From the NCBI RefSeq assembly GCF_004342065.1, contig NZ_SLZU01000001.1:682001-746000 (forward strand): DNA of 64,000 nucleotides. The letters run 5' to 3'. The notes beneath the pieces were generated by a model. That model ran no database searches. It had not been told where the DNA came from and worked only from the letters and a program-made list of their open reading frames with translations. A program made the translations under genes and the position numbers. This document shows, in pieces, positions 1 to 64,000 of the stretch; positions within the stretch are counted from its first letter, which is position 1, and every line of letters starts with the position of its first letter. This DNA comes from Primorskyibacter sedentarius. GTDB lineage: Bacteria; Pseudomonadota; Alphaproteobacteria; Rhodobacterales; Rhodobacteraceae.

Positions 1-1
1 T

Positions 2-109
2 TGGCCGGTGATCATGGCCACCTCCATTCTGGCAATGGTGCCGCCGGTGCTGGTCGTGGTGGGTATGCAAAGACTGTTCGTGCGCGGACTGGTGGAGAGC
101 GAGAAATAA
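2..109 (+). CDS. ugpE: ABC sugar/glycerol-3-phosphate permease, C-terminal end (partial)
   Basis: Only the last 35 codons of an upstream gene are in the window. They encode a hydrophobic helix followed by a short cytoplasmic tail ending [13 protein letters not shown]. This is the usual C-terminus of MalG/UgpE-type inner-membrane permeases. The stop codon overlaps the ATG of the next gene by one base, so the two are translationally coupled. The permease would form the import channel served by the ATPase that follows. The substrate cannot be read from this fragment. The UgpE assignment rests on the tail and on the UgpC character of the next gene. Confidence 0.75.
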
Positions 110-1110
110 TGGCGACTGTCACGCTTCGAAACGTCAGGAAATCCTTTGGCAAGACCGATGTCATCCACGGCGTCGACCTGGAGATTGCCGATGGCGAATT
201 CATCGTGATCGTCGGCCCGTCGGGCTGTGGCAAATCCACTCTGCTGCGCATGGTGGCGGGTCTGGAAACGGTCACCTCCGGCGAGGTGGAGATCGGCGGC
301 AGACTGGTGAACAAGGTCGAGCCCATGGATCGCGACATCGCCATGGTGTTTCAGAACTACGCGCTTTATCCGCATATGACGGTGTTCGACAACATGGCCT
401 ACGGGCTGAAGATCGCCAAGGTCCCCAAATCCGAGATCGAGGACCGCGTGGCCACCGCCGCCAAACTGTTGCAGTTGGAGGAATATCTCAAGCGCCGCCC
501 CCGAGAGCTGTCAGGTGGTCAACGTCAGCGCGTGGCCATGGGGCGCGCCATCGTGCGCAAACCTGCGGTCTTTCTGTTCGATGAGCCGCTCAGCAACCTT
601 GATGCAAAGCTTCGCGTGCAGATGCGGCTGGAGATCAAGGCCCTTCAGCGCGAGCTGGGGGTCACGGCGCTGTACGTCACGCATGATCAGGTAGAGGCGA
701 TGACGCTGGCGGACCGCATGGTAGTGATGAATGGCGGCGTGGCGGATCAGGTCGGCAAACCGCTGGATGTCTATGCCGATCCCCGGACAGAGTTTGTGGC
801 AGGTTTCATCGGGTCGCCGCCCACGAATTTCCTTGATACCGCACTTCTGCCCGGACTTTCGACAGCGCCCAGCCTCGGCATTCGGCCGGAACATCTTCAG
901 ATCGAAGATCAGGGCCGCCTGACCGCGACGGTGTCCTTTGCCGAAGCCTTGGGAGCCGAGACGCTGATCCATTGCAGGGTTGCAGGCGGGCGTCAGGTAA
1001 CCGTCCGGCAGGACGCCCTGCACCATATCCCTGCCGAAGGGGAAAGCGTACAGCTCAATTGGGCCGATGCGGATGCCATGTTCTTTGATGCCAATGGGCG
1101 GCGCGTCTGA
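109..1110 (+). CDS. ugpC: sn-glycerol-3-phosphate-type ABC importer ATPase
   Basis: 333 aa, close to the usual 350-370 aa of MalK/UgpC ATPases. It shows Walker [10 protein letters not shown] (residues 36-44), the signature LSGGQ (134-138), Walker B FLFDEP with D158/E159, and the switch His192 in THD. A C-terminal TOBE/OB regulatory part carries the motif LGIRPEH. The run [13 protein letters not shown] and the ending ANGRRV resemble E. coli UgpC more than MalK. The start is the ATG at 109, which overlaps the permease stop. Longer in-frame upstream sequence is the permease gene read in another frame. The protein would power uptake of glycerol-3-phosphate or a related polyol/sugar. The binding protein and first permease lie outside the window, so the substrate is inferred. 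Confidence 0.82.
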
Positions 1111-1206
1111 CGGCCCACGCACAAGAAGCGGCAGAGTTTTGGTGTTTCAGGCGGAGAAATCTGCCCATCGCAGCGCGCGGCGACGCGGCGCTTGGGGCAT
1201 CACACC

Positions 1207-1983
1207 CTATTGCCCGGCAGCGAACGGATTGTCGGGGTATCCCACCCCCATCAGGTAGAGCCCTTCTGGCGGGCAAACCGGCCCACAGGCTGCGCGTTGG
1301 CGTGCCTCAAGTGCCGCGCTGACGTCATCGGCTGTCCACGCGCCCGCGCCGACCCGCTCCAACGTGCCGACAAAGCTGCGCACCTGATTGTGCAGGAAAG
1401 ACCGCGCACGCACGTCAAACTGGATCTCCGTCCCGGCCGGGGTGGAAATGGCGCGGATGTCGAGCCTGTCCAAGGTCTTGATCGGGGACTTGGCCTGGCA
1501 CATGGTCGAGCGGAAGGTGGTAAAGTCATGCTGCCCGACCAGCCGCTGAGCCGCCTCGTGCATGGCTTCGACATCAAGATCGTGGCTCACGCGCCAGACC
1601 TGTCCGGCCTCCAGCGTCAGCGGCGCGCGGCGGCTGAGGATGCGGAAGAGATAGCGCCGCTCCATCGCCGAAAACCGGGCGTGCCAGTCCTGGGCCGTGA
1701 CCGCGCAGGCGCGGATCGCCACGGGAGCCGGTTTCAGGTGGTAGTTCAATGCCTCGGACAGGCGGAACGGGTCCCAGTCCTTCTCCATGTCGCAATGCGC
1801 CACCTGGCCCCGCGCATGCACGCCCGCATCGGTGCGTCCGGCAGCGGCAATGGTATGCGCGCGCGGTTCCAGCTTTGCCAGCGCAGCCTCTATCGCGCCC
1901 TGCACAGACGGCAGGCCGGCCTGACGCTGCCAGCCCGAAAACGGGCCGCCATCATATTCCACCAAGAGCGCGTATCTGGGCAT
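1207..1983 (-). CDS. truA: tRNA pseudouridine(38-40) synthase TruA
   Basis: 258 aa, against about 270 for E. coli TruA. It isomerises uridines 38-40 in the anticodon stem-loop of many tRNAs. The catalytic aspartate is D52 in the family motif GRTDAGVHA. The N-terminus [18 protein letters not shown] and the downstream [10 protein letters not shown] are typical of TruA. The start is the ATG whose complement is at 1981-1983. Longer in-frame extension has no family similarity and would run into the divergent YcjX gene. It converges with ugpC across about 100 bases in which I see no strong terminator. Confidence 0.95.
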
Positions 1984-2095
1984 GGCGGCGCAGATACCCC
2001 GAGCGCGCCCGCCGCACAATCCCTGTCTGCCGCACTGGTGATTGGCGCCGGGTGCCCCTATCTTGCGGCCATAGAATGCGCAAAGGGGCAGAGCA

Positions 2096-3511
2096 GTGGT
2101 AATCTCGACGCTGGCAGACGGTTTGACGCGCGGGGTCGAATCCCTGACCGACACTTTGACCAGCCCTTTTTCGGAACCGGTGATCCGGCTGGGCGTCACG
2201 GGGCTGGCGCGGGCGGGAAAGACCGTGTTCATCACCTCGCTCGTGGCCAACCTGCTGGATCGTGGCCGGATGCCGCAGCTCCTGGCGGCAGCGGATGGGC
2301 GGATCACCACCGCCTATCTGCAACCCCAGCCCAATGACACATTGCCCCGGTTCGAATACGAGACACATCTGGCCGCGCTGACCGCGAGAGAGCCGCATTG
2401 GCCCGACAGCACGCGCATGATCTCTGAGTTGCGGCTGTCGCTGCGGGTGCAACCGACCGGGCTGCTGGCGGGGCTACAGGGGCCGCGGACCGTGCATCTG
2501 GATATCGTGGATTATCCCGGCGAATGGCTGCTGGATCTTGGCCTGATGGAGAAATCCTATGCCGATTGGTCGCGCGAGACGCTGGCGCGGATTGCGTCCC
2601 GCCCGCAGGCGGCAGAGTTCATGGCCACGTCCGGCGCGCTCGACCCGTCCGCGAAACTGCAGGAAACCGATGCGCAGGCGCTTGCCCGCAGCTTTACCGG
2701 TTACCTGACGCAGGCCCGGCAGGATGGCTATTCCGATTGCACGCCGGGGCGGTTCCTGCTGCCGGGCGACCTTGCCGGATCGCCGGTGCTGACCTTTGGC
2801 CCCCTGCCCGACCCGGGCGATCCGCCGCGCCGGTCGCTCTGGCGCGAGATGGAGCGGCGCTATGAGGCGTACAAGTCGCGCGTGGTACGGCCCTTCTTTC
2901 GGGATCACTTCGCCCGCATCGACAGGCAGGTCGTGCTGGTTGACGCGCTTGGTGCGATCCATTCCGGCCCCGCGGCGGTCGAGGATATGCGTCTGGCGAT
3001 GGCGGATATCCTGTCGTCTTTCCGGCCCGGACGAAATGCATTTCTGTCGCAGATTTTCCGCGGCAAACGGGTCGAAAAGATCCTGTTCGCCGCCACCAAG
3101 GCCGATCACCTGCACCATACCCAGCATGGCCGCCTGACCGCGATCATGGAGGCGCTGACCCGCGAGGCCCGCGACCGGGCGCGCTTTGCCGGGGCGGAAA
3201 CCTCTGCCATGTCGCTGGCTGCCCTGCGCGCCACGGTCGAGGAAACCATCCAACATGATGGCCGCAATTTGGACTGCGTGCGCGGCAGGCTGCTGGACAG
3301 TGGCAAGGAAGCGGCCTTTTACCCCGGCGCGCTGCCTGACGACCCCGGTCACCTGCTGGGCCCCGCGCGTCAGGGGGCCGAGGCTTGGCTGGATCAGGAT
3401 TACAAGGTCATGCGCTTCTCGCCCGCGCCGCTGACGCTGAAACCCGGCGAAGGGCCGCCGCATATCCGGCTGGACAAGGCCGCGCAATTCCTGATCGGAG
3501 ATCGGCTATGA
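2096..3511 (+). CDS. YcjX-family GTPase-like protein (DUF463)
   Basis: 471 aa with a P-loop GLARAGKT at residues 36-43 and a later ATKAD segment resembling the NKxD base-specificity motif. This matches the YcjX/DUF463 family of predicted GTP-binding proteins. In enterobacteria ycjX and ycjF are co-induced with the phage-shock (psp) genes, so a role in envelope stress is likely, but the biochemistry is unresolved. The start is a GTG at 2096; no better ATG precedes the P-loop. The last codon overlaps the acetyltransferase start (ATGA), and a YcjF homologue follows, so the three form one operon. Confidence 0.85.
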
Positions 3512-3957
3512 GCGTCTACCTAAGGCCCGCCCAGTCGCTGGATGCAGGCAAGATCGGGGAGATATTGACCGACGGGAACGGTGCAAACCCATGGAAACCG
3601 CACCTGCATTCCGGCGCCGAAGATATTGGGTTTTGCGCCAAGATGATTGATCGCGGCTGGGTCACGGTCGCCTGTCAGGACCGCCGCGTTCTGGGCTTCA
3701 TCGCCCGGCAGGAGGACGAGGTGCATTCGCTTTACGTGGCCGCACAGGCGCAAGGGGCGGGGATCGGGCGGATGCTGCTGGACGATGCGAAGGCCATACG
3801 TGACAGGCTGGAGCTTTGGACCTTTCAATTGAACACCGGCGCACAGCGGTTTTATCTGCGCGAAGGCTTTACCGAGGTCAAACGGACCGACGGGCAGAGC
3901 AACGACGAGAAACTGCCCGACATCAGATACCTCTGGACGCGAAAGGCCAAGACATGA
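3508..3957 (+). CDS. GNAT-family N-acetyltransferase
   Basis: 149 aa, one GNAT domain. The acetyl-CoA pyrophosphate-binding signature is visible as QAQGAGIG, after the beta-strand VHSLYVAA and before the helix RMLLDDAKA. The C-terminal NTGAQRFYLREGF is the usual GNAT motif B. The substrate is unknown. The gene starts inside the YcjX stop (ATGA overlap), and its own stop overlaps the next start, so it sits inside the ycjX-ycjF operon. That placement suggests that it acetylates a small molecule or protein linked to the same envelope process, but this is inference from position only. Confidence 0.85.
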   Translation: MSVYLRPAQSLDAGKIGEILTDGNGANPWKPHLHSGAEDIGFCAKMIDRGWVTVACQDRRVLGFIARQEDEVHSLYVAAQAQGAGIGRMLLDDAKAIRDRLELWTFQLNTGAQRFYLREGFTEVKRTDGQSNDEKLPDIRYLWTRKAKT

Positions 3958-4961
3958 GCGACCGTGACGGCCCCGTGCTGATCGACCTGGACGGAAAGAG
4001 CCGCGCTCCCTCGCCCGCCGAGGCGCCGCCCGTCCCTGAAACCGGACAGCCCGGCCCAAGCGGGCAGGCGATGGCCACCGTGGCGGCGCTTGCCGGGCGA
4101 CGCAGTTCGCCGCTCGCGCGGTGGTTCTGGGGGTTGTTGACGGCAGTGATTACCACGGTCGTGTCGGTCGCCGCGTGGAACTTTGCCGCCGATCTGATCG
4201 GGCGCGTGCCGCTTCTGGGATGGACCGTGACAGCACTCTTCGCGCTTTTCGTGCTGGTGCTGCTGGCAATCGCGGTGCGCGAACTATCGGTCTTTGCCCG
4301 TCTGGCGCGGATCGACAAGCTGCACCGCCGTGCCGCCCAAGCGCTGGCCGAGGATGACCTTGGCGGTGCCCGCATCGTCATCAAGGAGCTGGACACGCTT
4401 TATAGTGGGCGCGAAGACACACGCTGGGGTCGGCAACGCGTGGCGGAGCTGGGCGCAGAACAGTTCGACGCGGGTGGTCTTCTGGGTCTGGCCGAGGCCG
4501 AGTTGCTGCGCCCGTTGGATCGCGCCGCGCGGACAGAGGTCGAGGCCGCAGCCCGGCAGGTCGCGACGGTGACAGCGCTGGTGCCTTTGGCGCTGGCCGA
4601 TGTGGCCTCTGCCCTGACGGCGAACCTGCGGATGATCCGGCGCATTGCCGAAATTTACGGTGGCCGCGCGGGCACGCTGGGCAGCTGGCGGCTGACCCGC
4701 GCCGTGATGTCGCATCTGGTGGCCACCGGCGCCGTGGCCGTCGGTGACGACATGCTAGAGCCCGTGCTGGGCGGCGGGATTCTGGCGAAACTCTCGCGCC
4801 GCTTTGGCGAAGGTCTGATAAACGGCGCCCTGACAGCCCGCGTCGGTGCCGCCGCGATGGAGGTCTGCCGCCCCCTGCCCTTCACCAGAGAGCCGCGCCC
4901 CCCGGTGCGCAGCATGGTGAAATCGGCCCTGACAGGGCTGTTCAAGCAGGCCAAGGACTGA
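3954..4961 (+). CDS. YcjF-family inner-membrane protein (DUF697/TIGR01620)
   Basis: 335 aa. An N-terminal soluble proline-rich stretch (about residues 1-45) precedes two closely spaced transmembrane helices, WFWGLLTAVITTVVSVAAW and LLGWTVTALFALFVLVLLAI. The C-terminal domain has the DUF697 pattern (TALVPLALADVASALTANLRM and later AEIYGG). This is the YcjF family, the usual partner of YcjX. The ATG at 3954 overlaps the acetyltransferase stop by four bases (ATGA). The C-terminal domain probably lies in the cytoplasm beside YcjX. The specific function is unknown; a link to membrane stress comes from the co-regulated enterobacterial pair. Confidence 0.85.
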   Translation: MSDRDGPVLIDLDGKSRAPSPAEAPPVPETGQPGPSGQAMATVAALAGRRSSPLARWFWGLLTAVITTVVSVAAWNFAADLIGRVPLLGWTVTALFALFVLVLLAIAVRELSVFARLARIDKLHRRAAQALAEDDLGGARIVIKELDTLYSGREDTRWGRQRVAELGAEQFDAGGLLGLAEAELLRPLDRAARTEVEAAARQVATVTALVPLALADVASALTANLRMIRRIAEIYGGRAGTLGSWRLTRAVMSHLVATGAVAVGDDMLEPVLGGGILAKLSRRFGEGLINGALTARVGAAAMEVCRPLPFTREPRPPVRSMVKSALTGLFKQAKD

Positions 4962-5043
4962 GCTTGACCTCGTAGCAACGGACGTCCGCGCAACTTGAAA
5001 CGTTAACACTGGCCGCTGCGCACCTCTTTCTTAAAACGCAGAA

Positions 5044-5071
5044 AAGGCGCCGACATAAGCGTCGGCGCCTT
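5044..5071 (-). terminator. Rho-independent terminator of the small membrane protein gene
   Basis: A perfect 11-bp inverted repeat, AAGGCGCCGAC (5044-5054) and GTCGGCGCCTT (5061-5071), with a 6-base loop. Read on the minus strand it is followed by TTTTC, so it fits as the terminator of the gene ending at 5116. It may also stop transcription from the ycjF side. Confidence 0.8.
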
Positions 5072-5115
5072 GGACGCCCGCGCGACGAGGCGCGGGCGGC
5101 ATAAGTGTGCCAGAG

Positions 5116-5475
5116 TTATTCGGCGGGCACAGCTTCTTCACCTGCCGCTGGCTGCTCTGTCGCGGCAGGGGCGCTCTCAAGCGTCGAACCTTCGGTTGTC
5201 GTCTCCGCTTCCGCTGCGGGGGCGGTCGTTTCGCTTTCAACGGCGGGGGCCTGCGCGTCGCTTTCGATCATGGGCGCAGTCTCTGTCGCCGGTTCTGTCA
5301 TCACTGGTTCTTCCCGGTCTGCCCCGCCCATCAGCGATGCGCCGATCAGCACGGCAAGGATCACCACGATCCCGATGCCAATCCCAAGTGCAGCATTACC
5401 GCCGGAGCGCGTGGTCCGAACCTCGCGGGGCGTGCGGGGATCATCGATACGGGTTTCTGTCGTTTCAAAGGCCAT
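5116..5475 (-). CDS. Hypothetical single-pass membrane protein with acidic Ala/Glu/Thr tail
   Basis: 119 aa. The N-terminus (about 28 residues) is charged and followed by one transmembrane helix, ALGIGIGIVVILAVLIGASL (about 29-48). The rest is a low-complexity tail of Ala, Glu, Thr and Pro. The N-terminal side is basic and cytoplasmic by the positive-inside rule, so the acidic tail probably lies in the periplasm. A ribosome site GGAG lies just before the ATG at 5475, and a clean terminator follows. I do not recognise a family; such short anchored low-complexity proteins are common in this order. Confidence 0.7.
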   Translation of the reverse strand: MAFETTETRIDDPRTPREVRTTRSGGNAALGIGIGIVVILAVLIGASLMGGADREEPVMTEPATETAPMIESDAQAPAVESETTAPAAEAETTTEGSTLESAPAATEQPAAGEEAVPAE

Positions 5476-5489
5476 GTCGTTTCTCCTGT

Positions 5490-5711
5490 TTACGTCTCTG
5501 CTATCGGGGCGTCGCTTGGCCCGTCCGGACCGTCCGCCTCATGCAGACCAAACGCGCCAAATTCGGATTGGTTCGATGAAAGCGTCGCCCCCCGCCAGTG
5601 CTGGGCCAGTCCCCGCCGATCAGGGCAGGCGAGATGCGCCAAGATCCGCCAAGTGCCATCTGCCCATGGAACCGGCGACCGATCGCCGAACGCCCGCGCA
5701 ACCCTGATCAC
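5490..5711 (-). CDS. Doubtful small ORF upstream of the 5116-5475 gene
   Basis: An open frame of 73 codons starting at GTG and ending 14 bases before the ATG of the next minus-strand gene. About two thirds of its third codon positions are G or C. That is less than its neighbours but more than expected for pure noise. I recognise no domain and see no clear ribosome site. It is the only coding candidate in the 390-base gap from 5476 to 5865. It could equally be leader sequence of the downstream gene. Confidence 0.2.
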   Translation of the reverse strand: MIRVARAFGDRSPVPWADGTWRILAHLACPDRRGLAQHWRGATLSSNQSEFGAFGLHEADGPDGPSDAPIAET

Positions 5712-5752
5712 CCACCGCCCAAACGCCGCACACGCGATAGTTGACCTTCCCG

Positions 5753-5768
5753 GTCAGGTTTACCTGAC
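5753..5768. promoter_or_regulatory. Perfect short inverted repeat, candidate operator
   Basis: GTCAGGT (5753-5759), two spacer bases, ACCTGAC (5762-5768), flanked by TTGACC at 5741-5746. The compact symmetry is typical of a dimeric regulator site. It lies about 100 bases upstream of the gene at 5866 and upstream of the doubtful minus-strand ORF. Which gene it controls, and by which protein, cannot be told. Confidence 0.35.
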
Positions 5769-5865
5769 TACCCCCCGATCACGGGTTCGGGCAGACTGTT
5801 CTGACCGCAACCCATTGATATGCGGAATATCTTGACGAATTTTTTGCTGAGTACGGAGCCATTTC

Positions 5866-6195
5866 ATGCCCGATTTTTCTCAACCGATCGACACGGGGCT
5901 GCTTTGCCGCATGCTGGGGCTTGTCGGGTTCTGCCTTTACGTCATCAACTATTTCCTGTTGTCGACGCAGATCTTCACCGCTCAGGGTATTCGCTATTTC
6001 GTCGTCAACACGACTGCCGCCGTGCTGGTCCTGATCGGGCTGACGCAGGATTTCAACCTTCCGGCGGCACTAACGCAGGGCTTCATGATATGCATGGGCA
6101 CAGCCGCGATCCTGATCCGCGTGCGGCGTTCAATATTGCTGCGCCGCAAGTTCGACCGGATCAGGAACGACCAGCACATCCCCCGCGCGGCCTGA
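5866..6195 (+). CDS. Small multi-pass inner-membrane protein (CBU_0592-like)
   Basis: 109 aa with three hydrophobic segments: LGLVGFCLYVINYFLLST, YFVVNTTAAVLVLIGL and ALTQGFMICMGTAAILI. A basic cytoplasmic tail (RVRRSILLRRKF) follows. The pattern, including YxxNY in the first helix and VNxxAA in the second, resembles the CBU_0592 family of small membrane proteins, whose function is unknown to me. It stands alone between an intergenic gap and ileS, with ATG at 5866 preceded by a weak GGAG. No catalytic residues are apparent. Confidence 0.65.
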   Translation: MPDFSQPIDTGLLCRMLGLVGFCLYVINYFLLSTQIFTAQGIRYFVVNTTAAVLVLIGLTQDFNLPAALTQGFMICMGTAAILIRVRRSILLRRKFDRIRNDQHIPRAA

Positions 6196-6390
6196 ACCCG
6201 GCATACAACGCGGCCACTGGACGCCCGCGCAGACCGGGCCTATAACCCGCGACATGACGCTTATTCACGCGATCATCATTCGAATTATATGCCCGGCGCT
6301 CTGACATACGAGCTGCCGGGACAAGGCGTATGCACCGCAGCGCCGCCCCTGACCCCCTGACAATTCACCCGATTTTCAAGGACGCCCAAG

Positions 6391-9360
6391 ATGTGCGCCG
6401 AGACGCCCGACTATAAAGCCACGCTGAACCTGCCCAAAACCGATTTCCCGATGCGCGCGGGACTGCCCAAGCGCGAGCCTGAATGGCTGGCCCGCTGGGA
6501 GAAGATCGGCATCTATGATCGCCTGCGCGAGACTGCGGGCGACCGCACGCCCTTCACGCTGCATGACGGGCCGCCCTATGCCAACGGTCATCTTCACATC
6601 GGCCACGCGCTGAACAAGACGATCAAGGACATGATCGTGCGGTCCCACCAGATGATGGGCAAGGATGCGCGCTATATCCCCGGTTGGGACTGTCACGGCC
6701 TGCCGATCGAGTGGAAGATCGAGGAACAGTACCGCGCCAAGGGCAAGAACAAGGACGAGGTCGATGTCGTCGATTTCCGTCAGGAATGCCGCCGCTTTGC
6801 CGAGGGCTGGATCGACGTGCAGCGCGACGAATTCAAACGTCTGGGCATCACCGGCAAGTGGGACCGCCCCTACCTGACGATGGATTTCCGCGCCGAACGC
6901 ATCATCGCCGAGGATTTCCAGAAATTCCTGATGAACGGCACGCTTTATCAGGGCTCCAAGCCCGTGATGTGGTCGCCGGTCGAAAAGACAGCGCTGGCCG
7001 AGGCCGAGATCGAGTATCACGATCACAAGAGCCACACGATCTGGGTGCCGTTCAAGATCGTCTCTGGCGGTGATTTCACAATGCCCGAGGGCGAGGATGA
7101 CGACTATGCAGGTGCCGATGCGGCGCTGGTCGCCTCTGACCTGCTATCCGCCAAGGTGGTGATCTGGACAACGACCCCCTGGACGATCCCGTCGAACAAG
7201 GCGGTCGCATACAACCCCAAGATCAACTACGGCCTCTACGAGGTCACTGGCCGCCCAGAGGAATGCTGGTGCAGGATCGGCGACCGCTACCTGCTGGCTG
7301 ACACGCTGGCCGGGGATGTGCTGGGTGCTGCACGGCTGGATGACACGATGTATCGCCGCCTGCGCGATGTCTCTGCCGAGGAACTGTCCACTCTGACGCT
7401 GGCGCATCCGTTTGCGGGTGTTGATGGCGCAGACGGCTTCTGGGACTACGAGGTGCCGATGATCGACGGCGATCACGTGACCGATGATGCGGGCACGGGC
7501 TTTGTCCATACCGCGCCCAGCCACGGCGCCGATGACTTCGAATGCTTCATGAAGCGCAACTGGCTGGACCGGATGACGCATAACGTGGGCGAGGAATCCG
7601 AATTCCTTCCGCATGTGCCGTTCTTCGCGGGCCTCCAAGTGTTCGACCGCAAGGGCAAGGAAGGCAAGGCCAACTCCACCGTGATCAACAAGCTGGTCGA
7701 GGTGGGAGGCCTGATCGCGCGGGGCCGCGTCACGCACAGCTATCCGCATAGCTGGCGGTCCAAGGCTCCGGTCATCTTCCGCAACACCCCGCAATGGTTC
7801 GCCGCCATCGACCGCGAGGTCGGCGACGGGCAGGACACCTATGGCAAGACCATCCGCGAACGCGCGCTGACCTCTATCGACGAATTGGTGAAGTGGACGC
7901 CGCCTTCGGGTCGCAACCGTCTGTATTCGATGATCGAAGTGCGTCCCGACTGGGTGTTGTCGCGCCAACGCGCATGGGGCGTGCCGCTCACCTGCTTCAC
8001 CCGCAAGGGCACGCTGCCCACGGACGAAAACTTCCTTCTGCGCGACGATGCCGTGAATGCCCGTATCCTAGAGGCGTTCGAGGTCGAGGGCGCGGACGCA
8101 TGGTACAAGCCCGGCGCGAAAGAGCGTTTCCTTGGCAGCGATTACAATGCCGATGATTGGGATCAGGTCTTCGACATTCTCGATGTGTGGTTCGATTCCG
8201 GCTCCACCCACTCTTTCGTACTGCGCGACCGGGAAGACGGGACCGTGGATGGCATCGCAGATGTCTATATGGAAGGCACCGACCAGCATCGCGGCTGGTT
8301 CCATTCCTCGATGCTTCAGGCCTGCGGCACGATCGGCCGCGCGCCCTATCGCAACGTGGTCACGCATGGCTTCACGCTGGATGGCAAGGGCAACAAGATG
8401 TCCAAGTCGCTGGGCAACACCATCGCGCCCGATGATGTGGTCAAGCAATACGGGGCCGATATACTGCGGCTTTGGGTGGCGCAGGCCGACTACACCACCG
8501 ACCAGCGTATCGGGCCGGAGATCCTGAAAGGCACGGCCGACAGCTATCGCCGCTTGCGCAACACGATGCGGTTCATGCTGGGCGCGCTGTCGCATTTCGA
8601 GGAATCCGACCGCGTCGCGCCTGCCGACATGCCGGAACTGGAACGCTGGGTGCTGCACCGTCTGGCAGAGCTCGATCACCGCGTCCGCAAGGGCTATGCC
8701 GAGTTCGACTTCCAGGGGGTATTCCAGGCGCTGTTCAACTTCGCCACGGTGGATCTGTCGTCCTTCTACTTCGATATCCGCAAGGATGTGCTCTATTGCG
8801 ATGGCGACACGGATCGCCGCCGTGCTGCGCGCACCGTTCTGGATATCCTGTTCCACCGTCTGACCAGCTGGCTTGCCCCGGTTCTGGTCTTCACGATGGA
8901 GGAGGTCTGGCTGGAACGCTTCCCGAGTGCCGACAGCTCCATCCACCTGACCGATTTCCCGGACACCCCCGCGGACTGGCTGGACGAGCCGCTGGCGGCC
9001 AAATGGGCCAGCGTCCGTCAGGCCCGCCGCGTGGTGACAGCCGCGCTCGAAGTGCAGCGGACCGACAAGGTGATTGGCGCCTCGTTGGAGGCAGCACCGG
9101 TCGTGCATGTGCGCAACGCCGATATGCTGACTGCGCTGAAATCGGTCAATTTCGACGATATCTGCATCACCTCGGACGTGTCGCTCTCTGGCGATCCCCT
9201 TCCGAACGAGGCGTTCCGCCTGCCAGAGGTCGAAGGCGTCGGTGTGGTGTTTGAAAAGGCCGAAGGCGAAAAATGCCAGCGCTGCTGGAAGATCCTGCCC
9301 GATGTCGGCACGCACAAGCATCCGGGCACCTGTGCCCGTTGCGACGCGGCTCTGGGCTGA
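6391..9360 (+). CDS. ileS: Isoleucyl-tRNA synthetase
   Basis: 989 aa cytoplasmic class I synthetase that charges tRNA-Ile. The HIGH motif is at residues 69-72 within PPYANGHLHIGHALNKT. KMSKS is at 669-673. Between them lie the CP1 editing domain (WTTTPWTIPSNKAV, TGFVHTAPSHG) and the family motif DVWFDSGSTH. The C-terminal zinc finger uses C962, C965, C981 and C984. Length and order are standard for the bacterial zinc-containing form. ATG at 6391 is preceded by AAGGACG. The roughly 195-base leader shows no recognisable riboswitch; T-box control is not expected in Proteobacteria. Confidence 0.97.
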   Translation: MCAETPDYKATLNLPKTDFPMRAGLPKREPEWLARWEKIGIYDRLRETAGDRTPFTLHDGPPYANGHLHIGHALNKTIKDMIVRSHQMMGKDARYIPGWDCHGLPIEWKIEEQYRAKGKNKDEVDVVDFRQECRRFAEGWIDVQRDEFKRLGITGKWDRPYLTMDFRAERIIAEDFQKFLMNGTLYQGSKPVMWSPVEKTALAEAEIEYHDHKSHTIWVPFKIVSGGDFTMPEGEDDDYAGADAALVASDLLSAKVVIWTTTPWTIPSNKAVAYNPKINYGLYEVTGRPEECWCRIGDRYLLADTLAGDVLGAARLDDTMYRRLRDVSAEELSTLTLAHPFAGVDGADGFWDYEVPMIDGDHVTDDAGTGFVHTAPSHGADDFECFMKRNWLDRMTHNVGEESEFLPHVPFFAGLQVFDRKGKEGKANSTVINKLVEVGGLIARGRVTHSYPHSWRSKAPVIFRNTPQWFAAIDREVGDGQDTYGKTIRERALTSIDELVKWTPPSGRNRLYSMIEVRPDWVLSRQRAWGVPLTCFTRKGTLPTDENFLLRDDAVNARILEAFEVEGADAWYKPGAKERFLGSDYNADDWDQVFDILDVWFDSGSTHSFVLRDREDGTVDGIADVYMEGTDQHRGWFHSSMLQACGTIGRAPYRNVVTHGFTLDGKGNKMSKSLGNTIAPDDVVKQYGADILRLWVAQADYTTDQRIGPEILKGTADSYRRLRNTMRFMLGALSHFEESDRVAPADMPELERWVLHRLAELDHRVRKGYAEFDFQGVFQALFNFATVDLSSFYFDIRKDVLYCDGDTDRRRAARTVLDILFHRLTSWLAPVLVFTMEEVWLERFPSADSSIHLTDFPDTPADWLDEPLAAKWASVRQARRVVTAALEVQRTDKVIGASLEAAPVVHVRNADMLTALKSVNFDDICITSDVSLSGDPLPNEAFRLPEVEGVGVVFEKAEGEKCQRCWKILPDVGTHKHPGTCARCDAALG

Positions 9361-9394
9361 CCCGCCCCGGCGCTGACAAGAAAGGCGGACCGCG

Positions 9395-10231
9395 ATGAGC
9401 CTGACGGTATTCTTCGCGGTCCTCGCCGCCGCCCTGCTGCATGCAGGCTGGAACGCATTGATAAAGCTCGGCGCGTCCAAGATGACCTCAATGCTCATCC
9501 TGACGCTTGTGCAGGCGGGCATGGGCGGCATCATCGCGATGGCCTACCCGCTGCCCTCGGGCGAAATCTGGCTCTGGCTGCTGGCCTCGGGCGTGTTTCA
9601 TTCCGGCTACAAGCTGTTTCTGGCCTATGCCTACGAACAGGGCGATCTCAGCAGGGTCTACCCCATCGCACGAGGCGCCGCGCCGCTGATCGTCACGCTG
9701 GTTTCGGGCCTGCTGCTTGCCGACATCATCCTTGCGCTGGAATATTTCGCAATCGCCATCCTCGGCCTGGGCATCCTTCTCATGGCTCACGGCGTCTTTC
9801 AGAACGGCGAAAGCAGGCGCCTTGTCCCTCTGGCGCTCGGATCGGCCCTGATGACGGCAGGCTATTCGCTGGTCGATGGTCTGGGCGCGCGCGCCGCGGG
9901 AAACGCCGCCATGTATGTCGCCTGGCTCTTCATCTTCGACGGGCTGTTTTTCACCCCGATTTGTCTGGCACTGCGCGGACGCACGGTGCTGACGGCGCGG
10001 CGTCCAGACTGGGTGCTGGGCAGCCTCGCCGCCGCCGGGTCCTACGCCGCCTATGCCATCGTCGTCTGGGCCATGACCCAGGCACCCATCGCGCTTGTCA
10101 CCGCCCTGCGCGAAACCTCGATCCTCTTTGCCCTCCTTCTGGGCTGGCTCTTCATGGGCGACCGGATCGACCGCACAAAGGCGCTTGCCGCCGCCCTGAT
10201 CGTCCTTGGCGTGGTGCTGACCCGGCTCTGA
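9395..10231 (+). CDS. EamA/DMT-family membrane transporter
   Basis: 278 aa, almost wholly hydrophobic, with about ten predicted transmembrane helices in two homologous halves. This is the drug/metabolite transporter (DMT, EamA) arrangement. Recognisable pieces are HAGWNALIKLG near the N-terminus and FMGDRIDRTKALAAALIVLGVVLTRL at the end, the usual closing helix pair. Members export amino acids or other metabolites; the substrate here is unknown. It begins 34 bases after ileS with AAAGG ahead of ATG 9395 and may share its transcript. Confidence 0.85.
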   Translation: MSLTVFFAVLAAALLHAGWNALIKLGASKMTSMLILTLVQAGMGGIIAMAYPLPSGEIWLWLLASGVFHSGYKLFLAYAYEQGDLSRVYPIARGAAPLIVTLVSGLLLADIILALEYFAIAILGLGILLMAHGVFQNGESRRLVPLALGSALMTAGYSLVDGLGARAAGNAAMYVAWLFIFDGLFFTPICLALRGRTVLTARRPDWVLGSLAAAGSYAAYAIVVWAMTQAPIALVTALRETSILFALLLGWLFMGDRIDRTKALAAALIVLGVVLTRL

Positions 10232-10273
10232 CCGCCCTTGCCAAAACACCTTGCCCGCGCCACCCTGCGGGCC

Positions 10274-10726
10274 ATGCCCAGCCTCACCGTCCCAACGCCC
10301 ACCAGCCCCTTCACAATCTCCGAAGAGCACGGTCAGATCACCCGCGCCGAGTGGAGCAGCGGGGGCGATGATGTCACCCCGCTCCTGCAAGACGCCGCAG
10401 CGCAGGTCACCGCCTATTTTGACGGCCGCCTGACGCGGTTCGACCTGCCACTCGACCCGGGCGGATCGTCCCTCCAGCTCCGCACCTGCGACGCCATGTC
10501 AGCCATCCCATTCGGCGAAACCCGCACCTATGGCGAAATCGCAAAGGCGCTCGGCGCGCCGGCCCAGGCGATTGGTCAGGCCTGCGGCGGCAATCCGATC
10601 CCGCTGATCATCCCCTGCCACCGTGTGCTTGCGGCCTCCAACCTCGGGGGCTTCTCGGGTCGCCACGGCATCGAAACCAAGGTCTGGCTGCTGAAACATG
10701 AGGGCGCGGCCAGCCTGCTCATCTAA
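10274..10726 (+). CDS. ogt: Methylated-DNA-[protein]-cysteine S-methyltransferase
   Basis: About 150 aa from ATG 10274. It removes O6-alkyl groups from guanine in a suicide reaction. The acceptor is C115 in the family motif IIPCHRV. Also visible are the DNA-binding helix region FGETRTYGEIAKALGAPAQAIGQACGGNPIPL and the closing GGFSGRHGIETKVWLLKHEG. An in-frame ATG at 10238 would add 12 residues, but the downstream start gives the usual N-terminus. Neither has a clear ribosome site, and the gene probably depends on readthrough from the EamA gene only 42 bases upstream. No Ada regulatory domain is present, so this is the Ogt/MGMT form. Confidence 0.9.
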   Translation: MPSLTVPTPTSPFTISEEHGQITRAEWSSGGDDVTPLLQDAAAQVTAYFDGRLTRFDLPLDPGGSSLQLRTCDAMSAIPFGETRTYGEIAKALGAPAQAIGQACGGNPIPLIIPCHRVLAASNLGGFSGRHGIETKVWLLKHEGAASLLI

Positions 10727-10815
10727 CCCCTCAATCCCCCGGACGTCAGACAGGCGCGTCGCCTCGCCACGCGCGCCGAGCCTCCTGCCCAAAGGCGGGA
10801 AGCGAGACATCCTGT

Positions 10816-10831
10816 GCGGCCGAAAGGCCGC
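10816..10831. terminator. GC-rich hairpin between two convergent genes
   Basis: GCGGCC - GAAA - GGCCGC, a 6-bp stem with a stable GNRA loop, lying between the 3' ends of ogt and pheA. There is no T-run on either strand, so its terminator role is only plausible. Confidence 0.35.
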
Positions 10832-10852
10832 TCATCAAGGGAACAGCCCCGT

Positions 10853-11686
10853 TCAGTCGCGGCGCGAATCGCGCGGATAGACGCCCAGGATTTCCAGCAT
10901 GCTGGTGAAATAGCCCAGCTCGTCCAGCGCCCGCGCCACTTCGGGATCCTCCGGGTGGCCCTCAATGTCAGCATAGAACTGCGTCGCCGTGAACGACCCG
11001 CCCACCATGTAGCTTTCCAGCTTGGTCATGTTGACACCATTTGTCGCGAAACCACCCATCGCTTTGTAAAGCGCGGCCGGAATGTTGCGAACCTGAAAAA
11101 CAAAGGTTGTCATCATCCCGTGCGTGCCACGCCGTGACAGATCAGGCTCGGGCGACATGATAAGAAACCGGGTCGTGTTATGCGCATGATCCTCGATATG
11201 GCGCGCCAGAATGTTCAACCCGTGCAATTCCGCCGCAATGTCAGAAGCCAGAACCCCGACGTTGCGGTCGCCCGATTCCGCCAGTTCCGCAGCCGCGCCA
11301 GCGCTGTCTGCGGCAGATTCGCCGCGGATACCGTATTTCGACAGGAATGACTTTGCCTGCGGCAGAAGCACCAGATGCGCGCGCACGGCCTCGAGATCTT
11401 CAATTTCCACACCGGGCAGTGCCATCAGACTGATATGCACGCGCACAAAGGCTTCATCGACGATATGCAGACCTGATTCTGGCAGAAGGCGATGGATGTC
11501 GGCAACGCGACCATAGGTGGTGTTTTCGACCGGCAGCATCGCAAGCTCTGCGGCACCGCTGCGCACGGCCTCGATGGCATCTTCGAAGGTCCGGCAGGGC
11601 AATGCGTCCATGTCAGGGCGGGCCTGTCGGCACGCTTCATGCGAGTAGGCGCCAAGTTCGCCCTGGAATGCAATACGTCTGGTCAT
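10853..11686 (-). CDS. pheA: Prephenate dehydratase
   Basis: 277 aa, a stand-alone prephenate dehydratase (no chorismate mutase domain) making phenylpyruvate for phenylalanine synthesis. The catalytic domain begins IAFQGELGAYSHEA. It contains LPVENTTYGRV and HNTTRFLIM, which carries the conserved TRF catalytic threonine motif. The C-terminal ACT domain (TTFVFQVRNIPAALYKAMGG ... GVNMTKLESYM) is the feedback site for phenylalanine. The ATG at 11686 sits 119 bases from the divergent cycM, the usual pairing in this order. Regulation is likely allosteric; no leader peptide was seen. Confidence 0.95.
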   Translation of the reverse strand: MTRRIAFQGELGAYSHEACRQARPDMDALPCRTFEDAIEAVRSGAAELAMLPVENTTYGRVADIHRLLPESGLHIVDEAFVRVHISLMALPGVEIEDLEAVRAHLVLLPQAKSFLSKYGIRGESAADSAGAAAELAESGDRNVGVLASDIAAELHGLNILARHIEDHAHNTTRFLIMSPEPDLSRRGTHGMMTTFVFQVRNIPAALYKAMGGFATNGVNMTKLESYMVGGSFTATQFYADIEGHPEDPEVARALDELGYFTSMLEILGVYPRDSRRD

Positions 11687-11805
11687 TTCAAATTTCCCGT
11701 GTCCTGACGCCTGTCGGGCGTTTGGTCGCGGTTTCTATACCTTGCCAGAGCGAAGGGGAAGCCGTAGACACGCGCCGGAACCCTATTCATACGGACAGGC
11801 GAGCT

Positions 11806-12327
11806 ATGCTGGACACGATGACCCTCACCAAGATCCTCGGCGCATTTTGCGGGGCCCTGCTGATCTTCCTTCTCGGCAAATGGGCCGGCGAAACACTGTA
11901 CCACGTTGGTGCAGGCGGCCACGGTGAGGAGCACGCGATGGGCTATGCCATCGAAACCGGTGGCGATGGCGCCGCGGCTGAACCCGAAGAAGAAGTCGAT
12001 TTCGCAACGCTGCTGGCCTCTGCCGATGCAGGCAAGGGCGAAAAGGTCTTCAGCAAATGCCGCGCCTGCCACAAGGTTGAACCCGGCGCGAACGGCACCG
12101 GCCCAACGCTTTACGGCATTGTTGGCCGCCCCGTGGACAGCGTCGACGGATTTGCCTATTCCGGCGCCCTCGAAGAAGTTGCGGATGTCTGGACACCCGA
12201 GCATCTGGACGGCTTCCTTGCGAACCCCAAAGGCTATGCGCCCGGCACGAAGATGAGCTTCGCCGGCCTGAAGAAACCCGAAGATCGCGCCAACCTGATC
12301 GCGTATCTCGAAACGCTGGGCGGCTAA
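11806..12327 (+). CDS. cycM: Membrane-anchored cytochrome c552 CycM
   Basis: 173 aa. An uncleaved N-terminal helix (about residues 8-27) anchors the protein. An acidic linker follows, rich in Glu between about 41 and 64, then a class I cytochrome c domain. Heme is attached at C85-x-x-C88-H89 (CRACH), and the distal ligand is the Met in GTKMSFAG. This is the layout of Paracoccus/Rhodobacter CycM, which carries electrons from the bc1 complex to the aa3 oxidase on the periplasmic face. The ATG at 11806 was chosen because it starts the anchor. A strong terminator follows. Oxidative phosphorylation genes elsewhere in the window (cbb3) are separate. Confidence 0.92.
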   Translation: MLDTMTLTKILGAFCGALLIFLLGKWAGETLYHVGAGGHGEEHAMGYAIETGGDGAAAEPEEEVDFATLLASADAGKGEKVFSKCRACHKVEPGANGTGPTLYGIVGRPVDSVDGFAYSGALEEVADVWTPEHLDGFLANPKGYAPGTKMSFAGLKKPEDRANLIAYLETLGG

Positions 12328-12346
12328 ATCGCTCCAAATCCCGAAT

Positions 12347-12381
12347 AAAGGCCGTTGTCCGCCGGGACAGCGGCCTTTTTT
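12347..12381 (+). terminator. Rho-independent terminator of cycM
   Basis: A 14-bp stem, AAAGGCCGTTGTCC (12347-12360) with GGACAGCGGCCTTT (12365-12378), one G-T pair and a GCCG loop. It is followed by a T-run to 12381. Confidence 0.92.
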
Positions 12382-12499
12382 CTTTCCCAAACGGCAACTT
12401 CCCCGCAGATCACGCAATCTCAACTTGAATGTGGTTGGACACGCCCCTTAGCTTATGGCCAATGTCCAAGGGGTTGTTCTCATAACCGGAAGGGAAGAC

Positions 12500-14428
12500 A
12501 TGACCAGGATGCATGCGCAGGCACAGACCCGTGTCGCCAAGGGATTCTCCACCGTCAATGCCGTCGCCGCAGGGCTGATGGCCACCGGTATCGCGTTATG
12601 GGCGGGCCAATCTCTCGCCGAAGATGCCCCCGAAAACATCACCCAGGCGCATGGCTATTCGTATTTCGGCAACCTCGACTATCCCGCCGATTACCCGCAC
12701 CTGCCCTATGCCAACCCCGACGCCCCGAAGGGTGGCGAACTGTCTTTGGGCGCCACCGGTACGTTTGACAGCCTCAACCCCTATTCCCGCAAGGGGCGCG
12801 CGGGTGCGCTGACGACATTGCAGTATGACCAGCTGATCGAATCCGTCGCCGACAGCGTCGGGCAATATTACTGCGTCCTTTGCGAAAGCCTCGAATATGA
12901 CGAGGGCAAGAACTACGTCATTTTCCACCTCCGCCCCGAAGCGGTCTTTTCCGACGGCACCCCCGTCACGGCCGAGGACGCGGTCTATAGCCACCGTCTG
13001 TTCATCGAACAGGGCCTGCCATCCTATGCACAAGCTGTTGGCCGCATGGTGACCGGGGCCGAGGCGCTGGACGAACACACCGTGAAATTCACCTTTGCCG
13101 AAGGTATCACCCGCCGCAGCCTGATCGAAACTGTCGGCAGCACGCCAGTCTTCTCCAAAGCGTGGTTCGAAGCGGACGAATCACGCCGTCTGGATGAACC
13201 CCGGCTGGAGGTCGCCATCGGCTCCGGACCCTATGTGCTGGACAGCTACGAGGTGAATCGCCGGATCGTCTACAAGCGCAACCCCGACTACTGGGGCAAG
13301 GATCTGCCCTTCAACAAGGGCCGCCACAATTACGACAGCATCCGCATTGAATATTTTGCCGACAGTACCGCCGCGTTCGAGGCGTTCAAGGCCGGGGAAT
13401 ACACGTTCAAGAACGAAGGCGACCCCAAGCAATGGGCGACGGGTTACGACTTCCCGAAGGTGCAGGATGGCACCGTGGTGAAAGAGGCCCTGCCCGATGG
13501 CAGCCCGCCCGATGCCTCGGGCTTTGTCTTCAACCTTGCCAAGCCGCAATTTGCCGACAAGGAGGTCCGCAAGGCGCTGGCGCTGGCCTTCAACTTTGAA
13601 TGGACCAACGAATCCCTGCGCTACGGTCTTTACAGCCAGCGCAGTTCCTTTGTGGAAGGCACGCCGCTCGAAGCCAAAGGTCTGCCCGAAGGTGCCGAGA
13701 AGGCGTTTCTTGAATCGTTGGGCGACATTGTCCCTGCGGCCCTGATGACCGAAGAGCCGATGACCAGCCATGTGTCGGGTGCCGCCCGCCTGAACGATCG
13801 CGGCAACCTGCGCAAAGCGGCTGCCATGCTGGAGGAGGCCGGCTGGTCCATCGGTGACGATCAGCTGCGCCGCAATGCCGATGGCAAGACGCTCGACATG
13901 AGCATCCCGATCCCGTCGAACATGGATCCCACGCTGGAGGCGATGGTCGAAACCTATGTTCAGAACCTCGAAATTCTGGGCGTGAATGCCAGCTATGAAA
14001 AGATCGACCCTGCGCAATACACGCTGCGGCGGCGCGAACGCGACTATGACGTGATCTATTCGACGCAATATGGCGCGTTTCTGTCCACGGGTGGCGGGCT
14101 TAGCCAGATGTACGGCTCCAAAGAGGCCGAATTCAGCCTGTTCAACCCCGCAGGCATCGCCAGCCCGCTTGTCGATGCGATCATTGAGGCGTCTTTCGAC
14201 ACCACCAACCAGGAAGATCAGGATGCAGCCCTGATGGCGCTGGATCGGGCCTTGCGTTACGAATTCTTCGTGATACCCACCGGCTATATCGCTGAACACT
14301 GGGTAGCCCATTTCGACATGTACGATCATCCCGACCCCCTGCCGCCCTATGACCTTGGCTATCTTGATCTGTGGTGGATCGATGCCGACAAGGCACAGGC
14401 CCTCAAGGACAAGGGCGCGCTTCGTTAA
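12500..14428 (+). CDS. yejA: Extracellular oligopeptide-binding protein YejA-like
   Basis: 642 aa solute-binding protein (SBP family 5) with a signal peptide ending near GQSLAED. Typical pieces are HGYSYFGNLDYPADYPHLPYA at the mature N-terminus, the repeat-lobe motif FHLRPEAVFSDGTPVTAEDAVYS, and RNPDYWGKDLPFNKGRHN. The last is distinctive for YejA, as against OppA or DppA. The ATG at 12500 has AGGGAAG upstream and gives a sensible signal peptide; the in-frame ATG at 12455 does not. It would bind peptides, as YejA does for microcin C and related peptides, and deliver them to YejBE. It is followed immediately by yejB. Confidence 0.9.
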   Translation: MTRMHAQAQTRVAKGFSTVNAVAAGLMATGIALWAGQSLAEDAPENITQAHGYSYFGNLDYPADYPHLPYANPDAPKGGELSLGATGTFDSLNPYSRKGRAGALTTLQYDQLIESVADSVGQYYCVLCESLEYDEGKNYVIFHLRPEAVFSDGTPVTAEDAVYSHRLFIEQGLPSYAQAVGRMVTGAEALDEHTVKFTFAEGITRRSLIETVGSTPVFSKAWFEADESRRLDEPRLEVAIGSGPYVLDSYEVNRRIVYKRNPDYWGKDLPFNKGRHNYDSIRIEYFADSTAAFEAFKAGEYTFKNEGDPKQWATGYDFPKVQDGTVVKEALPDGSPPDASGFVFNLAKPQFADKEVRKALALAFNFEWTNESLRYGLYSQRSSFVEGTPLEAKGLPEGAEKAFLESLGDIVPAALMTEEPMTSHVSGAARLNDRGNLRKAAAMLEEAGWSIGDDQLRRNADGKTLDMSIPIPSNMDPTLEAMVETYVQNLEILGVNASYEKIDPAQYTLRRRERDYDVIYSTQYGAFLSTGGGLSQMYGSKEAEFSLFNPAGIASPLVDAIIEASFDTTNQEDQDAALMALDRALRYEFFVIPTGYIAEHWVAHFDMYDHPDPLPPYDLGYLDLWWIDADKAQALKDKGALR

Positions 14429-15526
14429 ATGGGCGCCTATATCCTCAGACGACTGCTGCTGATCATTCCGACGCTGTTCGGGATCATGGTGATGAACTTT
14501 GCGCTGGTGCAATTCGTCCCCGGCGGCCCGATCGAACAGATCATCGCCCAGATCGAAGGCGGCGGCGACGTATTCGGCGGCTTTGCCGGGGGCGGTGGCG
14601 CGCCCGCATCAGAGCTGGAGACCCAGGGCGGCGGCGGCGAAAGCCAATATGCCGGCGCGCGCGGCCTGCCGCCAGAATTCATCGCAGAGCTTGAAAAGGA
14701 ATTCGGCTTTGACAAGCCGCCACTGGAACGCTTTTTCGGAATGATGTGGAACTACATGCGGCTGGATTTTGGCGAGAGCTATTTCCGGTCCATCAGCGTG
14801 ATCGATCTGGTGATCGAAAAAATGCCGGTTTCGATCTCGCTGGGCCTCTGGTCCACCCTGATCGCCTATATCGTGTCGATCCCGCTGGGCATCCGCAAGG
14901 CGGTCAAGGACGGTTCGGCCTTTGATACATGGACCTCCGGCGCCATCATCGTCGCCTATGCGATCCCGGGTTTTCTGTTCGCGATCCTGCTCCTGGTGCT
15001 GTTTGCCGGCGGGTCCTACTGGCAGATCTTCCCGCTGCGCGGCCTTGTGTCCGACAATTGGGAAAGCCTGTCCTGGCCCGCGCGCATTGCCGATTACTTC
15101 TGGCATATCGCCCTTCCGGTGCTGGCCTCGACAATTTCGGCCTTTGCCACGCTGACGCTGCTGACCAAGAACAGCTTTCTGGACGAGATCAAGAAGCAAT
15201 ACGTGATGACCGCCCGCGCCAAGGGCCTGTCCGAACGCGCGGTGCTGTATGGTCACGTCTTCCGCAACGCCATGCTGATCGTCATCGCGGGCTTCCCGGC
15301 GGTCTTCATCGGCGTGTTCTTTTCCGGCAGCCTGATCATCGAGACGATCTTTTCGCTCGACGGGCTTGGGCGTTTGGGGTTCGAAGCGGCGGTTGCACGC
15401 GACTACCCCGTGATCTTCGGCACGCTCTTCGTGTTTGGCCTGATGGGGCTGCTGGTCGGTATCCTGTCCGACCTGATGTATGTTTTCGTCGATCCGCGCA
15501 TCGACTTTGAAAAGCGGGAGGGTTGA
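14429..15526 (+). CDS. yejB: Peptide ABC transporter permease YejB
   Basis: 365 aa inner-membrane permease starting directly after the yejA stop. It has the N-terminal helix and long periplasmic segment of DppB-type permeases. That segment here contains a Gly-rich stretch (about residues 45-75, [14 protein letters not shown] and following) found in YejB but not in DppB. The EAA cytoplasmic loop reads [21 protein letters not shown] and contacts the ATPase. It pairs with YejE to form the channel. Confidence 0.92.
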
Positions 15527-15530
15527 GCGG

Positions 15531-16709
15531 ATGCAGAACCCTGACCTGATCCCTGAACCGATGCCCGGCAAACCCGTTGCTCCGGCCCCGCGAAAGGGGT
15601 TCTTCACGCTGTCCCCGCTCAATCAGCGGCGCTGGCGCAACTTTCGCCGCAACCGACGCGCCTTCTGGTCGCTGATCATCTTCGCCGTGGTCTTTGGCCT
15701 GTCGCTCTTTGCCGAGTTCATCGCGAATGAGAAGCCGATCCTCGTAAGCTATCGAGGAGAGCTTTATACGCCGATCTTCAACTTCTACGCAGAGACGGAT
15801 TTTGGCGGCGATTTTCAAACCGAAGCGATCTATCGCGATCCGGAGGTGAAATGCCTTGTGCGCACCGGGGGCCTTGAGCAGTGTTTCGACACGCCGGACG
15901 AACTGATTGAACGCGTGGATGCGGGCGAGGTGCTGGAGGGTGATTTCCACAAGGGCTGGATGCTGTGGCCGCTGATCCCCTACAGCTATCAGACCACCGT
16001 TGACCGGCCCGGAGCCGCGCCGCTGCCGCCGAACTCGCAGAACTGGCTGGGCACGGATGACACCAAGCGCGATGTCGTGGCGCGTGTGATCTATGGCTTC
16101 CGCCTGTCGATCCTGTTCACGCTGATCGTGACCACGCTGGCCTCTGTCGTGGGGATCGTCGCGGGCGCGCTTCAAGGCTTCTTCGGCGGCTGGCTGGACC
16201 TCATTTTCCAGCGGGTGATCGAGATCTGGGGCGCGACGCCGTCGCTCTATATCATCATCATCCTCTTCGCGATTCTGGGGCGAAGTTTCTGGCTGCTGGT
16301 CTTCCTGACTGTCCTTTTCGGCTGGACGGCGCTGGTGGGCGTGGTGCGGGCAGAGTTCCTGCGTGCCCGCAATCTGGAATATGTCCGCGCCGCCCGCGCA
16401 CTGGGTGTCAGCAACTGGACGATCATGTTCCGCCACATGCTGCCCAATGCGATGGTGGCCACGGTGACCATGCTGCCCTTCATCGTGACGGGAACGATCA
16501 GCACGCTGGCGGGGCTGGATTTCCTTGGCTTCGGCCTGCCCTCCTCCGCGCCTTCGCTGGGCGAACTGACGCTTCAGGCCAAGCAGAACCTGCAAGCGCC
16601 TTGGCTCGCCTTTACCGCCTTCTTCACCTTTGCCGCCATGCTGTCGCTTCTGGTCTTCATTTTCGAAGGCGTGCGGGATGCGTTCGACCCCAGGAAGACT
16701 TTCTCATGA
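15531..16709 (+). CDS. yejE: Peptide ABC transporter permease YejE
   Basis: 392 aa, the DppC-type second permease. A first helix (FWSLIIFAVVFGLSLFAEFI) is followed by an unusually long periplasmic domain of roughly 110 residues, characteristic of YejE. The core permease contains the EAA loop VRAARALGVSNWTIMFRHMLPNA. The ATG at 15531 lies four bases after yejB. The stop overlaps the yejF start in ATGA. The product would partner YejB. Confidence 0.92.
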   Translation: MQNPDLIPEPMPGKPVAPAPRKGFFTLSPLNQRRWRNFRRNRRAFWSLIIFAVVFGLSLFAEFIANEKPILVSYRGELYTPIFNFYAETDFGGDFQTEAIYRDPEVKCLVRTGGLEQCFDTPDELIERVDAGEVLEGDFHKGWMLWPLIPYSYQTTVDRPGAAPLPPNSQNWLGTDDTKRDVVARVIYGFRLSILFTLIVTTLASVVGIVAGALQGFFGGWLDLIFQRVIEIWGATPSLYIIIILFAILGRSFWLLVFLTVLFGWTALVGVVRAEFLRARNLEYVRAARALGVSNWTIMFRHMLPNAMVATVTMLPFIVTGTISTLAGLDFLGFGLPSSAPSLGELTLQAKQNLQAPWLAFTAFFTFAAMLSLLVFIFEGVRDAFDPRKTFS

Positions 16710-18310
16710 CCACCATCCTAGAGGTCAAAAACCTGACGGTGGGTTTCCGTCAGGACGGCCAGATTTCGCGCGCGGTCAAGGGCGTGTCCTTTACCATCGA
16801 AAAGGGCGAAACCGTGGCGCTGGTCGGCGAAAGCGGGTCGGGAAAGTCGGTGACGGCCCTGTCTACCGTGTCGCTTCTGGGCGACAGCGCGATTGTCGAA
16901 GGCTCTGTCACCTATGACGGTCAAGAGATGATCGGCGCCTCGCCTGCGCGGCTGCGCGACGTGCGCGGCAACGACATCAGCTTCATCTTCCAGGAACCGA
17001 TGACCTCGCTCAACCCGTTGCATACGCTGGAAAAGCAGCTGGCGGAATCGATGGCGCTGCATCAGGGGCTGACGGGCGAAAAGGCGCGGGCGCGGATCAT
17101 CGAATTGCTGACCCAGGTGGGCATCAGAGACCCCGAAAGCCGACTGGGCGCCTATCCACACCAGCTTTCCGGTGGGCAGCGTCAGCGCGTGATGATCGCG
17201 ATGGCCCTCGCCAACGGGCCGGAGCTGCTGATCGCGGACGAACCGACGACGGCGCTGGATGTCACCATTCAGGCCCAAATCCTCGAGCTTTTGGCCGATC
17301 TCAAGCAGGATCTCGACATGAGCCTGCTGTTCATCACCCATGATCTTGGCATCGTGCGGCGCATCGCCGACCGTGTTTGCGTGATGAAGGACGGTGAAAT
17401 CGTCGAGGCCGGCCGCACGTCAGAGATTTTCGCCGATCCGCAGCACCCCTATACGCAAATGCTGCTGAGCGCGGAATCCACCGGCACGCCCGATCCGGTC
17501 ACAAAAGGCGCTGAACTGGTTGCTGAAACAGACCGGCTGAAGATCTGGTTTCCGATCCAGCAGGGTCTGTTCAAGCGCACGGTGGGCCATGTGAAGGCCG
17601 TGAATGACGCGTCGATCGCGGTGCATGCGGGTGAAACCCTTGGGATCGTGGGCGAAAGCGGGTCGGGCAAGACCACGCTTGCACTGGCGATCATGCGGCT
17701 GATCCAGTCCGAAGGTGGCATCACCTTCATGGGGCAGGACGTGCGGCAATGGTCGACAAAAGAGCTGCGGCGCCTGCGGGCCAAGATGCAGATCGTCTTT
17801 CAGGACCCGTTCGGCAGCCTGTCGCCGCGCATGACCTGCGAACAGATCATTGCCGAGGGTCTGGGCGTCCATGGCAGCCCGGATGGCCGCCCCTCTCAGG
17901 AATTGGTGGCCGAGGTCATGACAGAGGTCGGGCTGAACCCCGCCACGATGCACCGCTACCCGCATGAGTTTTCCGGCGGCCAACGTCAGCGTATCGCGAT
18001 TGCCCGCGCGATGATCCTGCGCCCCCGGCTGGTGGTTCTGGACGAGCCGACCTCGGCGCTGGACATGACGGTGCAGGTGCAGATCGTGGACCTGCTGCGC
18101 AGCCTGCAACGCAAGTACAACCTTGCCTATCTGTTCATCAGTCACGACCTGAAAGTCGTGCGCGCGATGTCGCATCGGGTCATGGTGATGAAACAGGGCG
18201 ATGTCGTGGAATATGGCACGGCGGAAGAGATATTCGAGGCGCCCAAGACCGATTATACGCGCGAACTGCTGGCCGCTGCCTTTGATCTGCAAGGCAAAGG
18301 CGCCGCCTAG
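16706..18310 (+). CDS. yejF: Fused double ATPase of the peptide ABC transporter
   Basis: 534 aa with two complete ABC domains in one chain. The first has [20 protein letters not shown] and the Walker B region [12 protein letters not shown]. The second has GESGSGKT, FSGGQRQRIAIA and VVLDEPTSALD. Each is followed by the OppD/F-type dimer extension (HPYTQMLL; DYTRELLAA). The fusion replaces separate DppD and DppF subunits and is normal for YejF. The gene closes the yejABEF operon, starting inside the yejE stop. It ends 33 bases from the convergent hemN. Confidence 0.93.
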   Translation: MTTILEVKNLTVGFRQDGQISRAVKGVSFTIEKGETVALVGESGSGKSVTALSTVSLLGDSAIVEGSVTYDGQEMIGASPARLRDVRGNDISFIFQEPMTSLNPLHTLEKQLAESMALHQGLTGEKARARIIELLTQVGIRDPESRLGAYPHQLSGGQRQRVMIAMALANGPELLIADEPTTALDVTIQAQILELLADLKQDLDMSLLFITHDLGIVRRIADRVCVMKDGEIVEAGRTSEIFADPQHPYTQMLLSAESTGTPDPVTKGAELVAETDRLKIWFPIQQGLFKRTVGHVKAVNDASIAVHAGETLGIVGESGSGKTTLALAIMRLIQSEGGITFMGQDVRQWSTKELRRLRAKMQIVFQDPFGSLSPRMTCEQIIAEGLGVHGSPDGRPSQELVAEVMTEVGLNPATMHRYPHEFSGGQRQRIAIARAMILRPRLVVLDEPTSALDMTVQVQIVDLLRSLQRKYNLAYLFISHDLKVVRAMSHRVMVMKQGDVVEYGTAEEIFEAPKTDYTRELLAAAFDLQGKGAA

Positions 18311-18343
18311 CAACCAGTCCGCTACGTGTCTGCGCGGCGGGCG

Positions 18344-19699
18344 TCAGACCGCGGGGCTATTGCCCGCGCGGCGCATGTCATACCCGTCAATTGCGCCCGC
18401 AATCAAACGCGCGAAGGGACGGGCCGAATGGCGGATCCGGAACCCCTCGGCTGTCTTGGTCAGAACATCCGCGAACCGTTTGGTGACGGTCGAAAGCATC
18501 CCGTCCAGACGCTCGGGCGTGATGTCGAAGCGTGACAGAATTTCTTTGTAATCAACGCCCAGATCGCACATCAGCATCTCGATCAGGCGGGCGCGAAGGT
18601 AATCCTCTTCCGTCAGCGCGTGACCACGAACCGTCGCATACGCCCCCGCCCCCGCGGTTTCGCAATAGGCCGAGGTCGCGGCCGCATTCTGCGTGTAGCC
18701 CTGCGCGAAACGCGAGATAGACGAGGCACCCAGCCCGATCAGTGCCTCTGCTCTATCGTCGGAATAGCCTTGGAAACAGCGCCGCAACCGACCCGTGCGC
18801 TGCGCGATTTCAAGCTTGTCCCCCTTGATCGCGAAATGGTCGATTCCGACCTCTGCATAGCCATCCCAGACGAACAGTTTGCGGGCGATTTCGAACAGTT
18901 GCAGCCGCTCGCCGGGTTCCGGCAAAAGATCGGACGAGATCAGCATCTGCCGTTTCGCCATCCACGGGGCGTGCAGATACCCGTTAAGCGCAACCCTGTC
19001 CGGACCAAGAGAGAGCAGCTTTTGCACGCTGTCCGTGATCCGCACATTGGTCTGCCCGGGCAAGCCATACAGGATTTCAGCGTCAAGTCTGGCCACGCCA
19101 AGGTCGCGCAGGATCGCCACGACATCGGCGGTGACCTCGTAGCTCAGCATCCGCCCGATGGTCTTCTGGACATGCTGGTCAAAGTCCTGAACACCGATCG
19201 TGGCGCAGTTCATGCCAACCGCAACAAGTGCTTCAAGCCGCGCGGCGTCAATCTCGTTCGGGTCGATTTCGACCGAGAATTCGGTAGACGCATCGGGGGG
19301 CGCTACCTCAAAAACGGCCTGCGCAAGATCCGAAAGCGCCGCCGCATCCAGCAAGGTCGGTGTGCCGCCTCCCCAATGCATGCAGGCGAGTGTGGCCCCC
19401 GGTGGCAGATCGCGGGCCAGGAGGCGCAGCTCTGCCTTCAACGCGTCAAGATAAGCAGCGACCGGACCCCGTCCCTGCACAGTCTGGGTGCGTGCAGAGC
19501 AGAACCAGCACAGCTTGCTGCAAAAGGGGATATGCACATAAATCGAAATGCGCGCACCGGGCGGCAGCGCCTTGATCCACTCACGGTGCTGCGTCGGGCC
19601 AGTCTCGCCAGAAAAATGTGCAGCCGCGGGGTAGCTCGTGTAACGAGGTACACGCGCGTCAAATAACCCCATCTGCGCGAGTTGTTTTTGGCTGATCAT
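18344..19699 (-). CDS. hemN: Oxygen-independent coproporphyrinogen III oxidase
   Basis: 451 aa cytoplasmic radical-SAM enzyme making protoporphyrinogen IX without oxygen. The 4Fe-4S cluster is held by C60, C64 and C67 (CSKLCWFC). Family marks are PRYTSYPAA near the N-terminus, HWGGGTPT, EIDPNEID, and YGLPGQT. The C-terminal HemN domain is present. The first ATG at 19699 gives the usual N-terminal length. An internal ATG at 19672 is the alternative. It is divergent from fnrL, and an FNR box lies between them, so anaerobic induction is expected, as for hemN/hemZ in Rhodobacter. The oxygen-dependent counterpart hemF is at 35149-36042. Confidence 0.95.
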   Translation of the reverse strand: MISQKQLAQMGLFDARVPRYTSYPAAAHFSGETGPTQHREWIKALPPGARISIYVHIPFCSKLCWFCSARTQTVQGRGPVAAYLDALKAELRLLARDLPPGATLACMHWGGGTPTLLDAAALSDLAQAVFEVAPPDASTEFSVEIDPNEIDAARLEALVAVGMNCATIGVQDFDQHVQKTIGRMLSYEVTADVVAILRDLGVARLDAEILYGLPGQTNVRITDSVQKLLSLGPDRVALNGYLHAPWMAKRQMLISSDLLPEPGERLQLFEIARKLFVWDGYAEVGIDHFAIKGDKLEIAQRTGRLRRCFQGYSDDRAEALIGLGASSISRFAQGYTQNAAATSAYCETAGAGAYATVRGHALTEEDYLRARLIEMLMCDLGVDYKEILSRFDITPERLDGMLSTVTKRFADVLTKTAEGFRIRHSARPFARLIAGAIDGYDMRRAGNSPAV

Positions 19700-19735
19700 C
19701 CCCCTATTGTTAGCTAGTCAAGTGTTCGATTGGCT

Positions 19736-19749
19736 TTGACTTAGATCAA
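19736..19749. promoter_or_regulatory. FNR box between hemN and fnrL
   Basis: TTGACTTAGATCAA matches TTGAT-N4-ATCAA at nine of ten half-site positions. Its centre is 21.5 bases upstream of the fnrL ATG, a position suited to repression (autoregulation). It is 43.5 bases upstream of the hemN ATG, which fits class II activation only if the hemN leader is very short. Confidence 0.85.
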
Positions 19750-19763
19750 GTTGGGACTTCAAC

Positions 19764-20510
19764 ATGCTGCAAGAGCCCATTCTAACGGGATCACAGAACT
19801 GCGAAGAGTGTCCGATCCGGCACCGCGCAGTGTGCGCCCGGTGCGAAACGGATGAGTTGCAGCGCCTCGAAGAGGTCAAGTATTACCGTCGGTTCGAGGC
19901 CGGCCAGCCCATCATCTGGTGCGGCGACCGCATGGATTTCGTGGGGTCCGTCGTCTTGGGCGTCGCTTCGCTCACCCAGGCCATGGAAGACGGGCGCACG
20001 CAAATGGTCGGGCTGTTGCTGCCCTCTGACTTCGTGGGCCGCCCCGGTCGCGCGGTTGCCGCCTATGATGTGACGGCCACGACCGACGTGCTGATGTGCT
20101 GTTTCCGCAGGGCCCCTTTCGAAGCGCTGATCGAGGACACGCCGCATATCGCGCACCGGCTGCTTGAGATGACGCTGGACGAACTGGACGCGGCACGTGA
20201 ATGGATGCTCGTTCTGGGCCGCAAGACCGCGCGCGAGAAGATCGCCTCGCTCCTGTCCATCATCGCCCGGCGCGACGCCATGCTGCATATCCGCCGCGAG
20301 GACGGGCCGGTTGTCTTTGATCTGCCGCTGACACGCGAAGCCATGGCCGATTACCTCGGGCTGACATTGGAAACCGTCAGCCGACAGGTCTCTGCGCTGC
20401 GCAAGGATGGTGTGATCTCTCTGGAAGGCAAGCGTCACGTGACCGTCCCGGATATCAGCCGACTGCTGGAAGAGGCAGGCGACGATATGGATGGCGGCCT
20501 GATTTCCTGA
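19764..20510 (+). CDS. fnrL: Oxygen-sensing transcription regulator FnrL
   Basis: 248 aa Crp/Fnr regulator. N-terminal cysteines C13, C16, C24 and C27, with a further CC pair in VLMCCFRRAPF (about 110), can hold the oxygen-labile 4Fe-4S cluster. A cyclic-nucleotide-like beta-roll and a dimer helix follow. The C-terminal helix-turn-helix MADYLGLTLETVSRQVSALRK carries the E--SR recognition residues that read TTGAT half-sites. It is divergent from hemN, downstream of an FNR box and next to usp and ccoNOQP, the classic FnrL neighbourhood in Rhodobacteraceae. It should activate the cco genes and hemN when oxygen falls. All four boxes listed here are predicted targets. Confidence 0.95.
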   Translation: MLQEPILTGSQNCEECPIRHRAVCARCETDELQRLEEVKYYRRFEAGQPIIWCGDRMDFVGSVVLGVASLTQAMEDGRTQMVGLLLPSDFVGRPGRAVAAYDVTATTDVLMCCFRRAPFEALIEDTPHIAHRLLEMTLDELDAAREWMLVLGRKTAREKIASLLSIIARRDAMLHIRREDGPVVFDLPLTREAMADYLGLTLETVSRQVSALRKDGVISLEGKRHVTVPDISRLLEEAGDDMDGGLIS

Positions 20511-20531
20511 CCGCAGACATTTCCGGACGGT

Positions 20532-20555
20532 AGAGGCGGCATGAAAGCCGCCTCT
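20532..20555. terminator. Bidirectional terminator between fnrL and usp
   Basis: AGAGGCGGC - ATGAAA - GCCGCCTCT, a perfect 9-bp stem between convergent stop codons. T-runs are short on both sides. Confidence 0.7.
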
Positions 20556-20570
20556 GACCTTATGCGAAGA

Positions 20571-21410
20571 TCAGTGCGCCATGAACACCGGCACGGGCGA
20601 ATGTTCCAGCATGTTGCGGGTGGCACCCCCCAGGATCGCCTCGCGGAACCGAGAATGCCCGTATGCCCCCATGACAATCAGATCCGCTTCGACGTCGCCG
20701 ACATGGCGCACCAGAATATCGGACACCCGCGGCATCACCTTGGACAGCACGTCGATCTGCGACTTCACACCGTGGCGCGCAAGATATTGTGACAGCATGC
20801 CGCCGGGATCGGACCGGTTCGGACCATGGGTCGGCGGGTCGATGATGACGACATGCACGATGTCGGCCGCCTGCAAGAGAGGCAGGCTGGCGCGGACAGC
20901 ATTCAGCGCCTCGGCACTTTCATTCCAGGCCAGCACGATCCGCTTGGGCTGCGCAACAAGGTCCGCGTCATCGGGCACGACAAGCACAGGCGTCTGCCCT
21001 TCGAAGAGCGCCCCCTCCACCACCGGTTCGAGTTCGGCGCCGCGATCCTTGCCATAGGGCTGCGGTACGACGACAAGGTCCGAAAAGCGCGCCCGGGCGG
21101 CCACGTGACGCGTGATGTCGGCCAGTTGCGCCACGCCTGCCTCCACCCCCCAGCGGCCATCGCGGGCATCAAGATGCTCGCGGGCAAAGGCTGCCAGAGT
21201 TTCTGCCTCTTCTGTCGCGCGCGCGATGGTTTCCTGCAGGATCATCGCATTTGCACCGGCGTAGTAGTACCCGGCCTGGCTGCGATCGACCCCAAGGCAC
21301 AGCACATCCAGATGCGCCTCGTTGGCCTCTGCCAGCGTCGCTGCATGGGCCAAAGTCGTCCCCGCCACACCATTGTCGGTTAGGACGGTCAATAATGTCT
21401 TATAGGCCAT
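20571..21410 (-). CDS. Tandem universal stress protein
   Basis: 279 aa with two Usp alpha/beta domains, about 1-145 and 152-279. The second ends DLIVMGAYGHSRFREAILGG, close to the ATP-binding pattern G-x2-G-x9-G, but the expected Ser/Thr after the last Gly is Gly. Nucleotide binding is therefore uncertain. The protein is cytoplasmic. It is transcribed away from ccoN, and a perfect FNR box stands 68 bases (centre) upstream of its start. Micro-oxic induction together with the cbb3 oxidase is therefore likely. The biochemical role is unknown; tandem Usp proteins in other bacteria support survival under anoxia or energy stress. Confidence 0.9.
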   Translation of the reverse strand: MAYKTLLTVLTDNGVAGTTLAHAATLAEANEAHLDVLCLGVDRSQAGYYYAGANAMILQETIARATEEAETLAAFAREHLDARDGRWGVEAGVAQLADITRHVAARARFSDLVVVPQPYGKDRGAELEPVVEGALFEGQTPVLVVPDDADLVAQPKRIVLAWNESAEALNAVRASLPLLQAADIVHVVIIDPPTHGPNRSDPGGMLSQYLARHGVKSQIDVLSKVMPRVSDILVRHVGDVEADLIVMGAYGHSRFREAILGGATRNMLEHSPVPVFMAH

Positions 21411-21471
21411 GATTCCCTCTCCTGCCTTCTGCCTTGTCTTACAAACCTAGGCCCGATGCGCGACGCGATCT

Positions 21472-21485
21472 TTGATGCGCATCAA
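21472..21485. promoter_or_regulatory. Perfect FNR box, usp side
   Basis: TTGATGCGCATCAA is an exact match to the FNR consensus. With activator spacing of -41.5, transcription toward usp would start near 21437, giving a leader of about 27 bases. Confidence 0.92.
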
Positions 21486-21503
21486 AGACCCCACAGACAA
21501 AGG

Positions 21504-21517
21504 TTGACCTAGATCAA
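21504..21517. promoter_or_regulatory. FNR box of ccoNOQP
   Basis: TTGACCTAGATCAA, nine of ten half-site bases. At -41.5 spacing the ccoN transcript would start near 21552, about 57 bases before the ATG. It lies only 18 bases from the usp-side box, so the two bound dimers may interact. Confidence 0.9.
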
Positions 21518-21608
21518 GGCATCCGCACCGCAAACATCGCAAAACGCGGCAATCGGATACCCCTCCGCGCAGGGTACGAATCGTGCGGGTACGACGAAGG
21601 GACAAACA

Positions 21609-23222
21609 ATGACAAACTATTTCAAGCTGATCGCGCTTGGTCTGGTCACGCTATTTGCGATGATCGCGGCCAACTATGCGCGTGACGCGGCTTATATGGT
21701 GCATGCCATTATCATCATGCTGCTCGCAGGTGGCCTGTTTCTGTGGACGCTGCGCAATACGGACGAGCCGGTGCCAGCAGCAGTGCTGCAGACCGATTAC
21801 ATGGACGGCGTGGTCCGCTACGGCGTGATCGCCACCTGTTTTTGGGGCGTCGTCGGCTTTCTGGTCGGCACATTCATCGCCTTTCAGCTGGCCTTTCCCG
21901 CGCTGAATTTCGACTGGGCCGATGGGTATGCGAATTTCGGTCGGTTGCGCCCGCTGCATACCTCGGCGGTGATCTTCGCCTTTGGCGGCAACGCGCTGAT
22001 CGCCACGTCTTTCTACGTCGTCCAACGCACCAGTGCTGCGCGGCTCTGGGGTGGTAATCTGGCGTGGTATGTCTTCTGGGGGTATCAGCTGTTCATCGTT
22101 CTGGCGGCGACCGGCTATCTGCTGGGTGCCACGCAGTCCAAGGAATATGCCGAGCCTGAATGGCATGTGGACCTTCTGCTGACCGTTGTCTGGCTGGCCT
22201 ATCTGGCCGTGTTCCTGGGCACGATCATCAAGCGGAAAGAGCCGCATATCTACGTCGCAAACTGGTTCTACCTGTCCTTCATCGTGACCGTGGCAATGCT
22301 GCATGTCTTCAACAACCTGTCCATCCCGGTCAGCCTGTTCGGGTCGAAATCCGTTCAGGTCTTTTCGGGCGTGCAGGACGCGATGACGCAATGGTGGTAC
22401 GGCCACAACGCCGTGGGCTTCTTCCTGACGGCGGGCTTTCTGGGGATGATGTACTACTTCGTGCCCAAGCAAGCTGGCCGCCCGGTATACAGCTACAAAC
22501 TGTCGATCATCCACTTCTGGGCGCTGATCTTCATCTATATCTGGGCAGGCCCGCACCACCTGCACTACACGGCGCTGCCTGACTGGGCATCGACGCTGGG
22601 CATGGTGTTCTCGATCGTTCTGTGGATGCCCTCCTGGGGCGGCATGATCAACGGGCTGATGACGCTGTCGGGTGCCTGGGACAAGCTGCGCACCGACCCG
22701 GTGATCCGGATGATGGTGATCTCCATCGGTTTCTACGGCATGTCGACCTTCGAAGGTCCGATGATGTCGATCCGCGCAGTGAACTCGCTGTCGCATTACA
22801 CCGACTGGACCATCGGCCACGTGCATTCCGGCGCGCTTGGCTGGAACGGCATGATCACCTTCGGCGCGCTGTACTTCCTGGTGCCGAAACTGTGGAACCG
22901 CGAACGTCTTTACAGCCTAAGCCTTGTCAGCTGGCACTTCTGGCTCGCCACGATCGGCATCGTGCTCTACGCCGCGTCGATGTGGGTCACAGGTATCATG
23001 GAAGGCCTGATGTGGCGTGAAGTTGACGCGAACGGCTTCCTCGTGAACGCCTTTGCCGACACGGTGGCTGCGAAGTTCCCGATGTATGTGGTCCGCGGAC
23101 TGGGTGGGGTCATGTTCCTCGCCGGCGCCCTGATCATGGTTTACAACCTCTGGATGACTGTGAAGCGCAGCCCGGCCGTCGAAGCCGATATCGCTGCCTC
23201 GCATGCCACCCCGGCCGAATAA
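21609..23222 (+). CDS. ccoN: cbb3 cytochrome c oxidase catalytic subunit I
   Basis: 537 aa, twelve-helix heme-copper oxidase subunit that reduces oxygen at a heme b3/CuB centre and pumps protons. Conserved His-bearing segments are visible: [21 protein letters not shown] (low-spin heme ligand), [19 protein letters not shown] (CuB site), [13 protein letters not shown] (the CuB HH pair), and [20 protein letters not shown] (heme ligands). Length is standard for CcoN. AAGGGAC precedes ATG 21609. It is the first gene of ccoNOQP and sits under an FNR box, for growth at low oxygen. Confidence 0.97.
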
Positions 23223-23236
23223 GGAGCGCCGAGACA

Positions 23237-23965
23237 ATGGCAATTCTGGACAAACACGCAATCCTCGAGAAGAACGCGACGCTTCTTCTGATCTTCAGCT
23301 TCCTTGTGGTGACCATCGGCGGCCTGGTGCAGATCGTGCCGCTGTTCTACCTCGAAAACACTATCGAGGAAGTGGAAGGCATGCGCCCCTACACCCCGCT
23401 GGAGCTTACGGGGCGCGACATCTACATCCGTGAAGGCTGCTATGTCTGCCACAGCCAGATGATCCGCCCCATGCGGGACGAGGTCGAACGCTATGGCCAT
23501 TACAGCCTTGCCGCGGAATCGATGTACGACCATCCGTTCCAGTGGGGCTCCAAACGCACCGGGCCGGATCTGGCACGCGTCGGTGGGCGCTATTCGGATG
23601 ATTGGCATGTGGACCACCTGCGTAATCCGCAATCGGTCGTGCCGGAATCCGTGATGCCGAAATACGGCTATCTGGAGCAAAAGGTGATCGACGGCCAATA
23701 TGTCGCCGACCTCATGCGCACCCATGCCTTTGTGGGCGTTCCCTATTCCGACGAGATGATCGAGGAAGGTCAGCGGGACTTTGCCGCACAAGCCGACCCT
23801 GACAGCGACTATGACGGTCTTCTGGAACGCTATGGCGAGAAAGTGGTCGTCAGCAATTTCGACGGTCAGCCGGGCGTCACCGAAGCGGATGCTCTGATCG
23901 CCTACCTGCAAATGCTGGGCACGCTGGTCGATTTCTCGACCTTCACGCCTGATGCAAGCCGCTGA
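23237..23965 (+). CDS. ccoO: cbb3 oxidase monoheme cytochrome c subunit II
   Basis: 242 aa. A single N-terminal membrane helix (about 16-38) anchors a periplasmic cytochrome c domain. Heme is attached at C68-x-x-C71-H72 (CYVCHS), followed by [14 protein letters not shown], typical of CcoO. Methionine ligand candidates include VMPKYGY. It passes electrons to CcoN and is needed for subunit assembly. It lies 14 bases after ccoN in the same transcript. Confidence 0.97.
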
Positions 23966-23977
23966 GGGAGACTGAGC

Positions 23978-24163
23978 ATGGAAACCTATTCTCTACTTCG
24001 CCAATTCGCGGACAGCTGGATGCTGCTGGCATTGTTCGCCTTCTTCATCGGCATCATCATCTGGGTGTTCCGCCCCGGTGCCAGCAAGACCTATAGCGAC
24101 ACGGCCGACATCCCCTTCCGGCATGAAGACAAACCCGCCGAAGACAAGGAGGCGAGGACATGA
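23978..24163 (+). CDS. ccoQ: cbb3 oxidase small subunit CcoQ
   Basis: 61 aa. One transmembrane helix (about 13-30, [18 protein letters not shown]) is followed by a charged cytoplasmic tail with the usual [17 protein letters not shown] pattern. CcoQ stabilises the oxidase under oxygen exposure in relatives. Its stop overlaps the ccoP start (ATGA), so translation is coupled. Confidence 0.95.
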
Positions 24164-25041
24164 GCAAGAAACCGGAACTCAAGAAGGGTGATCCCGAAAC
24201 CACCGGCCATAGCTGGGACGGCATTCAGGAATTCAACAACCCCCTGCCGCGCTGGTGGCTGTGGACGTTCTATGCCTGCATCGTCTGGGCAATCGGCTAT
24301 TCTATCGCCTACCCGGCATGGCCGATGGTCAACAAGGCAACGGCCGGTGTGCTGGGCTATTCGACACGTGCCGAGGTTGCCAAGGACATCGCCGCCGTCG
24401 AGGCGCGCAATGCCGGGATCAACGAACAGCTGGCCTCGGTCGAGCTGACGCAGATCAGCGCCGATCCAGAGCTTCAGGGCTATGCCCAGAACGCAGGGGG
24501 CGCGGTGTTCCGCACATGGTGCGCCCAGTGCCACGGATCGGGTGCCGCGGGTGCCAAGGGCTATCCCAACCTGCTGGACGATGACTGGCTGTGGGGCGGC
24601 GATATCGAAGCCATCCACGAAACGATCAGCTACGGCATCCGCAACGAGACGAACCCCGATGCGCGCTATTCCGAGATGCCCGCCTTTGGCCGCGACGAAT
24701 TGCTGGAAGACGAGCAGATCGAACAGGTGGTGAACTACGTCATGTCGCTGTCGGGCACGCCGAATGATCCGGCGCTCGTAGCGGAAGGCGAGGTCGTTTT
24801 CATGGACAACTGTGCGTCCTGCCATGCCGAAGACGGCACCGGCGACCGGACGCAGGGCGCGCCGAACCTGACCGATGCGATCTGGCTTTACGGGGGCGAC
24901 TACGACGCGCTGATGGAAACGGTGCACAACGCCCGTTACGGAGTCATGCCCGAATGGCAGGACCGTCTGTCCGAGGCAGAAATCCGCGCCGTCGCGTCCT
25001 ACGTACACGGTCTTGGCGGGGGCGAAGCCACCCCCGAATGA
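24160..25041 (+). CDS. ccoP: cbb3 oxidase diheme cytochrome c subunit III
   Basis: 293 aa. The N-terminal cytoplasmic part contains [17 protein letters not shown], a CcoP hallmark. One membrane helix (about 32-54) is followed by two periplasmic cytochrome c domains with hemes at C121-x-x-C124-H125 and C218-x-x-C221-H222. These receive electrons from soluble or membrane cytochromes. AAGGAGG precedes ATG 24160. It is the last oxidase gene, followed by a hairpin-rich tail and a terminator at 25136-25171. Confidence 0.97.
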
Positions 25042-25052
25042 CACTCAGGAAT

Positions 25053-25129
25053 ACCGCCGGGCATGTCCCTTGTCTGGCGGTGTGACGCCGGTATCCCGTC
25101 CTGTTCGCGCGTTTCCAGGGATACCGGCG
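25053..25129. repeat. Two successive inverted repeats in the ccoP 3' region
   Basis: First, ACCGCC (25053-25058) pairs with GGCGGT (25076-25081). Second, a perfect 12-bp pair CGCCGGTATCCC (25086-25097) and GGGATACCGGCG (25118-25129) encloses 20 bases, and GTGA/TCAC on the outside can extend it across a bulge. They form stem-loops between the ccoP stop and its terminator. Their role (mRNA 3' stabilisation, small RNA or binding site) is unknown. Confidence 0.6.
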
Positions 25130-25135
25130 CTCACG

Positions 25136-25171
25136 AAAAGGGTCGCATCCGTTAACGGTTGCGGCCTTTTT
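25136..25171 (+). terminator. Rho-independent terminator of ccoNOQP
   Basis: AAAAGGGTCGCA pairs with TGCGGCCTTTTT through 12 positions (two G-T pairs), with an inner CCG-TTAA-CGG stem. The right arm merges into a T-run. Confidence 0.8.
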
Positions 25172-25291
25172 CATTGGCGATCATCCAAGATGATTTGGCG
25201 CAGTGCAAGCGATACAAAGACCGGCTTCGCCATTGTAACCAAGGGCTTCCGGCAAGGGGACGGTCATTTTCAACCCTCCCTTGCGGCCAGA

Positions 25292-25564
25292 TCAGCTGCC
25301 CCGGCCCTTACCGCCACGCGACGCCTGTGACCGTCCACCGCTCTGGTTGCTGCGACCCGCATCTTCCAGCTTGCCGCGCGCCCGTTGCTCCATCTTCCCG
25401 CGCATTTCGTCCTGACCCGGCGTGTTGACGCTCTTTGCCTGGTTGGCATCGTGGTTCCTGCTCAGGACGGTGTCGCCTTCCCCGGCCCAGGGGTTCGCAT
25501 GATCCGCAAATGCGGGGGCGGCCAGAAGGCACAGAACAGCGGTGATGGTCAGGTGTTTCTTCAT
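25292..25564 (-). CDS. Small secreted basic protein, function unknown
   Basis: 90 aa. A clear signal peptide (MKKHLTITAVLCLLAAPAFA) is followed by DHANPWAG and a hydrophilic mature part of about 70 residues. It ends in a Gly/Arg/Ser-rich tail (SGGRSQASRGGKGRGS). No cysteines remain after cleavage and there is no known motif. It is encoded on the opposite strand between ccoNOQP and ccoGHIS. An AT-rich stretch at 25590-25630 could be its promoter. Convergence with the ccoP terminator suggests independent expression. Confidence 0.65.
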   Translation of the reverse strand: MKKHLTITAVLCLLAAPAFADHANPWAGEGDTVLSRNHDANQAKSVNTPGQDEMRGKMEQRARGKLEDAGRSNQSGGRSQASRGGKGRGS

Positions 25565-25757
25565 CTCGGTCGTCCTTTACAAGATCACATAAGCACTCCA
25601 GATAAGTATTCAGTAATTGGAATATCAAGTACCCCCTGCCGGACCTGATGAAATGTCGCACCTTTGGCCGGTTCCGGCCCCGTCGCTTCATGCCGCGCAT
25701 CTTTGCGACCCGGCCCTGAAGGAGAACCGGCCAATAGGTGAGTTTCAGACTCAGTAT

Positions 25758-25771
25758 TTGACACAGGTCAA
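25758..25771. promoter_or_regulatory. FNR-type box of ccoGHIS
   Basis: TTGACACAGGTCAA, an exact palindrome that matches the FNR consensus in eight of ten half-site bases. At -41.5 spacing, transcription would start near 25806, a leader of about 29 bases before the ccoG GTG. Confidence 0.82.
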
Positions 25772-25834
25772 AGCCCGAATGCGCGCGGGCTGAGACAACA
25801 GCACGCAAATACGCCCAATTTCCGGAGTGATTCC

Positions 25835-27271
25835 GTGGCCGATTCTCAACCCGAAGCCCCCCCGAGCCTTTATGCCGCGCGCGAACCGATCTTTCCGCGC
25901 CGTGTCTCGGGAAAATTCCGCAATCTCAAATGGGTGATCATGATCGTCACCCTGGGCGTCTACTACCTGACCCCCTGGATTCGGTGGGATCGTGGCCCGA
26001 ACCTGCCCGATCAGGCCGTGCTTGTGGACCTCGCCAACCGTCGGTTCTTCTTCTTCTGGATCGAGATCTGGCCGCATGAGTTCTACTTCATCGCCGGATT
26101 GCTGATCATGGCGGGGCTGGGGCTGTTCCTGTTCACCTCGGCGCTTGGCCGGGTCTGGTGTGGCTATGCCTGTCCGCAAACCGTCTGGACCGATCTCTTC
26201 ATCCTCGTTGAACGCTGGGTGGAGGGCGACCGCAACGCGCGGTTGCGGCTGCACCGGCAGAAGAAACTGGATTTCCGCAAGGCGCGGCTACGCCTGACCA
26301 AATGGGTGCTGTGGTTCCTGATCGGTCTCGCCACCGGCGGGGCCTGGGTGTTCTACTTTACCGATGCGCCCACGCTGCTGCGCGATCTGGTAACGCTGAA
26401 CGCCCATCCGGTCGCCTACACGACCATGCTGGTCCTCACCATGACGACCTTCATCTTCGGCGGCTTCGCGCGTGAACAGATCTGCATCTATGCCTGCCCA
26501 TGGCCGCGCATTCAGGCCGCAATGATGGACGAGGACACGCTGACGGTAGGCTACCGCGAGTGGCGAGGAGAGCCGCGCGGCAAGCTCAAGAAAGGCAAGC
26601 TGGACGCCAATCAGGGCGATTGCATCGACTGTATGGCCTGCGTGAACGTCTGCCCGATGGGAATCGACATCCGGGATGGGCAGCAGTTGGAGTGCATCAC
26701 CTGTGCGCTGTGCATCGACGCCTGCGACGACGTCATGGCCAAGATCGGCAAGCCCCGCGGCCTGATCGACTACCTCGCCGCCTCGGACGAGACGAGCGAG
26801 CGTGCAGGCAACGAACCGCGACCCGTCTGGCGGCACATTTTCCGGCCCCGTACGATCATGTACACGACCCTGTGGTCTCTGGTCGGTCTGGGCCTTGTCT
26901 TTGCGCTGTTCATCCGGCCCGATGTCGAAATGAATGTCGCGCCCGTGCGCAACCCCACTTTCGTCACGCTGTCTGACGGGTCCATCCGCAACACCTATGA
27001 CGTGCGGCTGCTCAACAAGCATGGCGATGACCGGCCTTTCCGCATTACAGTCGCGGGCGACCCCGCATTGCGTGTACAGTTGGAGGGCACACCCTACGAG
27101 TCCGTGACCGTCCCCGCCGACAGCAACTACCTTCAGCGGGTCTACGTGATCGCACCGCCCGATTCGCAGCCGGCAGAGGCCGAGAGGACCGAATTCCGCT
27201 TCTGGGTCGAGGATACCTCGAACGGTGAGCGCGCCTATAAAGACACGATTTTCAACGGCAGGACGAACTGA
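25835..27271 (+). CDS. ccoG: cbb3 oxidase maturation iron-sulfur protein CcoG (RdxB)
   Basis: 478 aa membrane protein thought to reduce copper for cbb3 oxidase assembly. It has several transmembrane helices, the motif RVWCGYACPQTVW, and a ferredoxin-like two-cluster domain (CIDCMACVNVCP ... CITCALCIDACD). A C-terminal periplasmic immunoglobulin-like IG domain (DUF3483 type) follows. The start is a GTG at 25835 with GGAG upstream. It heads ccoGHIS under an FNR box and overlaps ccoH by one base. Confidence 0.95.
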   Translation: MADSQPEAPPSLYAAREPIFPRRVSGKFRNLKWVIMIVTLGVYYLTPWIRWDRGPNLPDQAVLVDLANRRFFFFWIEIWPHEFYFIAGLLIMAGLGLFLFTSALGRVWCGYACPQTVWTDLFILVERWVEGDRNARLRLHRQKKLDFRKARLRLTKWVLWFLIGLATGGAWVFYFTDAPTLLRDLVTLNAHPVAYTTMLVLTMTTFIFGGFAREQICIYACPWPRIQAAMMDEDTLTVGYREWRGEPRGKLKKGKLDANQGDCIDCMACVNVCPMGIDIRDGQQLECITCALCIDACDDVMAKIGKPRGLIDYLAASDETSERAGNEPRPVWRHIFRPRTIMYTTLWSLVGLGLVFALFIRPDVEMNVAPVRNPTFVTLSDGSIRNTYDVRLLNKHGDDRPFRITVAGDPALRVQLEGTPYESVTVPADSNYLQRVYVIAPPDSQPAEAERTEFRFWVEDTSNGERAYKDTIFNGRTN

Positions 27272-27732
27272 TGACCCGTGAACGCAAACTGACAGGCTGG
27301 CATGTGCTGGCGATCTTCGGCGGCGCCTTCGGGGTCATCATCGCGGTCAATCTTACGCTCGCTTATAACGCGGTGCGCACCTTTCCGGGGCTGGAGGTGA
27401 AAAACTCCTACGTCGCCAGCCAGACTTTCGACGACCGCCGCGCCAAACAGGAAGCGCTTGGCTGGACAGTGCACGCGGATGCCCAGGGCGACAAGGTGAT
27501 GCTGGCCATCACCGATGCCGAAGGCCGCCCGGTGCAGGTCGGCAGTCTGGATGCCACGTTGGGCCGCGCCACGCAGGTCAAGGATGACCGCAGGCCCGAT
27601 TTCCAGTTCGACGGCACAGCCTATGTCGCCTACGAGGCGCTGCCCGACGGGAACTGGAACATCCGCATGAAAGCGACCGCTCTTGATGGGACGGAATTCA
27701 CCCAGCGCGTCATCCTGCACGTGAAAGGCTGA
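27271..27732 (+). CDS. ccoH: cbb3 oxidase assembly protein CcoH (FixH)
   Basis: 153 aa. A short cytoplasmic N-terminus carries the family motif RKLTGWHVL. One membrane helix follows (about 12-32, AIFGGAFGVIIAVNLTLAYNA). The periplasmic FixH domain contains NSYVASQTFDDRRAKQEALGW. It is required for stable assembly of cbb3 in relatives and probably contacts CcoI. The ATG overlaps the ccoG stop, and ccoI follows after five bases. Confidence 0.95.
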   Translation: MTRERKLTGWHVLAIFGGAFGVIIAVNLTLAYNAVRTFPGLEVKNSYVASQTFDDRRAKQEALGWTVHADAQGDKVMLAITDAEGRPVQVGSLDATLGRATQVKDDRRPDFQFDGTAYVAYEALPDGNWNIRMKATALDGTEFTQRVILHVKG

Positions 27733-27737
27733 CCCAG

Positions 27738-29936
27738 ATGACCGTCGCGATGCGGCCCCAGATCTCTGCCTGCCCCGCCTGCGCCGCGGCCCCCGCGGCA
27801 GAGGCGCTTGCGGAACGCGAAGCGGTGAAGGATGCCGATCTGGCGCTTTCCTTGCCCACGATCCATTGCGCCGCATGCATTTCGACGGTGGAGAAGGTGC
27901 TGAACGCAGCGCCGGGCATCCGTCAGGCCCGCGTGAACCTGACGCAGAAACGCGCGCAGATCGTGGCCGATGCAGGCGTCACCGCGGATCAGCTTATCGC
28001 GCTTCTCGCCGATGCGGGCTATGAGGCGCACGAGCTGGATGCCACCGCGTTGCGCGCCACCCAGACGGATCGCGCTGGCCGCGACCTGTTGATGCGCATG
28101 GCCGTTGCGGGCTTTGCCATGATGAACGTCATGCTGCTGTCCATCGCCGTCTGGTCGGGGGCCGAGGGTCCGACACGTGACATGTTCCACTGGATCTCGG
28201 CCGCCATCGCCCTGCCGGTGATTGCCTTTTCCGCACAGCCCTTCTTTGGCAATGCCTGGCGCGCGCTGCGCGTCGGCAAGCTGAACATGGATGTGCCCAT
28301 TTCGCTGGCCATCGGCCTCGCCGTTGTCACCTCGCTTTGGGAAACGTCCCTTTCGGGCGAACATGCCTATTTCGACGCTGCCGTCGCGCTGACATTCTTT
28401 CTGCTGACCGGCCGCTACCTCGACCATCGCACGCGCGCCATCGCCCGCTCTGCCGCCGAGGAACTGGCCGCGCTGGAGGTGCCCCGCGCCCGCCGCGTCT
28501 GGCCCGATGGCAGCGAAACGGAAGTACCTGTCGCAGAGCTGAGCGTGGGCGACCTAATCCGCGTCCGTCCCGGTGGCCGCATGCCCGTGGATGGGGAAAT
28601 CACGTCCGGCACATCGGAACTGGACCGGTCGCTGCTGACCGGAGAAACCTTGCCGATCTACGCGGAACCCGGACAAGCCGTCAGCGCCGGAGAGGTCAAC
28701 TTGACTGGCCCCCTGACCATCCGCGCCACTGCCGTGGGCCGCGACAGCTCGCTTCACCGCATGGCTGATCTGGTTGCTGTCGCTGAATCGGGGCGTTCGC
28801 GCTACACGTCGCTCGCGGACAAGGCGGCAAAACTTTATGCGCCCGGTGTGCACATCCTGTCGGCGCTGGCCTTCATCGGCTGGTATCTGGCGACGTTCGA
28901 TCCGCGTACAGCCGTGAATATCGCCGCTGCCGTCCTGATCATCACCTGTCCCTGCGCGCTTGGTTTGGCCGTGCCTGCCGTGACCACCGCCGCCTCCGGT
29001 CGGCTCTTTCGGCGCGGGCTGCTGATCAAGGATGCCACCGCGTTGGAACGTCTGGCAGAAGTCGACACCGTGGTTTTCGACAAGACCGGCACTCTGACCG
29101 CCGGGACGCCGGAACCCATCAATCTCGATAGCCTTACAACCGAACAGTTGAGCGTCGCGCTGGCGCTGGCAGAAGGGTCCAGCCATCCGCTTTCCGTCGC
29201 GCTGGCCGGTGCCGCGCGCGCGAAGGGGGTGGAACCGGCAATTCTCGACGCGGTGTCAGAAGTGCCGGGTTACGGCACAGAGGCGCTCTGGAACGGCCAG
29301 CCCGTGCGTCTTGGCCGCACCGGATGGACAGGCGGGACAGAGCTTGACCTGACAGCCTCCTGGCTGCGCATCGGCGATGCCGCTCCAAGTGCTGTCACCT
29401 TTACGGACCAACTGCGCCCCGGTGCGGCAGAGGCCGTGGCCGAACTGAAAGCCGATGGGACGCGCATCCTTCTGATGTCCGGCGATACCGAAGGGGCCGT
29501 CGCACAGCTTGCCCAAAAACTTGGGATCGACAATTGGCAGGCCAATTGCCTGCCGGAAGACAAGGCGGAACGGATTGCGTCTCTCTCTGAGACAGGCGCA
29601 AAGGTCCTGATGGTTGGTGACGGGCTGAATGACACGGCTGCGCTCGCCGCCGCCCATGTGTCCATCTCGCCGGCATCAGCGCTGGACGCGGCCCGTGCGG
29701 CATCGGACATCGTCCTTTTGGGCACCGATCTGTCCCCGTTGCCAGAGGCCGTCCGGACAGCGCGCGCGGCAACCAAGCGCATTCGCCAGAACTTTCGCAT
29801 CGCGACATGGTACAATATCATTGCCGTACCTCTGGCCGTGGCCGGGCTGGCCACGCCGCTTATTGCGGCATTGGCGATGTCGGCCTCTTCCATCACGGTC
29901 AGCCTAAACGCCCTCAGGCTTCGGAGCCAGCCATGA
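27738..29936 (+). CDS. ccoI: Copper-transporting P-type ATPase CcoI (FixI)
   Basis: 732 aa P1B-type ATPase of the CcoI/FixI group, which exports copper for the oxidase CuB site. It has an extra N-terminal CPAC (about 12-15) and a heavy-metal domain CAAC (C44, C47). The membrane metal site is C404-P-C406. The phosphorylation motif DKTGT begins at D448, and GDGLNDTAAL forms the hinge. The N-terminal double-CxxC arrangement is typical of FixI. Its stop overlaps the start of ccoS. Confidence 0.95.
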   Translation: MTVAMRPQISACPACAAAPAAEALAEREAVKDADLALSLPTIHCAACISTVEKVLNAAPGIRQARVNLTQKRAQIVADAGVTADQLIALLADAGYEAHELDATALRATQTDRAGRDLLMRMAVAGFAMMNVMLLSIAVWSGAEGPTRDMFHWISAAIALPVIAFSAQPFFGNAWRALRVGKLNMDVPISLAIGLAVVTSLWETSLSGEHAYFDAAVALTFFLLTGRYLDHRTRAIARSAAEELAALEVPRARRVWPDGSETEVPVAELSVGDLIRVRPGGRMPVDGEITSGTSELDRSLLTGETLPIYAEPGQAVSAGEVNLTGPLTIRATAVGRDSSLHRMADLVAVAESGRSRYTSLADKAAKLYAPGVHILSALAFIGWYLATFDPRTAVNIAAAVLIITCPCALGLAVPAVTTAASGRLFRRGLLIKDATALERLAEVDTVVFDKTGTLTAGTPEPINLDSLTTEQLSVALALAEGSSHPLSVALAGAARAKGVEPAILDAVSEVPGYGTEALWNGQPVRLGRTGWTGGTELDLTASWLRIGDAAPSAVTFTDQLRPGAAEAVAELKADGTRILLMSGDTEGAVAQLAQKLGIDNWQANCLPEDKAERIASLSETGAKVLMVGDGLNDTAALAAAHVSISPASALDAARAASDIVLLGTDLSPLPEAVRTARAATKRIRQNFRIATWYNIIAVPLAVAGLATPLIAALAMSASSITVSLNALRLRSQP

Positions 29937-30094
29937 ATGTCCTCGCCTTCCTGATCCCGATTTCCCTGATTCTCGGCGGAATTGGTCTGGCATTCTTCGT
30001 CTTTACGGTGAAATCGCGGCAATATGAGGACCCTGAAGGCGATGCGCGGCGCATTCTGTCAGACGAGTATGATGATCACCCGAAACCGGATTAA
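29933..30094 (+). CDS. ccoS: cbb3 oxidase maturation protein CcoS
   Basis: 53 aa. One transmembrane helix (LIPISLILGGIGLAFFVFTV) is followed by the family signature SRQYEDPEGDARRIL. CcoS is needed for heme or copper insertion in the catalytic subunit of relatives. The ATG at 29933 overlaps the ccoI stop (ATGA), giving translational coupling. It is the last gene of ccoGHIS. Confidence 0.95.
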   Translation: MNVLAFLIPISLILGGIGLAFFVFTVKSRQYEDPEGDARRILSDEYDDHPKPD

Positions 30095-30184
30095 CCTTGG
30101 CCTGACGGGCGCGACCCGAAGGGCAGAGTAAGGTCCTGCCGTCCTGGCCCGTGCCCGGAGGCCGTCATCGCCAATACGGATAGG

Positions 30185-30230
30185 GGCGCGCAGCGCGCCT
30201 GCGGCCCCCGGGCGACCCGGCAAAGCCGGG
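30185..30230. repeat. Two adjacent GC-rich hairpins after ccoS
   Basis: GGCGCGC-A-GCGCGCC (30185-30199) and CCCGGC-AAA-GCCGGG (30216-30230) lie in the gap between convergent ccoS and the carboxypeptidase gene. Without T-runs they are weak terminators at best. Otherwise nothing is recognisable in 30095-30285. Confidence 0.45.
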
Positions 30231-30285
30231 GCGCAATCCCTGAGTTGCAGTCAAGTCTCGTGGCGATTGAACACGCTTTCAGCGC

Positions 30286-31815
30286 TCAGTTTGGCCCGAT
30301 CATGAAGCAGGTCACCTGACGCGCCTGAAGCCTGCGGCAGGCGAGGTCCGCCATATCACGGGTCAGCCCCATGAAATTCGCGTCATGCCCATTCGACCGG
30401 CTGACCACCTTGCGCAAGGAGCCGTCCAGCGTCGCCATTTCTGCAAGTGCCGTTTTCAGCAGCACCCGCTCCGCCTGATAGCGGCTGGGATACCTGCCCA
30501 CATTGATCCCCCAATGCCGCCCGCCGGAGGTTGACAGACGTGTGACCACCTCTGCCTCCGGCGCCGGAGCAGCCGCCACCGCAGCCTCCTGGGTCGACGC
30601 TAGCACCAGATTGGCGGGCCGTCTGACGGGCTTTGCCGAGCTTGCAGGCGCAGAGCCGCTGGCACTGTCCAGCTTGACCGCCTGCGCTTCTTTCAGGGCT
30701 TCCTCGACATCCACTTTCGCCGCCACCAGCACCGGTGCAGGTGTCGGCGCTGCCGCGGCAGGTCGCGAAACCGGACGCAGGCTGCGCTTCACCGCTGCTG
30801 CGGCGACGCGTGTCGATTTACCCTGCTTGTCGCCGCTTGCTGCAACAGAGGCCACTGCCGTGCTTTTAGAGACGCCCCCCTTATAGGGCGGCTTGGGCGG
30901 CACCCGCATCGCGACGCGCGACGGCGCCCGGCTGAAGCCAAGGTCCAGAAGCTCTGCCACCTTTGCATTCCGCGTCAGTGTGGAACGGCCACCAAAGACT
31001 GTTGCGATGACCCGCTCACTGCCGCGCTCGGCAGAGGCGACAAGGTTGAAACCTGCCGCGCGAGTATAGCCGGTCTTGATACCGTCCGCGCCCCTGTAGC
31101 TTTGCAGCAGGCGCCGATTGGTATGCGACACCGTCTTGATGCCTGCATCGGCCGTCTGTCTGGAAAACAGATTGTAGTATTCGGGGTAGTCATAGATCAG
31201 GTGCTGCCCCAGAAGCGTCATGTCCCTTGCGGTGGACAGATGGCCGCTTTCTGTCAGGCCATGTGCGTTCTTGAAGGTTGTCCGGGTCATCCCCATCGCG
31301 CTTGCGGTCCGGTTCATGCGGCGGGCGAATGCCGCCTCGGACCCTGCGATGGCCTCGCCGATGGCGGTGGCCGCGTCATTGGCCGATTTGACCGCCGCCG
31401 CGCGCACAAGGTAACGCAGCTTGATGCGCTGGCCCTCGCGCAGACCCAGTTTCGAGGGCGGCTCAGACGCCGCGTGGCGCGAAATCCGCACCTGCGTGTC
31501 CATGCTGATCTCGCCATTCTCAACCGCCTCGAACGCGATATAGAGGGTCATCATCTTGGTAAGTGATGCCGGATGCAGCCGCGTATCGGCGTTGCTTGAA
31601 TGCAGCACCTTGCCGTTGCGCGCATCCATCACGACCGCCGCATATGGAGCGGCCATCGCACTGAGCGGCACAAGAACCGCCAACCAGATGATTGTGATAA
31701 TGAACAGGCCAAAGAGGCCCGGCTGCCTACGCCGTCCCGTCACGATTTCTGCCCTTATACTGCCTCTCGCTCCCGGATTTTTCCGGTGAACGTTATTCTG
31801 CTTGATTGAATTCAA
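30286..31815 (-). CDS. D-alanyl-D-alanine carboxypeptidase (S11) with C-terminal SPOR domain
   Basis: 509 aa. A basic cytoplasmic N-terminus and signal/anchor helix (about 33-55) precede a penicillin-binding S11 domain. Active-site motifs are S84-L-T-K87, S144-A-N146 and a KTG in [10 protein letters not shown] long Ala/Pro/Lys-rich linker (about 310-420) leads to a C-terminal SPOR domain ([23 protein letters not shown]), which binds denuded septal glycan. It should trim peptidoglycan pentapeptides in the periplasm, probably at the division site. The SPOR fusion is common in Rhodobacterales. An AT-rich promoter region lies upstream at about 31820-31880. Confidence 0.92.
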
Positions 31816-31951
31816 CCTAGCACATCAACTGATCCGAATAAAGCTTTCAATAATAAAGAAATTATTAATTCTCATTCAGTCGGCACACGATATGTTGCGG
31901 CCGATCTGTTACCAGACACAAGACAGGGACCTTGCCACAAGACCGGGCAGC

Positions 31952-32650
31952 TCAGTCGAGGGTCTGCACCAGTGGCGCCAGCCCGGCGAGGTCGTCAATG
32001 TGATGATAGAGCGGCTCGGTCTTTGGCGGCTCAGCCTGTTCCAGCGCCCAAGTCAGGGAATGAGGAACGTAAACCCCGTGCGCGCCCACCTTGATTGCAG
32101 GAAGAACGTCCGATTTCAGCGAATTTCCGACCATCAGCGCGCGGTCCGTCCCGCCCGACGCGTCGAAAATCCTGGCATAGGTCTGCGGCGTCTTGTCAGA
32201 GACGATCTCGACCGAATCAAACAACTCCCCCAGCCCGGATTGTGCCAGTTTGCGCTCCTGGTCCAACAGATCGCCCTTGGTGATCAGGACAAGACGGTGA
32301 TCCGTGGCAAGCTTTTCCACTGCCTCGCGCGCATGCGGCAGAAGCTCGATCGGGTGGCGCAGCATCTCCTGCCCGGCATCCACGAGCTGCCGGATCACCG
32401 AGGCCGGCACACGTTCCTCCGTGACCTCGATCGCGGTTTCGATCATCGACAGTACGAACCCCTTGATGCCAAAGCCGTAATGGCCAAGGTTGCGCCTCTC
32501 TGCGTCCAGCAGCCGGGCCATCAGGTGATCTGGTTCGGTGAAATCCGAAAGAAGCTCTGCGAATCGCTCTTGTGTCAGCTGGAAGAAGCGCTCGTTATGC
32601 CACAGCGTATCATCCGCATCGAAGCCGATTGTCAGAAGATTTCTTGCCAT
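31952..32650 (-). CDS. HAD-superfamily hydrolase
   Basis: 232 aa. HAD motifs: [11 protein letters not shown] (nucleophile and acid/base aspartates, about residues 9-11), II VLITKGD, III a lysine in [11 protein letters not shown], and [16 protein letters not shown]. The helical cap between motifs I and II suggests a small-molecule phosphatase of the C1-cap type; the substrate is unknown. The ATG at 32650 is preceded by GGAGAGGCAGG on the coding strand. An in-frame codon 14 residues upstream gives only a basic extension. It is divergent from clpS. Confidence 0.88.
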
Positions 32651-32743
32651 CCTGCCTCTCCTGCGTCCGGCGCCTCTTTTCACACGCGCCAATCAGGTTA
32701 TATAGAGCGCTCAGGAGCGGACAAGCACAGTCAGACGAGCGCA

Positions 32744-33106
32744 ATGACCGGGCAGACCTTCATCTTTGCCACCAGACTGGCCAGCAATTCCCCCGACGCC
32801 CCCGGCGGCGGGTCCCAAAGTGATGTGGTTCTTGAAACCAAGCCCAAGACGAAGCGCCCGCCGCTTTACAAGGTCATGCTGCTGAATGACGACTACACGC
32901 CGATGGAATTTGTCGTGCATGTGTTGGAACGTTTCTTCGGAATGACCCACGCGCAGGCCTTCGAGATCATGCTGACCGTGCATAAGAAAGGTTTGGCTGT
33001 CGTGGGGGTCTTTACCCATGAGATCGCCGAAACCAAGGTGGCACAGGTGATGGATTTTGCCCGGCGCCACCAGCACCCGCTGCAATGCACCATGGAAAAG
33101 GAATAG
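32744..33106 (+). CDS. clpS: ATP-dependent Clp protease adaptor ClpS
   Basis: 120 aa. The ClpS fold is seen as [30 protein letters not shown]. The DD and the hydrophobic pocket residues after it recognise N-degron substrates for ClpAP. A disordered N-terminal arm of about 35 residues, longer than in E. coli, precedes the domain. Length is normal for alphaproteobacterial ClpS. clpA is not nearby. The gene is divergent from the HAD hydrolase, sharing a gap of about 90 bases. Confidence 0.95.
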
Positions 33107-33143
33107 GCGCCGGACCGCGTTTGCGCGTTCCTTGCCCGATGTC

Positions 33144-34133
33144 ATGGCCTCATCCCGACTGACCCACGCGCTTGAAAGCGCAGATCTGGTATTGCCCGAT
33201 ACGGGCCGCATCGCATTGTTTCAGCCCCGCGCCGATACCGATCTTGCGGCATTGCCCAGGGATCGCTGCGACGTCATCAGCAGTTTCTACCCTGATGTGG
33301 CGGCACTTACCGCCCAGCGGTTCAACTGCGTATTGGAGCCGACGGGCAGCTATGCCGCAGCGATCGTGTTCCTGCCCCGCACACGGGCGCTGGCCGAGAC
33401 GCTGATCGCGCAGGCCTCTGCCGCGGCACCCGGCGGGCTGGTCGCAGTCGATGGCCTCAAGACCGATGGGGTTGAAGCCGCGCTTCGCAAGATCCGCAAG
33501 CTGGTCAATCTGGTCGGCCTCGACACCCGGTCGCATGGCAAGCTGTTCTGGTTTGCAGCTGATGATCTCGGCAACGACTGGACACAGGCGCCGCAACCGC
33601 AGCTTGAGGGCTTTGTCACCGCGCCGGGCGTGTTTTCCGCCGATGGCATCGACCCGGGGTCCGAAGCGCTGGCGGCTGCCCTGCCCCCAAAGCTGGGGGC
33701 GCATGTCGTCGATCTGGGCGCTGGCTGGGGCTATCTTGCGCGCAAGGTCCTGGAACGGGAGACCGTCACCCGCATCGATCTGGTGGAGGCCGATCACATT
33801 GCGCTGGACTGCGCACGCCGGAACGTTGACGACGCGCGCGCGCAATTTCACTGGGATGACGCCACGCGGTGGCGTCCTGATACCCGCGCCGACAGCGTGA
33901 TCATGAACCCGCCCTTCCACACCAGCCGCACGCCCGACCCCTCACTGGGTCAGGCCTTTGTCGCGACGGCTGCGGCATGCCTGAAACCGTCAGGTCAGTT
34001 GTGGATGGTGGCAAACCGGCACCTGCCCTATGAAGCAACGCTAACGCAGTACTTCACCAGTCACTCCGAAGTGGGCGGCGACGCCCGTTTCAAGATTTTG
34101 CACGCAGCACGCCCGCTTCGGCAGGGCAGATAA
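33144..34133 (+). CDS. RsmC-like class I methyltransferase
   Basis: 329 aa with two related halves, as in RsmC/RlmG. The N-terminal half is degenerate. The C-terminal half is a SAM-binding Rossmann domain with VVDLGAGWGYLARKVL and the N6/N2-methylase motif NPPF at residues 255-258. RsmC methylates G1207 of 16S rRNA in E. coli; a ribosomal RNA guanine-N2 target is likely here. The ATG at 33144 gives the usual N-terminus. In-frame upstream codons overlap clpS and are not family-like. The gap from clpS is 37 bases. Confidence 0.85.
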   Translation: MASSRLTHALESADLVLPDTGRIALFQPRADTDLAALPRDRCDVISSFYPDVAALTAQRFNCVLEPTGSYAAAIVFLPRTRALAETLIAQASAAAPGGLVAVDGLKTDGVEAALRKIRKLVNLVGLDTRSHGKLFWFAADDLGNDWTQAPQPQLEGFVTAPGVFSADGIDPGSEALAAALPPKLGAHVVDLGAGWGYLARKVLERETVTRIDLVEADHIALDCARRNVDDARAQFHWDDATRWRPDTRADSVIMNPPFHTSRTPDPSLGQAFVATAAACLKPSGQLWMVANRHLPYEATLTQYFTSHSEVGGDARFKILHAARPLRQGR

Positions 34134-34176
34134 CCGCCACCGGCCCCGCTTTGGCGGGCGCGGGGAAAGGAGCCGC

Positions 34177-34977
34177 ATGAGTTTCTCCATTGAAGGCAAG
34201 ACCGCAATCGTGACAGGGGCCGCAAATGGCGTGGGCCTTGCCATGGCGCGGCATTTCTCTGACAAGGGCGCCAATGTGATGCTCGCCGATATCGACGAGA
34301 CGCGGCTGCAGGAAGAGGTGGGAAACCTGTCCGAAGACAGCAACATCCATTTCTTCGCGGGCGACCTGCGCGAAAGGCTGACAATCGCAAACCTGCTCTC
34401 TGCCACGCTGGATACGTTCGACCGGGTCGACATCCTTGTGAACGGCGCCCGTCAAATCATTCCAACGGACCCGCTGGACCTTGATGACACCAGTGTGGAA
34501 ACCCTGCTGGAACAGAATCTGATGGCCAGCCTGCGCCTGTCCCAACTGGTGGCCAAGCGCATGGTCAAGCAGGCCGAGGGCAAAGAGGAAGGTCAGGCGG
34601 GGTCCATCGTGAACCTGTCTTCCATCGCCGCGCGGCGCACGCAACCCGGGCTCTTGGCCTATTCGGTGTCGACTGCCGCGCTGGACCAGATGACACGGTC
34701 GCTGGCGGTCGCACTTGCACCGCACCGGATTCGCGTCAATGCCGTCGCATTCGGGTCGGTGATGTCTGCCAGCCTCAAAGGTGCGCTGAAAGAGCATGCC
34801 GAGTATCGCAGCGAGATCGAATGCCACACCCCGATGGGCCGGATCGCCTCGCCCGGAGAGCTTGCCGAAGCCGTGCAGTATCTTGCCTCCGAAGGGGCCG
34901 GATTCGTGACCGGCCAGATCCTGACAGTGGATGGTGGGCGCACCCTTCTTGATCCGGTATGCGCGCCGGCGCATTAA
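34177..34977 (+). CDS. Short-chain dehydrogenase/reductase-like protein lacking the catalytic lysine
   Basis: 266 aa classical SDR fold. The nucleotide-binding TGAANGVG is at residues 13-20. NGAR stands where NAG usually is. Catalytic Ser149 (NLSSIAAR) and Tyr162 are present. The active-site YxxxK reads YSVST, with Thr166 (codon ACT) where the essential lysine belongs. The rest, including VALAPHRIRVNAVAFGSV and TGQILTVDGG, is intact, and no frameshift is seen. It may still bind NAD(P), but normal reductase chemistry is doubtful. The gene lies between the RsmC-like methylase and hemF on the same strand. AAAGGAG precedes the ATG. Confidence 0.85.
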   Translation: MSFSIEGKTAIVTGAANGVGLAMARHFSDKGANVMLADIDETRLQEEVGNLSEDSNIHFFAGDLRERLTIANLLSATLDTFDRVDILVNGARQIIPTDPLDLDDTSVETLLEQNLMASLRLSQLVAKRMVKQAEGKEEGQAGSIVNLSSIAARRTQPGLLAYSVSTAALDQMTRSLAVALAPHRIRVNAVAFGSVMSASLKGALKEHAEYRSEIECHTPMGRIASPGELAEAVQYLASEGAGFVTGQILTVDGGRTLLDPVCAPAH

Positions 34978-35148
34978 TTGCCGCCAGATAGGGCATTCAG
35001 TGCTTCGCAGAAACACGGGCCGCGGCCCCTGCCGCCCGCGTGGGTTACGTATCCGACATGACGGAAGGCCGCTTCAGGCCGCGCAGAGCTTGCCCATCGC
35101 CGCCCCCCTGCGCTAGGGGACGGGGCAAGCTTGAAAAAGGGGGCCGGG

Positions 35149-36042
35149 ATGGGCGAAGAATTTCAAAGTGAGAAAGCGCGCGCCTCGGCATGGTTCCGGG
35201 AGTTGCGTGACCGTATCGTCGCTGCTTTCGAGGCGCTCGAAACCAGCCATGCCGAGGGGCCGTTGAACGACAGGCCAGCGGGGCGCTTTGACGTGACAGA
35301 GACGACACGCGCCTCGGAGGACGGCTCGGATGCGGGCGGCGGGCTGATGAGCGTCATGCGCGGTGGCCGTGTGTTCGAGAAGGTCGGCGTCAACGTCTCG
35401 ACCGTTTACGGCACGCTGGGCGAGGCTGCGCAGGCGTCGATGATGGCCCGCAAGGGGCTTTCGGGGATGGCGGAAGATCCGCGTTTCTGGGCCAGCGGGA
35501 TCAGCCTTGTCGCGCATATGCAGAACCCGCGTGCCCCGGCCGTTCACATGAACACGCGCATGTTCTGGACGCCGCATGCCTGGTGGTTCGGGGGCGGGTC
35601 GGACCTGAACCCTTGCATTGAATACGCAGAGGACACCGCGCATTTCCACGCCGTGCAAGAGGCGCATCTGGCGCCACATGGGGCCGAGCTTTATCCGCGG
35701 CTGAAGGACTGGGCGGACGAGTATTTCTACATCCCCCACCGCGGTCGCGCGCGGGGCGTCGGTGGCATCTTCATGGATGATCGCTGCACCGGAGACTGGG
35801 AGGCCGATTTCGCGCTGACGCAGGATATTGGCCGGGCATTTCTGCCCGCTTACGTCCCACTGGTCGAGAAGCGGCGGGTGCAGGACTGGTCCGACGCCGA
35901 CAAGGACACGCAACTGGTGCATCGCGGGCTCTATGCCGAATACAATCTGGTATATGACCGGGGCACGAAATTCGGTCTGGCCACCGGGCATGATGCGAAT
36001 GCCGTGCTGATGAGCCTGCCCCCGATGGCCAAATGGGTCTAG
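35149..36042 (+). CDS. hemF: Oxygen-dependent coproporphyrinogen III oxidase
   Basis: 297 aa (E. coli HemF 299). It converts coproporphyrinogen III to protoporphyrinogen IX using oxygen. Conserved blocks: GGGLMSVMRGGRVFEKVGVN, HMNTRMFW, WWFGGGSDLNPC and YIPHRGRARGVGGIF. The ATG at 35149 is favoured; a TTG six codons upstream is possible. It complements hemN (18344-19699), giving the cell aerobic and anaerobic routes in the same region. It ends three bases before the convergent rluE. Confidence 0.96.
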   Translation: MGEEFQSEKARASAWFRELRDRIVAAFEALETSHAEGPLNDRPAGRFDVTETTRASEDGSDAGGGLMSVMRGGRVFEKVGVNVSTVYGTLGEAAQASMMARKGLSGMAEDPRFWASGISLVAHMQNPRAPAVHMNTRMFWTPHAWWFGGGSDLNPCIEYAEDTAHFHAVQEAHLAPHGAELYPRLKDWADEYFYIPHRGRARGVGGIFMDDRCTGDWEADFALTQDIGRAFLPAYVPLVEKRRVQDWSDADKDTQLVHRGLYAEYNLVYDRGTKFGLATGHDANAVLMSLPPMAKWV

Positions 36043-36045
36043 GGG

Positions 36046-36657
36046 TCAGGCATCCCGCCATTGCCCGGGCTGCAGCCCGCCCAGCGTCCAGTCGCCGATT
36101 TTCCAACGGATAAGGCGCAGCGTGGGCAGGCCGACAGCGGCCGTCATGCGGCGGACCTGACGGTTGCGCCCTTCGGTAAGGATCAGCTCCACCCAGCTGT
36201 CGGGCACGGATTTGCGGTACCGCACCGGCGGATCGCGCGGCCAGAGCCAGTCCGGCGGGTCAATCCGCTTCGCCTTTGCCGGTCGGGTCATGCCGTCCTG
36301 CAGCGCCACGCCGCTGCGCAACAGGGCAAGCGCCTCTTCGGTGACCTCGCCCTCGACCTGCGCGAGATAGGTCTTGGGCAGCTTCGTGTCGGGATGCGCG
36401 ATGCGATTTTGCAGACGCCCGTCATTGGTCAGGATCAGCAACCCCTCGCTGTCGCGGTCAAGCCGACCGGCAGGGTACACCTCTGGCACGTTCACATAGT
36501 TGGACAGCGTCTCACGGGCCGACCCTTCGGTGCCCTTGTCGGTGAATTGCGACAACACCCCCCACGGCTTGTTGAGCAGGATCACCCGCGCAGGCCCTGT
36601 CGGGCGTGGCTTCGGCGCGCGCGGCCTGGACATGTTGGATTTGCGGGGTCGGGCCAC
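36046..36657 (-). CDS. rluE: 23S rRNA pseudouridine synthase RluE-type
   Basis: 203 aa RsuA-family synthase without an S4 domain. The catalytic aspartate is D67 in AGRLDRDSEGLLIL, and NKPWGVLSQFTD precedes it. EGRNRQVRRMTAAVGLPTLRLIR is the usual C-terminal motif. The lack of S4 and the basic N-terminus fit RluE, which modifies U2457 in E. coli 23S rRNA. It lies four bases downstream of tadA on the same strand, so the two RNA-modification genes are co-transcribed. Confidence 0.9.
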   Translation of the reverse strand: MARPRKSNMSRPRAPKPRPTGPARVILLNKPWGVLSQFTDKGTEGSARETLSNYVNVPEVYPAGRLDRDSEGLLILTNDGRLQNRIAHPDTKLPKTYLAQVEGEVTEEALALLRSGVALQDGMTRPAKAKRIDPPDWLWPRDPPVRYRKSVPDSWVELILTEGRNRQVRRMTAAVGLPTLRLIRWKIGDWTLGGLQPGQWRDA

Positions 36658-36661
36658 CGGA

Positions 36662-37114
36662 TCAGCCTCGTCTTGCGCTGAAAAACGCTTTCAACTGGGC
36701 CTCGGCCTCGGATGCGGCGATGCCATCGTAGACCTCTGGCGCATGGTGGCATTGCGGATGCGCGAAAACCCTTGCGCCATGCGAAACACCGCCGGATTTC
36801 GGATCACCCGCCCCGTAATACAGCCTCCGGATCCGCGCGAAAGAAATCGCGGCGGCGCACATCGGGCAAGGCTCCAGTGTCACATAGAGGTCGTGACCTG
36901 TCAGACGTTCCGAACCCAATCGCGCGCAGGCTTCGCGGATCACCAACACCTCTGCATGGGCTGTCGGGTCGCTAAGCTCCCGCGTGCGGTTGCCTGCGCG
37001 CGCAACAATGCTGCCGTCCGGCCCGACCAATACGGCACCCACAGGCACTTCGCCGCGTTCGGCGGCGGCCTGGGCCTCTGACAAGGCGGTGTGCATGTGG
37101 CTCTTGAAGGTCAT
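36662..37114 (-). CDS. tadA: tRNA-specific adenosine deaminase TadA
   Basis: 150 aa. It deaminates adenosine 34 of tRNA-Arg to inosine. Zinc ligands are H53 (THAEV), C83 and C86 (PCPMC), and E55 is the proton shuttle. The ATG at 37114 is the first plausible start. ATG 37096 would shorten it by six residues. It is followed immediately by rluE and is divergent from rluB. Confidence 0.95.
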   Translation of the reverse strand: MTFKSHMHTALSEAQAAAERGEVPVGAVLVGPDGSIVARAGNRTRELSDPTAHAEVLVIREACARLGSERLTGHDLYVTLEPCPMCAAAISFARIRRLYYGAGDPKSGGVSHGARVFAHPQCHHAPEVYDGIAASEAEAQLKAFFSARRG

Positions 37115-37256
37115 GCGCCCCTCATAAGTCCGCCTTCGCGCTTTCCCAAGAGCGAAAATTACTCTAAGGCCTGTCGGGTTCCGCCGTTTCGCGCGCCCTT
37201 TGGTTGACGGGCATTTGCGAAACGACACAGATCTTTCATCGTCAAAGGTGCGCCGC

Positions 37257-38030
37257 ATGAGCCAGACCACCCCTCCCGGAGACCGCATCGCCAAGGTGCT
37301 TGCCCGTGCCGGTGTCGCCAGCCGCCGCGAGGCGGAGCGCATGATCGAACTGGGCCGCGTCAGCGTGAATGGTCGCAAGATCGATAGCCCCGCGCTGAAC
37401 GTCACCGAAAAGGACCGGATCGCGGTGGATGGCAAACCGCTCAAAGAGGCAGAGCCGCCGCGTTTGTGGCTGTACCACAAACCGACCGGGTTGGTGACGA
37501 CGAACAGCGACGAAAAGGGCCGCGCGACGATTTTCGACAACCTCCCCGAGGATCTGCCCCGGGTGATGACGGTCGGGCGGCTCGACTTGAATTCCGAAGG
37601 CCTGCTGCTGCTGACCAATGATGGCGCGTTGAAACGCCGGATGGAACTGCCCTCGACCGGATGGTTGCGGCGTTACCGCGTGCGGATCAATGGCAGGCCC
37701 ACCGACGAAACCTTCGAGCCGCTCCGCAAGGGTCTGGTGATCGATGGGGAGCGGTTCCAGCCGATGATCGTCACACTCGACCGCCAACAAGGTGCAAATG
37801 CCTGGGTCACAGTTGGCCTGCGCGAAGGCAAAAACCGAGAGGTGCGGCGCGCGATGATGGATCTGGGACTGGCCGTGAACCGGCTGATCCGGGTCTCCTA
37901 TGGCCCGTTCCAGCTGGGTCAGCTCAAGGCGGGCGCGGTCGAGGAGATCCGGCCAAAGGTTTTGCGCGACCAGCTGGGTCTGGAAGGCGCCAAGACCGAC
38001 AAGCCAAAGGTCTCGCGCAAGCGCAGATAG
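37257..38030 (+). CDS. rluB: 23S rRNA pseudouridine(2605) synthase RluB-type
   Basis: 257 aa. An N-terminal S4 RNA-binding domain (about 8-60, RIAKVLARAGVASRREAERMIELGRVSVNG) is followed by an RsuA-family catalytic domain. The active Asp110 is in VGRLDLNSEGLLLLTNDG. The C-terminal LREGKNREVRRAMMDLGLAVNRLIR is standard. The short basic tail (KVSRKRR) is typical of RluB. The ATG at 37257 starts the S4 domain. Confidence 0.92.
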   Translation: MSQTTPPGDRIAKVLARAGVASRREAERMIELGRVSVNGRKIDSPALNVTEKDRIAVDGKPLKEAEPPRLWLYHKPTGLVTTNSDEKGRATIFDNLPEDLPRVMTVGRLDLNSEGLLLLTNDGALKRRMELPSTGWLRRYRVRINGRPTDETFEPLRKGLVIDGERFQPMIVTLDRQQGANAWVTVGLREGKNREVRRAMMDLGLAVNRLIRVSYGPFQLGQLKAGAVEEIRPKVLRDQLGLEGAKTDKPKVSRKRR

Positions 38031-38214
38031 GCGCATTTCCATCAAGCGACACCTGATGCGCGACGCCTTTGCAACTTGATGCAAACCGCTGCAGATCGCT
38101 GCCATGGCACCACTTTGTCGCCCCATTGCCGATTTGTCGCCGGAACTCCCCTTGTTCAACGGCGTTGTTTCGTGGAGTCTCACGACAAATTGACCTATCT
38201 ACGGGAATACGCTC

Positions 38215-39033
38215 ATGGCCGAACTACTGACCATCGAGAACCTTGGAAACCTGCTGATGCTGTGTTTCCTGCAAGCGGTTCTGGGGTTTGACAACCTGCT
38301 CTACATCTCCATCGAATCGCAACGCGCGCCTGTGGCGCAGCAAAAGGCGGTCCGCTACTGGGGCATCATCATCGCCGTGGCGCTGCGCGTGGTCCTTTTG
38401 TTCACCATGATCCAGCTGATCGACTCGATGGCAGAGCCGTTCTACGTCTTTGACTGGCCGGGCGTCATCGAAGGCGGTGTGAACTTTGCCACCTGCGTTT
38501 TCATAATTGGTGGTATTTTCATCATCTACACGGCGGTCAAGGAAATCGGCCACATGCTGGCGATTGAACATCTCAGCACGGATGTGGACGCGAAATCCGG
38601 CAAGAGCGCCACGCAGGTCGTGCTGCTCATCGTCATGATGAACCTGATCTTCTCGTTTGACTCCGTGCTTTCGGCGATTGCGATCACGGATGTGTTTCTG
38701 GTGCTGGCGACGGCGATCATCCTGTCAGGGCTGGCAATGCTGGTTCTGGCTGACACGGTCACCGCGTTTCTTGAAAAGAACCGGATGTACGAGGTTCTGG
38801 GCCTCTTCATCCTGCTGATCGTGGGCGTCGTCCTTTTGGGCGAATCCGGACAGGCCGCGGCCCATGCGATGCATGACGAAACGCTTGCGCTGCGTTTCTT
38901 CGGCTACGAGGTCGTGCCCATGTCCAAGACCACCTTCTACTTCAGCGTGTTGGTGCTGGTCGCGGTAGAGATCATCCAGTCGCGGTATTCGCGAAAGCTG
39001 AATGCCGAGCGCAGAACAGCCTCGCGCCACTGA
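38215..39033 (+). CDS. TerC-family integral membrane protein
   Basis: 272 aa with seven to eight transmembrane helices. It shows the TerC hallmark acidic residues in helices, QAVLGFDNLLYISI near the N-terminus and NLIFSFDSVLSAI in the middle, which resemble metal-coordinating sites. TerC proteins are linked to tellurite resistance, to metal export during secretion (manganese) and to membrane stress complexes. It is followed by a hairpin terminator, then by the XpaC-TelA cluster, with which TerC is functionally associated in other bacteria. Confidence 0.9.
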   Translation: MAELLTIENLGNLLMLCFLQAVLGFDNLLYISIESQRAPVAQQKAVRYWGIIIAVALRVVLLFTMIQLIDSMAEPFYVFDWPGVIEGGVNFATCVFIIGGIFIIYTAVKEIGHMLAIEHLSTDVDAKSGKSATQVVLLIVMMNLIFSFDSVLSAIAITDVFLVLATAIILSGLAMLVLADTVTAFLEKNRMYEVLGLFILLIVGVVLLGESGQAAAHAMHDETLALRFFGYEVVPMSKTTFYFSVLVLVAVEIIQSRYSRKLNAERRTASRH

Positions 39034-39049
39034 ATGCCTGCCAAATGAA

Positions 39050-39080
39050 CCGTGGCAGCCTGTATTACGGGCTGCCACGG
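39050..39080. terminator. Hairpin terminator after the TerC gene
   Basis: CCGTGGCAGCC (39050-39060) pairs perfectly with GGCTGCCACGG (39070-39080), loop nine bases. No T-run follows on the plus strand. Confidence 0.65.
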
Positions 39081-39176
39081 AAAGGTGGAATGCGTAGGCA
39101 ATTCTCCCCCTAGCACGCAAAGGGCCTATCGCCTAAGTTCTGACACAACAGATCCGGCTCAGAAACCAGAGGCAGC

Positions 39177-39266
39177 ATGACTGGCACCGCATTTCAGAAG
39201 ATCGCCTACGTTCTGCTTATTGTCGTCCTGTTCGGGGTGTCTTCCGGCTGGCTCGGGGGGCTTTGA
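39177..39266 (+). CDS. 29-residue membrane peptide upstream of XpaC
   Basis: A short open frame, ATG 39177 to TGA 39266, encoding one hydrophobic helix: IAYVLLIVVLFGVSSGW after a short MTGTAFQK head, ending LGGL. AGAGGCAGC precedes the ATG at good spacing. The stop is two bases before the XpaC ATG (39269), giving tight coupling. Codon use fits the neighbourhood. I recognise no family. It could be a leader peptide, a small membrane subunit of the cluster, or translation-coupling sequence only. Confidence 0.55.
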   Translation: MTGTAFQKIAYVLLIVVLFGVSSGWLGGL

Positions 39267-39268
39267 CG

Positions 39269-40153
39269 ATGGCACAGCGTTTTGGCGGCAAGTTCAGCCC
39301 CGACGGCACGGGCCCGGAGACATCCGAAGAACGCGGCGCGTTTCGCGGTGCGACAGTCGATCCCGTGGGCGCGCGCAGCAATGTTCTTTTCGTTCCGCCC
39401 GTGGTCTTGGCCTTTACCTCCATCGCAGGGGGTGCGACCACTCTGATCACTGGCCTGCTTGGCGCTGCGGCACTGGCGCTGGGGGCATGGCTTCTGCGGG
39501 ACGGGCTTCGCGCAGAGGCGGCGTATAATGCCCGCAAGGTCGCGCGACGGCCGGGATTTCCCAGAAAAATCGCAGCCGCCCTGCTGGCGGCAACAGGTGT
39601 GGCCCTTGCCGCATGGCGCAATGAGCCCGGCATCTTGGCCCCCGTGCTTTATGCCGCGGCTGCGGGTGGGTTGCATCTGGCCGCATTCGGCATCGATCCG
39701 ATGCGCAACAAGGGCATGGAAGGGATCGACACTTTCCAGCAAGACCGCGTGGCCAAGGCCGTCGACGAAGCCGAAAGACATCTTGCCGCCATGTCCGACG
39801 CCATCCGGCGCGCGGGCGACAGGCAGGTCGAAGCGCGGGTAGAGCGGTTTCAGGGCGAGGTGCGCGAACTTTTGCGCACGGTCGAAGAAGACCCTCGCGA
39901 TCTGACCGCTGCACGGAAATACATGGGTGTCTACCTGATGGGCGCCCGCGACGCTTCGGTGAAATTCGCCGATGTCTACAGCCGGACGCAGGATGCCGGG
40001 GCGCGCTCTGACTACATGATGTTGCTGACCGATCTCGAAGAAAGCTTCAGCGCGAAGAAACGCAAGTTGCTGCTGGACGACAATTCCGACCTGACGGTCG
40101 AGATAGAGGTCCTTCGTGACCGGCTTCAGCGCGACGGTATCCGGCTGAAATAG
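39269..40153 (+). CDS. XpaC-like membrane protein (5-bromo-4-chloroindolyl phosphate hydrolysis family)
   Basis: 294 aa. The N-terminus (about 1-38) is soluble. Two to four hydrophobic segments follow between about 40 and 140 (VLFVPPVVLAFTSIAGG, TGLLGAAALALGAWLL, AAALLAATGVALAAW, LAPVLYAAAAGGLHLAAF). The C-terminal half is a long charged helical domain (IDTFQQDRVAKAVDEAERHLAAM and on) characteristic of XpaC. Despite the family name, the enzymatic activity is not established. XpaC is nearly always paired with TelA, which begins 30 bases downstream. Confidence 0.85.
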   Translation: MAQRFGGKFSPDGTGPETSEERGAFRGATVDPVGARSNVLFVPPVVLAFTSIAGGATTLITGLLGAAALALGAWLLRDGLRAEAAYNARKVARRPGFPRKIAAALLAATGVALAAWRNEPGILAPVLYAAAAGGLHLAAFGIDPMRNKGMEGIDTFQQDRVAKAVDEAERHLAAMSDAIRRAGDRQVEARVERFQGEVRELLRTVEEDPRDLTAARKYMGVYLMGARDASVKFADVYSRTQDAGARSDYMMLLTDLEESFSAKKRKLLLDDNSDLTVEIEVLRDRLQRDGIRLK

Positions 40154-40183
40154 AAAATTGCATGACTTTAAAGAGGTACACCG

Positions 40184-41383
40184 ATGTCTGAGAACGTAAG
40201 GGAAAAGGCCGAGCAGACGCTTGCGCTCGTCGAAGAAGTGAATGCCGTTGTCCTGCCCGAACCGGTAGACGCCGGTGAGGTCATTTCGTTGGCCGAGGCC
40301 GACGCGCCGCTGGGTGAGGAAATCCGTAGCCGGATGGACGAGATCGACATGGGCGATACCAATTCCATCGTCGCGTTCGGTTCTGCCGCGCAGGCCGAAT
40401 TGCAGGAAATCAGCCAGGCCATGCTGCAGGACGTGCGCAACAAGGATGTGGGCCCGGCGGGCGACTCCCTGCGCAATATCGTCACCACGATCCGGGGCTT
40501 TTCGGTGTCCGAGCTGGATGTTCGCCGCAAGCGCAGCTGGTGGGAAAAGCTTCTGGGCCGCGCCGCGCCCTTCGCCAAGTTTACCGCCAAATTCGAGCAG
40601 GTGCAGGGCCAGATCGACCGCGTGACCGACGACCTGCTCAAGCATGAACATACGCTCTTGAAAGACATCAAGTCGCTCGACCTGCTGTATGAAAAGACAC
40701 TGGCCTTTTATGACGAACTGGCGCTTTACATCGCGGCAGGCGAAGAAAAGCTGCGCGTTCTGGACGAAGAGGTGATCCCTGCGAAAGAGGCCGAAGTTCA
40801 GGCCACGCCCGAGGGCGACCAGGTGATGGTCGCACAGGAATTGCGGGATCTGCGCGCCGCGCGCGATGATCTGGAACGCCGGGTCCATGACCTGAAGCTG
40901 ACCCGGCAGGTGACGATGCAGTCGCTGCCCTCCATCCGCCTTGTGCAGGAAAACGACAAGAGTCTGGTCACCAAGATCAACTCGACCCTCGTGAACACTG
41001 TCCCGCTGTGGGAAACCCAACTGGCACAGGCGGTGACGATCCAGCGCTCTGCCGAAGCGGCGGTTGCCGTGCGCGATGCCAATGACCTGACCAACGAGCT
41101 GTTGACGTCGAACGCCAAGAACCTGCGCGACAGCAACAAGATGATCCGTCAGGAAATGGAGCGCGGCGTCTTCGACATCGAGGCCGTCAAGCAAGCCAAT
41201 GCCGACCTGATTGGCACCATTCAGGAATCGCTTCAGATCGCGGATGAAGGCAAGGCCCGCCGCGCCGCTGCCGAAGCTGAACTGAAGAAGATGGAAGCCG
41301 AACTGCGCGATACGCTTGCGTCAGCAAAGGCCAAAAAGACCGGGCTGGGCGATACTGCCTCGACCTCTGTACCACGGGGCTGA
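40184..41383 (+). CDS. telA: TelA-family toxic-anion (tellurite) resistance protein
   Basis: 399 aa cytoplasmic protein of almost wholly helical, coiled-coil character. The TelA domain contains FSVSELDVRRKRSWWEKLLGR and KFTAKFEQVQGQIDRVTDDLLKHEHTLLKDIKSLDLLYEKT. VTMQSLPSIRLVQENDKSLVTKI near the middle is typical. TelA gives tellurite and cell-envelope stress tolerance in several bacteria, by an unknown mechanism. AGAGG precedes the ATG. The stop is three bases from the DUF2927 start. The pair XpaC-TelA corresponds to the yaaN-xpaC pair of Bacillus. Confidence 0.93.
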   Translation: MSENVREKAEQTLALVEEVNAVVLPEPVDAGEVISLAEADAPLGEEIRSRMDEIDMGDTNSIVAFGSAAQAELQEISQAMLQDVRNKDVGPAGDSLRNIVTTIRGFSVSELDVRRKRSWWEKLLGRAAPFAKFTAKFEQVQGQIDRVTDDLLKHEHTLLKDIKSLDLLYEKTLAFYDELALYIAAGEEKLRVLDEEVIPAKEAEVQATPEGDQVMVAQELRDLRAARDDLERRVHDLKLTRQVTMQSLPSIRLVQENDKSLVTKINSTLVNTVPLWETQLAQAVTIQRSAEAAVAVRDANDLTNELLTSNAKNLRDSNKMIRQEMERGVFDIEAVKQANADLIGTIQESLQIADEGKARRAAAEAELKKMEAELRDTLASAKAKKTGLGDTASTSVPRG

Positions 41384-41386
41384 AAC

Positions 41387-42403
41387 ATGCGGGTGGGACG
41401 TAGGGCACGTCAGCTCTTGCTGACCGGGTTCGCGGTGGCGGCGCTCGCTGCCTGTGAAATCCTTCCAAATGAGCCCACCCCGCCCGAAGACATACCGCAG
41501 GTGGCGCCGACACGTCCGCGCGCCGCCCCGCAACCCGCTCCCTCGCCGACAACCGGCATAGACACGACCCCGGCGCCAAGCACTGCCCCGCGATCGGCGG
41601 CCAGCCGCGAACTGGCGGCGTATTATGGCCGGTTGCAACAGGATCTGTTGGTTCAGGGTTTGTTACGCACCGATGGCGGCGGCCCGGACACGCCCTTTAC
41701 AGACACGATGCTGGTGCGCAATTTCGAACGTATCGCTCTTGCCGAAGAATACGCCCGCGGCGCAGGCTTCACCCGCAGCAGCGGAGAGCTTGGACGGGTC
41801 AAGAAGTGGAACGGCCCGGTGCGCATTTCGGTCGATTTTGGCGCCTCTGTCGATGCCGACCAGCGCATCACAGATCAGGCCCAGGTTGCGCGCTATGTTG
41901 CAAGGCTGGCGCGCGTCACCCGCCATCCTGTCAGCATCAGCCAGAGCAACGCGAATTTCCACGTGCTTTTCATGGGCGAGGATGACAGCGACCAGCTCAA
42001 GCCCCGCATTCGCGCCCTTGTGCCCGAAATCAGCGATTCCGCCCTTTCGATCTTTGACAACCTTCCGCGTGGTATCCATTGCCTTGTGCTCGCCTTCTCG
42101 GGCAGCCCGAACGGTTATGACTACGCCCGCGCCGTGGCGCTGATCCGGGCCGAGCATCCTGATCTGCTGCGCCAATCCTGCATTCACGAAGAGCTGGCGC
42201 AGGGGCTCGGGCTTGGCAATGACAGCCCGACCGCACGCCCCTCCATCTTCAATGACGACGACGAATTCGCCCTGCTGACGACGCACGACGAGATGTTGTT
42301 GAAAATCCTGTACGATCCAAGGCTGAAGCCCGGCATGTCCGCCGACCAGGCCCGCCCCATCGTACGAGAGCTTGCCGCCCGGATGACCGGCGGCCCCAGT
42401 TAA
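41387..42403 (+). CDS. DUF2927 lipoprotein, metalloprotease-like
   Basis: 338 aa. A basic signal peptide with lipobox LAAC (Cys23) marks it as a lipoprotein. A Pro/Thr/Ala-rich linker (about 27-75) follows. The DUF2927 domain contains SCIHEELAQGLGLGNDSPTARPSIFNDDDEFALLT, a pattern like HExxH zinc proteases, but the second His is replaced. Whether it has peptidase activity is unknown. The mature protein would sit in the periplasm, probably anchored in the outer membrane. The gene is coupled to telA (three bases) and precedes the SPFH gene by 15 bases. Confidence 0.8.
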   Translation: MRVGRRARQLLLTGFAVAALAACEILPNEPTPPEDIPQVAPTRPRAAPQPAPSPTTGIDTTPAPSTAPRSAASRELAAYYGRLQQDLLVQGLLRTDGGGPDTPFTDTMLVRNFERIALAEEYARGAGFTRSSGELGRVKKWNGPVRISVDFGASVDADQRITDQAQVARYVARLARVTRHPVSISQSNANFHVLFMGEDDSDQLKPRIRALVPEISDSALSIFDNLPRGIHCLVLAFSGSPNGYDYARAVALIRAEHPDLLRQSCIHEELAQGLGLGNDSPTARPSIFNDDDEFALLTTHDEMLLKILYDPRLKPGMSADQARPIVRELAARMTGGPS

Positions 42404-42418
42404 CCCGAGGAGTAACCC

Positions 42419-43531
42419 ATGGGCATTTTCGATTTTCTGAGCGGTCAGTTCATAGACGTCATCCACTGGACCGATGACACCCGCGATACGATGGTCTGGC
42501 GTTTCGAGCGTGAGGGCCACGAGATCAAATACGGTGCCAAGCTGACGGTGCGCGAAGGTCAGGCGGCCGTGTTCGTGCATGAAGGTCAGTTGGCGGATGT
42601 GTTCACGCCGGGCCTGTACATGCTCGAAACCAACAACATGCCCATCATGACGACGCTCCAGCATTGGGATCACGGTTTCAAAAGCCCGTTCAAGTCAGAG
42701 ATCTATTTCGTCAATACAACGCGGTTCAATGATCTGAAATGGGGCACCAAGAACCCTATCATGCTGCGCGACCCGGAATTCGGGCCGACCCGCATCCGCG
42801 CCTTCGGCACCTACTCCGTCCGCGTCGGAGAGCCCGCGCGTTTCATGTCTGAAATCGTCGGTACGGATGGCGAATTCACGATGGACGAGATCAGCTTTCA
42901 GATCCGCAACATCATCGTGCAGGAATTCAGCCGGGTGATTGCTGCATCCGGCATACCCGTACTGGATATGGCCGCGAACACCGCCGAGCTGGGCAAAGTG
43001 CTGGCCCATGCGATTTCTCCGACGCTGGAGCAATACGGCCTGACCATCCCCGAGCTTTACATCGAGAATATCTCGCTGCCGCCTGCAGTGGAAAAGGCGC
43101 TGGACACCCGCACCTCTCGCGGGCTGTCGGGCGATCTGGAGCAGCACCTGAAATACTCTGCCGCCGAGGCGCTGCGTCAGGGTGGTGACGCATCGGGCGC
43201 AATGGGGGCAGGCATGGGTGCAGGCATGGGCATGGCGATGGCAGGCCAGATGATGGGCGGCCAGCGCGGCCCATGGGGCGCGGCCCCGGCCCAGGCCCCC
43301 AGCGCACCGCCGCCGCCCCCGGTGGAGCATGTCTGGCACCTTGCCAAGAATGGCGAAACGCAGGGCCCGTTCTCCAAGGCGCAACTGGGTCGCATGGCCC
43401 AGAACGGCGAAATGACCCGCGAGACCTATGTCTGGACCGCAGGTCAGGACGGCTGGAAACCTGCCGAGGATGTGGACGAGCTGGCGCAGCTTTTCACCGT
43501 CATGCCCCCGCCCCCGCCGCCGGGCATCTGA
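42419..43531 (+). CDS. SPFH/Band-7 domain protein with C-terminal GYF_2 domain
   Basis: 370 aa. The N-terminal three quarters resembles the YdjI/'virion core protein' SPFH group: ITVREGQ-type core with VREGQAAVFVHEGQLADVFTPGLYMLETNNMPIMTTLQ. A Gly/Met-rich linker follows (about 258-285, MGAGMGAGMGMAMAGQMMGG), then proline runs and a C-terminal GYF_2 domain (about 303-360, WHLAKNGETQGPFSKAQLGRMAQ ... TYVWTAGQDGW). GYF_2 domains bind proline-rich partners. There is no obvious transmembrane helix, so it is probably a peripheral membrane scaffold. AGGAG precedes the ATG. Confidence 0.88.
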   Translation: MGIFDFLSGQFIDVIHWTDDTRDTMVWRFEREGHEIKYGAKLTVREGQAAVFVHEGQLADVFTPGLYMLETNNMPIMTTLQHWDHGFKSPFKSEIYFVNTTRFNDLKWGTKNPIMLRDPEFGPTRIRAFGTYSVRVGEPARFMSEIVGTDGEFTMDEISFQIRNIIVQEFSRVIAASGIPVLDMAANTAELGKVLAHAISPTLEQYGLTIPELYIENISLPPAVEKALDTRTSRGLSGDLEQHLKYSAAEALRQGGDASGAMGAGMGAGMGMAMAGQMMGGQRGPWGAAPAQAPSAPPPPPVEHVWHLAKNGETQGPFSKAQLGRMAQNGEMTRETYVWTAGQDGWKPAEDVDELAQLFTVMPPPPPPGI

Positions 43532-43657
43532 CACAGCTAGAGCCCTTCGCAGGCGGTGTTTGCGGGGGGCTTCGGATTTGGACGACGACAGCGTTTTCGG
43601 GTCAAGGGCGCCAAAACTCGGCCCGCGCTCCTGACCCGCAACAGGCACGAGGTTGAG

Positions 43658-44767
43658 ATGCCCGACCAGACCCTGACTGCGCCGCAATCAGAGCACCGCT
43701 TTCCCTGTGATCAATGTGGCGCGGATATGCGGTTTGACCCGGATGCGGGCCAGCTGGTCTGCGACCATTGCGGCAACACCTCGGAAGTGGCGCAATCTGG
43801 TCCCTGGACCGGCGGCATCCGTGAAATCGACTTTGACCGCGCCGTCCGGGGCGACATGTCCGAGGCCGAGATCGAGGAAACCCGCGTCACGAAATGCCCC
43901 AATTGCGGTGCTTCGGTAGAATTCGACGCAGATATTCACGCCACCGAATGCCCGTTCTGCGCCACGCCCGTCGTCACCGATACCGGCGCGCATCGGCATA
44001 TCAAACCGCGCGCCTTGTTGCCGTTCCGCCTTAGTCAGGAAGAGGCCCGGACAGCGATGAACGACTGGCTTGGCGGGCTTTGGTTCGCCCCCGGCGGCCT
44101 GAAGGACTATGCGCGAAAGGGTCGAAAGATGAACGGGATCTACGTGCCCTACTGGACCTTCGACGCCGATACGAAGTCGCGTTACCGGGGCGAGCGGGGC
44201 ACCGTCTATTACGAAACGCGCACCGTCACGCGCGAAGGCAAGACCGAGCAGGTCCGCGTGCAGAAGATACGATGGCAGTTAGTGTCGGGCCGCGTTGCGC
44301 GGTTCTTTGACGACGTGCTCGTGCTGGCCTCGACATCCCTGCCCAAGCGGTTCACCGACGCGCTGGAACCCTGGGATCTGTCAGAGCTGGAAACTTACCG
44401 GCCCGAATTTCTGGCCGGTTTCCGCGCTGAAGGCTACGGCGTGCAACTGGAAGACGGGTTCGACGAGGCCCGCCATATCATGGACCGCCAGATTGCGCGC
44501 GATATCCGCTTTGACATTGGCGGCGACAGGCAGCGCATTCACAGCGTTGATACCGATGTGGACGACGTGACCTTTAAACATATCCTGCTACCGGTCTGGC
44601 TGGCCGCATATAAATTCCGCGGCAAGACCTACCGCTTTGTCGTCAATGGCCGTACCGGGCGGGTGCAGGGCGAACGGCCCTGGTCGGCCTGGAAAATCGC
44701 GATTGCCGTGATCCTTGGTCTGATCGTGGCGGCGGGCGTCGGCTATGTCGTCGCGATGAACCAATAG
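43658..44767 (+). CDS. Double zinc-ribbon protein with C-terminal membrane anchor (TFIIB-like)
   Basis: 369 aa. Two zinc ribbons, C17/C20 with C35/C38 (CDQC, CDHC) and C80/C83 with C98/C101 (CPNC, CPFC), are followed by a large alpha/beta region (about 120-335) including MNGIYVPYWTFDADTKSRYRGERG. A single C-terminal helix (about 342-364) anchors the soluble part in the cytoplasm. It belongs to the YdjG-like group, often annotated as 'TFIIB-type zinc ribbon' or misread as a primosomal helicase. It lacks helicase motifs. The ATG at 43658 is chosen because the upstream in-frame codons (from 43556) have no family similarity. Confidence 0.82.
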   Translation: MPDQTLTAPQSEHRFPCDQCGADMRFDPDAGQLVCDHCGNTSEVAQSGPWTGGIREIDFDRAVRGDMSEAEIEETRVTKCPNCGASVEFDADIHATECPFCATPVVTDTGAHRHIKPRALLPFRLSQEEARTAMNDWLGGLWFAPGGLKDYARKGRKMNGIYVPYWTFDADTKSRYRGERGTVYYETRTVTREGKTEQVRVQKIRWQLVSGRVARFFDDVLVLASTSLPKRFTDALEPWDLSELETYRPEFLAGFRAEGYGVQLEDGFDEARHIMDRQIARDIRFDIGGDRQRIHSVDTDVDDVTFKHILLPVWLAAYKFRGKTYRFVVNGRTGRVQGERPWSAWKIAIAVILGLIVAAGVGYVVAMNQ

Positions 44768-44772
44768 GGCGC

Positions 44773-44828
44773 CCGTTCCCGCGCGGTCGCAAATCTTTTC
44801 CGGCCGCGCGCAGACCTGCCGGGAACGG
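44773..44828. terminator. Long imperfect hairpin after the zinc-ribbon gene
   Basis: CCGTTCCCG (44773-44781) pairs with CGGGAACGG (44820-44828). Inside, GCGCGG (44781-44786) can pair with CCGCGC (44804-44809). It lies six bases past the stop codon and probably ends the stress-cluster transcript, though without a T-run. Confidence 0.45.
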
Positions 44829-44999
44829 ACCATATCAATGTCCATCGCCCATTACGCGTTCTTCAACGTTGTTTTGACGCTTTGCGAAGTCTAGCGTGGA
44901 AAACTGCGCGCTACCTCAGCCGGGCATAAATCCGCGAGGCTTGGCCTTGAAGGGAATCGTTGCTCATGTTAGCGCAAACAAAGCAATTGGGAGGTGTCC

Positions 45000-45908
45000 A
45001 TGATACTCTGCTGTGGCGAAGCGCTGATCGACATGTTGCCGCGTACGACGACCGAAGGCGAAGGCGCCTTTGCGCCGCATGCGGGCGGTGCTGTTTTCAA
45101 TACCGCCATCGCGCTGGGGCGTTTGGGCGCACCTGCGGGGTATTTCGGCGGTCTGAGCCATGATCTTTTTGGCAAGCTGCTGGAAACCAACCTTGCCGCT
45201 GCCCATGTCGACAGCCGCCTTGCTCCGCGTTCTGACAGGCCGACGACGCTGGCCTTTGTGACGCTGACCGACGGACATGCGCAATATGCCTTCTACGATG
45301 AGAATACGGCCGGGCGGATGCTGCATGCAGACGACCTGCCCGCGTTGACGGACGAGGTGAACGCGCTCTTTTTCGGCGGCATCAGCCTGGTCGGCGAACC
45401 CGCGGCCGATGCATACAAAGCGCTCGCCCTGCGCGAGGCCCCGCGCCTTCCAGTCATGATGGATCCCAACATCCGCCCCAGCTTCATCACCGACGAGGCG
45501 CGCTATCGCGCCCGTCTGGATGCGATGCTGGCCGTGACAGACATCGTCAAGATCTCGGACGAGGATCTGGCCTGGCTTGGCACCACGCCAGAAGCACTGC
45601 TGGCCAGCGGCGGGCCAAAGCTGATCCTGATGACCCGCGGCGCAAAGGGTGTCGAGGCGCATCTTGCCAGCGGCAGTTTCGAAGTGCCCGCGCAGAAGGC
45701 CGTTGTCGTGGATACGGTCGGTGCCGGTGACACGTTCAACGCAGGGCTGCTTGCCGGTCTCTGGCAGGACGGGTTGCTGAGCAAGGAGGCGATCGCCTCT
45801 GCCGGACAGGACGCGCTCCGCCCGGCTATCGAACTGGGGGCACGCGCCGCAGCCGTCACCGTCAGCCGTGCTGGCGCCAACCCGCCCTGGGCCGAAGAAC
45901 TGGCATGA
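45000..45908 (+). CDS. PfkB-family carbohydrate kinase (fructokinase-like)
   Basis: 302 aa ribokinase-fold kinase. The N-terminus [13 protein letters not shown] and [15 protein letters not shown] are substrate-side motifs. The C-terminal [17 protein letters not shown] contains the catalytic aspartate. The pattern resembles fructokinases of this order, but the sugar is not certain. The ATG at 45000 has a strong GGGAGG at 5-base spacing; a GTG at 44994 lies inside that site. The stop overlaps the dtd start by four bases. Confidence 0.88.
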
Positions 45909-46348
45909 GGGCACTTGTCCAGCGCGTGACCGAGGCCGCCGTGCGGGTCGATGGTGAGGTGCTGGGCGAAATCGGGCCGGGCCTGTTGATCCTTGTCTGT
46001 GCAATGCAGGGCGACGCCGAAGATGCCCCGTCCCGATTGGCGGCCAAGATCGCCAAGCTGCGGATTTTTTCCGACGACGCGGGCAAGATGAACAGGTCGC
46101 TCTCCGATACGGGCGGCGCGGCGCTGGTCGTCAGCCAGTTCACCTTGGCCGCCGATACGAAGCGCGGCAACCGTCCCGGATTTTCTGCTGCCGCGCCCCC
46201 GGCGACGGGCGAACCGGCTTACGAGGCATTTGCCGATGCACTGGCCGACCTGGGCATCCAGACCGCGCGGGGGCAGTTCGGGGCGGATATGAAGGTCAGC
46301 CTTGTAAACGACGGCCCCGTGACGATCTGGATCGACACCGCCGCGTAG
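45905..46348 (+). CDS. dtd: D-aminoacyl-tRNA deacylase
   Basis: 147 aa. It removes D-amino acids (and glycine mis-attached to tRNA-Ala) from tRNA. Family motifs are SQFTLAAD (active site) and the C-terminal NDGPVT, the cross-subunit Gly-cis-Pro motif. Length is normal for DTD. It is coupled to the kinase gene (ATGA overlap) and converges with the PhnA-like gene, three bases apart. Confidence 0.95.
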
Positions 46349-46351
46349 GCG

Positions 46352-46870
46352 TCAGGACTTCTTCACAAACTGCGTCAGGATGACAATGCGCTGCCCCTCG
46401 ACGCGCCCCTCGATATGCTCGGCATTGTCAGCGACCAGCGAAATGCCCCGCACGGCCGTGCCCCGTTTCGCGGTGAACCCTGCGCCCTTTACCGGCAGGT
46501 CCTTGATCAGAACAACCGTATCGCCCTGGGCCAGAACCGTGCCGTTGCTATCGCGGTGGATGACGTCCGGTGCGTCGGACAGGCCCGCCTCGGCCCAGGA
46601 TTGAACGTCCGGTTCCAGATAGGCAATGTCCAGCAGGTCGCGCGCCCAGACTTCGGTCTCCAGCCCCTTCAGCAACCGCCATGCCAGCACCTGCGTCGCC
46701 GGATCAGTGGACCAGATCGCCTCATGCAGGCATTGCCAATGCGGTGCCTCCTGCGGCCCGTCCTGCACACCGGCCTGACAGGTATCGCACAGCGGCAGCG
46801 TGTCGTCGCGAGGGGCCACAGCAGTCTCGGCAGTTGCGGGGGCGCTGCACAGGGCGCAGGTTGAGGGCAT
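46352..46870 (-). CDS. YjdM/PhnA-family zinc-ribbon protein
   Basis: 172 aa. An N-terminal zinc ribbon (C5, C8 in STCALC and a CDTC pair about 20 residues on) precedes a helical middle part. The C-terminal PhnA domain follows (VIHRDSNGTVLAQGDTVVLIKDLPVKGAG ... FTAKRGTAVRGISLV). Despite the name, the family is not a phosphonoacetate hydrolase; its role is unclear. GGAAGG precedes the ATG at 46870. An in-frame upstream start lacks a ribosome site. Confidence 0.88.
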   Translation of the reverse strand: MPSTCALCSAPATAETAVAPRDDTLPLCDTCQAGVQDGPQEAPHWQCLHEAIWSTDPATQVLAWRLLKGLETEVWARDLLDIAYLEPDVQSWAEAGLSDAPDVIHRDSNGTVLAQGDTVVLIKDLPVKGAGFTAKRGTAVRGISLVADNAEHIEGRVEGQRIVILTQFVKKS

Positions 46871-46996
46871 GGGATTTCCTTCCGGGTCTGCATGCGGGTG
46901 CGCACGGCTTTGACGCCGCGTTAGCACGGCGCGATTGCCGACCGCGAGCGCATTTTTGTCACACCGGTTGCGCGCCCTGCAAAGGCCCTGCCTGCC

Positions 46997-48088
46997 TCAG
47001 ACCTCCACAGCCTTGCCGGTGCTTGCAGACAATTGCGCAGCAAGCCCAAGTCGCACGGCCATGTGCCCATCCTCTGCGGTGACCTCTGGCGCCGCTTTGC
47101 CCAGCACCGCGTCACGGAACCGCACATGCTGATAGTAGGTAGAGCCGTTGTGATCCCCCGCCTCCAGCAATTCCGGGTCGACCGGGATATCCAGCACCAT
47201 CGGCCCCTTGGGGTTGCGCGGACTGACGATCAGCTGGGGCACAGGCGGATCGCCAAGATCAGCAGGCCAGAACCGTCCGGGACCGGGCACAAGGCATTCG
47301 ATCTTGCCCGCAGGACCGACGGCCGAGATTTCCTCCTGATACCTGCTGCCTTCGGCGAACATGCACAGTTCCAGCATGGCGCGGGCGCCGTTGGCGAATT
47401 CCACGATGACATAGCCATGGTCCCATATGTCCGGCGTCTCGCCGCCATAGCTTTCATCAAGATGATTGGCCGCCTGCCCCGCACTGGCCATGACGCGCAC
47501 CGGTTCTGACGGGATCACCAGCCGCATCAAATCAAAGAAATGACAGCATTTTTCCACGAAGGTCCCGCCAGAGTAGCGATTGAACCGGTTCCAGTCGCCG
47601 ACCTTCTTGAGGAAGGCAAACCGATGTTCGCGGATCGTCAGCATCCGCACGCCGCCGGTTGCCATATCCGCCTGTTCCAGCAGCGCCGCGATGGGCGGCA
47701 TGTAGCGATATTCCATCGCCACCCAGATCGGTGCCGGGTAGGCCGCGCAAATCTCCGTCACACGATCCGCATCGGCGGGATTGGTGAACAAAGGCTTCTC
47801 TATCAGCAATGGCAGGGGGCGTTTGGCCGCGATCATCTCCAGTTGCGGGATATGCAGATGGTTGGGAGAGGCGATCAACAGGCAATCCAGCCCCTCGACC
47901 TCCAGCAGATCCTCGGCGGTTTCGGGCAGCACCGCATCCGGAGCAATCGCCGCTGCGGCTTCGCGCATCGCGCGGTCCGGCTCGAAGATGGCGCCGACGC
48001 GGGCGCCGGGCACAAGGGCGATGTTGCGCAGATGTTCCTGCCCCATCATGCCGCAGCCGATGATGCCATAGGTGACGGTGTCTTTCAT
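46997..48088 (-). CDS. Gfo/Idh/MocA-family NAD(P)-dependent oxidoreductase
   Basis: 363 aa. A Rossmann domain (TYGIIGCGMMGQEH) is followed by the family lysine motif IEKPLF and the C-terminal alpha/beta substrate domain. YRYMPPIAALL and GGTFVEKCCHFFDLMRL carry likely active-site His/Asp residues. Such enzymes oxidise or reduce sugars, inositols and sugar acids. GGCAGGAAG before ATG 48088 decides this start over an ATG five codons upstream. It follows the GntR gene, whose stop lies 12 bases upstream of this start, and is divergent from the monooxygenase operon. It may therefore act on the same substrate class. Confidence 0.9.
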   Translation of the reverse strand: MKDTVTYGIIGCGMMGQEHLRNIALVPGARVGAIFEPDRAMREAAAAIAPDAVLPETAEDLLEVEGLDCLLIASPNHLHIPQLEMIAAKRPLPLLIEKPLFTNPADADRVTEICAAYPAPIWVAMEYRYMPPIAALLEQADMATGGVRMLTIREHRFAFLKKVGDWNRFNRYSGGTFVEKCCHFFDLMRLVIPSEPVRVMASAGQAANHLDESYGGETPDIWDHGYVIVEFANGARAMLELCMFAEGSRYQEEISAVGPAGKIECLVPGPGRFWPADLGDPPVPQLIVSPRNPKGPMVLDIPVDPELLEAGDHNGSTYYQHVRFRDAVLGKAAPEVTAEDGHMAVRLGLAAQLSASTGKAVEV

Positions 48089-48099
48089 GCTTCCTGCCT

Positions 48100-48801
48100 T
48101 CATTTCAGCCGCGCTACGTAGCGCGCCACATTCGTATCTATCCAACTGCGCGACACCTCGACCCGCGCGCCGTCCTTGCCCCAACTGATCCGGTCGATCA
48201 GGACACAAGGGCTGGCCTCAGCCATGCCAAATTCGGGCGGGGCCCAGTCGGGCACCTGACCAAGGCTCACCTTGTCCTCGGCGCGTGTGATCCACAGGCC
48301 CAGCGTTTGGCGGTAGTAAAGGTAGAGCGACTCTGACAGGTCCTGCGCCGCGATCCGCCCGGCAAAGCTGCCATCAAGCCAGATTTCCTCCAGCACTGCC
48401 GGGATGCCGTCCAGCCTGCGCAGGCGGCGGATGCGATGCGCCTCTGGCGAGGTGCCAAAATCCGGCAGGTCATCCGGTTTGCTGACCCGGGCCACGTCCA
48501 GCACATCCGCCGTCGGCAACCCGCCCCCGCGCAGCCGTTCGACCCGGAAAAACGTGTAGACGCTCTGCGTATCGGCCCGCGCGCGAATGTAGTTGCCCGA
48601 CCCCTGCACGCGTTCCAGCATCCCCTTCGATGTCAGGTCTGCCAGAGCCTTGCGCAATGTGCCCACAGAGATTTCAAGCGTCGCTGCCATGTCCCGCTCT
48701 GGCGGCAGGCGCTCACCGTCCAGATAGCGGCCCGCGTTGATCTCGCGGATCAGCATTTCGCTGATCTGGATATAGAGCGGCAGGGCATTCTGGTTGGTCA
48801 T
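48100..48801 (-). CDS. GntR/HutC-family transcription regulator
   Basis: 233 aa. An N-terminal winged helix (LPLYIQISEMLIREINAGRY ... LPPERDMAATLEISVGTLRKALADLTSKGMLERVQGSGNYI) precedes a UTRA ligand-binding domain (about 75-230). HutC-type repressors release DNA when a pathway metabolite binds. It faces the monooxygenase/TRAP operon across about 100 bases and precedes the Gfo/Idh gene. It most likely regulates both, and itself. The ligand is unknown but should be the imported substrate or a product. Confidence 0.9.
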   Translation of the reverse strand: MTNQNALPLYIQISEMLIREINAGRYLDGERLPPERDMAATLEISVGTLRKALADLTSKGMLERVQGSGNYIRARADTQSVYTFFRVERLRGGGLPTADVLDVARVSKPDDLPDFGTSPEAHRIRRLRRLDGIPAVLEEIWLDGSFAGRIAAQDLSESLYLYYRQTLGLWITRAEDKVSLGQVPDWAPPEFGMAEASPCVLIDRISWGKDGARVEVSRSWIDTNVARYVARLK

Positions 48802-48829
48802 CGAGCGGGTCCGGCGCGGGCGAAGAATA

Positions 48830-48846
48830 ATTGATACACTATTGAT
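48830..48846. promoter_or_regulatory. Direct ATTGAT repeats in the divergent control region
   Basis: ATTGAT occurs at 48830-48835 and 48841-48846, 11 bases apart (one helical turn), in the AT-rich core of the gap between the GntR gene and the monooxygenase operon. It could be the regulator's binding site or promoter sequence. There is no palindrome of the usual GntR type. Confidence 0.3.
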
Positions 48847-48900
48847 CTACATTAAAGCCGGTGCTACGCAAGACAAAATGACGCATGCCGGAGCCTGCCC

Positions 48901-50055
48901 ATGACCGTGGTCCCTATCACCTCTCCTGATCTTGACGCGGCCGAAGTGTCGTGGTTCGCGGCGCTCTGCTCGGATGACTACGAATACCTTGGTGTCCCCG
49001 AAGGGCGCCTGCGATCATCATGGGCGCATTGTTCATCCATCGTGAAAGAGGCCGAGGCACAGGGCTTTCGCAACATCCTGTGCCCGTCGTCCTATCAGGT
49101 GGGTCAGGACACGCTCAGCTTCGTGGCAGGTTGCGCGCCCATCACCGACAGGATCAACATGCTGGCCGCTGTGCGCTGCGGCGAAATGCAGCCCATCATG
49201 CTGGCCCGCACCATCGCCACGCTGGATCACATGCTGGAGGGGCGGCTGACGGTGAATATCATCTCGTCCGATTTCCCCGGCGAGAAGGCGGAAAGCAAAT
49301 TCCGCTACCAGCGGTCGCGCGAAGTGGTCGAGATCCTGAAACAGGCATGGACGCAGGACGAGATCACCTACAAGGGCGATGTCTATGACTTTCAGGGGCT
49401 GTGGACCGATCCGGCCAAACCCTACCAGACTGGCGGGCCGCTGCTTTATTTCGGCGGCTATTCGCCCGATGCGCTGGAGCTGTGCGGCCAGCATTGCGAC
49501 GTCTACCTGATGTGGCCAGAGGCCAAGGACGCGCTGGCCGAACGGATGAAGGCCGTGCATGCCGTGGCGCAAAGATACGACCGCACGCTGGATTATGGCC
49601 TGCGCGTGCATGTCATCGTGCGCGACACAGAGGCCGAGGCCCGTGAATGGGCGCAGCATATCGTCAGCCAGCTGGACGACGATCAGGGCCGCGCGATTCG
49701 TGAACGCTCTCTGGACGCCACCAGCCTTGGTGTGTCGCATCAGGCCAGGAACCGCGAACTGGCCGACATGGAGGGCTTTATCGAGCCGCATCTGTGGACC
49801 GGCGTGGGCCGTGCGCGCTCTGGCTGCGGGGCTGCGTTGGTGGGTTCAACCGATCAGGTTCTGTCCGAACTGGAGCAATACCAGAAGATGGGCATCCGCG
49901 CTTTCATCCTGTCGGGCTATCCGCATCTCGACGAATGCCGCCATTTCGGTCAAAAGGTGCTTCCGCAGATGAAGACATGTTCGCTGCCCGAAGCCTACGG
50001 CCGCGTGCCGCAGGGCCAGCCGAACACCCCCCTTGCCGCAGGAGAGCGCCGCTGA
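48901..50055 (+). CDS. SsuD-like FMNH2-dependent monooxygenase
   Basis: 384 aa luciferase-like monooxygenase closest in pattern to alkanesulfonate monooxygenase SsuD (381 aa). Conserved counterparts of SsuD active-site residues are R235 and H237 (GLRVHVIVRD, SsuD R226/H228), R306 (GVGRARSGCGAALVG, SsuD R297) and Y340 (LSGYPHLDE, SsuD Y331). The cysteine equivalent to C54 is absent; the region reads PSSYQVGQD. It would use reduced FMN and oxygen to split a C-S bond, releasing sulfite, if the sulfonate assignment is right. It starts the plus-strand operon, and its stop overlaps the aldo-keto reductase start (TGATG). Confidence 0.85.
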   Translation: MTVVPITSPDLDAAEVSWFAALCSDDYEYLGVPEGRLRSSWAHCSSIVKEAEAQGFRNILCPSSYQVGQDTLSFVAGCAPITDRINMLAAVRCGEMQPIMLARTIATLDHMLEGRLTVNIISSDFPGEKAESKFRYQRSREVVEILKQAWTQDEITYKGDVYDFQGLWTDPAKPYQTGGPLLYFGGYSPDALELCGQHCDVYLMWPEAKDALAERMKAVHAVAQRYDRTLDYGLRVHVIVRDTEAEAREWAQHIVSQLDDDQGRAIRERSLDATSLGVSHQARNRELADMEGFIEPHLWTGVGRARSGCGAALVGSTDQVLSELEQYQKMGIRAFILSGYPHLDECRHFGQKVLPQMKTCSLPEAYGRVPQGQPNTPLAAGERR

Positions 50056-50942
50056 TGGACCGTATCCAGATTACCCCGGGACTTGATTTCAGCCGTATCG
50101 TCTATGGCATGTGGCGCCTTGGCGACGATGACAATACCGCGCCGGAGCATGTGCAGGCCAAGATTTCCGCCTGCCTTGATCAGGGCATCACGACGATGGA
50201 TCAGGCCGACATCTATGGCGGCTACATGGCCGAAGAGATCCTTGGCAACGCGCTGACACCTGATTTGCGCAACAAGATCGAGATTGTCACGAAATGCGAT
50301 ATCGTGGCCCCTGCGGGCCGCTACGACAAGGCGCGCGTCAAGCATTACGACACCAGCCGAGCGCATATCCTTGCCTCTGTCGAACATTCGCTGCGCTTGA
50401 TGAAAACAGACCGGATTGACCTGCTGCTGATCCACCGGCCCGATCCTTTCATGGATCACCACGAAACGGGCGCCGCGCTGGACGAGGTGGTGGCCGCGGG
50501 CAAGGTCCGCGCCGTGGGTGTGTCCAATTTCCGCCCCTGGGACTGGACCCTGCTGCAATCGGCGATGAAGACCCCGCTCTCCACCAACCAGATCGAGCTT
50601 AGCCTGATGACGCATGACGCCTTTACCAATGGCGACATCGCGTTCTTGCAGGAACGCGGCATCCCGCCGATGGCGTGGTCGCCGCTTGGTGGTGGCACGC
50701 TTTTTGCCAGCAGCCGCGAGGATCTGCGCAAAGAGCTCAAGAAAGTCGGCGAAGAACACGGCGTTGATGCCGCCGCGGTTGCCGTCGCGTGGCTCTTGGC
50801 ACATCCCGCCCGCATCCTACCTGTCCTCGGCACCAACAATCTGGACCGTATCGCCCGTATCGGCGATGCTGCTAAGTTAAAGATGGATAGGGAGACCTGG
50901 TTTGAGATCTACACCCACGCAATCGGCCACGAAGTCGCCTGA
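50055..50942 (+). CDS. YdhF-like aldo-keto reductase
   Basis: 295 aa TIM-barrel oxidoreductase. The catalytic tetrad is D49, Y54, K80 and H127 (MDQADIYGG, VTKC, LIHRPDP). The rest matches E. coli YdhF closely in pattern. It would reduce an aldehyde with NADPH. In the sulfo-SMO pathway, an aldo-keto reductase reduces the 6-oxo-glucose released by the monooxygenase, and a similar role is possible here. It is translationally coupled to the monooxygenase gene, and the flavin reductase gene starts three bases after its stop. Confidence 0.88.
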   Translation: MDRIQITPGLDFSRIVYGMWRLGDDDNTAPEHVQAKISACLDQGITTMDQADIYGGYMAEEILGNALTPDLRNKIEIVTKCDIVAPAGRYDKARVKHYDTSRAHILASVEHSLRLMKTDRIDLLLIHRPDPFMDHHETGAALDEVVAAGKVRAVGVSNFRPWDWTLLQSAMKTPLSTNQIELSLMTHDAFTNGDIAFLQERGIPPMAWSPLGGGTLFASSREDLRKELKKVGEEHGVDAAAVAVAWLLAHPARILPVLGTNNLDRIARIGDAAKLKMDRETWFEIYTHAIGHEVA

Positions 50943-50945
50943 GAC

Positions 50946-51461
50946 ATGTCACTGATGACGGCAGAGCCTCACAGCTTCGACCCCGCGACCGAGGATCCGC
51001 GCAGCTTCCGCGCCGCCTTGGGCAATTTCGCAACGGGTGTCACCGTGATTACCTGCCAATCCGGCAGCGGCCCGATCGGCATCACGGCCAACAGCTTCGC
51101 CAGCCTGTCGCTGAACCCGCCGCTGGTTCTCTGGGCGCCTGCGAAAAGCTCTCAGCGCTACCCGTTCTACATGGCGGCAGAGCATTTCGCGATCCATGTC
51201 ATGAGCGCCGAGCAGACGGATATCTGCTCTGGCTTCGCGCGCAATGGCGACGTCTTCGATGCCTTCGACTGGGAGGAAGGCAGCCATGGCGTGCCGCTGA
51301 TCAACGGGTGCCTGTCCCGGTTCGAATGCACGCGAACCGCACAGCATGATGGCGGCGACCATTCCATTATCGTGGCCCGCGTGACGCGCGTCACGACCCG
51401 GCCCGGCAAACCGCTGACCTTTTTCGCCGGAAAATACGGAGCCATAGAAAAAGTGTCGTAA
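50946..51461 (+). CDS. Flavin reductase (FMN) domain protein
   Basis: 171 aa single-domain flavin reductase of the HpaC/NTA-reductase type. The family start is FRAALGNFATGVTVITCQSG, the FMN-binding loop GITANSFASLSLNPPLVLW, and the end FFAGKYG. It probably supplies reduced FMN to the SsuD-like enzyme two genes upstream; two-component monooxygenases need such a partner. It lies between the reductase and the TRAP transporter genes. Confidence 0.9.
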   Translation: MSLMTAEPHSFDPATEDPRSFRAALGNFATGVTVITCQSGSGPIGITANSFASLSLNPPLVLWAPAKSSQRYPFYMAAEHFAIHVMSAEQTDICSGFARNGDVFDAFDWEEGSHGVPLINGCLSRFECTRTAQHDGGDHSIIVARVTRVTTRPGKPLTFFAGKYGAIEKVS

Positions 51462-51511
51462 TTCGCCGCCATAGAAAAAACAGTAGCGCGGCGCAGGGAG
51501 GAGAAGACCGT

Positions 51512-52099
51512 ATGGCGATATTGAAGGGGCTGCTGGCTCCGCTGCAATTCGTCAACACGCATGTGTTGCGCCTTGGCCGGGCGATCGCCGTCTTTGCCAT
51601 GGCGATCATGGTCCTGTCGATCCTCTATCAGGTCGTGATGCGCTATGGTTTCAACGCCGCCCCCAACTGGTCCGAAGAACTGGCGCGCTTCTGCATGCTT
51701 TGGATGACGGGGCTTGTTGCGCCCGCCGCCTACCGCCGGGGCGGCTTCGTGGCCATCGACACGCTCACGATGTTGCTGCCCAGAAACATCGGTGCGGTTC
51801 TCAACTTCGTTCTTCTGGCATTGGCCCTTCTGGTCCTCGTCGTCGCGCTGCAACTGGGGCTGAAGCATGTCAATTCCGGCTGGTTGTTCGCGTCATCCTC
51901 GCTTCGCCTGCCGCTGGACCTGATCGGCATGGCGCCGGTGAAGCTGAAGCTCGCCTGGATGTTCATGTCTCTTTATGTGGGCGTCATCCTGCTGACCTCT
52001 GTCACCGTGGAACTGCTGCTCAGACAGCTTGTGCGCCTGACCGGGGGCGGGGATGACCTGCCGCCGCTACCAACACTCGACACGCCGGGGGCTGAATAG
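51512..52099 (+). CDS. dctQ: TRAP transporter small permease DctQ
   Basis: 195 aa with four transmembrane helices, as usual for the small TRAP subunit. Family marks are YQVVMRYGFNAAPNWSEELARFCMLWMTGLVAPAAYRRGGFVAID. It assembles with DctM for sodium-driven uptake. GGGAGG precedes the ATG. The TAG stop abuts the dctM ATG. Confidence 0.93.
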   Translation: MAILKGLLAPLQFVNTHVLRLGRAIAVFAMAIMVLSILYQVVMRYGFNAAPNWSEELARFCMLWMTGLVAPAAYRRGGFVAIDTLTMLLPRNIGAVLNFVLLALALLVLVVALQLGLKHVNSGWLFASSSLRLPLDLIGMAPVKLKLAWMFMSLYVGVILLTSVTVELLLRQLVRLTGGGDDLPPLPTLDTPGAE

Positions 52100-53389
52100 A
52101 TGCTTATCTGGTTTCTGCCGCTTTTCCTTGTCTTCCTGATGATCGGCCTGCCGGTCTTCTTTGGCCTTCTTGCCGCACCGGGCATCCTGCTTTGGATGAA
52201 CGGGCAAGAGCGTGACGTCGCCCTGCTATACCGCAATGTCTACAACGGCATGGACAGCTTCCCGCTGATGGCCATCCCGTTCTTCATGCTGGCGGGCGAA
52301 TTGATGAATCGCGGCGGCATCACCATGCGCCTTGTGGAGTTCAGCCAGGCGATGATGGGCCACCTGCGCGGTGGGCTGGCACATGTGAACGTGCTCAGCT
52401 CCATGCTGTTCGCGGGCCTGTCGGGATCAGCGGTTGCGGATACGTCGGCGCTGGGGTCCATGCTGATCCCCGCGATGGAGAAACAGGGCTATAGCCGCAA
52501 ATTCGCCGCCGCGATCACGGCCGCCAGTTCCGTCATCGGGCCGATCATCCCCCCCTCGGGCATCATGATCATCTATGCCTATGTCATGGGTGAAAGCGTC
52601 GCGGCGCTGTTTCTCGCGGGTATCGTGCCGGGCATCCTTGTCGGGGCCGGGCTGATGGTAATGGTCAAGGTCATGGCCGACAAATACGACTTCCCCGTCG
52701 CCACGCGCAAACACACATGGCCAGAGCGTGGACAGGCGAGCCTCAAGGCCTTCTTTCCTCTGCTGACGCCCGTGATCATCCTGGGCGGCATTTTGGGCGG
52801 CATCTTTACCCCGACCGAAGCGGCGGCGGTGGCCGTCGCCTATGCCACTATCGTGGGGCTCTTCATCCTGCGCACGCTGCGGTTTCGGGATCTGCCAGAG
52901 GTGCTGTCGAACTCTGCCATGACCAGCGCCGTTGTGCTGCTGCTGGTGGGCGCCGCGATGGCGTTCAAGACAGTCGTCAGCCTCAGCCACGCGCCAGAGC
53001 AACTGGCAGCCTTCATCCTTGCGCTTTCGGACAACCCGCTGATCCTGCTGTTCCTGATCAACCTGCTGCTGTTTATCGTCGGCATGTTCCTTGATGCGGG
53101 CCCCGCGATCATCATCCTTGGCCCGATCCTGGGCCCGATCTTTGTCAGCCTCGGCGTCGACCCGGTGCATTTCGCGATCATCATGTCCGTCAACCTGACC
53201 GTGGGGCTGGCCACCCCGCCGATGGGGCTGGTGCTGTTCGTCGCCTCGTCCGTATCGGGCGAACGGGTCGAAAAGATCGCCCGTGCGATCCTGCCATTCC
53301 TTGCGGTAGAGGTGGTGGTGATCTTCCTGATCACCTACATCCCCGCGATTTCAATGACGATTCCGCGCCTGACGGGGTTCGTCAACTAA
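52100..53389 (+). CDS. dctM: TRAP transporter large permease DctM
   Basis: 429 aa with about eleven to twelve helices. Typical motifs are IPFFMLAGELMNRGGIT, HVNVLSSMLFAGLSGSAVADTSALGSMLIP and ASSVIGPIIPPSGIMIIYAY. The central SGSAVADTSA and PPS motifs line the transport path. It starts directly after dctQ and is followed by dctP after 54 bases. Confidence 0.94.
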   Translation: MLIWFLPLFLVFLMIGLPVFFGLLAAPGILLWMNGQERDVALLYRNVYNGMDSFPLMAIPFFMLAGELMNRGGITMRLVEFSQAMMGHLRGGLAHVNVLSSMLFAGLSGSAVADTSALGSMLIPAMEKQGYSRKFAAAITAASSVIGPIIPPSGIMIIYAYVMGESVAALFLAGIVPGILVGAGLMVMVKVMADKYDFPVATRKHTWPERGQASLKAFFPLLTPVIILGGILGGIFTPTEAAAVAVAYATIVGLFILRTLRFRDLPEVLSNSAMTSAVVLLLVGAAMAFKTVVSLSHAPEQLAAFILALSDNPLILLFLINLLLFIVGMFLDAGPAIIILGPILGPIFVSLGVDPVHFAIIMSVNLTVGLATPPMGLVLFVASSVSGERVEKIARAILPFLAVEVVVIFLITYIPAISMTIPRLTGFVN

Positions 53390-53443
53390 CCCGGGCGCCT
53401 TGCCCGGTCATCGACCAAGAACGAAGCATTAGGGAGGTTATAC

Positions 53444-54502
53444 ATGCTCAAGGGTCTTACAACGGCGGCACTGTCCGCGGCACTTCTGGCGGGCGGCACA
53501 CTCGCCGCAAGCGCGCAGGAATACACCATTCGCGCCACTGCCAATTCCAACGAGAATGACGAGGATTACGACGGGCTCGTGGTCTTCAAGAACTATGTCG
53601 AAGCCGCCTCCAACGGCCAGATCGGCGTCGAGATGTTCATCGGCACGCAGCTGTGCTCCAATGGCACGGAATGCCTGCAAGGCATCGCTGATGGGTCGAT
53701 CGACGTCTACATCTCTACTTCTGGTGGCGCGGCGGGGATCTTTCCCTATGTGCAGGTGCTGGACCTGCCCTACCTGATGGCCGACGACCGCGTTGCCGAA
53801 ACAGTGCTGCAAGGTGATTTTGTCCGGACCATGCGCGACATGGCGCTCGAGGATTCAAACGGCATGATCCGCCTGATGACCATCGGCAATACCGGCGGAT
53901 GGCGCAATTTCGCCAACACCAAGCGCCGGGTACAGATGCCTGCCGATATGGAAGGCCTGAAGATCCGTACCGTGGTCGCCGATCTGCCGCAGGAACTGGT
54001 CAAGGCGCTTGGCGCGTCGCCCACCCCGATCCCGTGGCCGGAACTGTTCACCAGCTTCCAGACCGGCGTGGTCGAGGGATCCAAGAACGGCATTACCGAC
54101 ATCATGGGCATGAAATTCCCCGATGCCGGCCTGCAATATGTCACGCTGGACGGGCATGCCTATATGGGTGCGCTGTGGTTCATGAACAACGACAAGTTCA
54201 TGTCCATGCCCGAAGAGCTGCGCCGCGTTGTCGTGGACGGGTTCTACCAGTTGCAACAGGCGACATTCGCGTCACCCAAGCGCAAGTCGATCCAGGCATA
54301 TGAGGACTTCGTGGCCGGTGGCGGCGATCTTTACGTCCCCACGCCCGAGGAAAAGGAAGCGTTCAAGGAAGCTGCAGCCCCGGTCTATGACTGGTTCAAG
54401 ACCAATGTCGATGGTGGCGAGGAAATCTTCACCGCCCTGACAGAGGCGGTTGCCGCAGCCGAGGCCGAAATCAACGAAGGCCGCGCGAAGGATCTTCAGT
54501 AA
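53444..54502 (+). CDS. dctP: TRAP transporter substrate-binding protein DctP
   Basis: 352 aa with a signal peptide ending at ASAQE. DctP family marks are AADLPYLM-type (VLDLPYLMADDR), MEGLKIRTVVADLPQELVKALGASPTPIPWPELFTSFQTGVVEGSKN and HAYMGALWFMNNDKF. The Arg in GLKIRT sits where TRAP binding proteins salt-bridge a substrate carboxylate or other acidic group. A negatively charged substrate (acid or sulfonate) is therefore likely. Strong AGGGAGG precedes the ATG. A terminator hairpin follows. Confidence 0.93.
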   Translation: MLKGLTTAALSAALLAGGTLAASAQEYTIRATANSNENDEDYDGLVVFKNYVEAASNGQIGVEMFIGTQLCSNGTECLQGIADGSIDVYISTSGGAAGIFPYVQVLDLPYLMADDRVAETVLQGDFVRTMRDMALEDSNGMIRLMTIGNTGGWRNFANTKRRVQMPADMEGLKIRTVVADLPQELVKALGASPTPIPWPELFTSFQTGVVEGSKNGITDIMGMKFPDAGLQYVTLDGHAYMGALWFMNNDKFMSMPEELRRVVVDGFYQLQQATFASPKRKSIQAYEDFVAGGGDLYVPTPEEKEAFKEAAAPVYDWFKTNVDGGEEIFTALTEAVAAAEAEINEGRAKDLQ

Positions 54503-54506
54503 TAGT

Positions 54507-54539
54507 GATGCCGGGGCCGCTCAATTCGGCCCCGGCATC
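54507..54539 (+). terminator. Hairpin terminator of the TRAP operon
   Basis: GATGCCGGGGCCG (54507-54519) pairs perfectly with CGGCCCCGGCATC (54527-54539), seven-base loop, five bases after the dctP stop. No T-run follows. Confidence 0.75.
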
Positions 54540-54646
54540 GTACCGATCCGGTTCGGGTTCCCTCCCAAGAACCCGGTCACCGGGTCGGCACCCATCGGCG
54601 CTGCGTCAGGCGTCACACTCACCACCCCACGACAGCGCCGGACCTC

Positions 54647-55033
54647 TCAGATGGACTGCAATGCCGCTGCCAGAGTTTCTGACGTGAATGGCAGCTCCAG
54701 CTCAATTGGCTGAATACCGAACGCTTCCCATTCGGACGGGTCGCAATCGACCAGAACAACCGACGCACCGCGCGCGACAAGGCGGCTGGCCAGCGCGCCA
54801 CTGCGAACATGCATCCCCGGACCGATCACCAGAAGGACCGAGCAAGCGCCCTGCGCCTCGATCTCCGCCTCGGTGGATCCAAGTCCGTGCGCCATGTGGA
54901 CGGCAGCACCAGGAAACACCTCTCTGAGCGTTTCTACGGCGTCGATCTGAATAACCGGGTCGCGACAAACCACGCCGAATTGGCGGGCGCCGACAGTGGG
55001 CTTTTCAACTGTGATCAACATACGGACTCCCAT
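54647..55033 (-). CDS. Small protein resembling the C-terminal half of sirtuins
   Basis: 128 aa. The stretch ACSVLLVIGPGMHVRSGALASRLVARGASVVLVDCDP resembles the NAD-site LFLVIGTSxxVxPA...A....GA.VIxIN region of sirtuin deacylases. No N-terminal sirtuin motifs (GAGxS, catalytic His, zinc cysteines) are present, and I see no remnant of them downstream. It may be a truncated or unrelated Rossmann-like protein. ATG is at 55033 (or 55021). It is divergent from a Crp/Fnr gene across 69 bases, so the two may be co-regulated. Confidence 0.55.
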   Translation of the reverse strand: MGVRMLITVEKPTVGARQFGVVCRDPVIQIDAVETLREVFPGAAVHMAHGLGSTEAEIEAQGACSVLLVIGPGMHVRSGALASRLVARGASVVLVDCDPSEWEAFGIQPIELELPFTSETLAAALQSI

Positions 55034-55053
55034 CCATCAAACCGCAATGATGG
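55034..55053. promoter_or_regulatory. Inverted repeat at the divergent promoter
   Basis: CCATCA - eight bases - TGATGG, immediately upstream of the minus-strand ATG at 55033 and about 50 bases before the Crp/Fnr gene. It does not match TTGAT-N4-ATCAA, so it is a candidate site for another regulator, possibly the Crp/Fnr protein itself. Confidence 0.3.
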
Positions 55054-55102
55054 AACGTTTTCCGATTCTCCGCATTAAACTACGACATAGCTGGAGAGAA
55101 AA

Positions 55103-55831
55103 ATGGGCGTGAAGTGCCGCAACTGTCCGATCCGTAAATTGCCCCTCTTCGATCCGATGACGTCGGACGAAGTAGAGTTCATGGAGCATTTCAAGGTTGG
55201 CGAGCTCAGCATTTCCCCGGGCGCTCCAATCCTGTCGGAGGGCGGCAATACTCCGCAGATATATACAGCCCTCAGCGGGATGGGCCTCCGCTACAAGCTG
55301 CTTGAGGATGGTCGCCGCCAAGTTATCAGCTTGGTGCTGCCGGGGGATTTCATCGGATTGCAGGCGGGTGTGATGAACCAGATGACCCATTCGGTCGAGG
55401 CAACCACCTCGATGAGGCTCTGCGTCTTTGACCGGTCTGAGCTGTGGAACCTGTTTCGCACCCAGCCCGAAAGGGCCTTTGACCTGACATGGCTCGCCGC
55501 GAACGAGGAACGCTTTCTTGGGGAGGCTTTGGCCGCCCTGGGGCAGCGCGACGCCTATGAGCTGCTGGCCTGGGCGCTGGCGCGAATCTGGCGCAAGCTG
55601 GAGGCGCTGCAGATGACCAACGGCGACACAACCTCGCTGCCCTATCGCCAGCAGGACCTGGCGGATGCAATGGGGCTATCTCTGGTCCATACGAACAAGA
55701 CACTGGCAAAGCTGCGGGCCGCCCGATTGGCGATCTGGGCCGACGGAAAGCTGACGGTCCCGGACATAGAAGAATTGGAAGAGGCCGGGCTTTGTCGTGA
55801 CACACCTTTGGGCAGTCGCCCCCTGATTTAG
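55103..55831 (+). CDS. Crp/Fnr-family transcription regulator (not FnrL)
   Basis: 242 aa. A CRNCP pair (C5, C8) at the N-terminus is followed by the beta-roll (LSEGGNTPQIYTALSGMGLRYKLLEDGRRQVISLVLPGDFIGLQ), a dimer helix and a helix-turn-helix QQDLADAMGLSLVHTNKTLAKLRA. The recognition helix lacks the E--SR of FNR. The other N-terminal FNR cysteines are missing, so an oxygen-labile 4Fe-4S cluster and TTGAT binding are not expected. Its signal is unknown. GGAG precedes the ATG. Confidence 0.9.
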   Translation: MGVKCRNCPIRKLPLFDPMTSDEVEFMEHFKVGELSISPGAPILSEGGNTPQIYTALSGMGLRYKLLEDGRRQVISLVLPGDFIGLQAGVMNQMTHSVEATTSMRLCVFDRSELWNLFRTQPERAFDLTWLAANEERFLGEALAALGQRDAYELLAWALARIWRKLEALQMTNGDTTSLPYRQQDLADAMGLSLVHTNKTLAKLRAARLAIWADGKLTVPDIEELEEAGLCRDTPLGSRPLI

Positions 55832-56044
55832 GGACGTGCGGCAACCATTAATCAGGTGATACTATAGCGAGAGAGCATTCAGCGACTTACAATCATAGCG
55901 CGAATCCACTAAAAAAGGTCCCAGAACTCCAATAAACTGCACATATTTCGGGCAATTTAATTTCATTTTAGTTGTCCGATGGTGGCAGCTGCCTTTATCT
56001 AAGAGGGCTTAAATGCGCGCATATTAAAAAGGGGTGTATTATTA
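55832..56044. other. AT-rich control region upstream of the VPLPA-CTERM gene
   Basis: This gap is markedly AT-rich compared with its surroundings. It contains a perfect 10-bp palindrome, GGCAGCTGCC (55984-55993), about 50 bases before the next ATG. The ribosome site is AAAAAGGGG. I see no gene and no recognised operator. Confidence 0.5.
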
Positions 56045-56650
56045 ATGAAACTTAAAGAGAAACTTTTGGTTGCTGCTGTCGTCGGACTGACCTCCACGTC
56101 GGCCATGGCCGCAACGCAGAGCTTCACGATCGATTATGCCAATTCTTTCGTGAACATTTTTCAGGATGGTCAGCTCTGCTTTGGCAACTGCCAAGTCTCG
56201 GCATCTCTGGCAACCTCGCTCGATGGCCTCAGCTTCGACTTGGAAGAGGGCGATGGCATTGAGTTCGACTTCATCGACTTTGAAACAGTTGGACGCGGGC
56301 TCGGCGGATCCCAGTTCAACATCGAAGCTCAACTGGCCTTCACCGATCCGCTCGCATCCGCGGGCAGCACGGGGAGCGGCGGCGCTCTGACGGCTTTCGG
56401 TTACATCACTGGTGGCGAGCTGTTCTGGAATGACACGATGCCGCTGTCGGTGACCGCCGATAATGGCTCTGTCTTCTCGCTCGGCTTTGAAGAAGGCCGG
56501 GGTTGGCTGCTGGACGGCAACCCCGACTACACAGCTTCCGCGACCGTGACACTGGACTCCGTGGCCCCCGTGCCGCTTCCCGCCGGTATTCTGCTGCTGG
56601 GCACCGCCCTTGCAGGGTTTGGCGTTGCGCGGAAGCGTAAAGCGGCCTGA
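56045..56650 (+). CDS. VPLPA-CTERM sorting-domain surface protein
   Basis: 201 aa. A signal peptide (cleavage near AMAATQ) is followed by a mature acidic domain of about 150 residues of unknown fold containing two cysteines (LCFGNC). The C-terminal tripartite sorting signal has VPLPAG at about 177-182, the helix ILLLGTALAGFGVA and the basic end RKRKAA. This is the VPLPA-CTERM variant of PEP-CTERM, processed by an exosortase at the inner membrane. No exosortase gene is in the window. A terminator follows. Surface or matrix localisation is likely. Confidence 0.88.
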   Translation: MKLKEKLLVAAVVGLTSTSAMAATQSFTIDYANSFVNIFQDGQLCFGNCQVSASLATSLDGLSFDLEEGDGIEFDFIDFETVGRGLGGSQFNIEAQLAFTDPLASAGSTGSGGALTAFGYITGGELFWNDTMPLSVTADNGSVFSLGFEEGRGWLLDGNPDYTASATVTLDSVAPVPLPAGILLLGTALAGFGVARKRKAA

Positions 56651-56682
56651 GCTTCGGCCAAAAGCCTTGATAAAGAACTTGC

Positions 56683-56704
56683 ACGGCGGCCTTCGGGTCG
56701 CCGT
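56683..56704 (+). terminator. Terminator with UUCG loop after the VPLPA-CTERM gene
   Basis: ACGGCGGCC (56683-56691), loop TTCG, GGTCGCCGT (56696-56704), nine pairs with one G-T, then TCTTCGTT. Confidence 0.65.
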
Positions 56705-56776
56705 TCTTCGTTGCTGTGACGGCACGCGAGATAACCGGAACGCCCCCTCACACAGCGGGCCGAGACTGGCGCAGGC

Positions 56777-57265
56777 TTACCGAAACGGGTACATCCATAC
56801 GCGATAATCCTCGATCAGTGTGTTGGCATGTTCGATTTCGTCCGGCGTCATCTTCTTGATAACCTCTTCCTGACTGATCGCCGCGTCGGGGTCGCCACCG
56901 ATGGCCGAAAGCACGTACCACATATAGGCGCGGGTAAGGTCGGGAGCAGGCATGCCAAGGCCGACCTCGTAATACCAGCCGATGCCGGATTGCGCGCCGG
57001 GATGCCCCTTCAGGGCGCTGCGCAGATACCACTCGAAGGCCCGTACGTGGTCCTGCTCCACGCCCAGCCCCAGCGCATACATCACGCCGATCAGCTCTTC
57101 GGCATCTGCATTGCCGGACCGGGCGGCGGGCCAAAGCGCCGCGCGCGCTTGCTCGAAGCGGCTGGCCTCCATCAGATCGCGCGCCTCTTCAATATCGGCC
57201 GCAGCCGGGGGGCCAATCGTGCCCAGCATAAGCGCCAGAGCGGCAAGCTGATATCGCGGCTTCAT
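56777..57265 (-). CDS. Sel1-repeat periplasmic protein
   Basis: 162 aa. A signal peptide (LAALALMLGTIGPPAAADIEE) is followed by two to three Sel1-like repeats (NADAEELIGVMYALGLGVEQDHVRAFEWYLRSALKGHPGAQSGIGWYYEVGLGM). Sel1 repeats form helical solenoids that bind partner proteins. The start at 57265 is the ATG that begins the signal peptide. Its first 18 bases overlap the most plausible start of the divergent di-heme peroxidase gene. Confidence 0.82.
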   Translation of the reverse strand: MKPRYQLAALALMLGTIGPPAAADIEEARDLMEASRFEQARAALWPAARSGNADAEELIGVMYALGLGVEQDHVRAFEWYLRSALKGHPGAQSGIGWYYEVGLGMPAPDLTRAYMWYVLSAIGGDPDAAISQEEVIKKMTPDEIEHANTLIEDYRVWMYPFR

Positions 57266-58558
57266 TGCTTTCTGGCCCTCCTCTGCCTGACCACATCGCC
57301 GCTGGCGGCGCAATCGGTTGACCCGGATGATTTCCTGTCCTTCGACCCGGCGCAAGCCCGCATCGGCCAAATGCTGTTCTATGACAAGATCCTGAGCGGC
57401 AACCGCAATATCAGCTGCGGCACCTGCCACCATCACGACCATGCAGGCGGGGATGGGCTGAGCCTTGGCATTGGCGAAGGGGGCGAGGGCGTCGGCCCAA
57501 TGCGCACGCCCGGCAGCGGTGCCGACCGTATTGCGAAACGCATTCCCCGCAATGCCCCGGCCCTTTGGAATCTGGGCCACAGATCGGTCACGACACTGTT
57601 TCACGACGGGCGGCTAGCCGTGTCGGATCTTTACGGCAACGGTTTCAATTCCCCTGCGGAGGAATGGCTGCCGCAAGGGCTGAACAATATCCTCGCTGCG
57701 CAGGCGCTGTTCCCGATGACGTCTCAGTTTGAGATGGCGGGCAACCCGCGCGAGAACGAGATCGCGGGCGCCGTGCATGACCGGATTGATGCGGCCTGGC
57801 CGATCCTTGCCAAACGTGTGCGCATCATTCCCGAATATGCAGCGCTTTTTGTCGAGGCCTTTGACGATGTGGAAAACCCCGAGGATGTCAGCATTGTCCA
57901 TGTCGCCAATGCGCTTGCCGCCTTTATCGGGACCGAGTGGCAAAGCCATGACAGCCCTTACGATGATTGGGTGGCCTCTGGCACGCCCCTGCCCGCACAG
58001 GCCGAGCTTGGGCGGCAACTTTTCTTCGGTAAGGCCAATTGCAGCAGGTGCCATAACGGCCCGCTTCTGACAGATCACGACTTTCACGCCATGGGGCTGC
58101 CCGCCTTTGGCCCCGGCCGCACCCGGCGGTTTGATCCGATGCCGCGTGACGTGGGCCGCATGGGCAAGACGGACGCGCTGGAAGATGCCTACCGGTTCCG
58201 CACGCCCTCGCTGCGCAATGTCGCGCTGACCGCGCCATACGGGCATAATGGCGCCTATCCCACTCTGGCCGATATGATCCGGCACATGGCAGATCCTGTC
58301 AGTGCGCGGTCTGCCTGGACCCCGACGATGGCCCGCCTGCCCGCTGCGCCCTGGCTTGAGGCGTCCGACTTTGTGATCCGGGCGGACCGGCTTGAAATGG
58401 CCCGTCAGACTCGCATGCTTGATGCAGAGCCCGTGATACTGACAGATGAAGAGGTCGCGCAGATCGAGGCGTTCCTGCACGCGCTGACCGGCCGAACCGC
58501 CATGACGCGGCCTTTGGGGCGGCCTGATCGCGTGCCAAGCGGGTTGCCGGTTGACTGA
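57248..58558 (+). CDS. Di-heme cytochrome c peroxidase / MauG-family protein
   Basis: About 436 aa from a CTG at 57248. A signal peptide-like segment (LHCFLALLCLTTSPLAAQ) is followed by two heme-binding motifs, CGTCHHHD (about 57-61) and CSRCHNG about 210 residues later. Other marks are APALWNLG and FRTPSLRNVALTAPYGHNG, typical of the CcpA/MauG family, which reduces peroxide or modifies proteins in the periplasm. No ATG, GTG or TTG in frame precedes the signal segment plausibly. The start is therefore uncertain, and any reading overlaps the Sel1 gene's 5' end. Function beyond the family is open. Confidence 0.82.
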   Translation: MISRLHCFLALLCLTTSPLAAQSVDPDDFLSFDPAQARIGQMLFYDKILSGNRNISCGTCHHHDHAGGDGLSLGIGEGGEGVGPMRTPGSGADRIAKRIPRNAPALWNLGHRSVTTLFHDGRLAVSDLYGNGFNSPAEEWLPQGLNNILAAQALFPMTSQFEMAGNPRENEIAGAVHDRIDAAWPILAKRVRIIPEYAALFVEAFDDVENPEDVSIVHVANALAAFIGTEWQSHDSPYDDWVASGTPLPAQAELGRQLFFGKANCSRCHNGPLLTDHDFHAMGLPAFGPGRTRRFDPMPRDVGRMGKTDALEDAYRFRTPSLRNVALTAPYGHNGAYPTLADMIRHMADPVSARSAWTPTMARLPAAPWLEASDFVIRADRLEMARQTRMLDAEPVILTDEEVAQIEAFLHALTGRTAMTRPLGRPDRVPSGLPVD

Positions 58559-58651
58559 AGGCCACCGTCCTGCACCGCCCACATCCTGTCCAGCCGGGCA
58601 TACGGCGTCAGCGGTTTTCCGCACCGCCCCGTGACCAGATCCGCGCAAAAT

Positions 58652-58680
58652 TTGACCAATCGGAAAAATTTTCTTACACC
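58652..58680 (+). promoter_or_regulatory. Candidate promoter of the opp operon
   Basis: TTGACC (58652-58657), a 17-base spacer that is AT-rich, and TACACC (58675-58680). Weak at -10. It lies about 125 bases upstream of oppA, in a gap (58559-58804) that otherwise shows nothing. Confidence 0.3.
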
Positions 58681-58804
58681 TGCCGCACAAGGCGAGTAAA
58701 CGCATCACGACTCTTGCGTAAGGACTACAGCGCCCTACACTTCGCCTATCAAAGGCCTCGCAACCAGAAGTCCTTTCTCGCCCCAACAATAGTGGAGAAA
58801 ACCC

Positions 58805-60433
58805 TTGAGACATCATGCCAAACTGACGTTGTCCACCTTCCTGTGTTCTGCGCTGCTTTCAGGTGCCGCGCTGGCACAGGCAACCCACCCCGAGACCGGC
58901 GAACCGCTGGCCGAGGACCAGACCTTCACCTATCGCGTTCTGGACGAGCATAGCTCTGTCGACCCGCAGGTCGTCGAAGACACGATCGGTGCCGAGATCG
59001 TGCGCGACCTGTTTGAGGGACTGATGAACCAGGATGCCAAGGGCAACCTGATCCCCGGCGTCGCCACCAGCTATGATGTGTCTGACGACAAGATGACCTA
59101 CACATTCCACCTGCGCGACAATGCCAAGTGGTCGAACGGCGATCCGGTGACCGCAGGCGATTTCGTCTTTGCATGGCGCCGCGCCGCCTCGCCCGAACTG
59201 GCCTCTCCCTATCAATGGTATGTCAAGCTGATGTCGCTGGAAAACGCGTCAGAGGTCGTGGCCGGGGACATGCCCCCCGAAGAGCTGGGCGTGACGGCCA
59301 TCGACGATCACACGCTCGAGGTGCGCCTGTCAGCGCCGCTCAGCTATTTCCCGCAGATGACCACACATGCCACCACCTTCCCGGCGCCGCAGAAGGTGGT
59401 CGAGGAATTTGGAGAGGACTGGACCAAGCCCGAAAACATCGTATCCAACGGCGCCTATGTCCTGACAGAGCACCTGCCCAACGAACGCTCTGTGCGTGAA
59501 CGCAACGAGATGTACTGGGACAACGAGAACACGATTATCGACAAGACCGTTGCGCTGGTCATCAACGATGAAAACGTAGCCCTCACCCGGTTCATGGCCG
59601 GAGAGCTGGACCGCACCGAAGTGCCCGCCGGTCAGTTCCCCCGCCTTAAGAAGGAACACCCGGAAAAGGCGGTCAGTTTCCCGCAGCTCTGCAACTATTA
59701 CTACACGTTCAATCAGAGCGATTCCGGCCCCGAGGCGTTCAAGGATGTCCGCGTCCGTCAGGCGCTGTCGCTGGCCGTGGATCGCAAGATCATCACGGAA
59801 AATATCAAGGCGGGCGGCGAGCCTGAGGCCTACACGTTCACGCCCGAAGCCGTCGCAGGCTTTACCCCGCCCGAGACTGAAATGGCCAAGATGACCCAGG
59901 CCGAGCGCGACGCAAAGGCCAAGGAATTGCTGGCAGAGGCGGGCTATGGCCCCGACAATCCGCTGACCTTTGACATGATCTACAACACGTCCGAAAGCCA
60001 CGAGAAGATCGCCGTGGTCCTGACCCAGATGTGGAAGCAGAAGCTGGGCGTACAGGCCAACCTTGCCAATATGGAGTGGAAAGTATTTCTCGAGACGCGC
60101 GGCAATCAGGATTTCGATCTGGCCCGCGGCGCATGGTGTGGCGACTATAACGAAGCGTCGACCTTCCTTGATCTGCTGGACAGCGAATCCGGCTACAACG
60201 ACGGCAAATACAGCAACCCGCGTGTCGACGAGCTTTTGGTTCAGGCGAAATCTGCCGATGATTCCGCGCCGATCTATACCGAGATTGAGCAGATCCTCGC
60301 CGAAGAAATGCCCGTGATCCCGATCTACCACTATGCGGGCGTTTATATGATGGACAGCGACGTGGGCAACTGGCCCGTCGAGAACGTCGAACAGAACTGG
60401 TACTCCAAGGATCTTTACAAGATCGCAGAGTAA
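58805..60433 (+). CDS. oppA: Oligopeptide-binding protein OppA-like
   Basis: 542 aa family 5 binding protein. It starts at TTG 58805, which GTGGAG at good spacing decides; the nearest ATG is out of frame. The signal peptide ends at ALAQ. OppA/MppA marks are DEHSSVDPQVVEDTIGAEIVRDLFEGL, LRDNAKWSNGDPVTAGDFVFAWRRAASPE and GAWCGDYNEASTFLDL. It would bind peptides in the periplasm for OppBCDF. It is followed by a REP-like element, then oppB. Confidence 0.92.
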   Translation: MRHHAKLTLSTFLCSALLSGAALAQATHPETGEPLAEDQTFTYRVLDEHSSVDPQVVEDTIGAEIVRDLFEGLMNQDAKGNLIPGVATSYDVSDDKMTYTFHLRDNAKWSNGDPVTAGDFVFAWRRAASPELASPYQWYVKLMSLENASEVVAGDMPPEELGVTAIDDHTLEVRLSAPLSYFPQMTTHATTFPAPQKVVEEFGEDWTKPENIVSNGAYVLTEHLPNERSVRERNEMYWDNENTIIDKTVALVINDENVALTRFMAGELDRTEVPAGQFPRLKKEHPEKAVSFPQLCNYYYTFNQSDSGPEAFKDVRVRQALSLAVDRKIITENIKAGGEPEAYTFTPEAVAGFTPPETEMAKMTQAERDAKAKELLAEAGYGPDNPLTFDMIYNTSESHEKIAVVLTQMWKQKLGVQANLANMEWKVFLETRGNQDFDLARGAWCGDYNEASTFLDLLDSESGYNDGKYSNPRVDELLVQAKSADDSAPIYTEIEQILAEEMPVIPIYHYAGVYMMDSDVGNWPVENVEQNWYSKDLYKIAE

Positions 60434-60443
60434 CCTGATGCGC

Positions 60444-60525
60444 CCCGTGCCCCGGCCCTGAGCCGGGGCCTCCTGCCAGCGCGCGTGTCGCAGGTAGAGG
60501 CCCCGGATCAAGTCCGGGGCACGGG
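60444..60525. repeat. REP-like double palindrome
   Basis: Two 29-bp arms, 60444-60472 and 60497-60525, are inverted copies of one another differing mainly at the loop. Each arm is itself a hairpin (CCGGGG/CCCCGG around a 7-base loop). CCGGATCAAGTCCGG-type palindromes are widespread intergenic repeats in alphaproteobacteria. It lies between oppA and oppB and could attenuate transcription or stabilise the oppA mRNA. Confidence 0.75.
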
Positions 60526-60551
60526 TTTCTCAAATTTCGGACATCCCAACC

Positions 60552-61475
60552 ATGCTTTCCTATGTCATCCGGCGGCTGTTGATCGCCGTGCCGACCATCA
60601 TGCTGCTTGTCATCGCCGCCTTCTTCATGATGCATGTTGCCCCCGGTGGTCCGTTCACTTCGGAACGGCCCCTGCCGCCCGAGGTGCTGGCCAATATCGA
60701 AGCGCGCTACGGGCTGGATCAGCCGCTGTGGAAACAGCTCTGGGACTATTTCACCAATATCTTCCTGCATTTCGATTTCGGACCGTCCTTCCGCTACAAG
60801 GATCGAGACGTGAACGACATCATCGCGCAAGGGTTTCCGATCTCGCTGACCTACGGCTCTCTGGCCTTTCTGGCCGCATCACTTGTCGGCATCACGCTGG
60901 GGATTGCGGCGGCGATCCGCCACAACACCTGGCTGGATTATTTTGCGGTCAGTCTGGGTATTGCCGCACAGGCGCTGCCGAACTTCATCATGGGACCGAT
61001 CCTGATCCTGACCTTCACACTCTGGCTTGGCTGGCTTCCCGGTGGCGGCTGGAATGGCGGCCAATGGCCTTACCTCATCATGCCGGTGATCGCTTTGTCG
61101 ACCTCCTACATGGGCAACATCGCGCGGATCACCCGGTCCTCGATGCTGGAAGTGATGAACTCCAATTTCATCCGCACAGCCCGCGCCAAGGGCCTGCCCG
61201 AACGCGCCATCATCTGGCGCCATGCGATGAAACCGACGCTGCTGCCGGTGGTCTCCTACCTAGGCCCAGTCTTCGTCTACGTCCTGACCGGATCGGTCTT
61301 CGTGGATATCTACTTTTCGACCGGCGGGCTGGGGCAATCCTATGTCAGCTCTGCGCTCACCCGCGACTATGCCGTGCTCCTGGGGATCACCATCCTCTAC
61401 GGCGCGCTGACTGTCGTGGTGAACCTTCTCACCGACCTCGCCTATGCGTGGTTCGATCCCAAGATCCGCTATTAA
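60552..61475 (+). CDS. oppB: Oligopeptide ABC permease OppB
   Basis: 307 aa with six transmembrane helices. OppB marks are the N-terminal LSYVIRRLLIAVPTIMLL, FLHFDFGPSFRYKDRDVNDII and the EAA loop RTARAKGLPERAIIWRHAMKPTLLPVVSYLG. There is no clear ribosome site. It pairs with OppC and is followed by it 11 bases later. Confidence 0.94.
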   Translation: MLSYVIRRLLIAVPTIMLLVIAAFFMMHVAPGGPFTSERPLPPEVLANIEARYGLDQPLWKQLWDYFTNIFLHFDFGPSFRYKDRDVNDIIAQGFPISLTYGSLAFLAASLVGITLGIAAAIRHNTWLDYFAVSLGIAAQALPNFIMGPILILTFTLWLGWLPGGGWNGGQWPYLIMPVIALSTSYMGNIARITRSSMLEVMNSNFIRTARAKGLPERAIIWRHAMKPTLLPVVSYLGPVFVYVLTGSVFVDIYFSTGGLGQSYVSSALTRDYAVLLGITILYGALTVVVNLLTDLAYAWFDPKIRY

Positions 61476-61486
61476 GGAGGCAGCGC

Positions 61487-62416
61487 ATGTTCGGAAAATC
61501 GAAAAAAGCCGAGGCGCTCGCCGCCGATATCACCGATTTCACCGCCGTGCGCGGGCGATCGCTGTGGAATGATGCCCTGCGCCGGTTTCTGCGCAACAAG
61601 GCCGCAATGGCGAGCGTTTTCGTCTTGGGGCTTATCGTGCTCTTCGTTCTTTTCGGGCCGCTCTTCGCGGTCTGGAGCAATGAGGAGATCGACTGGGTGG
61701 TCATGGGCGATGTGCTGGCACTCGGCGCGCCTTCGCTGGAATCAGGCCACTATTTCGGCGCCGACGATCTGGGACGCGATCTTTATTCCCGCACCATCCA
61801 GGCCACCCGCACCTCGTTGCTGGTGGGGTTGATCGGCGCAGGAATGGCGCTGATCGTGGGCACGGCCTGGGGTGTCATCGCGGGCTATTTTGGCGGCAAG
61901 CTGGACAGTGTGATGATGCGCTTTGTCGACATCCTGCTGGCGATCCCGCTGACGCTTATCCTCATCCTGATCCTCGTGATCGCCGGGCGCAGCTTCGTGA
62001 CACTGTTCATCGCCCTAGGCGCGGTCAGTTGGCTGACGATGAGCCGGATCGTCCGCGGCCAGACGCTCGCCCTGAAGACCCGCGAATTCATCGAGGCCGC
62101 GCGCGCAGGTGGCGTATCGGAGACGGCGATTATCTTCCGCCACGTTCTGCCCAACCTGATGGGTGTGGTGATCGTCTATGCATCGCTGCTGGTGCCCGAG
62201 ATGATCCTTGCGGAATCCTTCATCTCGTTCCTTGGTCTGGGCATTTCCGAACCCAACACCTCGCTCGGCCGGCTGATCGCCGAAGGGGCAGGAACGATGG
62301 CCTACGGCACGCTCTGGCAACTGCTTTACCCGCTCTTCTTTTACGTCACCATCATCATCACGATGTTCTTCATCGGCGATGGCCTGCGTGACGCGCTTGA
62401 CCCGAAGGATCACTGA
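61487..62416 (+). CDS. oppC: Oligopeptide ABC permease OppC
   Basis: 309 aa. A cytoplasmic N-terminus, [24 protein letters not shown], leads into the first helix, followed by the periplasmic [14 protein letters not shown]. The EAA loop is [28 protein letters not shown] precedes ATG 61487. The next gene starts one base after its stop. Confidence 0.94.
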
Positions 62417-62417
62417 C

Positions 62418-64000
62418 ATGACCGTTCTTTCCGTCACCGATCTGAGAGTGGGCTTCGACACGCCGGACGGGCATGTCGAGGCCGTAAGGGGCGTTTCATT
62501 CGACGTCGCAGCAGGGGAATGTCTGGGTATCGTCGGCGAAAGCGGTTCCGGCAAAAGCCAGAGCTTCATGGCTGCGATGGGGCTGCTGCCTCCCAACGGG
62601 CGCGCGTCCGGCTCTGTCACGCTGGGTGGCCGCGAGATCCTGAACCTGTCGCCGGGGCGGCTGAACCGCATTCGCGGCGCCGATGTGGGCATGATCTTTC
62701 AGGACCCGCTGACCGCGCTGACGCCCCATATGAAGGTGGGCGAGCAGATGGCGGAGGTGCTGAAAGTGCATCGCGGCATGTCGCGCAGCGCCGCCCGCAA
62801 ACATTGCCTTGACTGGCTGGACCGCGTGCGCATCCCCGAGGCCGCGCGACGGCTGGACCAGTACCCGCATGAACTGTCAGGGGGCATGCGTCAGCGTGTG
62901 ATGATCGCGCAGGCGATGCTGTGCGAACCCAAGCTGCTGATCGCGGACGAACCCACGACGGCGCTGGATGTCACGGTGCAGGCTGATGTGCTGGACCTGA
63001 TGGCAGGTTTGCAGAACGATCTGCAGACCGCAATCGCCCTGATCACCCATGACATGGGCGTCGTGGCGCGGATGTGCGACCGGGTGAAGGTGATGCGCCT
63101 TGGTGCCTTTGTCGAAGAAGGTCCGGTGGAGCAGGTCTTTTCCACGCCGAAACACGACTACACCCGGAAACTGCTGGATGCGATGCCCCGCATCGACAAG
63201 GGCGAGGCACCCGAGGCGGCGGCCGCTTCTGAAACCCTGCTGAAGGTCGATGACCTCAAGGTGCATTTCCCGATTCAGGTGAAAGGCGGGCTTTTTGGCC
63301 GCAAGGTTCCGCTGAAGGCCGTGAATGGCGTCAGCTTCAGCCTGCGGGCAGGCGAGACGCTGGGCATCGTCGGCGAGTCCGGCTGCGGCAAATCCACCCT
63401 TGCCCGCGCGGTGCTGCGCCTGATCGAACCCTCTGCAGGCAGCGTCAGCTGGCTGGGCACGCCGCTGACGGATCTGGACCGCGCAGGCATGAAGCGCGAG
63501 CGCAAGGATCTGCAAATCGTCTTTCAGGACCCGCTGGCCAGCCTTGATCCGCGCATGACAATCGCAGATTCCATCGCCGAGCCGCTGCGCACATACCGCC
63601 CCGACCTGACCAAACGCGAACGCCGCGCAGAGGTGCAGGCGATGATGGAACGCGTGGGGCTGGAGGCGGCGATGTATAACCGCTACCCGCACGAGCTGTC
63701 TGGCGGGCAGAACCAGCGTGTCGGCATCGCCCGCGCCATGATCAACAAGCCGCGCCTGATCATCTGTGACGAGGCGGTGAGCGCGCTGGACGTGTCCATT
63801 CAGGCGCAGATCGTGCAATTGCTCCGCGATCTTCAGGATGAATTCGGCATGTCGATGCTGTTCATCAGCCATGATTTGTCCGTGGTCCGCGCGATTTCCA
63901 ACCGGATCATGGTGCTTTACCTGGGCCGTATCGTGGAACTGGCCGATGCCGACACGATCTGCGCCCGCCCCCTGCACCCCTATACGCAATCGCTGATTTC
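62418..64000 (+). CDS. Fused OppD-OppF ATPase (runs off the window)
   Basis: At least 527 codons from ATG 62418, no stop before the window end. The first ABC domain has [20 protein letters not shown] and [12 protein letters not shown]. The second has [20 protein letters not shown] and [12 protein letters not shown], in which Walker B reads DEA where DEP is usual. Both are followed by oligopeptide C-terminal extensions ([19 protein letters not shown]). It energises OppBC. Like yejF it is a natural D/F fusion, so the cell has two such fused peptide importers in this window. Confidence 0.92.

Follow-up and report, generated by a model that had tools for sequence, protein, structure and literature searches.

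The window, a 64,000-nucleotide stretch of the Primorskyibacter sedentarius genome, carries eight adjacent genes between positions 46997 and 54502, and Pfam searches confirmed each of them with the family that had been given in an earlier note on this DNA. The genes, their control elements and two neighbours are listed below with their predicted functions and the evidence used for each.

46997..48088, minus strand: sqgA, predicted NAD+-dependent sulfoquinovosidase (GH188, Gfo/Idh/MocA fold); Pfam, PDB matches, residues
48100..48801, minus strand: GntR/HutC-type regulator with a UTRA ligand domain, probable local repressor; PF00392 and PF07702
48829..48846, no strand assigned: conserved element resembling an operator, AATTGATACACTATTGAT, with paired TTGAT boxes 11 bp apart; intergenic footprint
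48842..48870, plus strand: predicted smoC promoter, with -35 box TTGATC (48842-48847), a 17-bp spacer and extended -10 element TGCTACGCA (48862-48870); footprint
48901..50055, plus strand: smoC, predicted FMNH2-dependent sulfoquinovose monooxygenase (C-S cleavage); PDB matches, tree
50055..50942, plus strand: smoB, aldo-keto reductase, predicted to convert 6-dehydroglucose to glucose; PDB matches
50946..51461, plus strand: smoA, flavin reductase predicted to supply FMNH2; PF01613
51512..52099, plus strand: dctQ, TRAP small permease; PF04290
52100..53389, plus strand: dctM, TRAP large permease; PF06808
53444..54502, plus strand: dctP, TRAP solute-binding protein, proposed receptor for sulfoquinovose (SQ) or an SQ-glycoside; PF03480
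54507..54539, plus strand: 13-bp perfect inverted repeat after dctP, a possible operon end, no T tract; sequence
56777..57265, minus strand: Sel1/TPR-repeat protein, TRAP-associated neighbour; PF08238
57335..58558 (start provisional), plus strand: MauG-like dihaem cytochrome c peroxidase family protein, TRAP-associated; PF03150, two CXXCH motifs

The start of sqgA is most likely the ATG at 48088 rather than the TTG of the longest ORF, and smoB starts at the ATG at 50055, with a one-base overlap with the smoC stop. Neighbouring genes were counted by tblastn around SmoC at 129 loci with a SmoC match of at least 70%, where one species may contribute several loci. Near smoC we found the GntR gene at 127 of these loci, smoB at 125, sqgA at 124 and the flavin reductase gene at 113, and a full set of TRAP genes at 86. 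Given that 83 of the 86 complete-TRAP loci keep all eight genes in the same order and orientation, the arrangement is not due to chance; at the other three (L026, L135 and L181), between one and three of the genes for SqgA, SmoB and SmoA are missing from the stretch seen.

In the sulfo-SMO (sulfo-ASMO) pathway of Agrobacterium tumefaciens, SQ yields sulfite and 6-dehydroglucose, and the latter is converted to glucose (excerpts of PMC12890257 and PMC9594981). A flavin reductase, an SQ monooxygenase and an aldo-keto reductase are common to that system and the window, whereas Agrobacterium is described as having an ABC importer for SQ-glycerol and its own sulfoquinovosidase (PMC9594981, excerpt) where the window has a TRAP system and a GH188 SqgA.

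The best PDB matches of the window's monooxygenase are 7olf (E 1e-206) and 7oh2 (E 9e-206), with 77% and 76% identity, respectively, over 384 residues, as against 32% to each of E. coli SsuD and MsuD. We take 7olf and 7oh2 to be the SQ monooxygenase SmoC, and 7bby and 7bbz to be SmoB. The PDB labels on these four entries read methanesulfonate sulfonatase (7olf), alkanesulfonate monooxygenase and aryl-alcohol dehydrogenase; no paper naming 7olf, 7oh2 or 7bbz was found in the literature searched, and the matches for 7bc1 were unrelated. A phylogeny against SsuD and SmoC, which the earlier note had proposed as a check, places the protein with 7olf and 7oh2, separate from SsuD and MsuD and not with non-sulfonate luciferases, in a tree that includes two of the five luciferase paralogues of the same genome. 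The sulfonate-binding residues R235, H237, R306 and Y340 that had been reported as conserved are indeed found at those positions, as is W205, and each is matched by an identical residue in the alignment with 7olf.

Several named families were considered for this protein and rejected: the alkanesulfonate monooxygenase SsuD (TIGR03565; 233.6 bits against a cut-off of 518.2), PRK00719 (228.7 bits against 510), SfnG (TIGR04021; 157.5 bits against an equivalog cut-off of 382.95) and RutA (TIGR03612; 56 bits against an equivalog cut-off of 498.3). The first two are its top NCBIfam matches by name and, together with the PDB label of 7olf, would fit general scavenging of alkanesulfonates or methanesulfonate of the SsuD/MsuD kind, for sulfur rather than carbon. 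We consider this reading very improbable, as both scores fall far under their cut-offs, the tree and the identities separate the protein from SsuD and MsuD of E. coli, and the nearby genes encode a GH188 sulfoquinovosidase and a reductase for sugar aldehydes rather than an SsuABC transporter.

SmoB matches 7bby and 7bbz at E 1e-130, followed by 4r9o at E 5e-68. It would reduce 6-dehydroglucose to glucose, which may then be phosphorylated by a glucokinase that is encoded elsewhere in the genome. SmoA is assigned at family level (PF01613), its NCBIfam FerA score of 212 bits lying below the cut-off of 260. No gene for sulfite disposal was seen within the cluster, and a PF03601 search of the window's genome did not recover the putative sulfate exporter of two relatives.

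The Gfo/Idh/MocA protein, which the earlier note had taken to replace or add a step, is, judged by its structure matches and retained residues, instead the entry glycosidase of the pathway, the NAD+-dependent GH188 sulfoquinovosidase SqgA. Its best PDB match is 8zn9 (E 2e-162), followed by 8qc3 and 8qc2, both of them SqgA structures, at E 2e-111 and 5e-110. The SQ-contacting and catalytic residues K107, Y136, E189, H193 and H321 of ArSqgA correspond to K98, Y127, E179, H183 and H313 in the window, and the sulfonate-binding residues R166, L170 and K172 correspond to R156, L160 and K162; all eight are invariant in 160 of 160 aligned SqgA proteins, the window's included. Residue E163 of published ArSqgA is not mapped by the same offset, and a neighbouring glutamate, E154 of the window, is invariant. 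An inositol-type dehydrogenase contributing an extra redox step would account for the family-level Pfam match and for weak iolG matches, yet the protein reaches just 97 bits on the inositol dehydrogenase model (cut-off 355), matches SqgA structures at E 5e-110 or better and keeps every sulfonate-binding and catalytic residue that could be placed, and we give that alternative very little weight. As SqgA, the protein would act in the cytoplasm to split SQ-glycosides into SQ and aglycone, as its residues and homology suggest. The sulfoquinovosidase of Agrobacterium is of the GH31 type, of which no match was found in the window's genome by a search whose control gave matches in 6 of 14 named genomes. 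This absence agrees with the GH188/GH31 complementarity described in the accessible text of PMC10755693.

Taken together, the cluster is most likely a Roseobacter-type sulfo-SMO operon for SQ. The suggestion of an oxygenolytic desulfonation by the sulfo-SMO enzyme set is thus borne out by the tree and by the top structure matches of SmoC, SmoB and SqgA, and the substrate that had been called unknown is most likely SQ together with its glycosides. The combination of SmoCBA, a TRAP system and a Gfo/Idh/MocA protein is a common form among Roseobacters and not an exceptional one. SQ, the sulfur-containing sugar in the membranes of plants and algae, is broken down in the sea by Roseobacters. Its yearly production is put at about 10 billion tons in a report that, in the portion seen, describes SqgA and SMO enzymes as near-universal in Roseobacters (Kaur et al. 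2023, PMC10755693). The window resembles the Roseobacter clusters of that study in pairing a GH188 SqgA with SMO enzymes and, since sulfo-SMO with GH188 has already been published there, the pathway itself is not new.

The TRAP genes allow a further prediction. DctP, DctQ and DctM occur together, all above their Pfam cut-offs, and median identities across the 86 complete-TRAP loci are 82% for DctP and 87% for DctM, with 82% for SmoC. No TRAP is present at 33 of the 129 SmoC loci, and therefore it is not essential to the sulfo-SMO pathway. When all candidates were scored, a DctP orthologue was missing genome-wide from 12 of 12 SmoC genomes without TRAP (one 34% match only) and present in 4 of 4 TRAP controls; the wider genome surveys scored the best four to five candidates per genome, so that absences in them are slightly less sure. 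Orthologues of DctP share at least 66% identity, as against 29% for the nearest paralogue in its own genome, and they lie mostly among SQ genes, not among genes for ordinary carboxylates. R154 of DctP, part of a WRN motif, is a candidate counterpart of the conserved ligand-anchoring arginine of TRAP binding proteins (Arg147 in SiaP); it is present in all 28 sequences of one alignment and in at least 98% of 117. The AlphaFold model (mean pLDDT 63.7) is too poor for a description of the pocket. In its DctP/DctQ/DctM architecture the system is like SiaPQM for sialic acid, the isethionate DctP 8t9t (phmmer E 3e-27 to the window's DctP) and the DctPQM2 proposed for sulfolactate in the available text on Taurinivorans (PMC10507020); it differs from these in its proposed ligand, a sulfonated hexose or its glycoside.

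Orthologues of DctP are also found away from SmoC, at 33 DctP-positive, SmoC-negative loci, 21 of which combine the TRAP genes with an SQ isomerase homologue (252 bits, below the model cut-off of 700), a PfkB kinase, a LacD-type aldolase and SqgA. Like the window, these sulfo-EMP (EMP2-type) clusters encode an orthologous DctQMP and an SqgA whose catalytic residues are the same, whereas their core consists of the isomerase, kinase and aldolase, mostly with a DeoR-type regulator, in place of SmoCBA with GntR. Six of the 33 have neither the full sulfo-EMP set nor any SMO gene; among them, L276 has a generic PfkB-kinase match only and L253 lacks any SQ gene. On the best DctP tree, a quick tree with many weak branches, the SMO/EMP label changes at least 11 times, and on its starred (well-supported) branches alone five changes remain for SMO and three for EMP. 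Because TRAP orthologues occur in both pathway types and the label has changed repeatedly, the importer appears to go with the substrate, SQ or its glycoside, and not with any one pathway.

It might be argued that the enzymes degrade SQ while the TRAP carries another algal compound that occurs with it, such as a C3 sulfonate or sugar acid, with SQ entering by another system. The SmoC loci without TRAP, some of which have sugar-type ABC transporters, fit this proposal, as do relatives of the Marinovum binding protein at 10 of 43 loci without full TRAP and the retention of the TRAP at L253, where 18 kb contain no SQ gene; so do the usual TRAP ligands, which are carboxylates (PMC4646407, excerpt), and the sulfolactate proposal for Taurinivorans. 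The binding proteins of two ABC-bearing clusters gave no informative PDB match. However, the TRAP genes lie inside both the smo operon and the sulfo-EMP-type clusters, for which SQ or its glycoside is the obvious shared small molecule, DctP and DctM are conserved on a par with SmoC, and DctP is absent from all 12 of the examined genomes whose SmoC has no TRAP. We therefore judge a different TRAP cargo to be rather unlikely. Our preferred reading, to which we assign a probability of roughly 0.87, is that the operon serves the complete use of SQ, mainly as SQ-glycerol, and that its TRAP is a module specific to the substrate and employed again in relatives by a different SQ pathway, of the sulfo-EMP type. 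Under this reading, periplasmic capture of the sulfonated sugar would fall to DctP and its import to DctQM; the substrate would be mainly the SQ-glycerol that remains once photosynthetic sulfolipid has been delipidated, and SQ or a glycoside fits the sequence equally.

No paper on an SQ TRAP appears among the literature matches listed, as judged by title and the start of the abstract, which is no proof of absence. The available text of PMC10755693 mentions neither the TRAP nor the operator, and its gene-cluster figure may well draw TRAP genes. In passages of PMC11659671, PMC6278857, PMC11968277 and PMC12421959, ‘trap’ refers to ion traps, trap columns and trapping. The portions of the literature searched likewise leave the entry transporter of Roseobacter SQ clusters unnamed, and mention neither a TRAP shared with sulfo-EMP-type clusters nor a gntR-smoC operator. 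If the assignment is correct, a sulfonated-sugar TRAP would widen a class that is described, in the excerpt seen, as mainly for carboxylates (PMC4646407). A TRAP common to two pathways yields a clean, testable ligand prediction, and the DctP sequence group and the operator could serve as markers by which to recognise the uptake of SQ-glycosides in genomes and metagenomes from the sea.

Paired TTGAT boxes 11 bp apart are found in 119 of 124 gntR-smoC intergenic regions, and the operator-like element occurs once in the window's genome with one mismatch allowed. The predicted smoC promoter was revealed by the footprint and is not listed by a plain sigma-70 consensus scan; its exact 17-bp spacer recurs in 93 of the 124 regions, compared with 0.15 of 124 in a shuffled control. 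GntR may bind the paired boxes over the -35 box and be released by SQ or a derivative. At the other end of the operon, folding of the region 54500-54660 gives z = -6.35.

Relatives of the Sel1 protein (query: the copy in Ruegeria TM1040, which has the same operon) are present at 56 of the 86 TRAP loci and at none of the 43 others, and the dihaem protein is present at the same 56 loci and at one of the 43 others. Among 112 genomes having the dihaem protein at 55% identity or more, 105 have DctP. A tree-corrected comparison of the two across 74 genomes yields six independent pairs when starred branches are used, with a median p of 0.25, and thus the strong raw association may partly reflect shared descent. 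We tentatively raise, as a doubtful extension of the preferred reading, that DctPQM could be the first recognised sulfosugar-glycoside TRAP, a fixed uptake module to which two unrelated catabolic cores, the oxygenolytic sulfo-SMO and the sulfo-EMP type, have been joined in repeated swaps, with the MauG-like dihaem and Sel1 proteins as a further fixed component in sulfosugar capture. A stretch of the dihaem protein that resembles a secretion signal begins upstream of 57335.

The gene cluster at 46997-54502 is a real and widespread sulfoquinovose (SQ) operon, carried here by a host genome of 5.07 Mb, in which the window spans positions 682001-746000 of its contig. All eight genes proposed in the earlier note (here called sqgA, gntR, smoC, smoB, smoA, dctQ, dctM and dctP) were found and belong to the families it gave, and the SmoC residues it named (R235, H237, R306 and Y340) are all in place. 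The chemistry of this operon is already known; the parts that appear to be new are the proposed assignment of the importer and the candidate operator, both of which derive from comparison with relatives. The principal features are as follows.

46997-48088, minus strand: SqgA, a Gfo/Idh/MocA-fold protein
48100-48801, minus strand: GntR regulator
48829-48870: candidate operator and predicted promoter, 30 bp before the smoC start
48901-50055, plus strand: SmoC, a luciferase-like monooxygenase
53444-54502: DctP of the DctPQM TRAP transporter
56777-57265, minus strand: Sel1-repeat protein, after the TRAP genes and outside the borders drawn in the earlier note
57335-58558 (start approximate): MauG-like dihaem protein, after the TRAP genes

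Full-length SmoC matches PDB entries 7olf (E = 1e-206, 77% identity) and 7oh2 (9e-206, 76%), whereas the MsuD and SsuD chains reach E-values of only 2e-54 and 1e-52, with 32% identity to MsuD and to Escherichia coli SsuD. A quick tree of 43 sequences likewise places SmoC with 7olf and 7oh2, separate from E. coli SsuD and MsuD, although its root is unsure because the branches to RutA and to paralogues from the same genome are very long. The aldo-keto reductase SmoB matches 7bby and 7bbz (E = 1e-130). We take the first pair of structures to be SQ monooxygenases and the second to be SmoB, designations that their PDB molecule names do not state.

The Gfo/Idh/MocA protein is confidently predicted to be a sulfoquinovosidase, its top PDB matches being 8zn9 followed by the SqgA structures 8qc3 and 8qc2. 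Residues K107, Y136, R166, L170, K172, E189, H193 and H321 of the reference ArSqgA, as given in PMC10755693, correspond to K98, Y127, R156, L160, K162, E179, H183 and H313 in the window protein. Both these eight residues and E154 are the same in all 160 aligned SqgA sequences (at least 200 bits and at least 280 residues), which comprise 125 from sulfo-SMO loci including the window, 21 of the sulfo-EMP type, nine from the 50% group, three from SMO remnants and two from other loci. ArSqgA E163, from the same paper, has no counterpart in the window protein by the offset used for the other residues. We consider the SqgA assignment to be known, because PMC10755693 reports GH188 as near-universal among Roseobacter sulfo-SMO clusters. 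The GH31 family has no match in the window's genome, whereas a control on 14 named genomes gave matches in 6. A glucokinase is encoded in this genome, as are three matches to the molybdopterin oxidoreductase family; the sulfate exporter family PF03601 is absent from it, and a putative sulfate exporter lies downstream of the clusters of Ruegeria TM1040 and Rhizobium SL42.

SmoC was matched at E <= 1e-80 in 166 of 394 genomes of the family and in 21 of 385 of the class, and 12 of those 21 fall in a second SmoC group with 49-52% identity. A Novosphingobium relative falls within this group in the tree, in a cluster with alpha-glucosidase, LacI, aldo-keto reductase and glycerol genes. The closest named SmoC relatives of the window's enzyme (88-90%) include Marivita, Puniceibacterium and Allosediminivita, and judged by such relatives the host probably belongs to the roseobacter/Rhodobacteraceae group. 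We examined 140 loci, made up of 80 named loci, 40 drawn from the less closely related half of the family's SmoC matches (good assemblies preferred) and 20 more. Over a stretch reaching from about 7 kb before smoC to about 9 kb after it, the 129 loci with SmoC at 70% identity or more, counted without de-duplication by species, carry SqgA in 124, SmoB in 125, SmoA in 113 and GntR in 127. Their TRAP genes are full in 86, partial at a contig end in four, absent in 33 and undetermined in six. Gene order and orientation are identical to the window in 83 of the 86 full-TRAP loci (likewise not de-duplicated), and the same order is present on plasmids in annotated Ruegeria TM1040, Paracoccus seriniphilus and Rhizobium SL42. 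Among 29 plasmid records with SmoC relatives, which include several Roseobacter-group plasmids, 25 are typed as non-mobilizable.

The region between gntR and smoC was compared in the window and in 123 of the 129 loci, six being left out because a gene match was lacking or only partial or because the gap had an unusual length. Paired TTGAT boxes stand exactly 11 bp apart in 119 of these 124 regions and 12 bp apart in one. A -35-like TTGATN starts at the second box, and exactly 17 bp on from it a TACGCA-type -10 element follows in 93 of 124, no other spacing being found within the 14 to 20 bp tested (mononucleotide-shuffle control, 0.15 of 124); since the loci are homologous, these counts show conservation and not independent origins. 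With one mismatch allowed, the paired element is single-copy in the window's genome and occurs in 18 of 19 genomes, lying 49-89 bp before smoC in 17 and about 0.7 kb before it in G127. This search returned two additional one-mismatch sites elsewhere, and a reversed-pattern control gave one. The element looks like a private operator for a single regulator with a single target, and GntR would be the protein that binds it.

Across 394 genomes, DctP and SmoC occur together in 111, DctP only in 33, SmoC only in 55 and neither in 195. No DctP orthologue was found genome-wide in 12 of 12 genomes with a TRAP-less smo cluster (one 34% match), and the same search recovered it in four of four TRAP genomes. 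In Marinovum algicola, the smo cluster carries an ABC sugar transporter in place of TRAP. By eye, four TRAP-less clusters (L017, L028, L035 and L150) have nearby genes resembling ABC sugar transporters and a GH13-like glucosidase.

All 33 DctP-only loci were retrieved and inspected. An SQ-isomerase homologue, PfkB kinase, LacD-type aldolase and SqgA are present together in 21; of these, 19 also have a DeoR regulator, and 13 carry either a mutarotase or an aldehyde dehydrogenase within the stretch. Six others retain further SMO genes, and six have neither the full EMP-type set nor SMO genes. Individual DctP-only loci include the following.

L258 and L277: isomerase, kinase and SqgA present
L281 and L283: stretch cut by contig ends
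L276: PfkB-kinase match only

In 31 of the 33, DctP is an orthologue at 66% identity or more, and in L276 and L277 identity is about 50%; the closest paralogue in the window's own genome, among 27 family matches, has 29%. The EMP-type isomerase reaches 252 bits, the model cut-off being 700. The aldolase resembles YihT less closely than it does 8tnf and the tagatose-bisphosphate aldolases. Isomerase and aldolase occur together in none of the 140 smo loci. A quick tree of DctP with 122 rows, many of whose branches are weak, requires at least 11 changes of the SMO/EMP label; its starred branches alone force five for SMO and three for EMP. The TRAP transporter thus seems to track SQ or its glycoside and not a single pathway, this being the obvious small molecule that the two pathways would have in common. 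We favour the glycoside as the imported form, because SqgA uses NAD+ and, judging from its sequence, starts directly at its Rossmann fold with no evident export signal.

One locus, L253 (genome G014), has an orthologous TRAP system with no SQ genes within 18 kb, and the dihaem/Sel1 pair is still there; it may be either a broken cluster or an importer put to other use. L255 and L263 keep SqgA, GntR and TRAP; smoC was not seen in the former, nor smoC, smoB and smoA in the latter. At least 98% of 117 DctP orthologues retain the cysteines C71 and C77, which may form a disulfide. DctM is about 60 residues longer in L018, L023, L026 and L246 (491 residues versus 429 in the window), and likewise in annotated Ruegeria TM1040.

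The Sel1 and dihaem genes are divergent, with 5' ends that apparently overlap. Both proteins are encoded in the same 56 of 86 TRAP loci, a lower bound because some stretches end early; in the 43 other SmoC loci, the dihaem protein occurs in one and the Sel1 protein in none. DctP is also present in 105 of 112 genomes bearing the dihaem protein (at least 55% identity), which itself occurs in 27 of the 33 DctP-only genomes and in only 5 of 55 SmoC genomes lacking DctP; these are raw counts, and a tree-corrected test had too few pairs to confirm the association, which may partly reflect shared descent. The dihaem protein appears to accompany the importer and not C-S cleavage. Immediately 3' of dctP lies a perfect 13-bp inverted repeat with no T tract (54507-54539), and after it comes another hairpin that is predicted to be strong.
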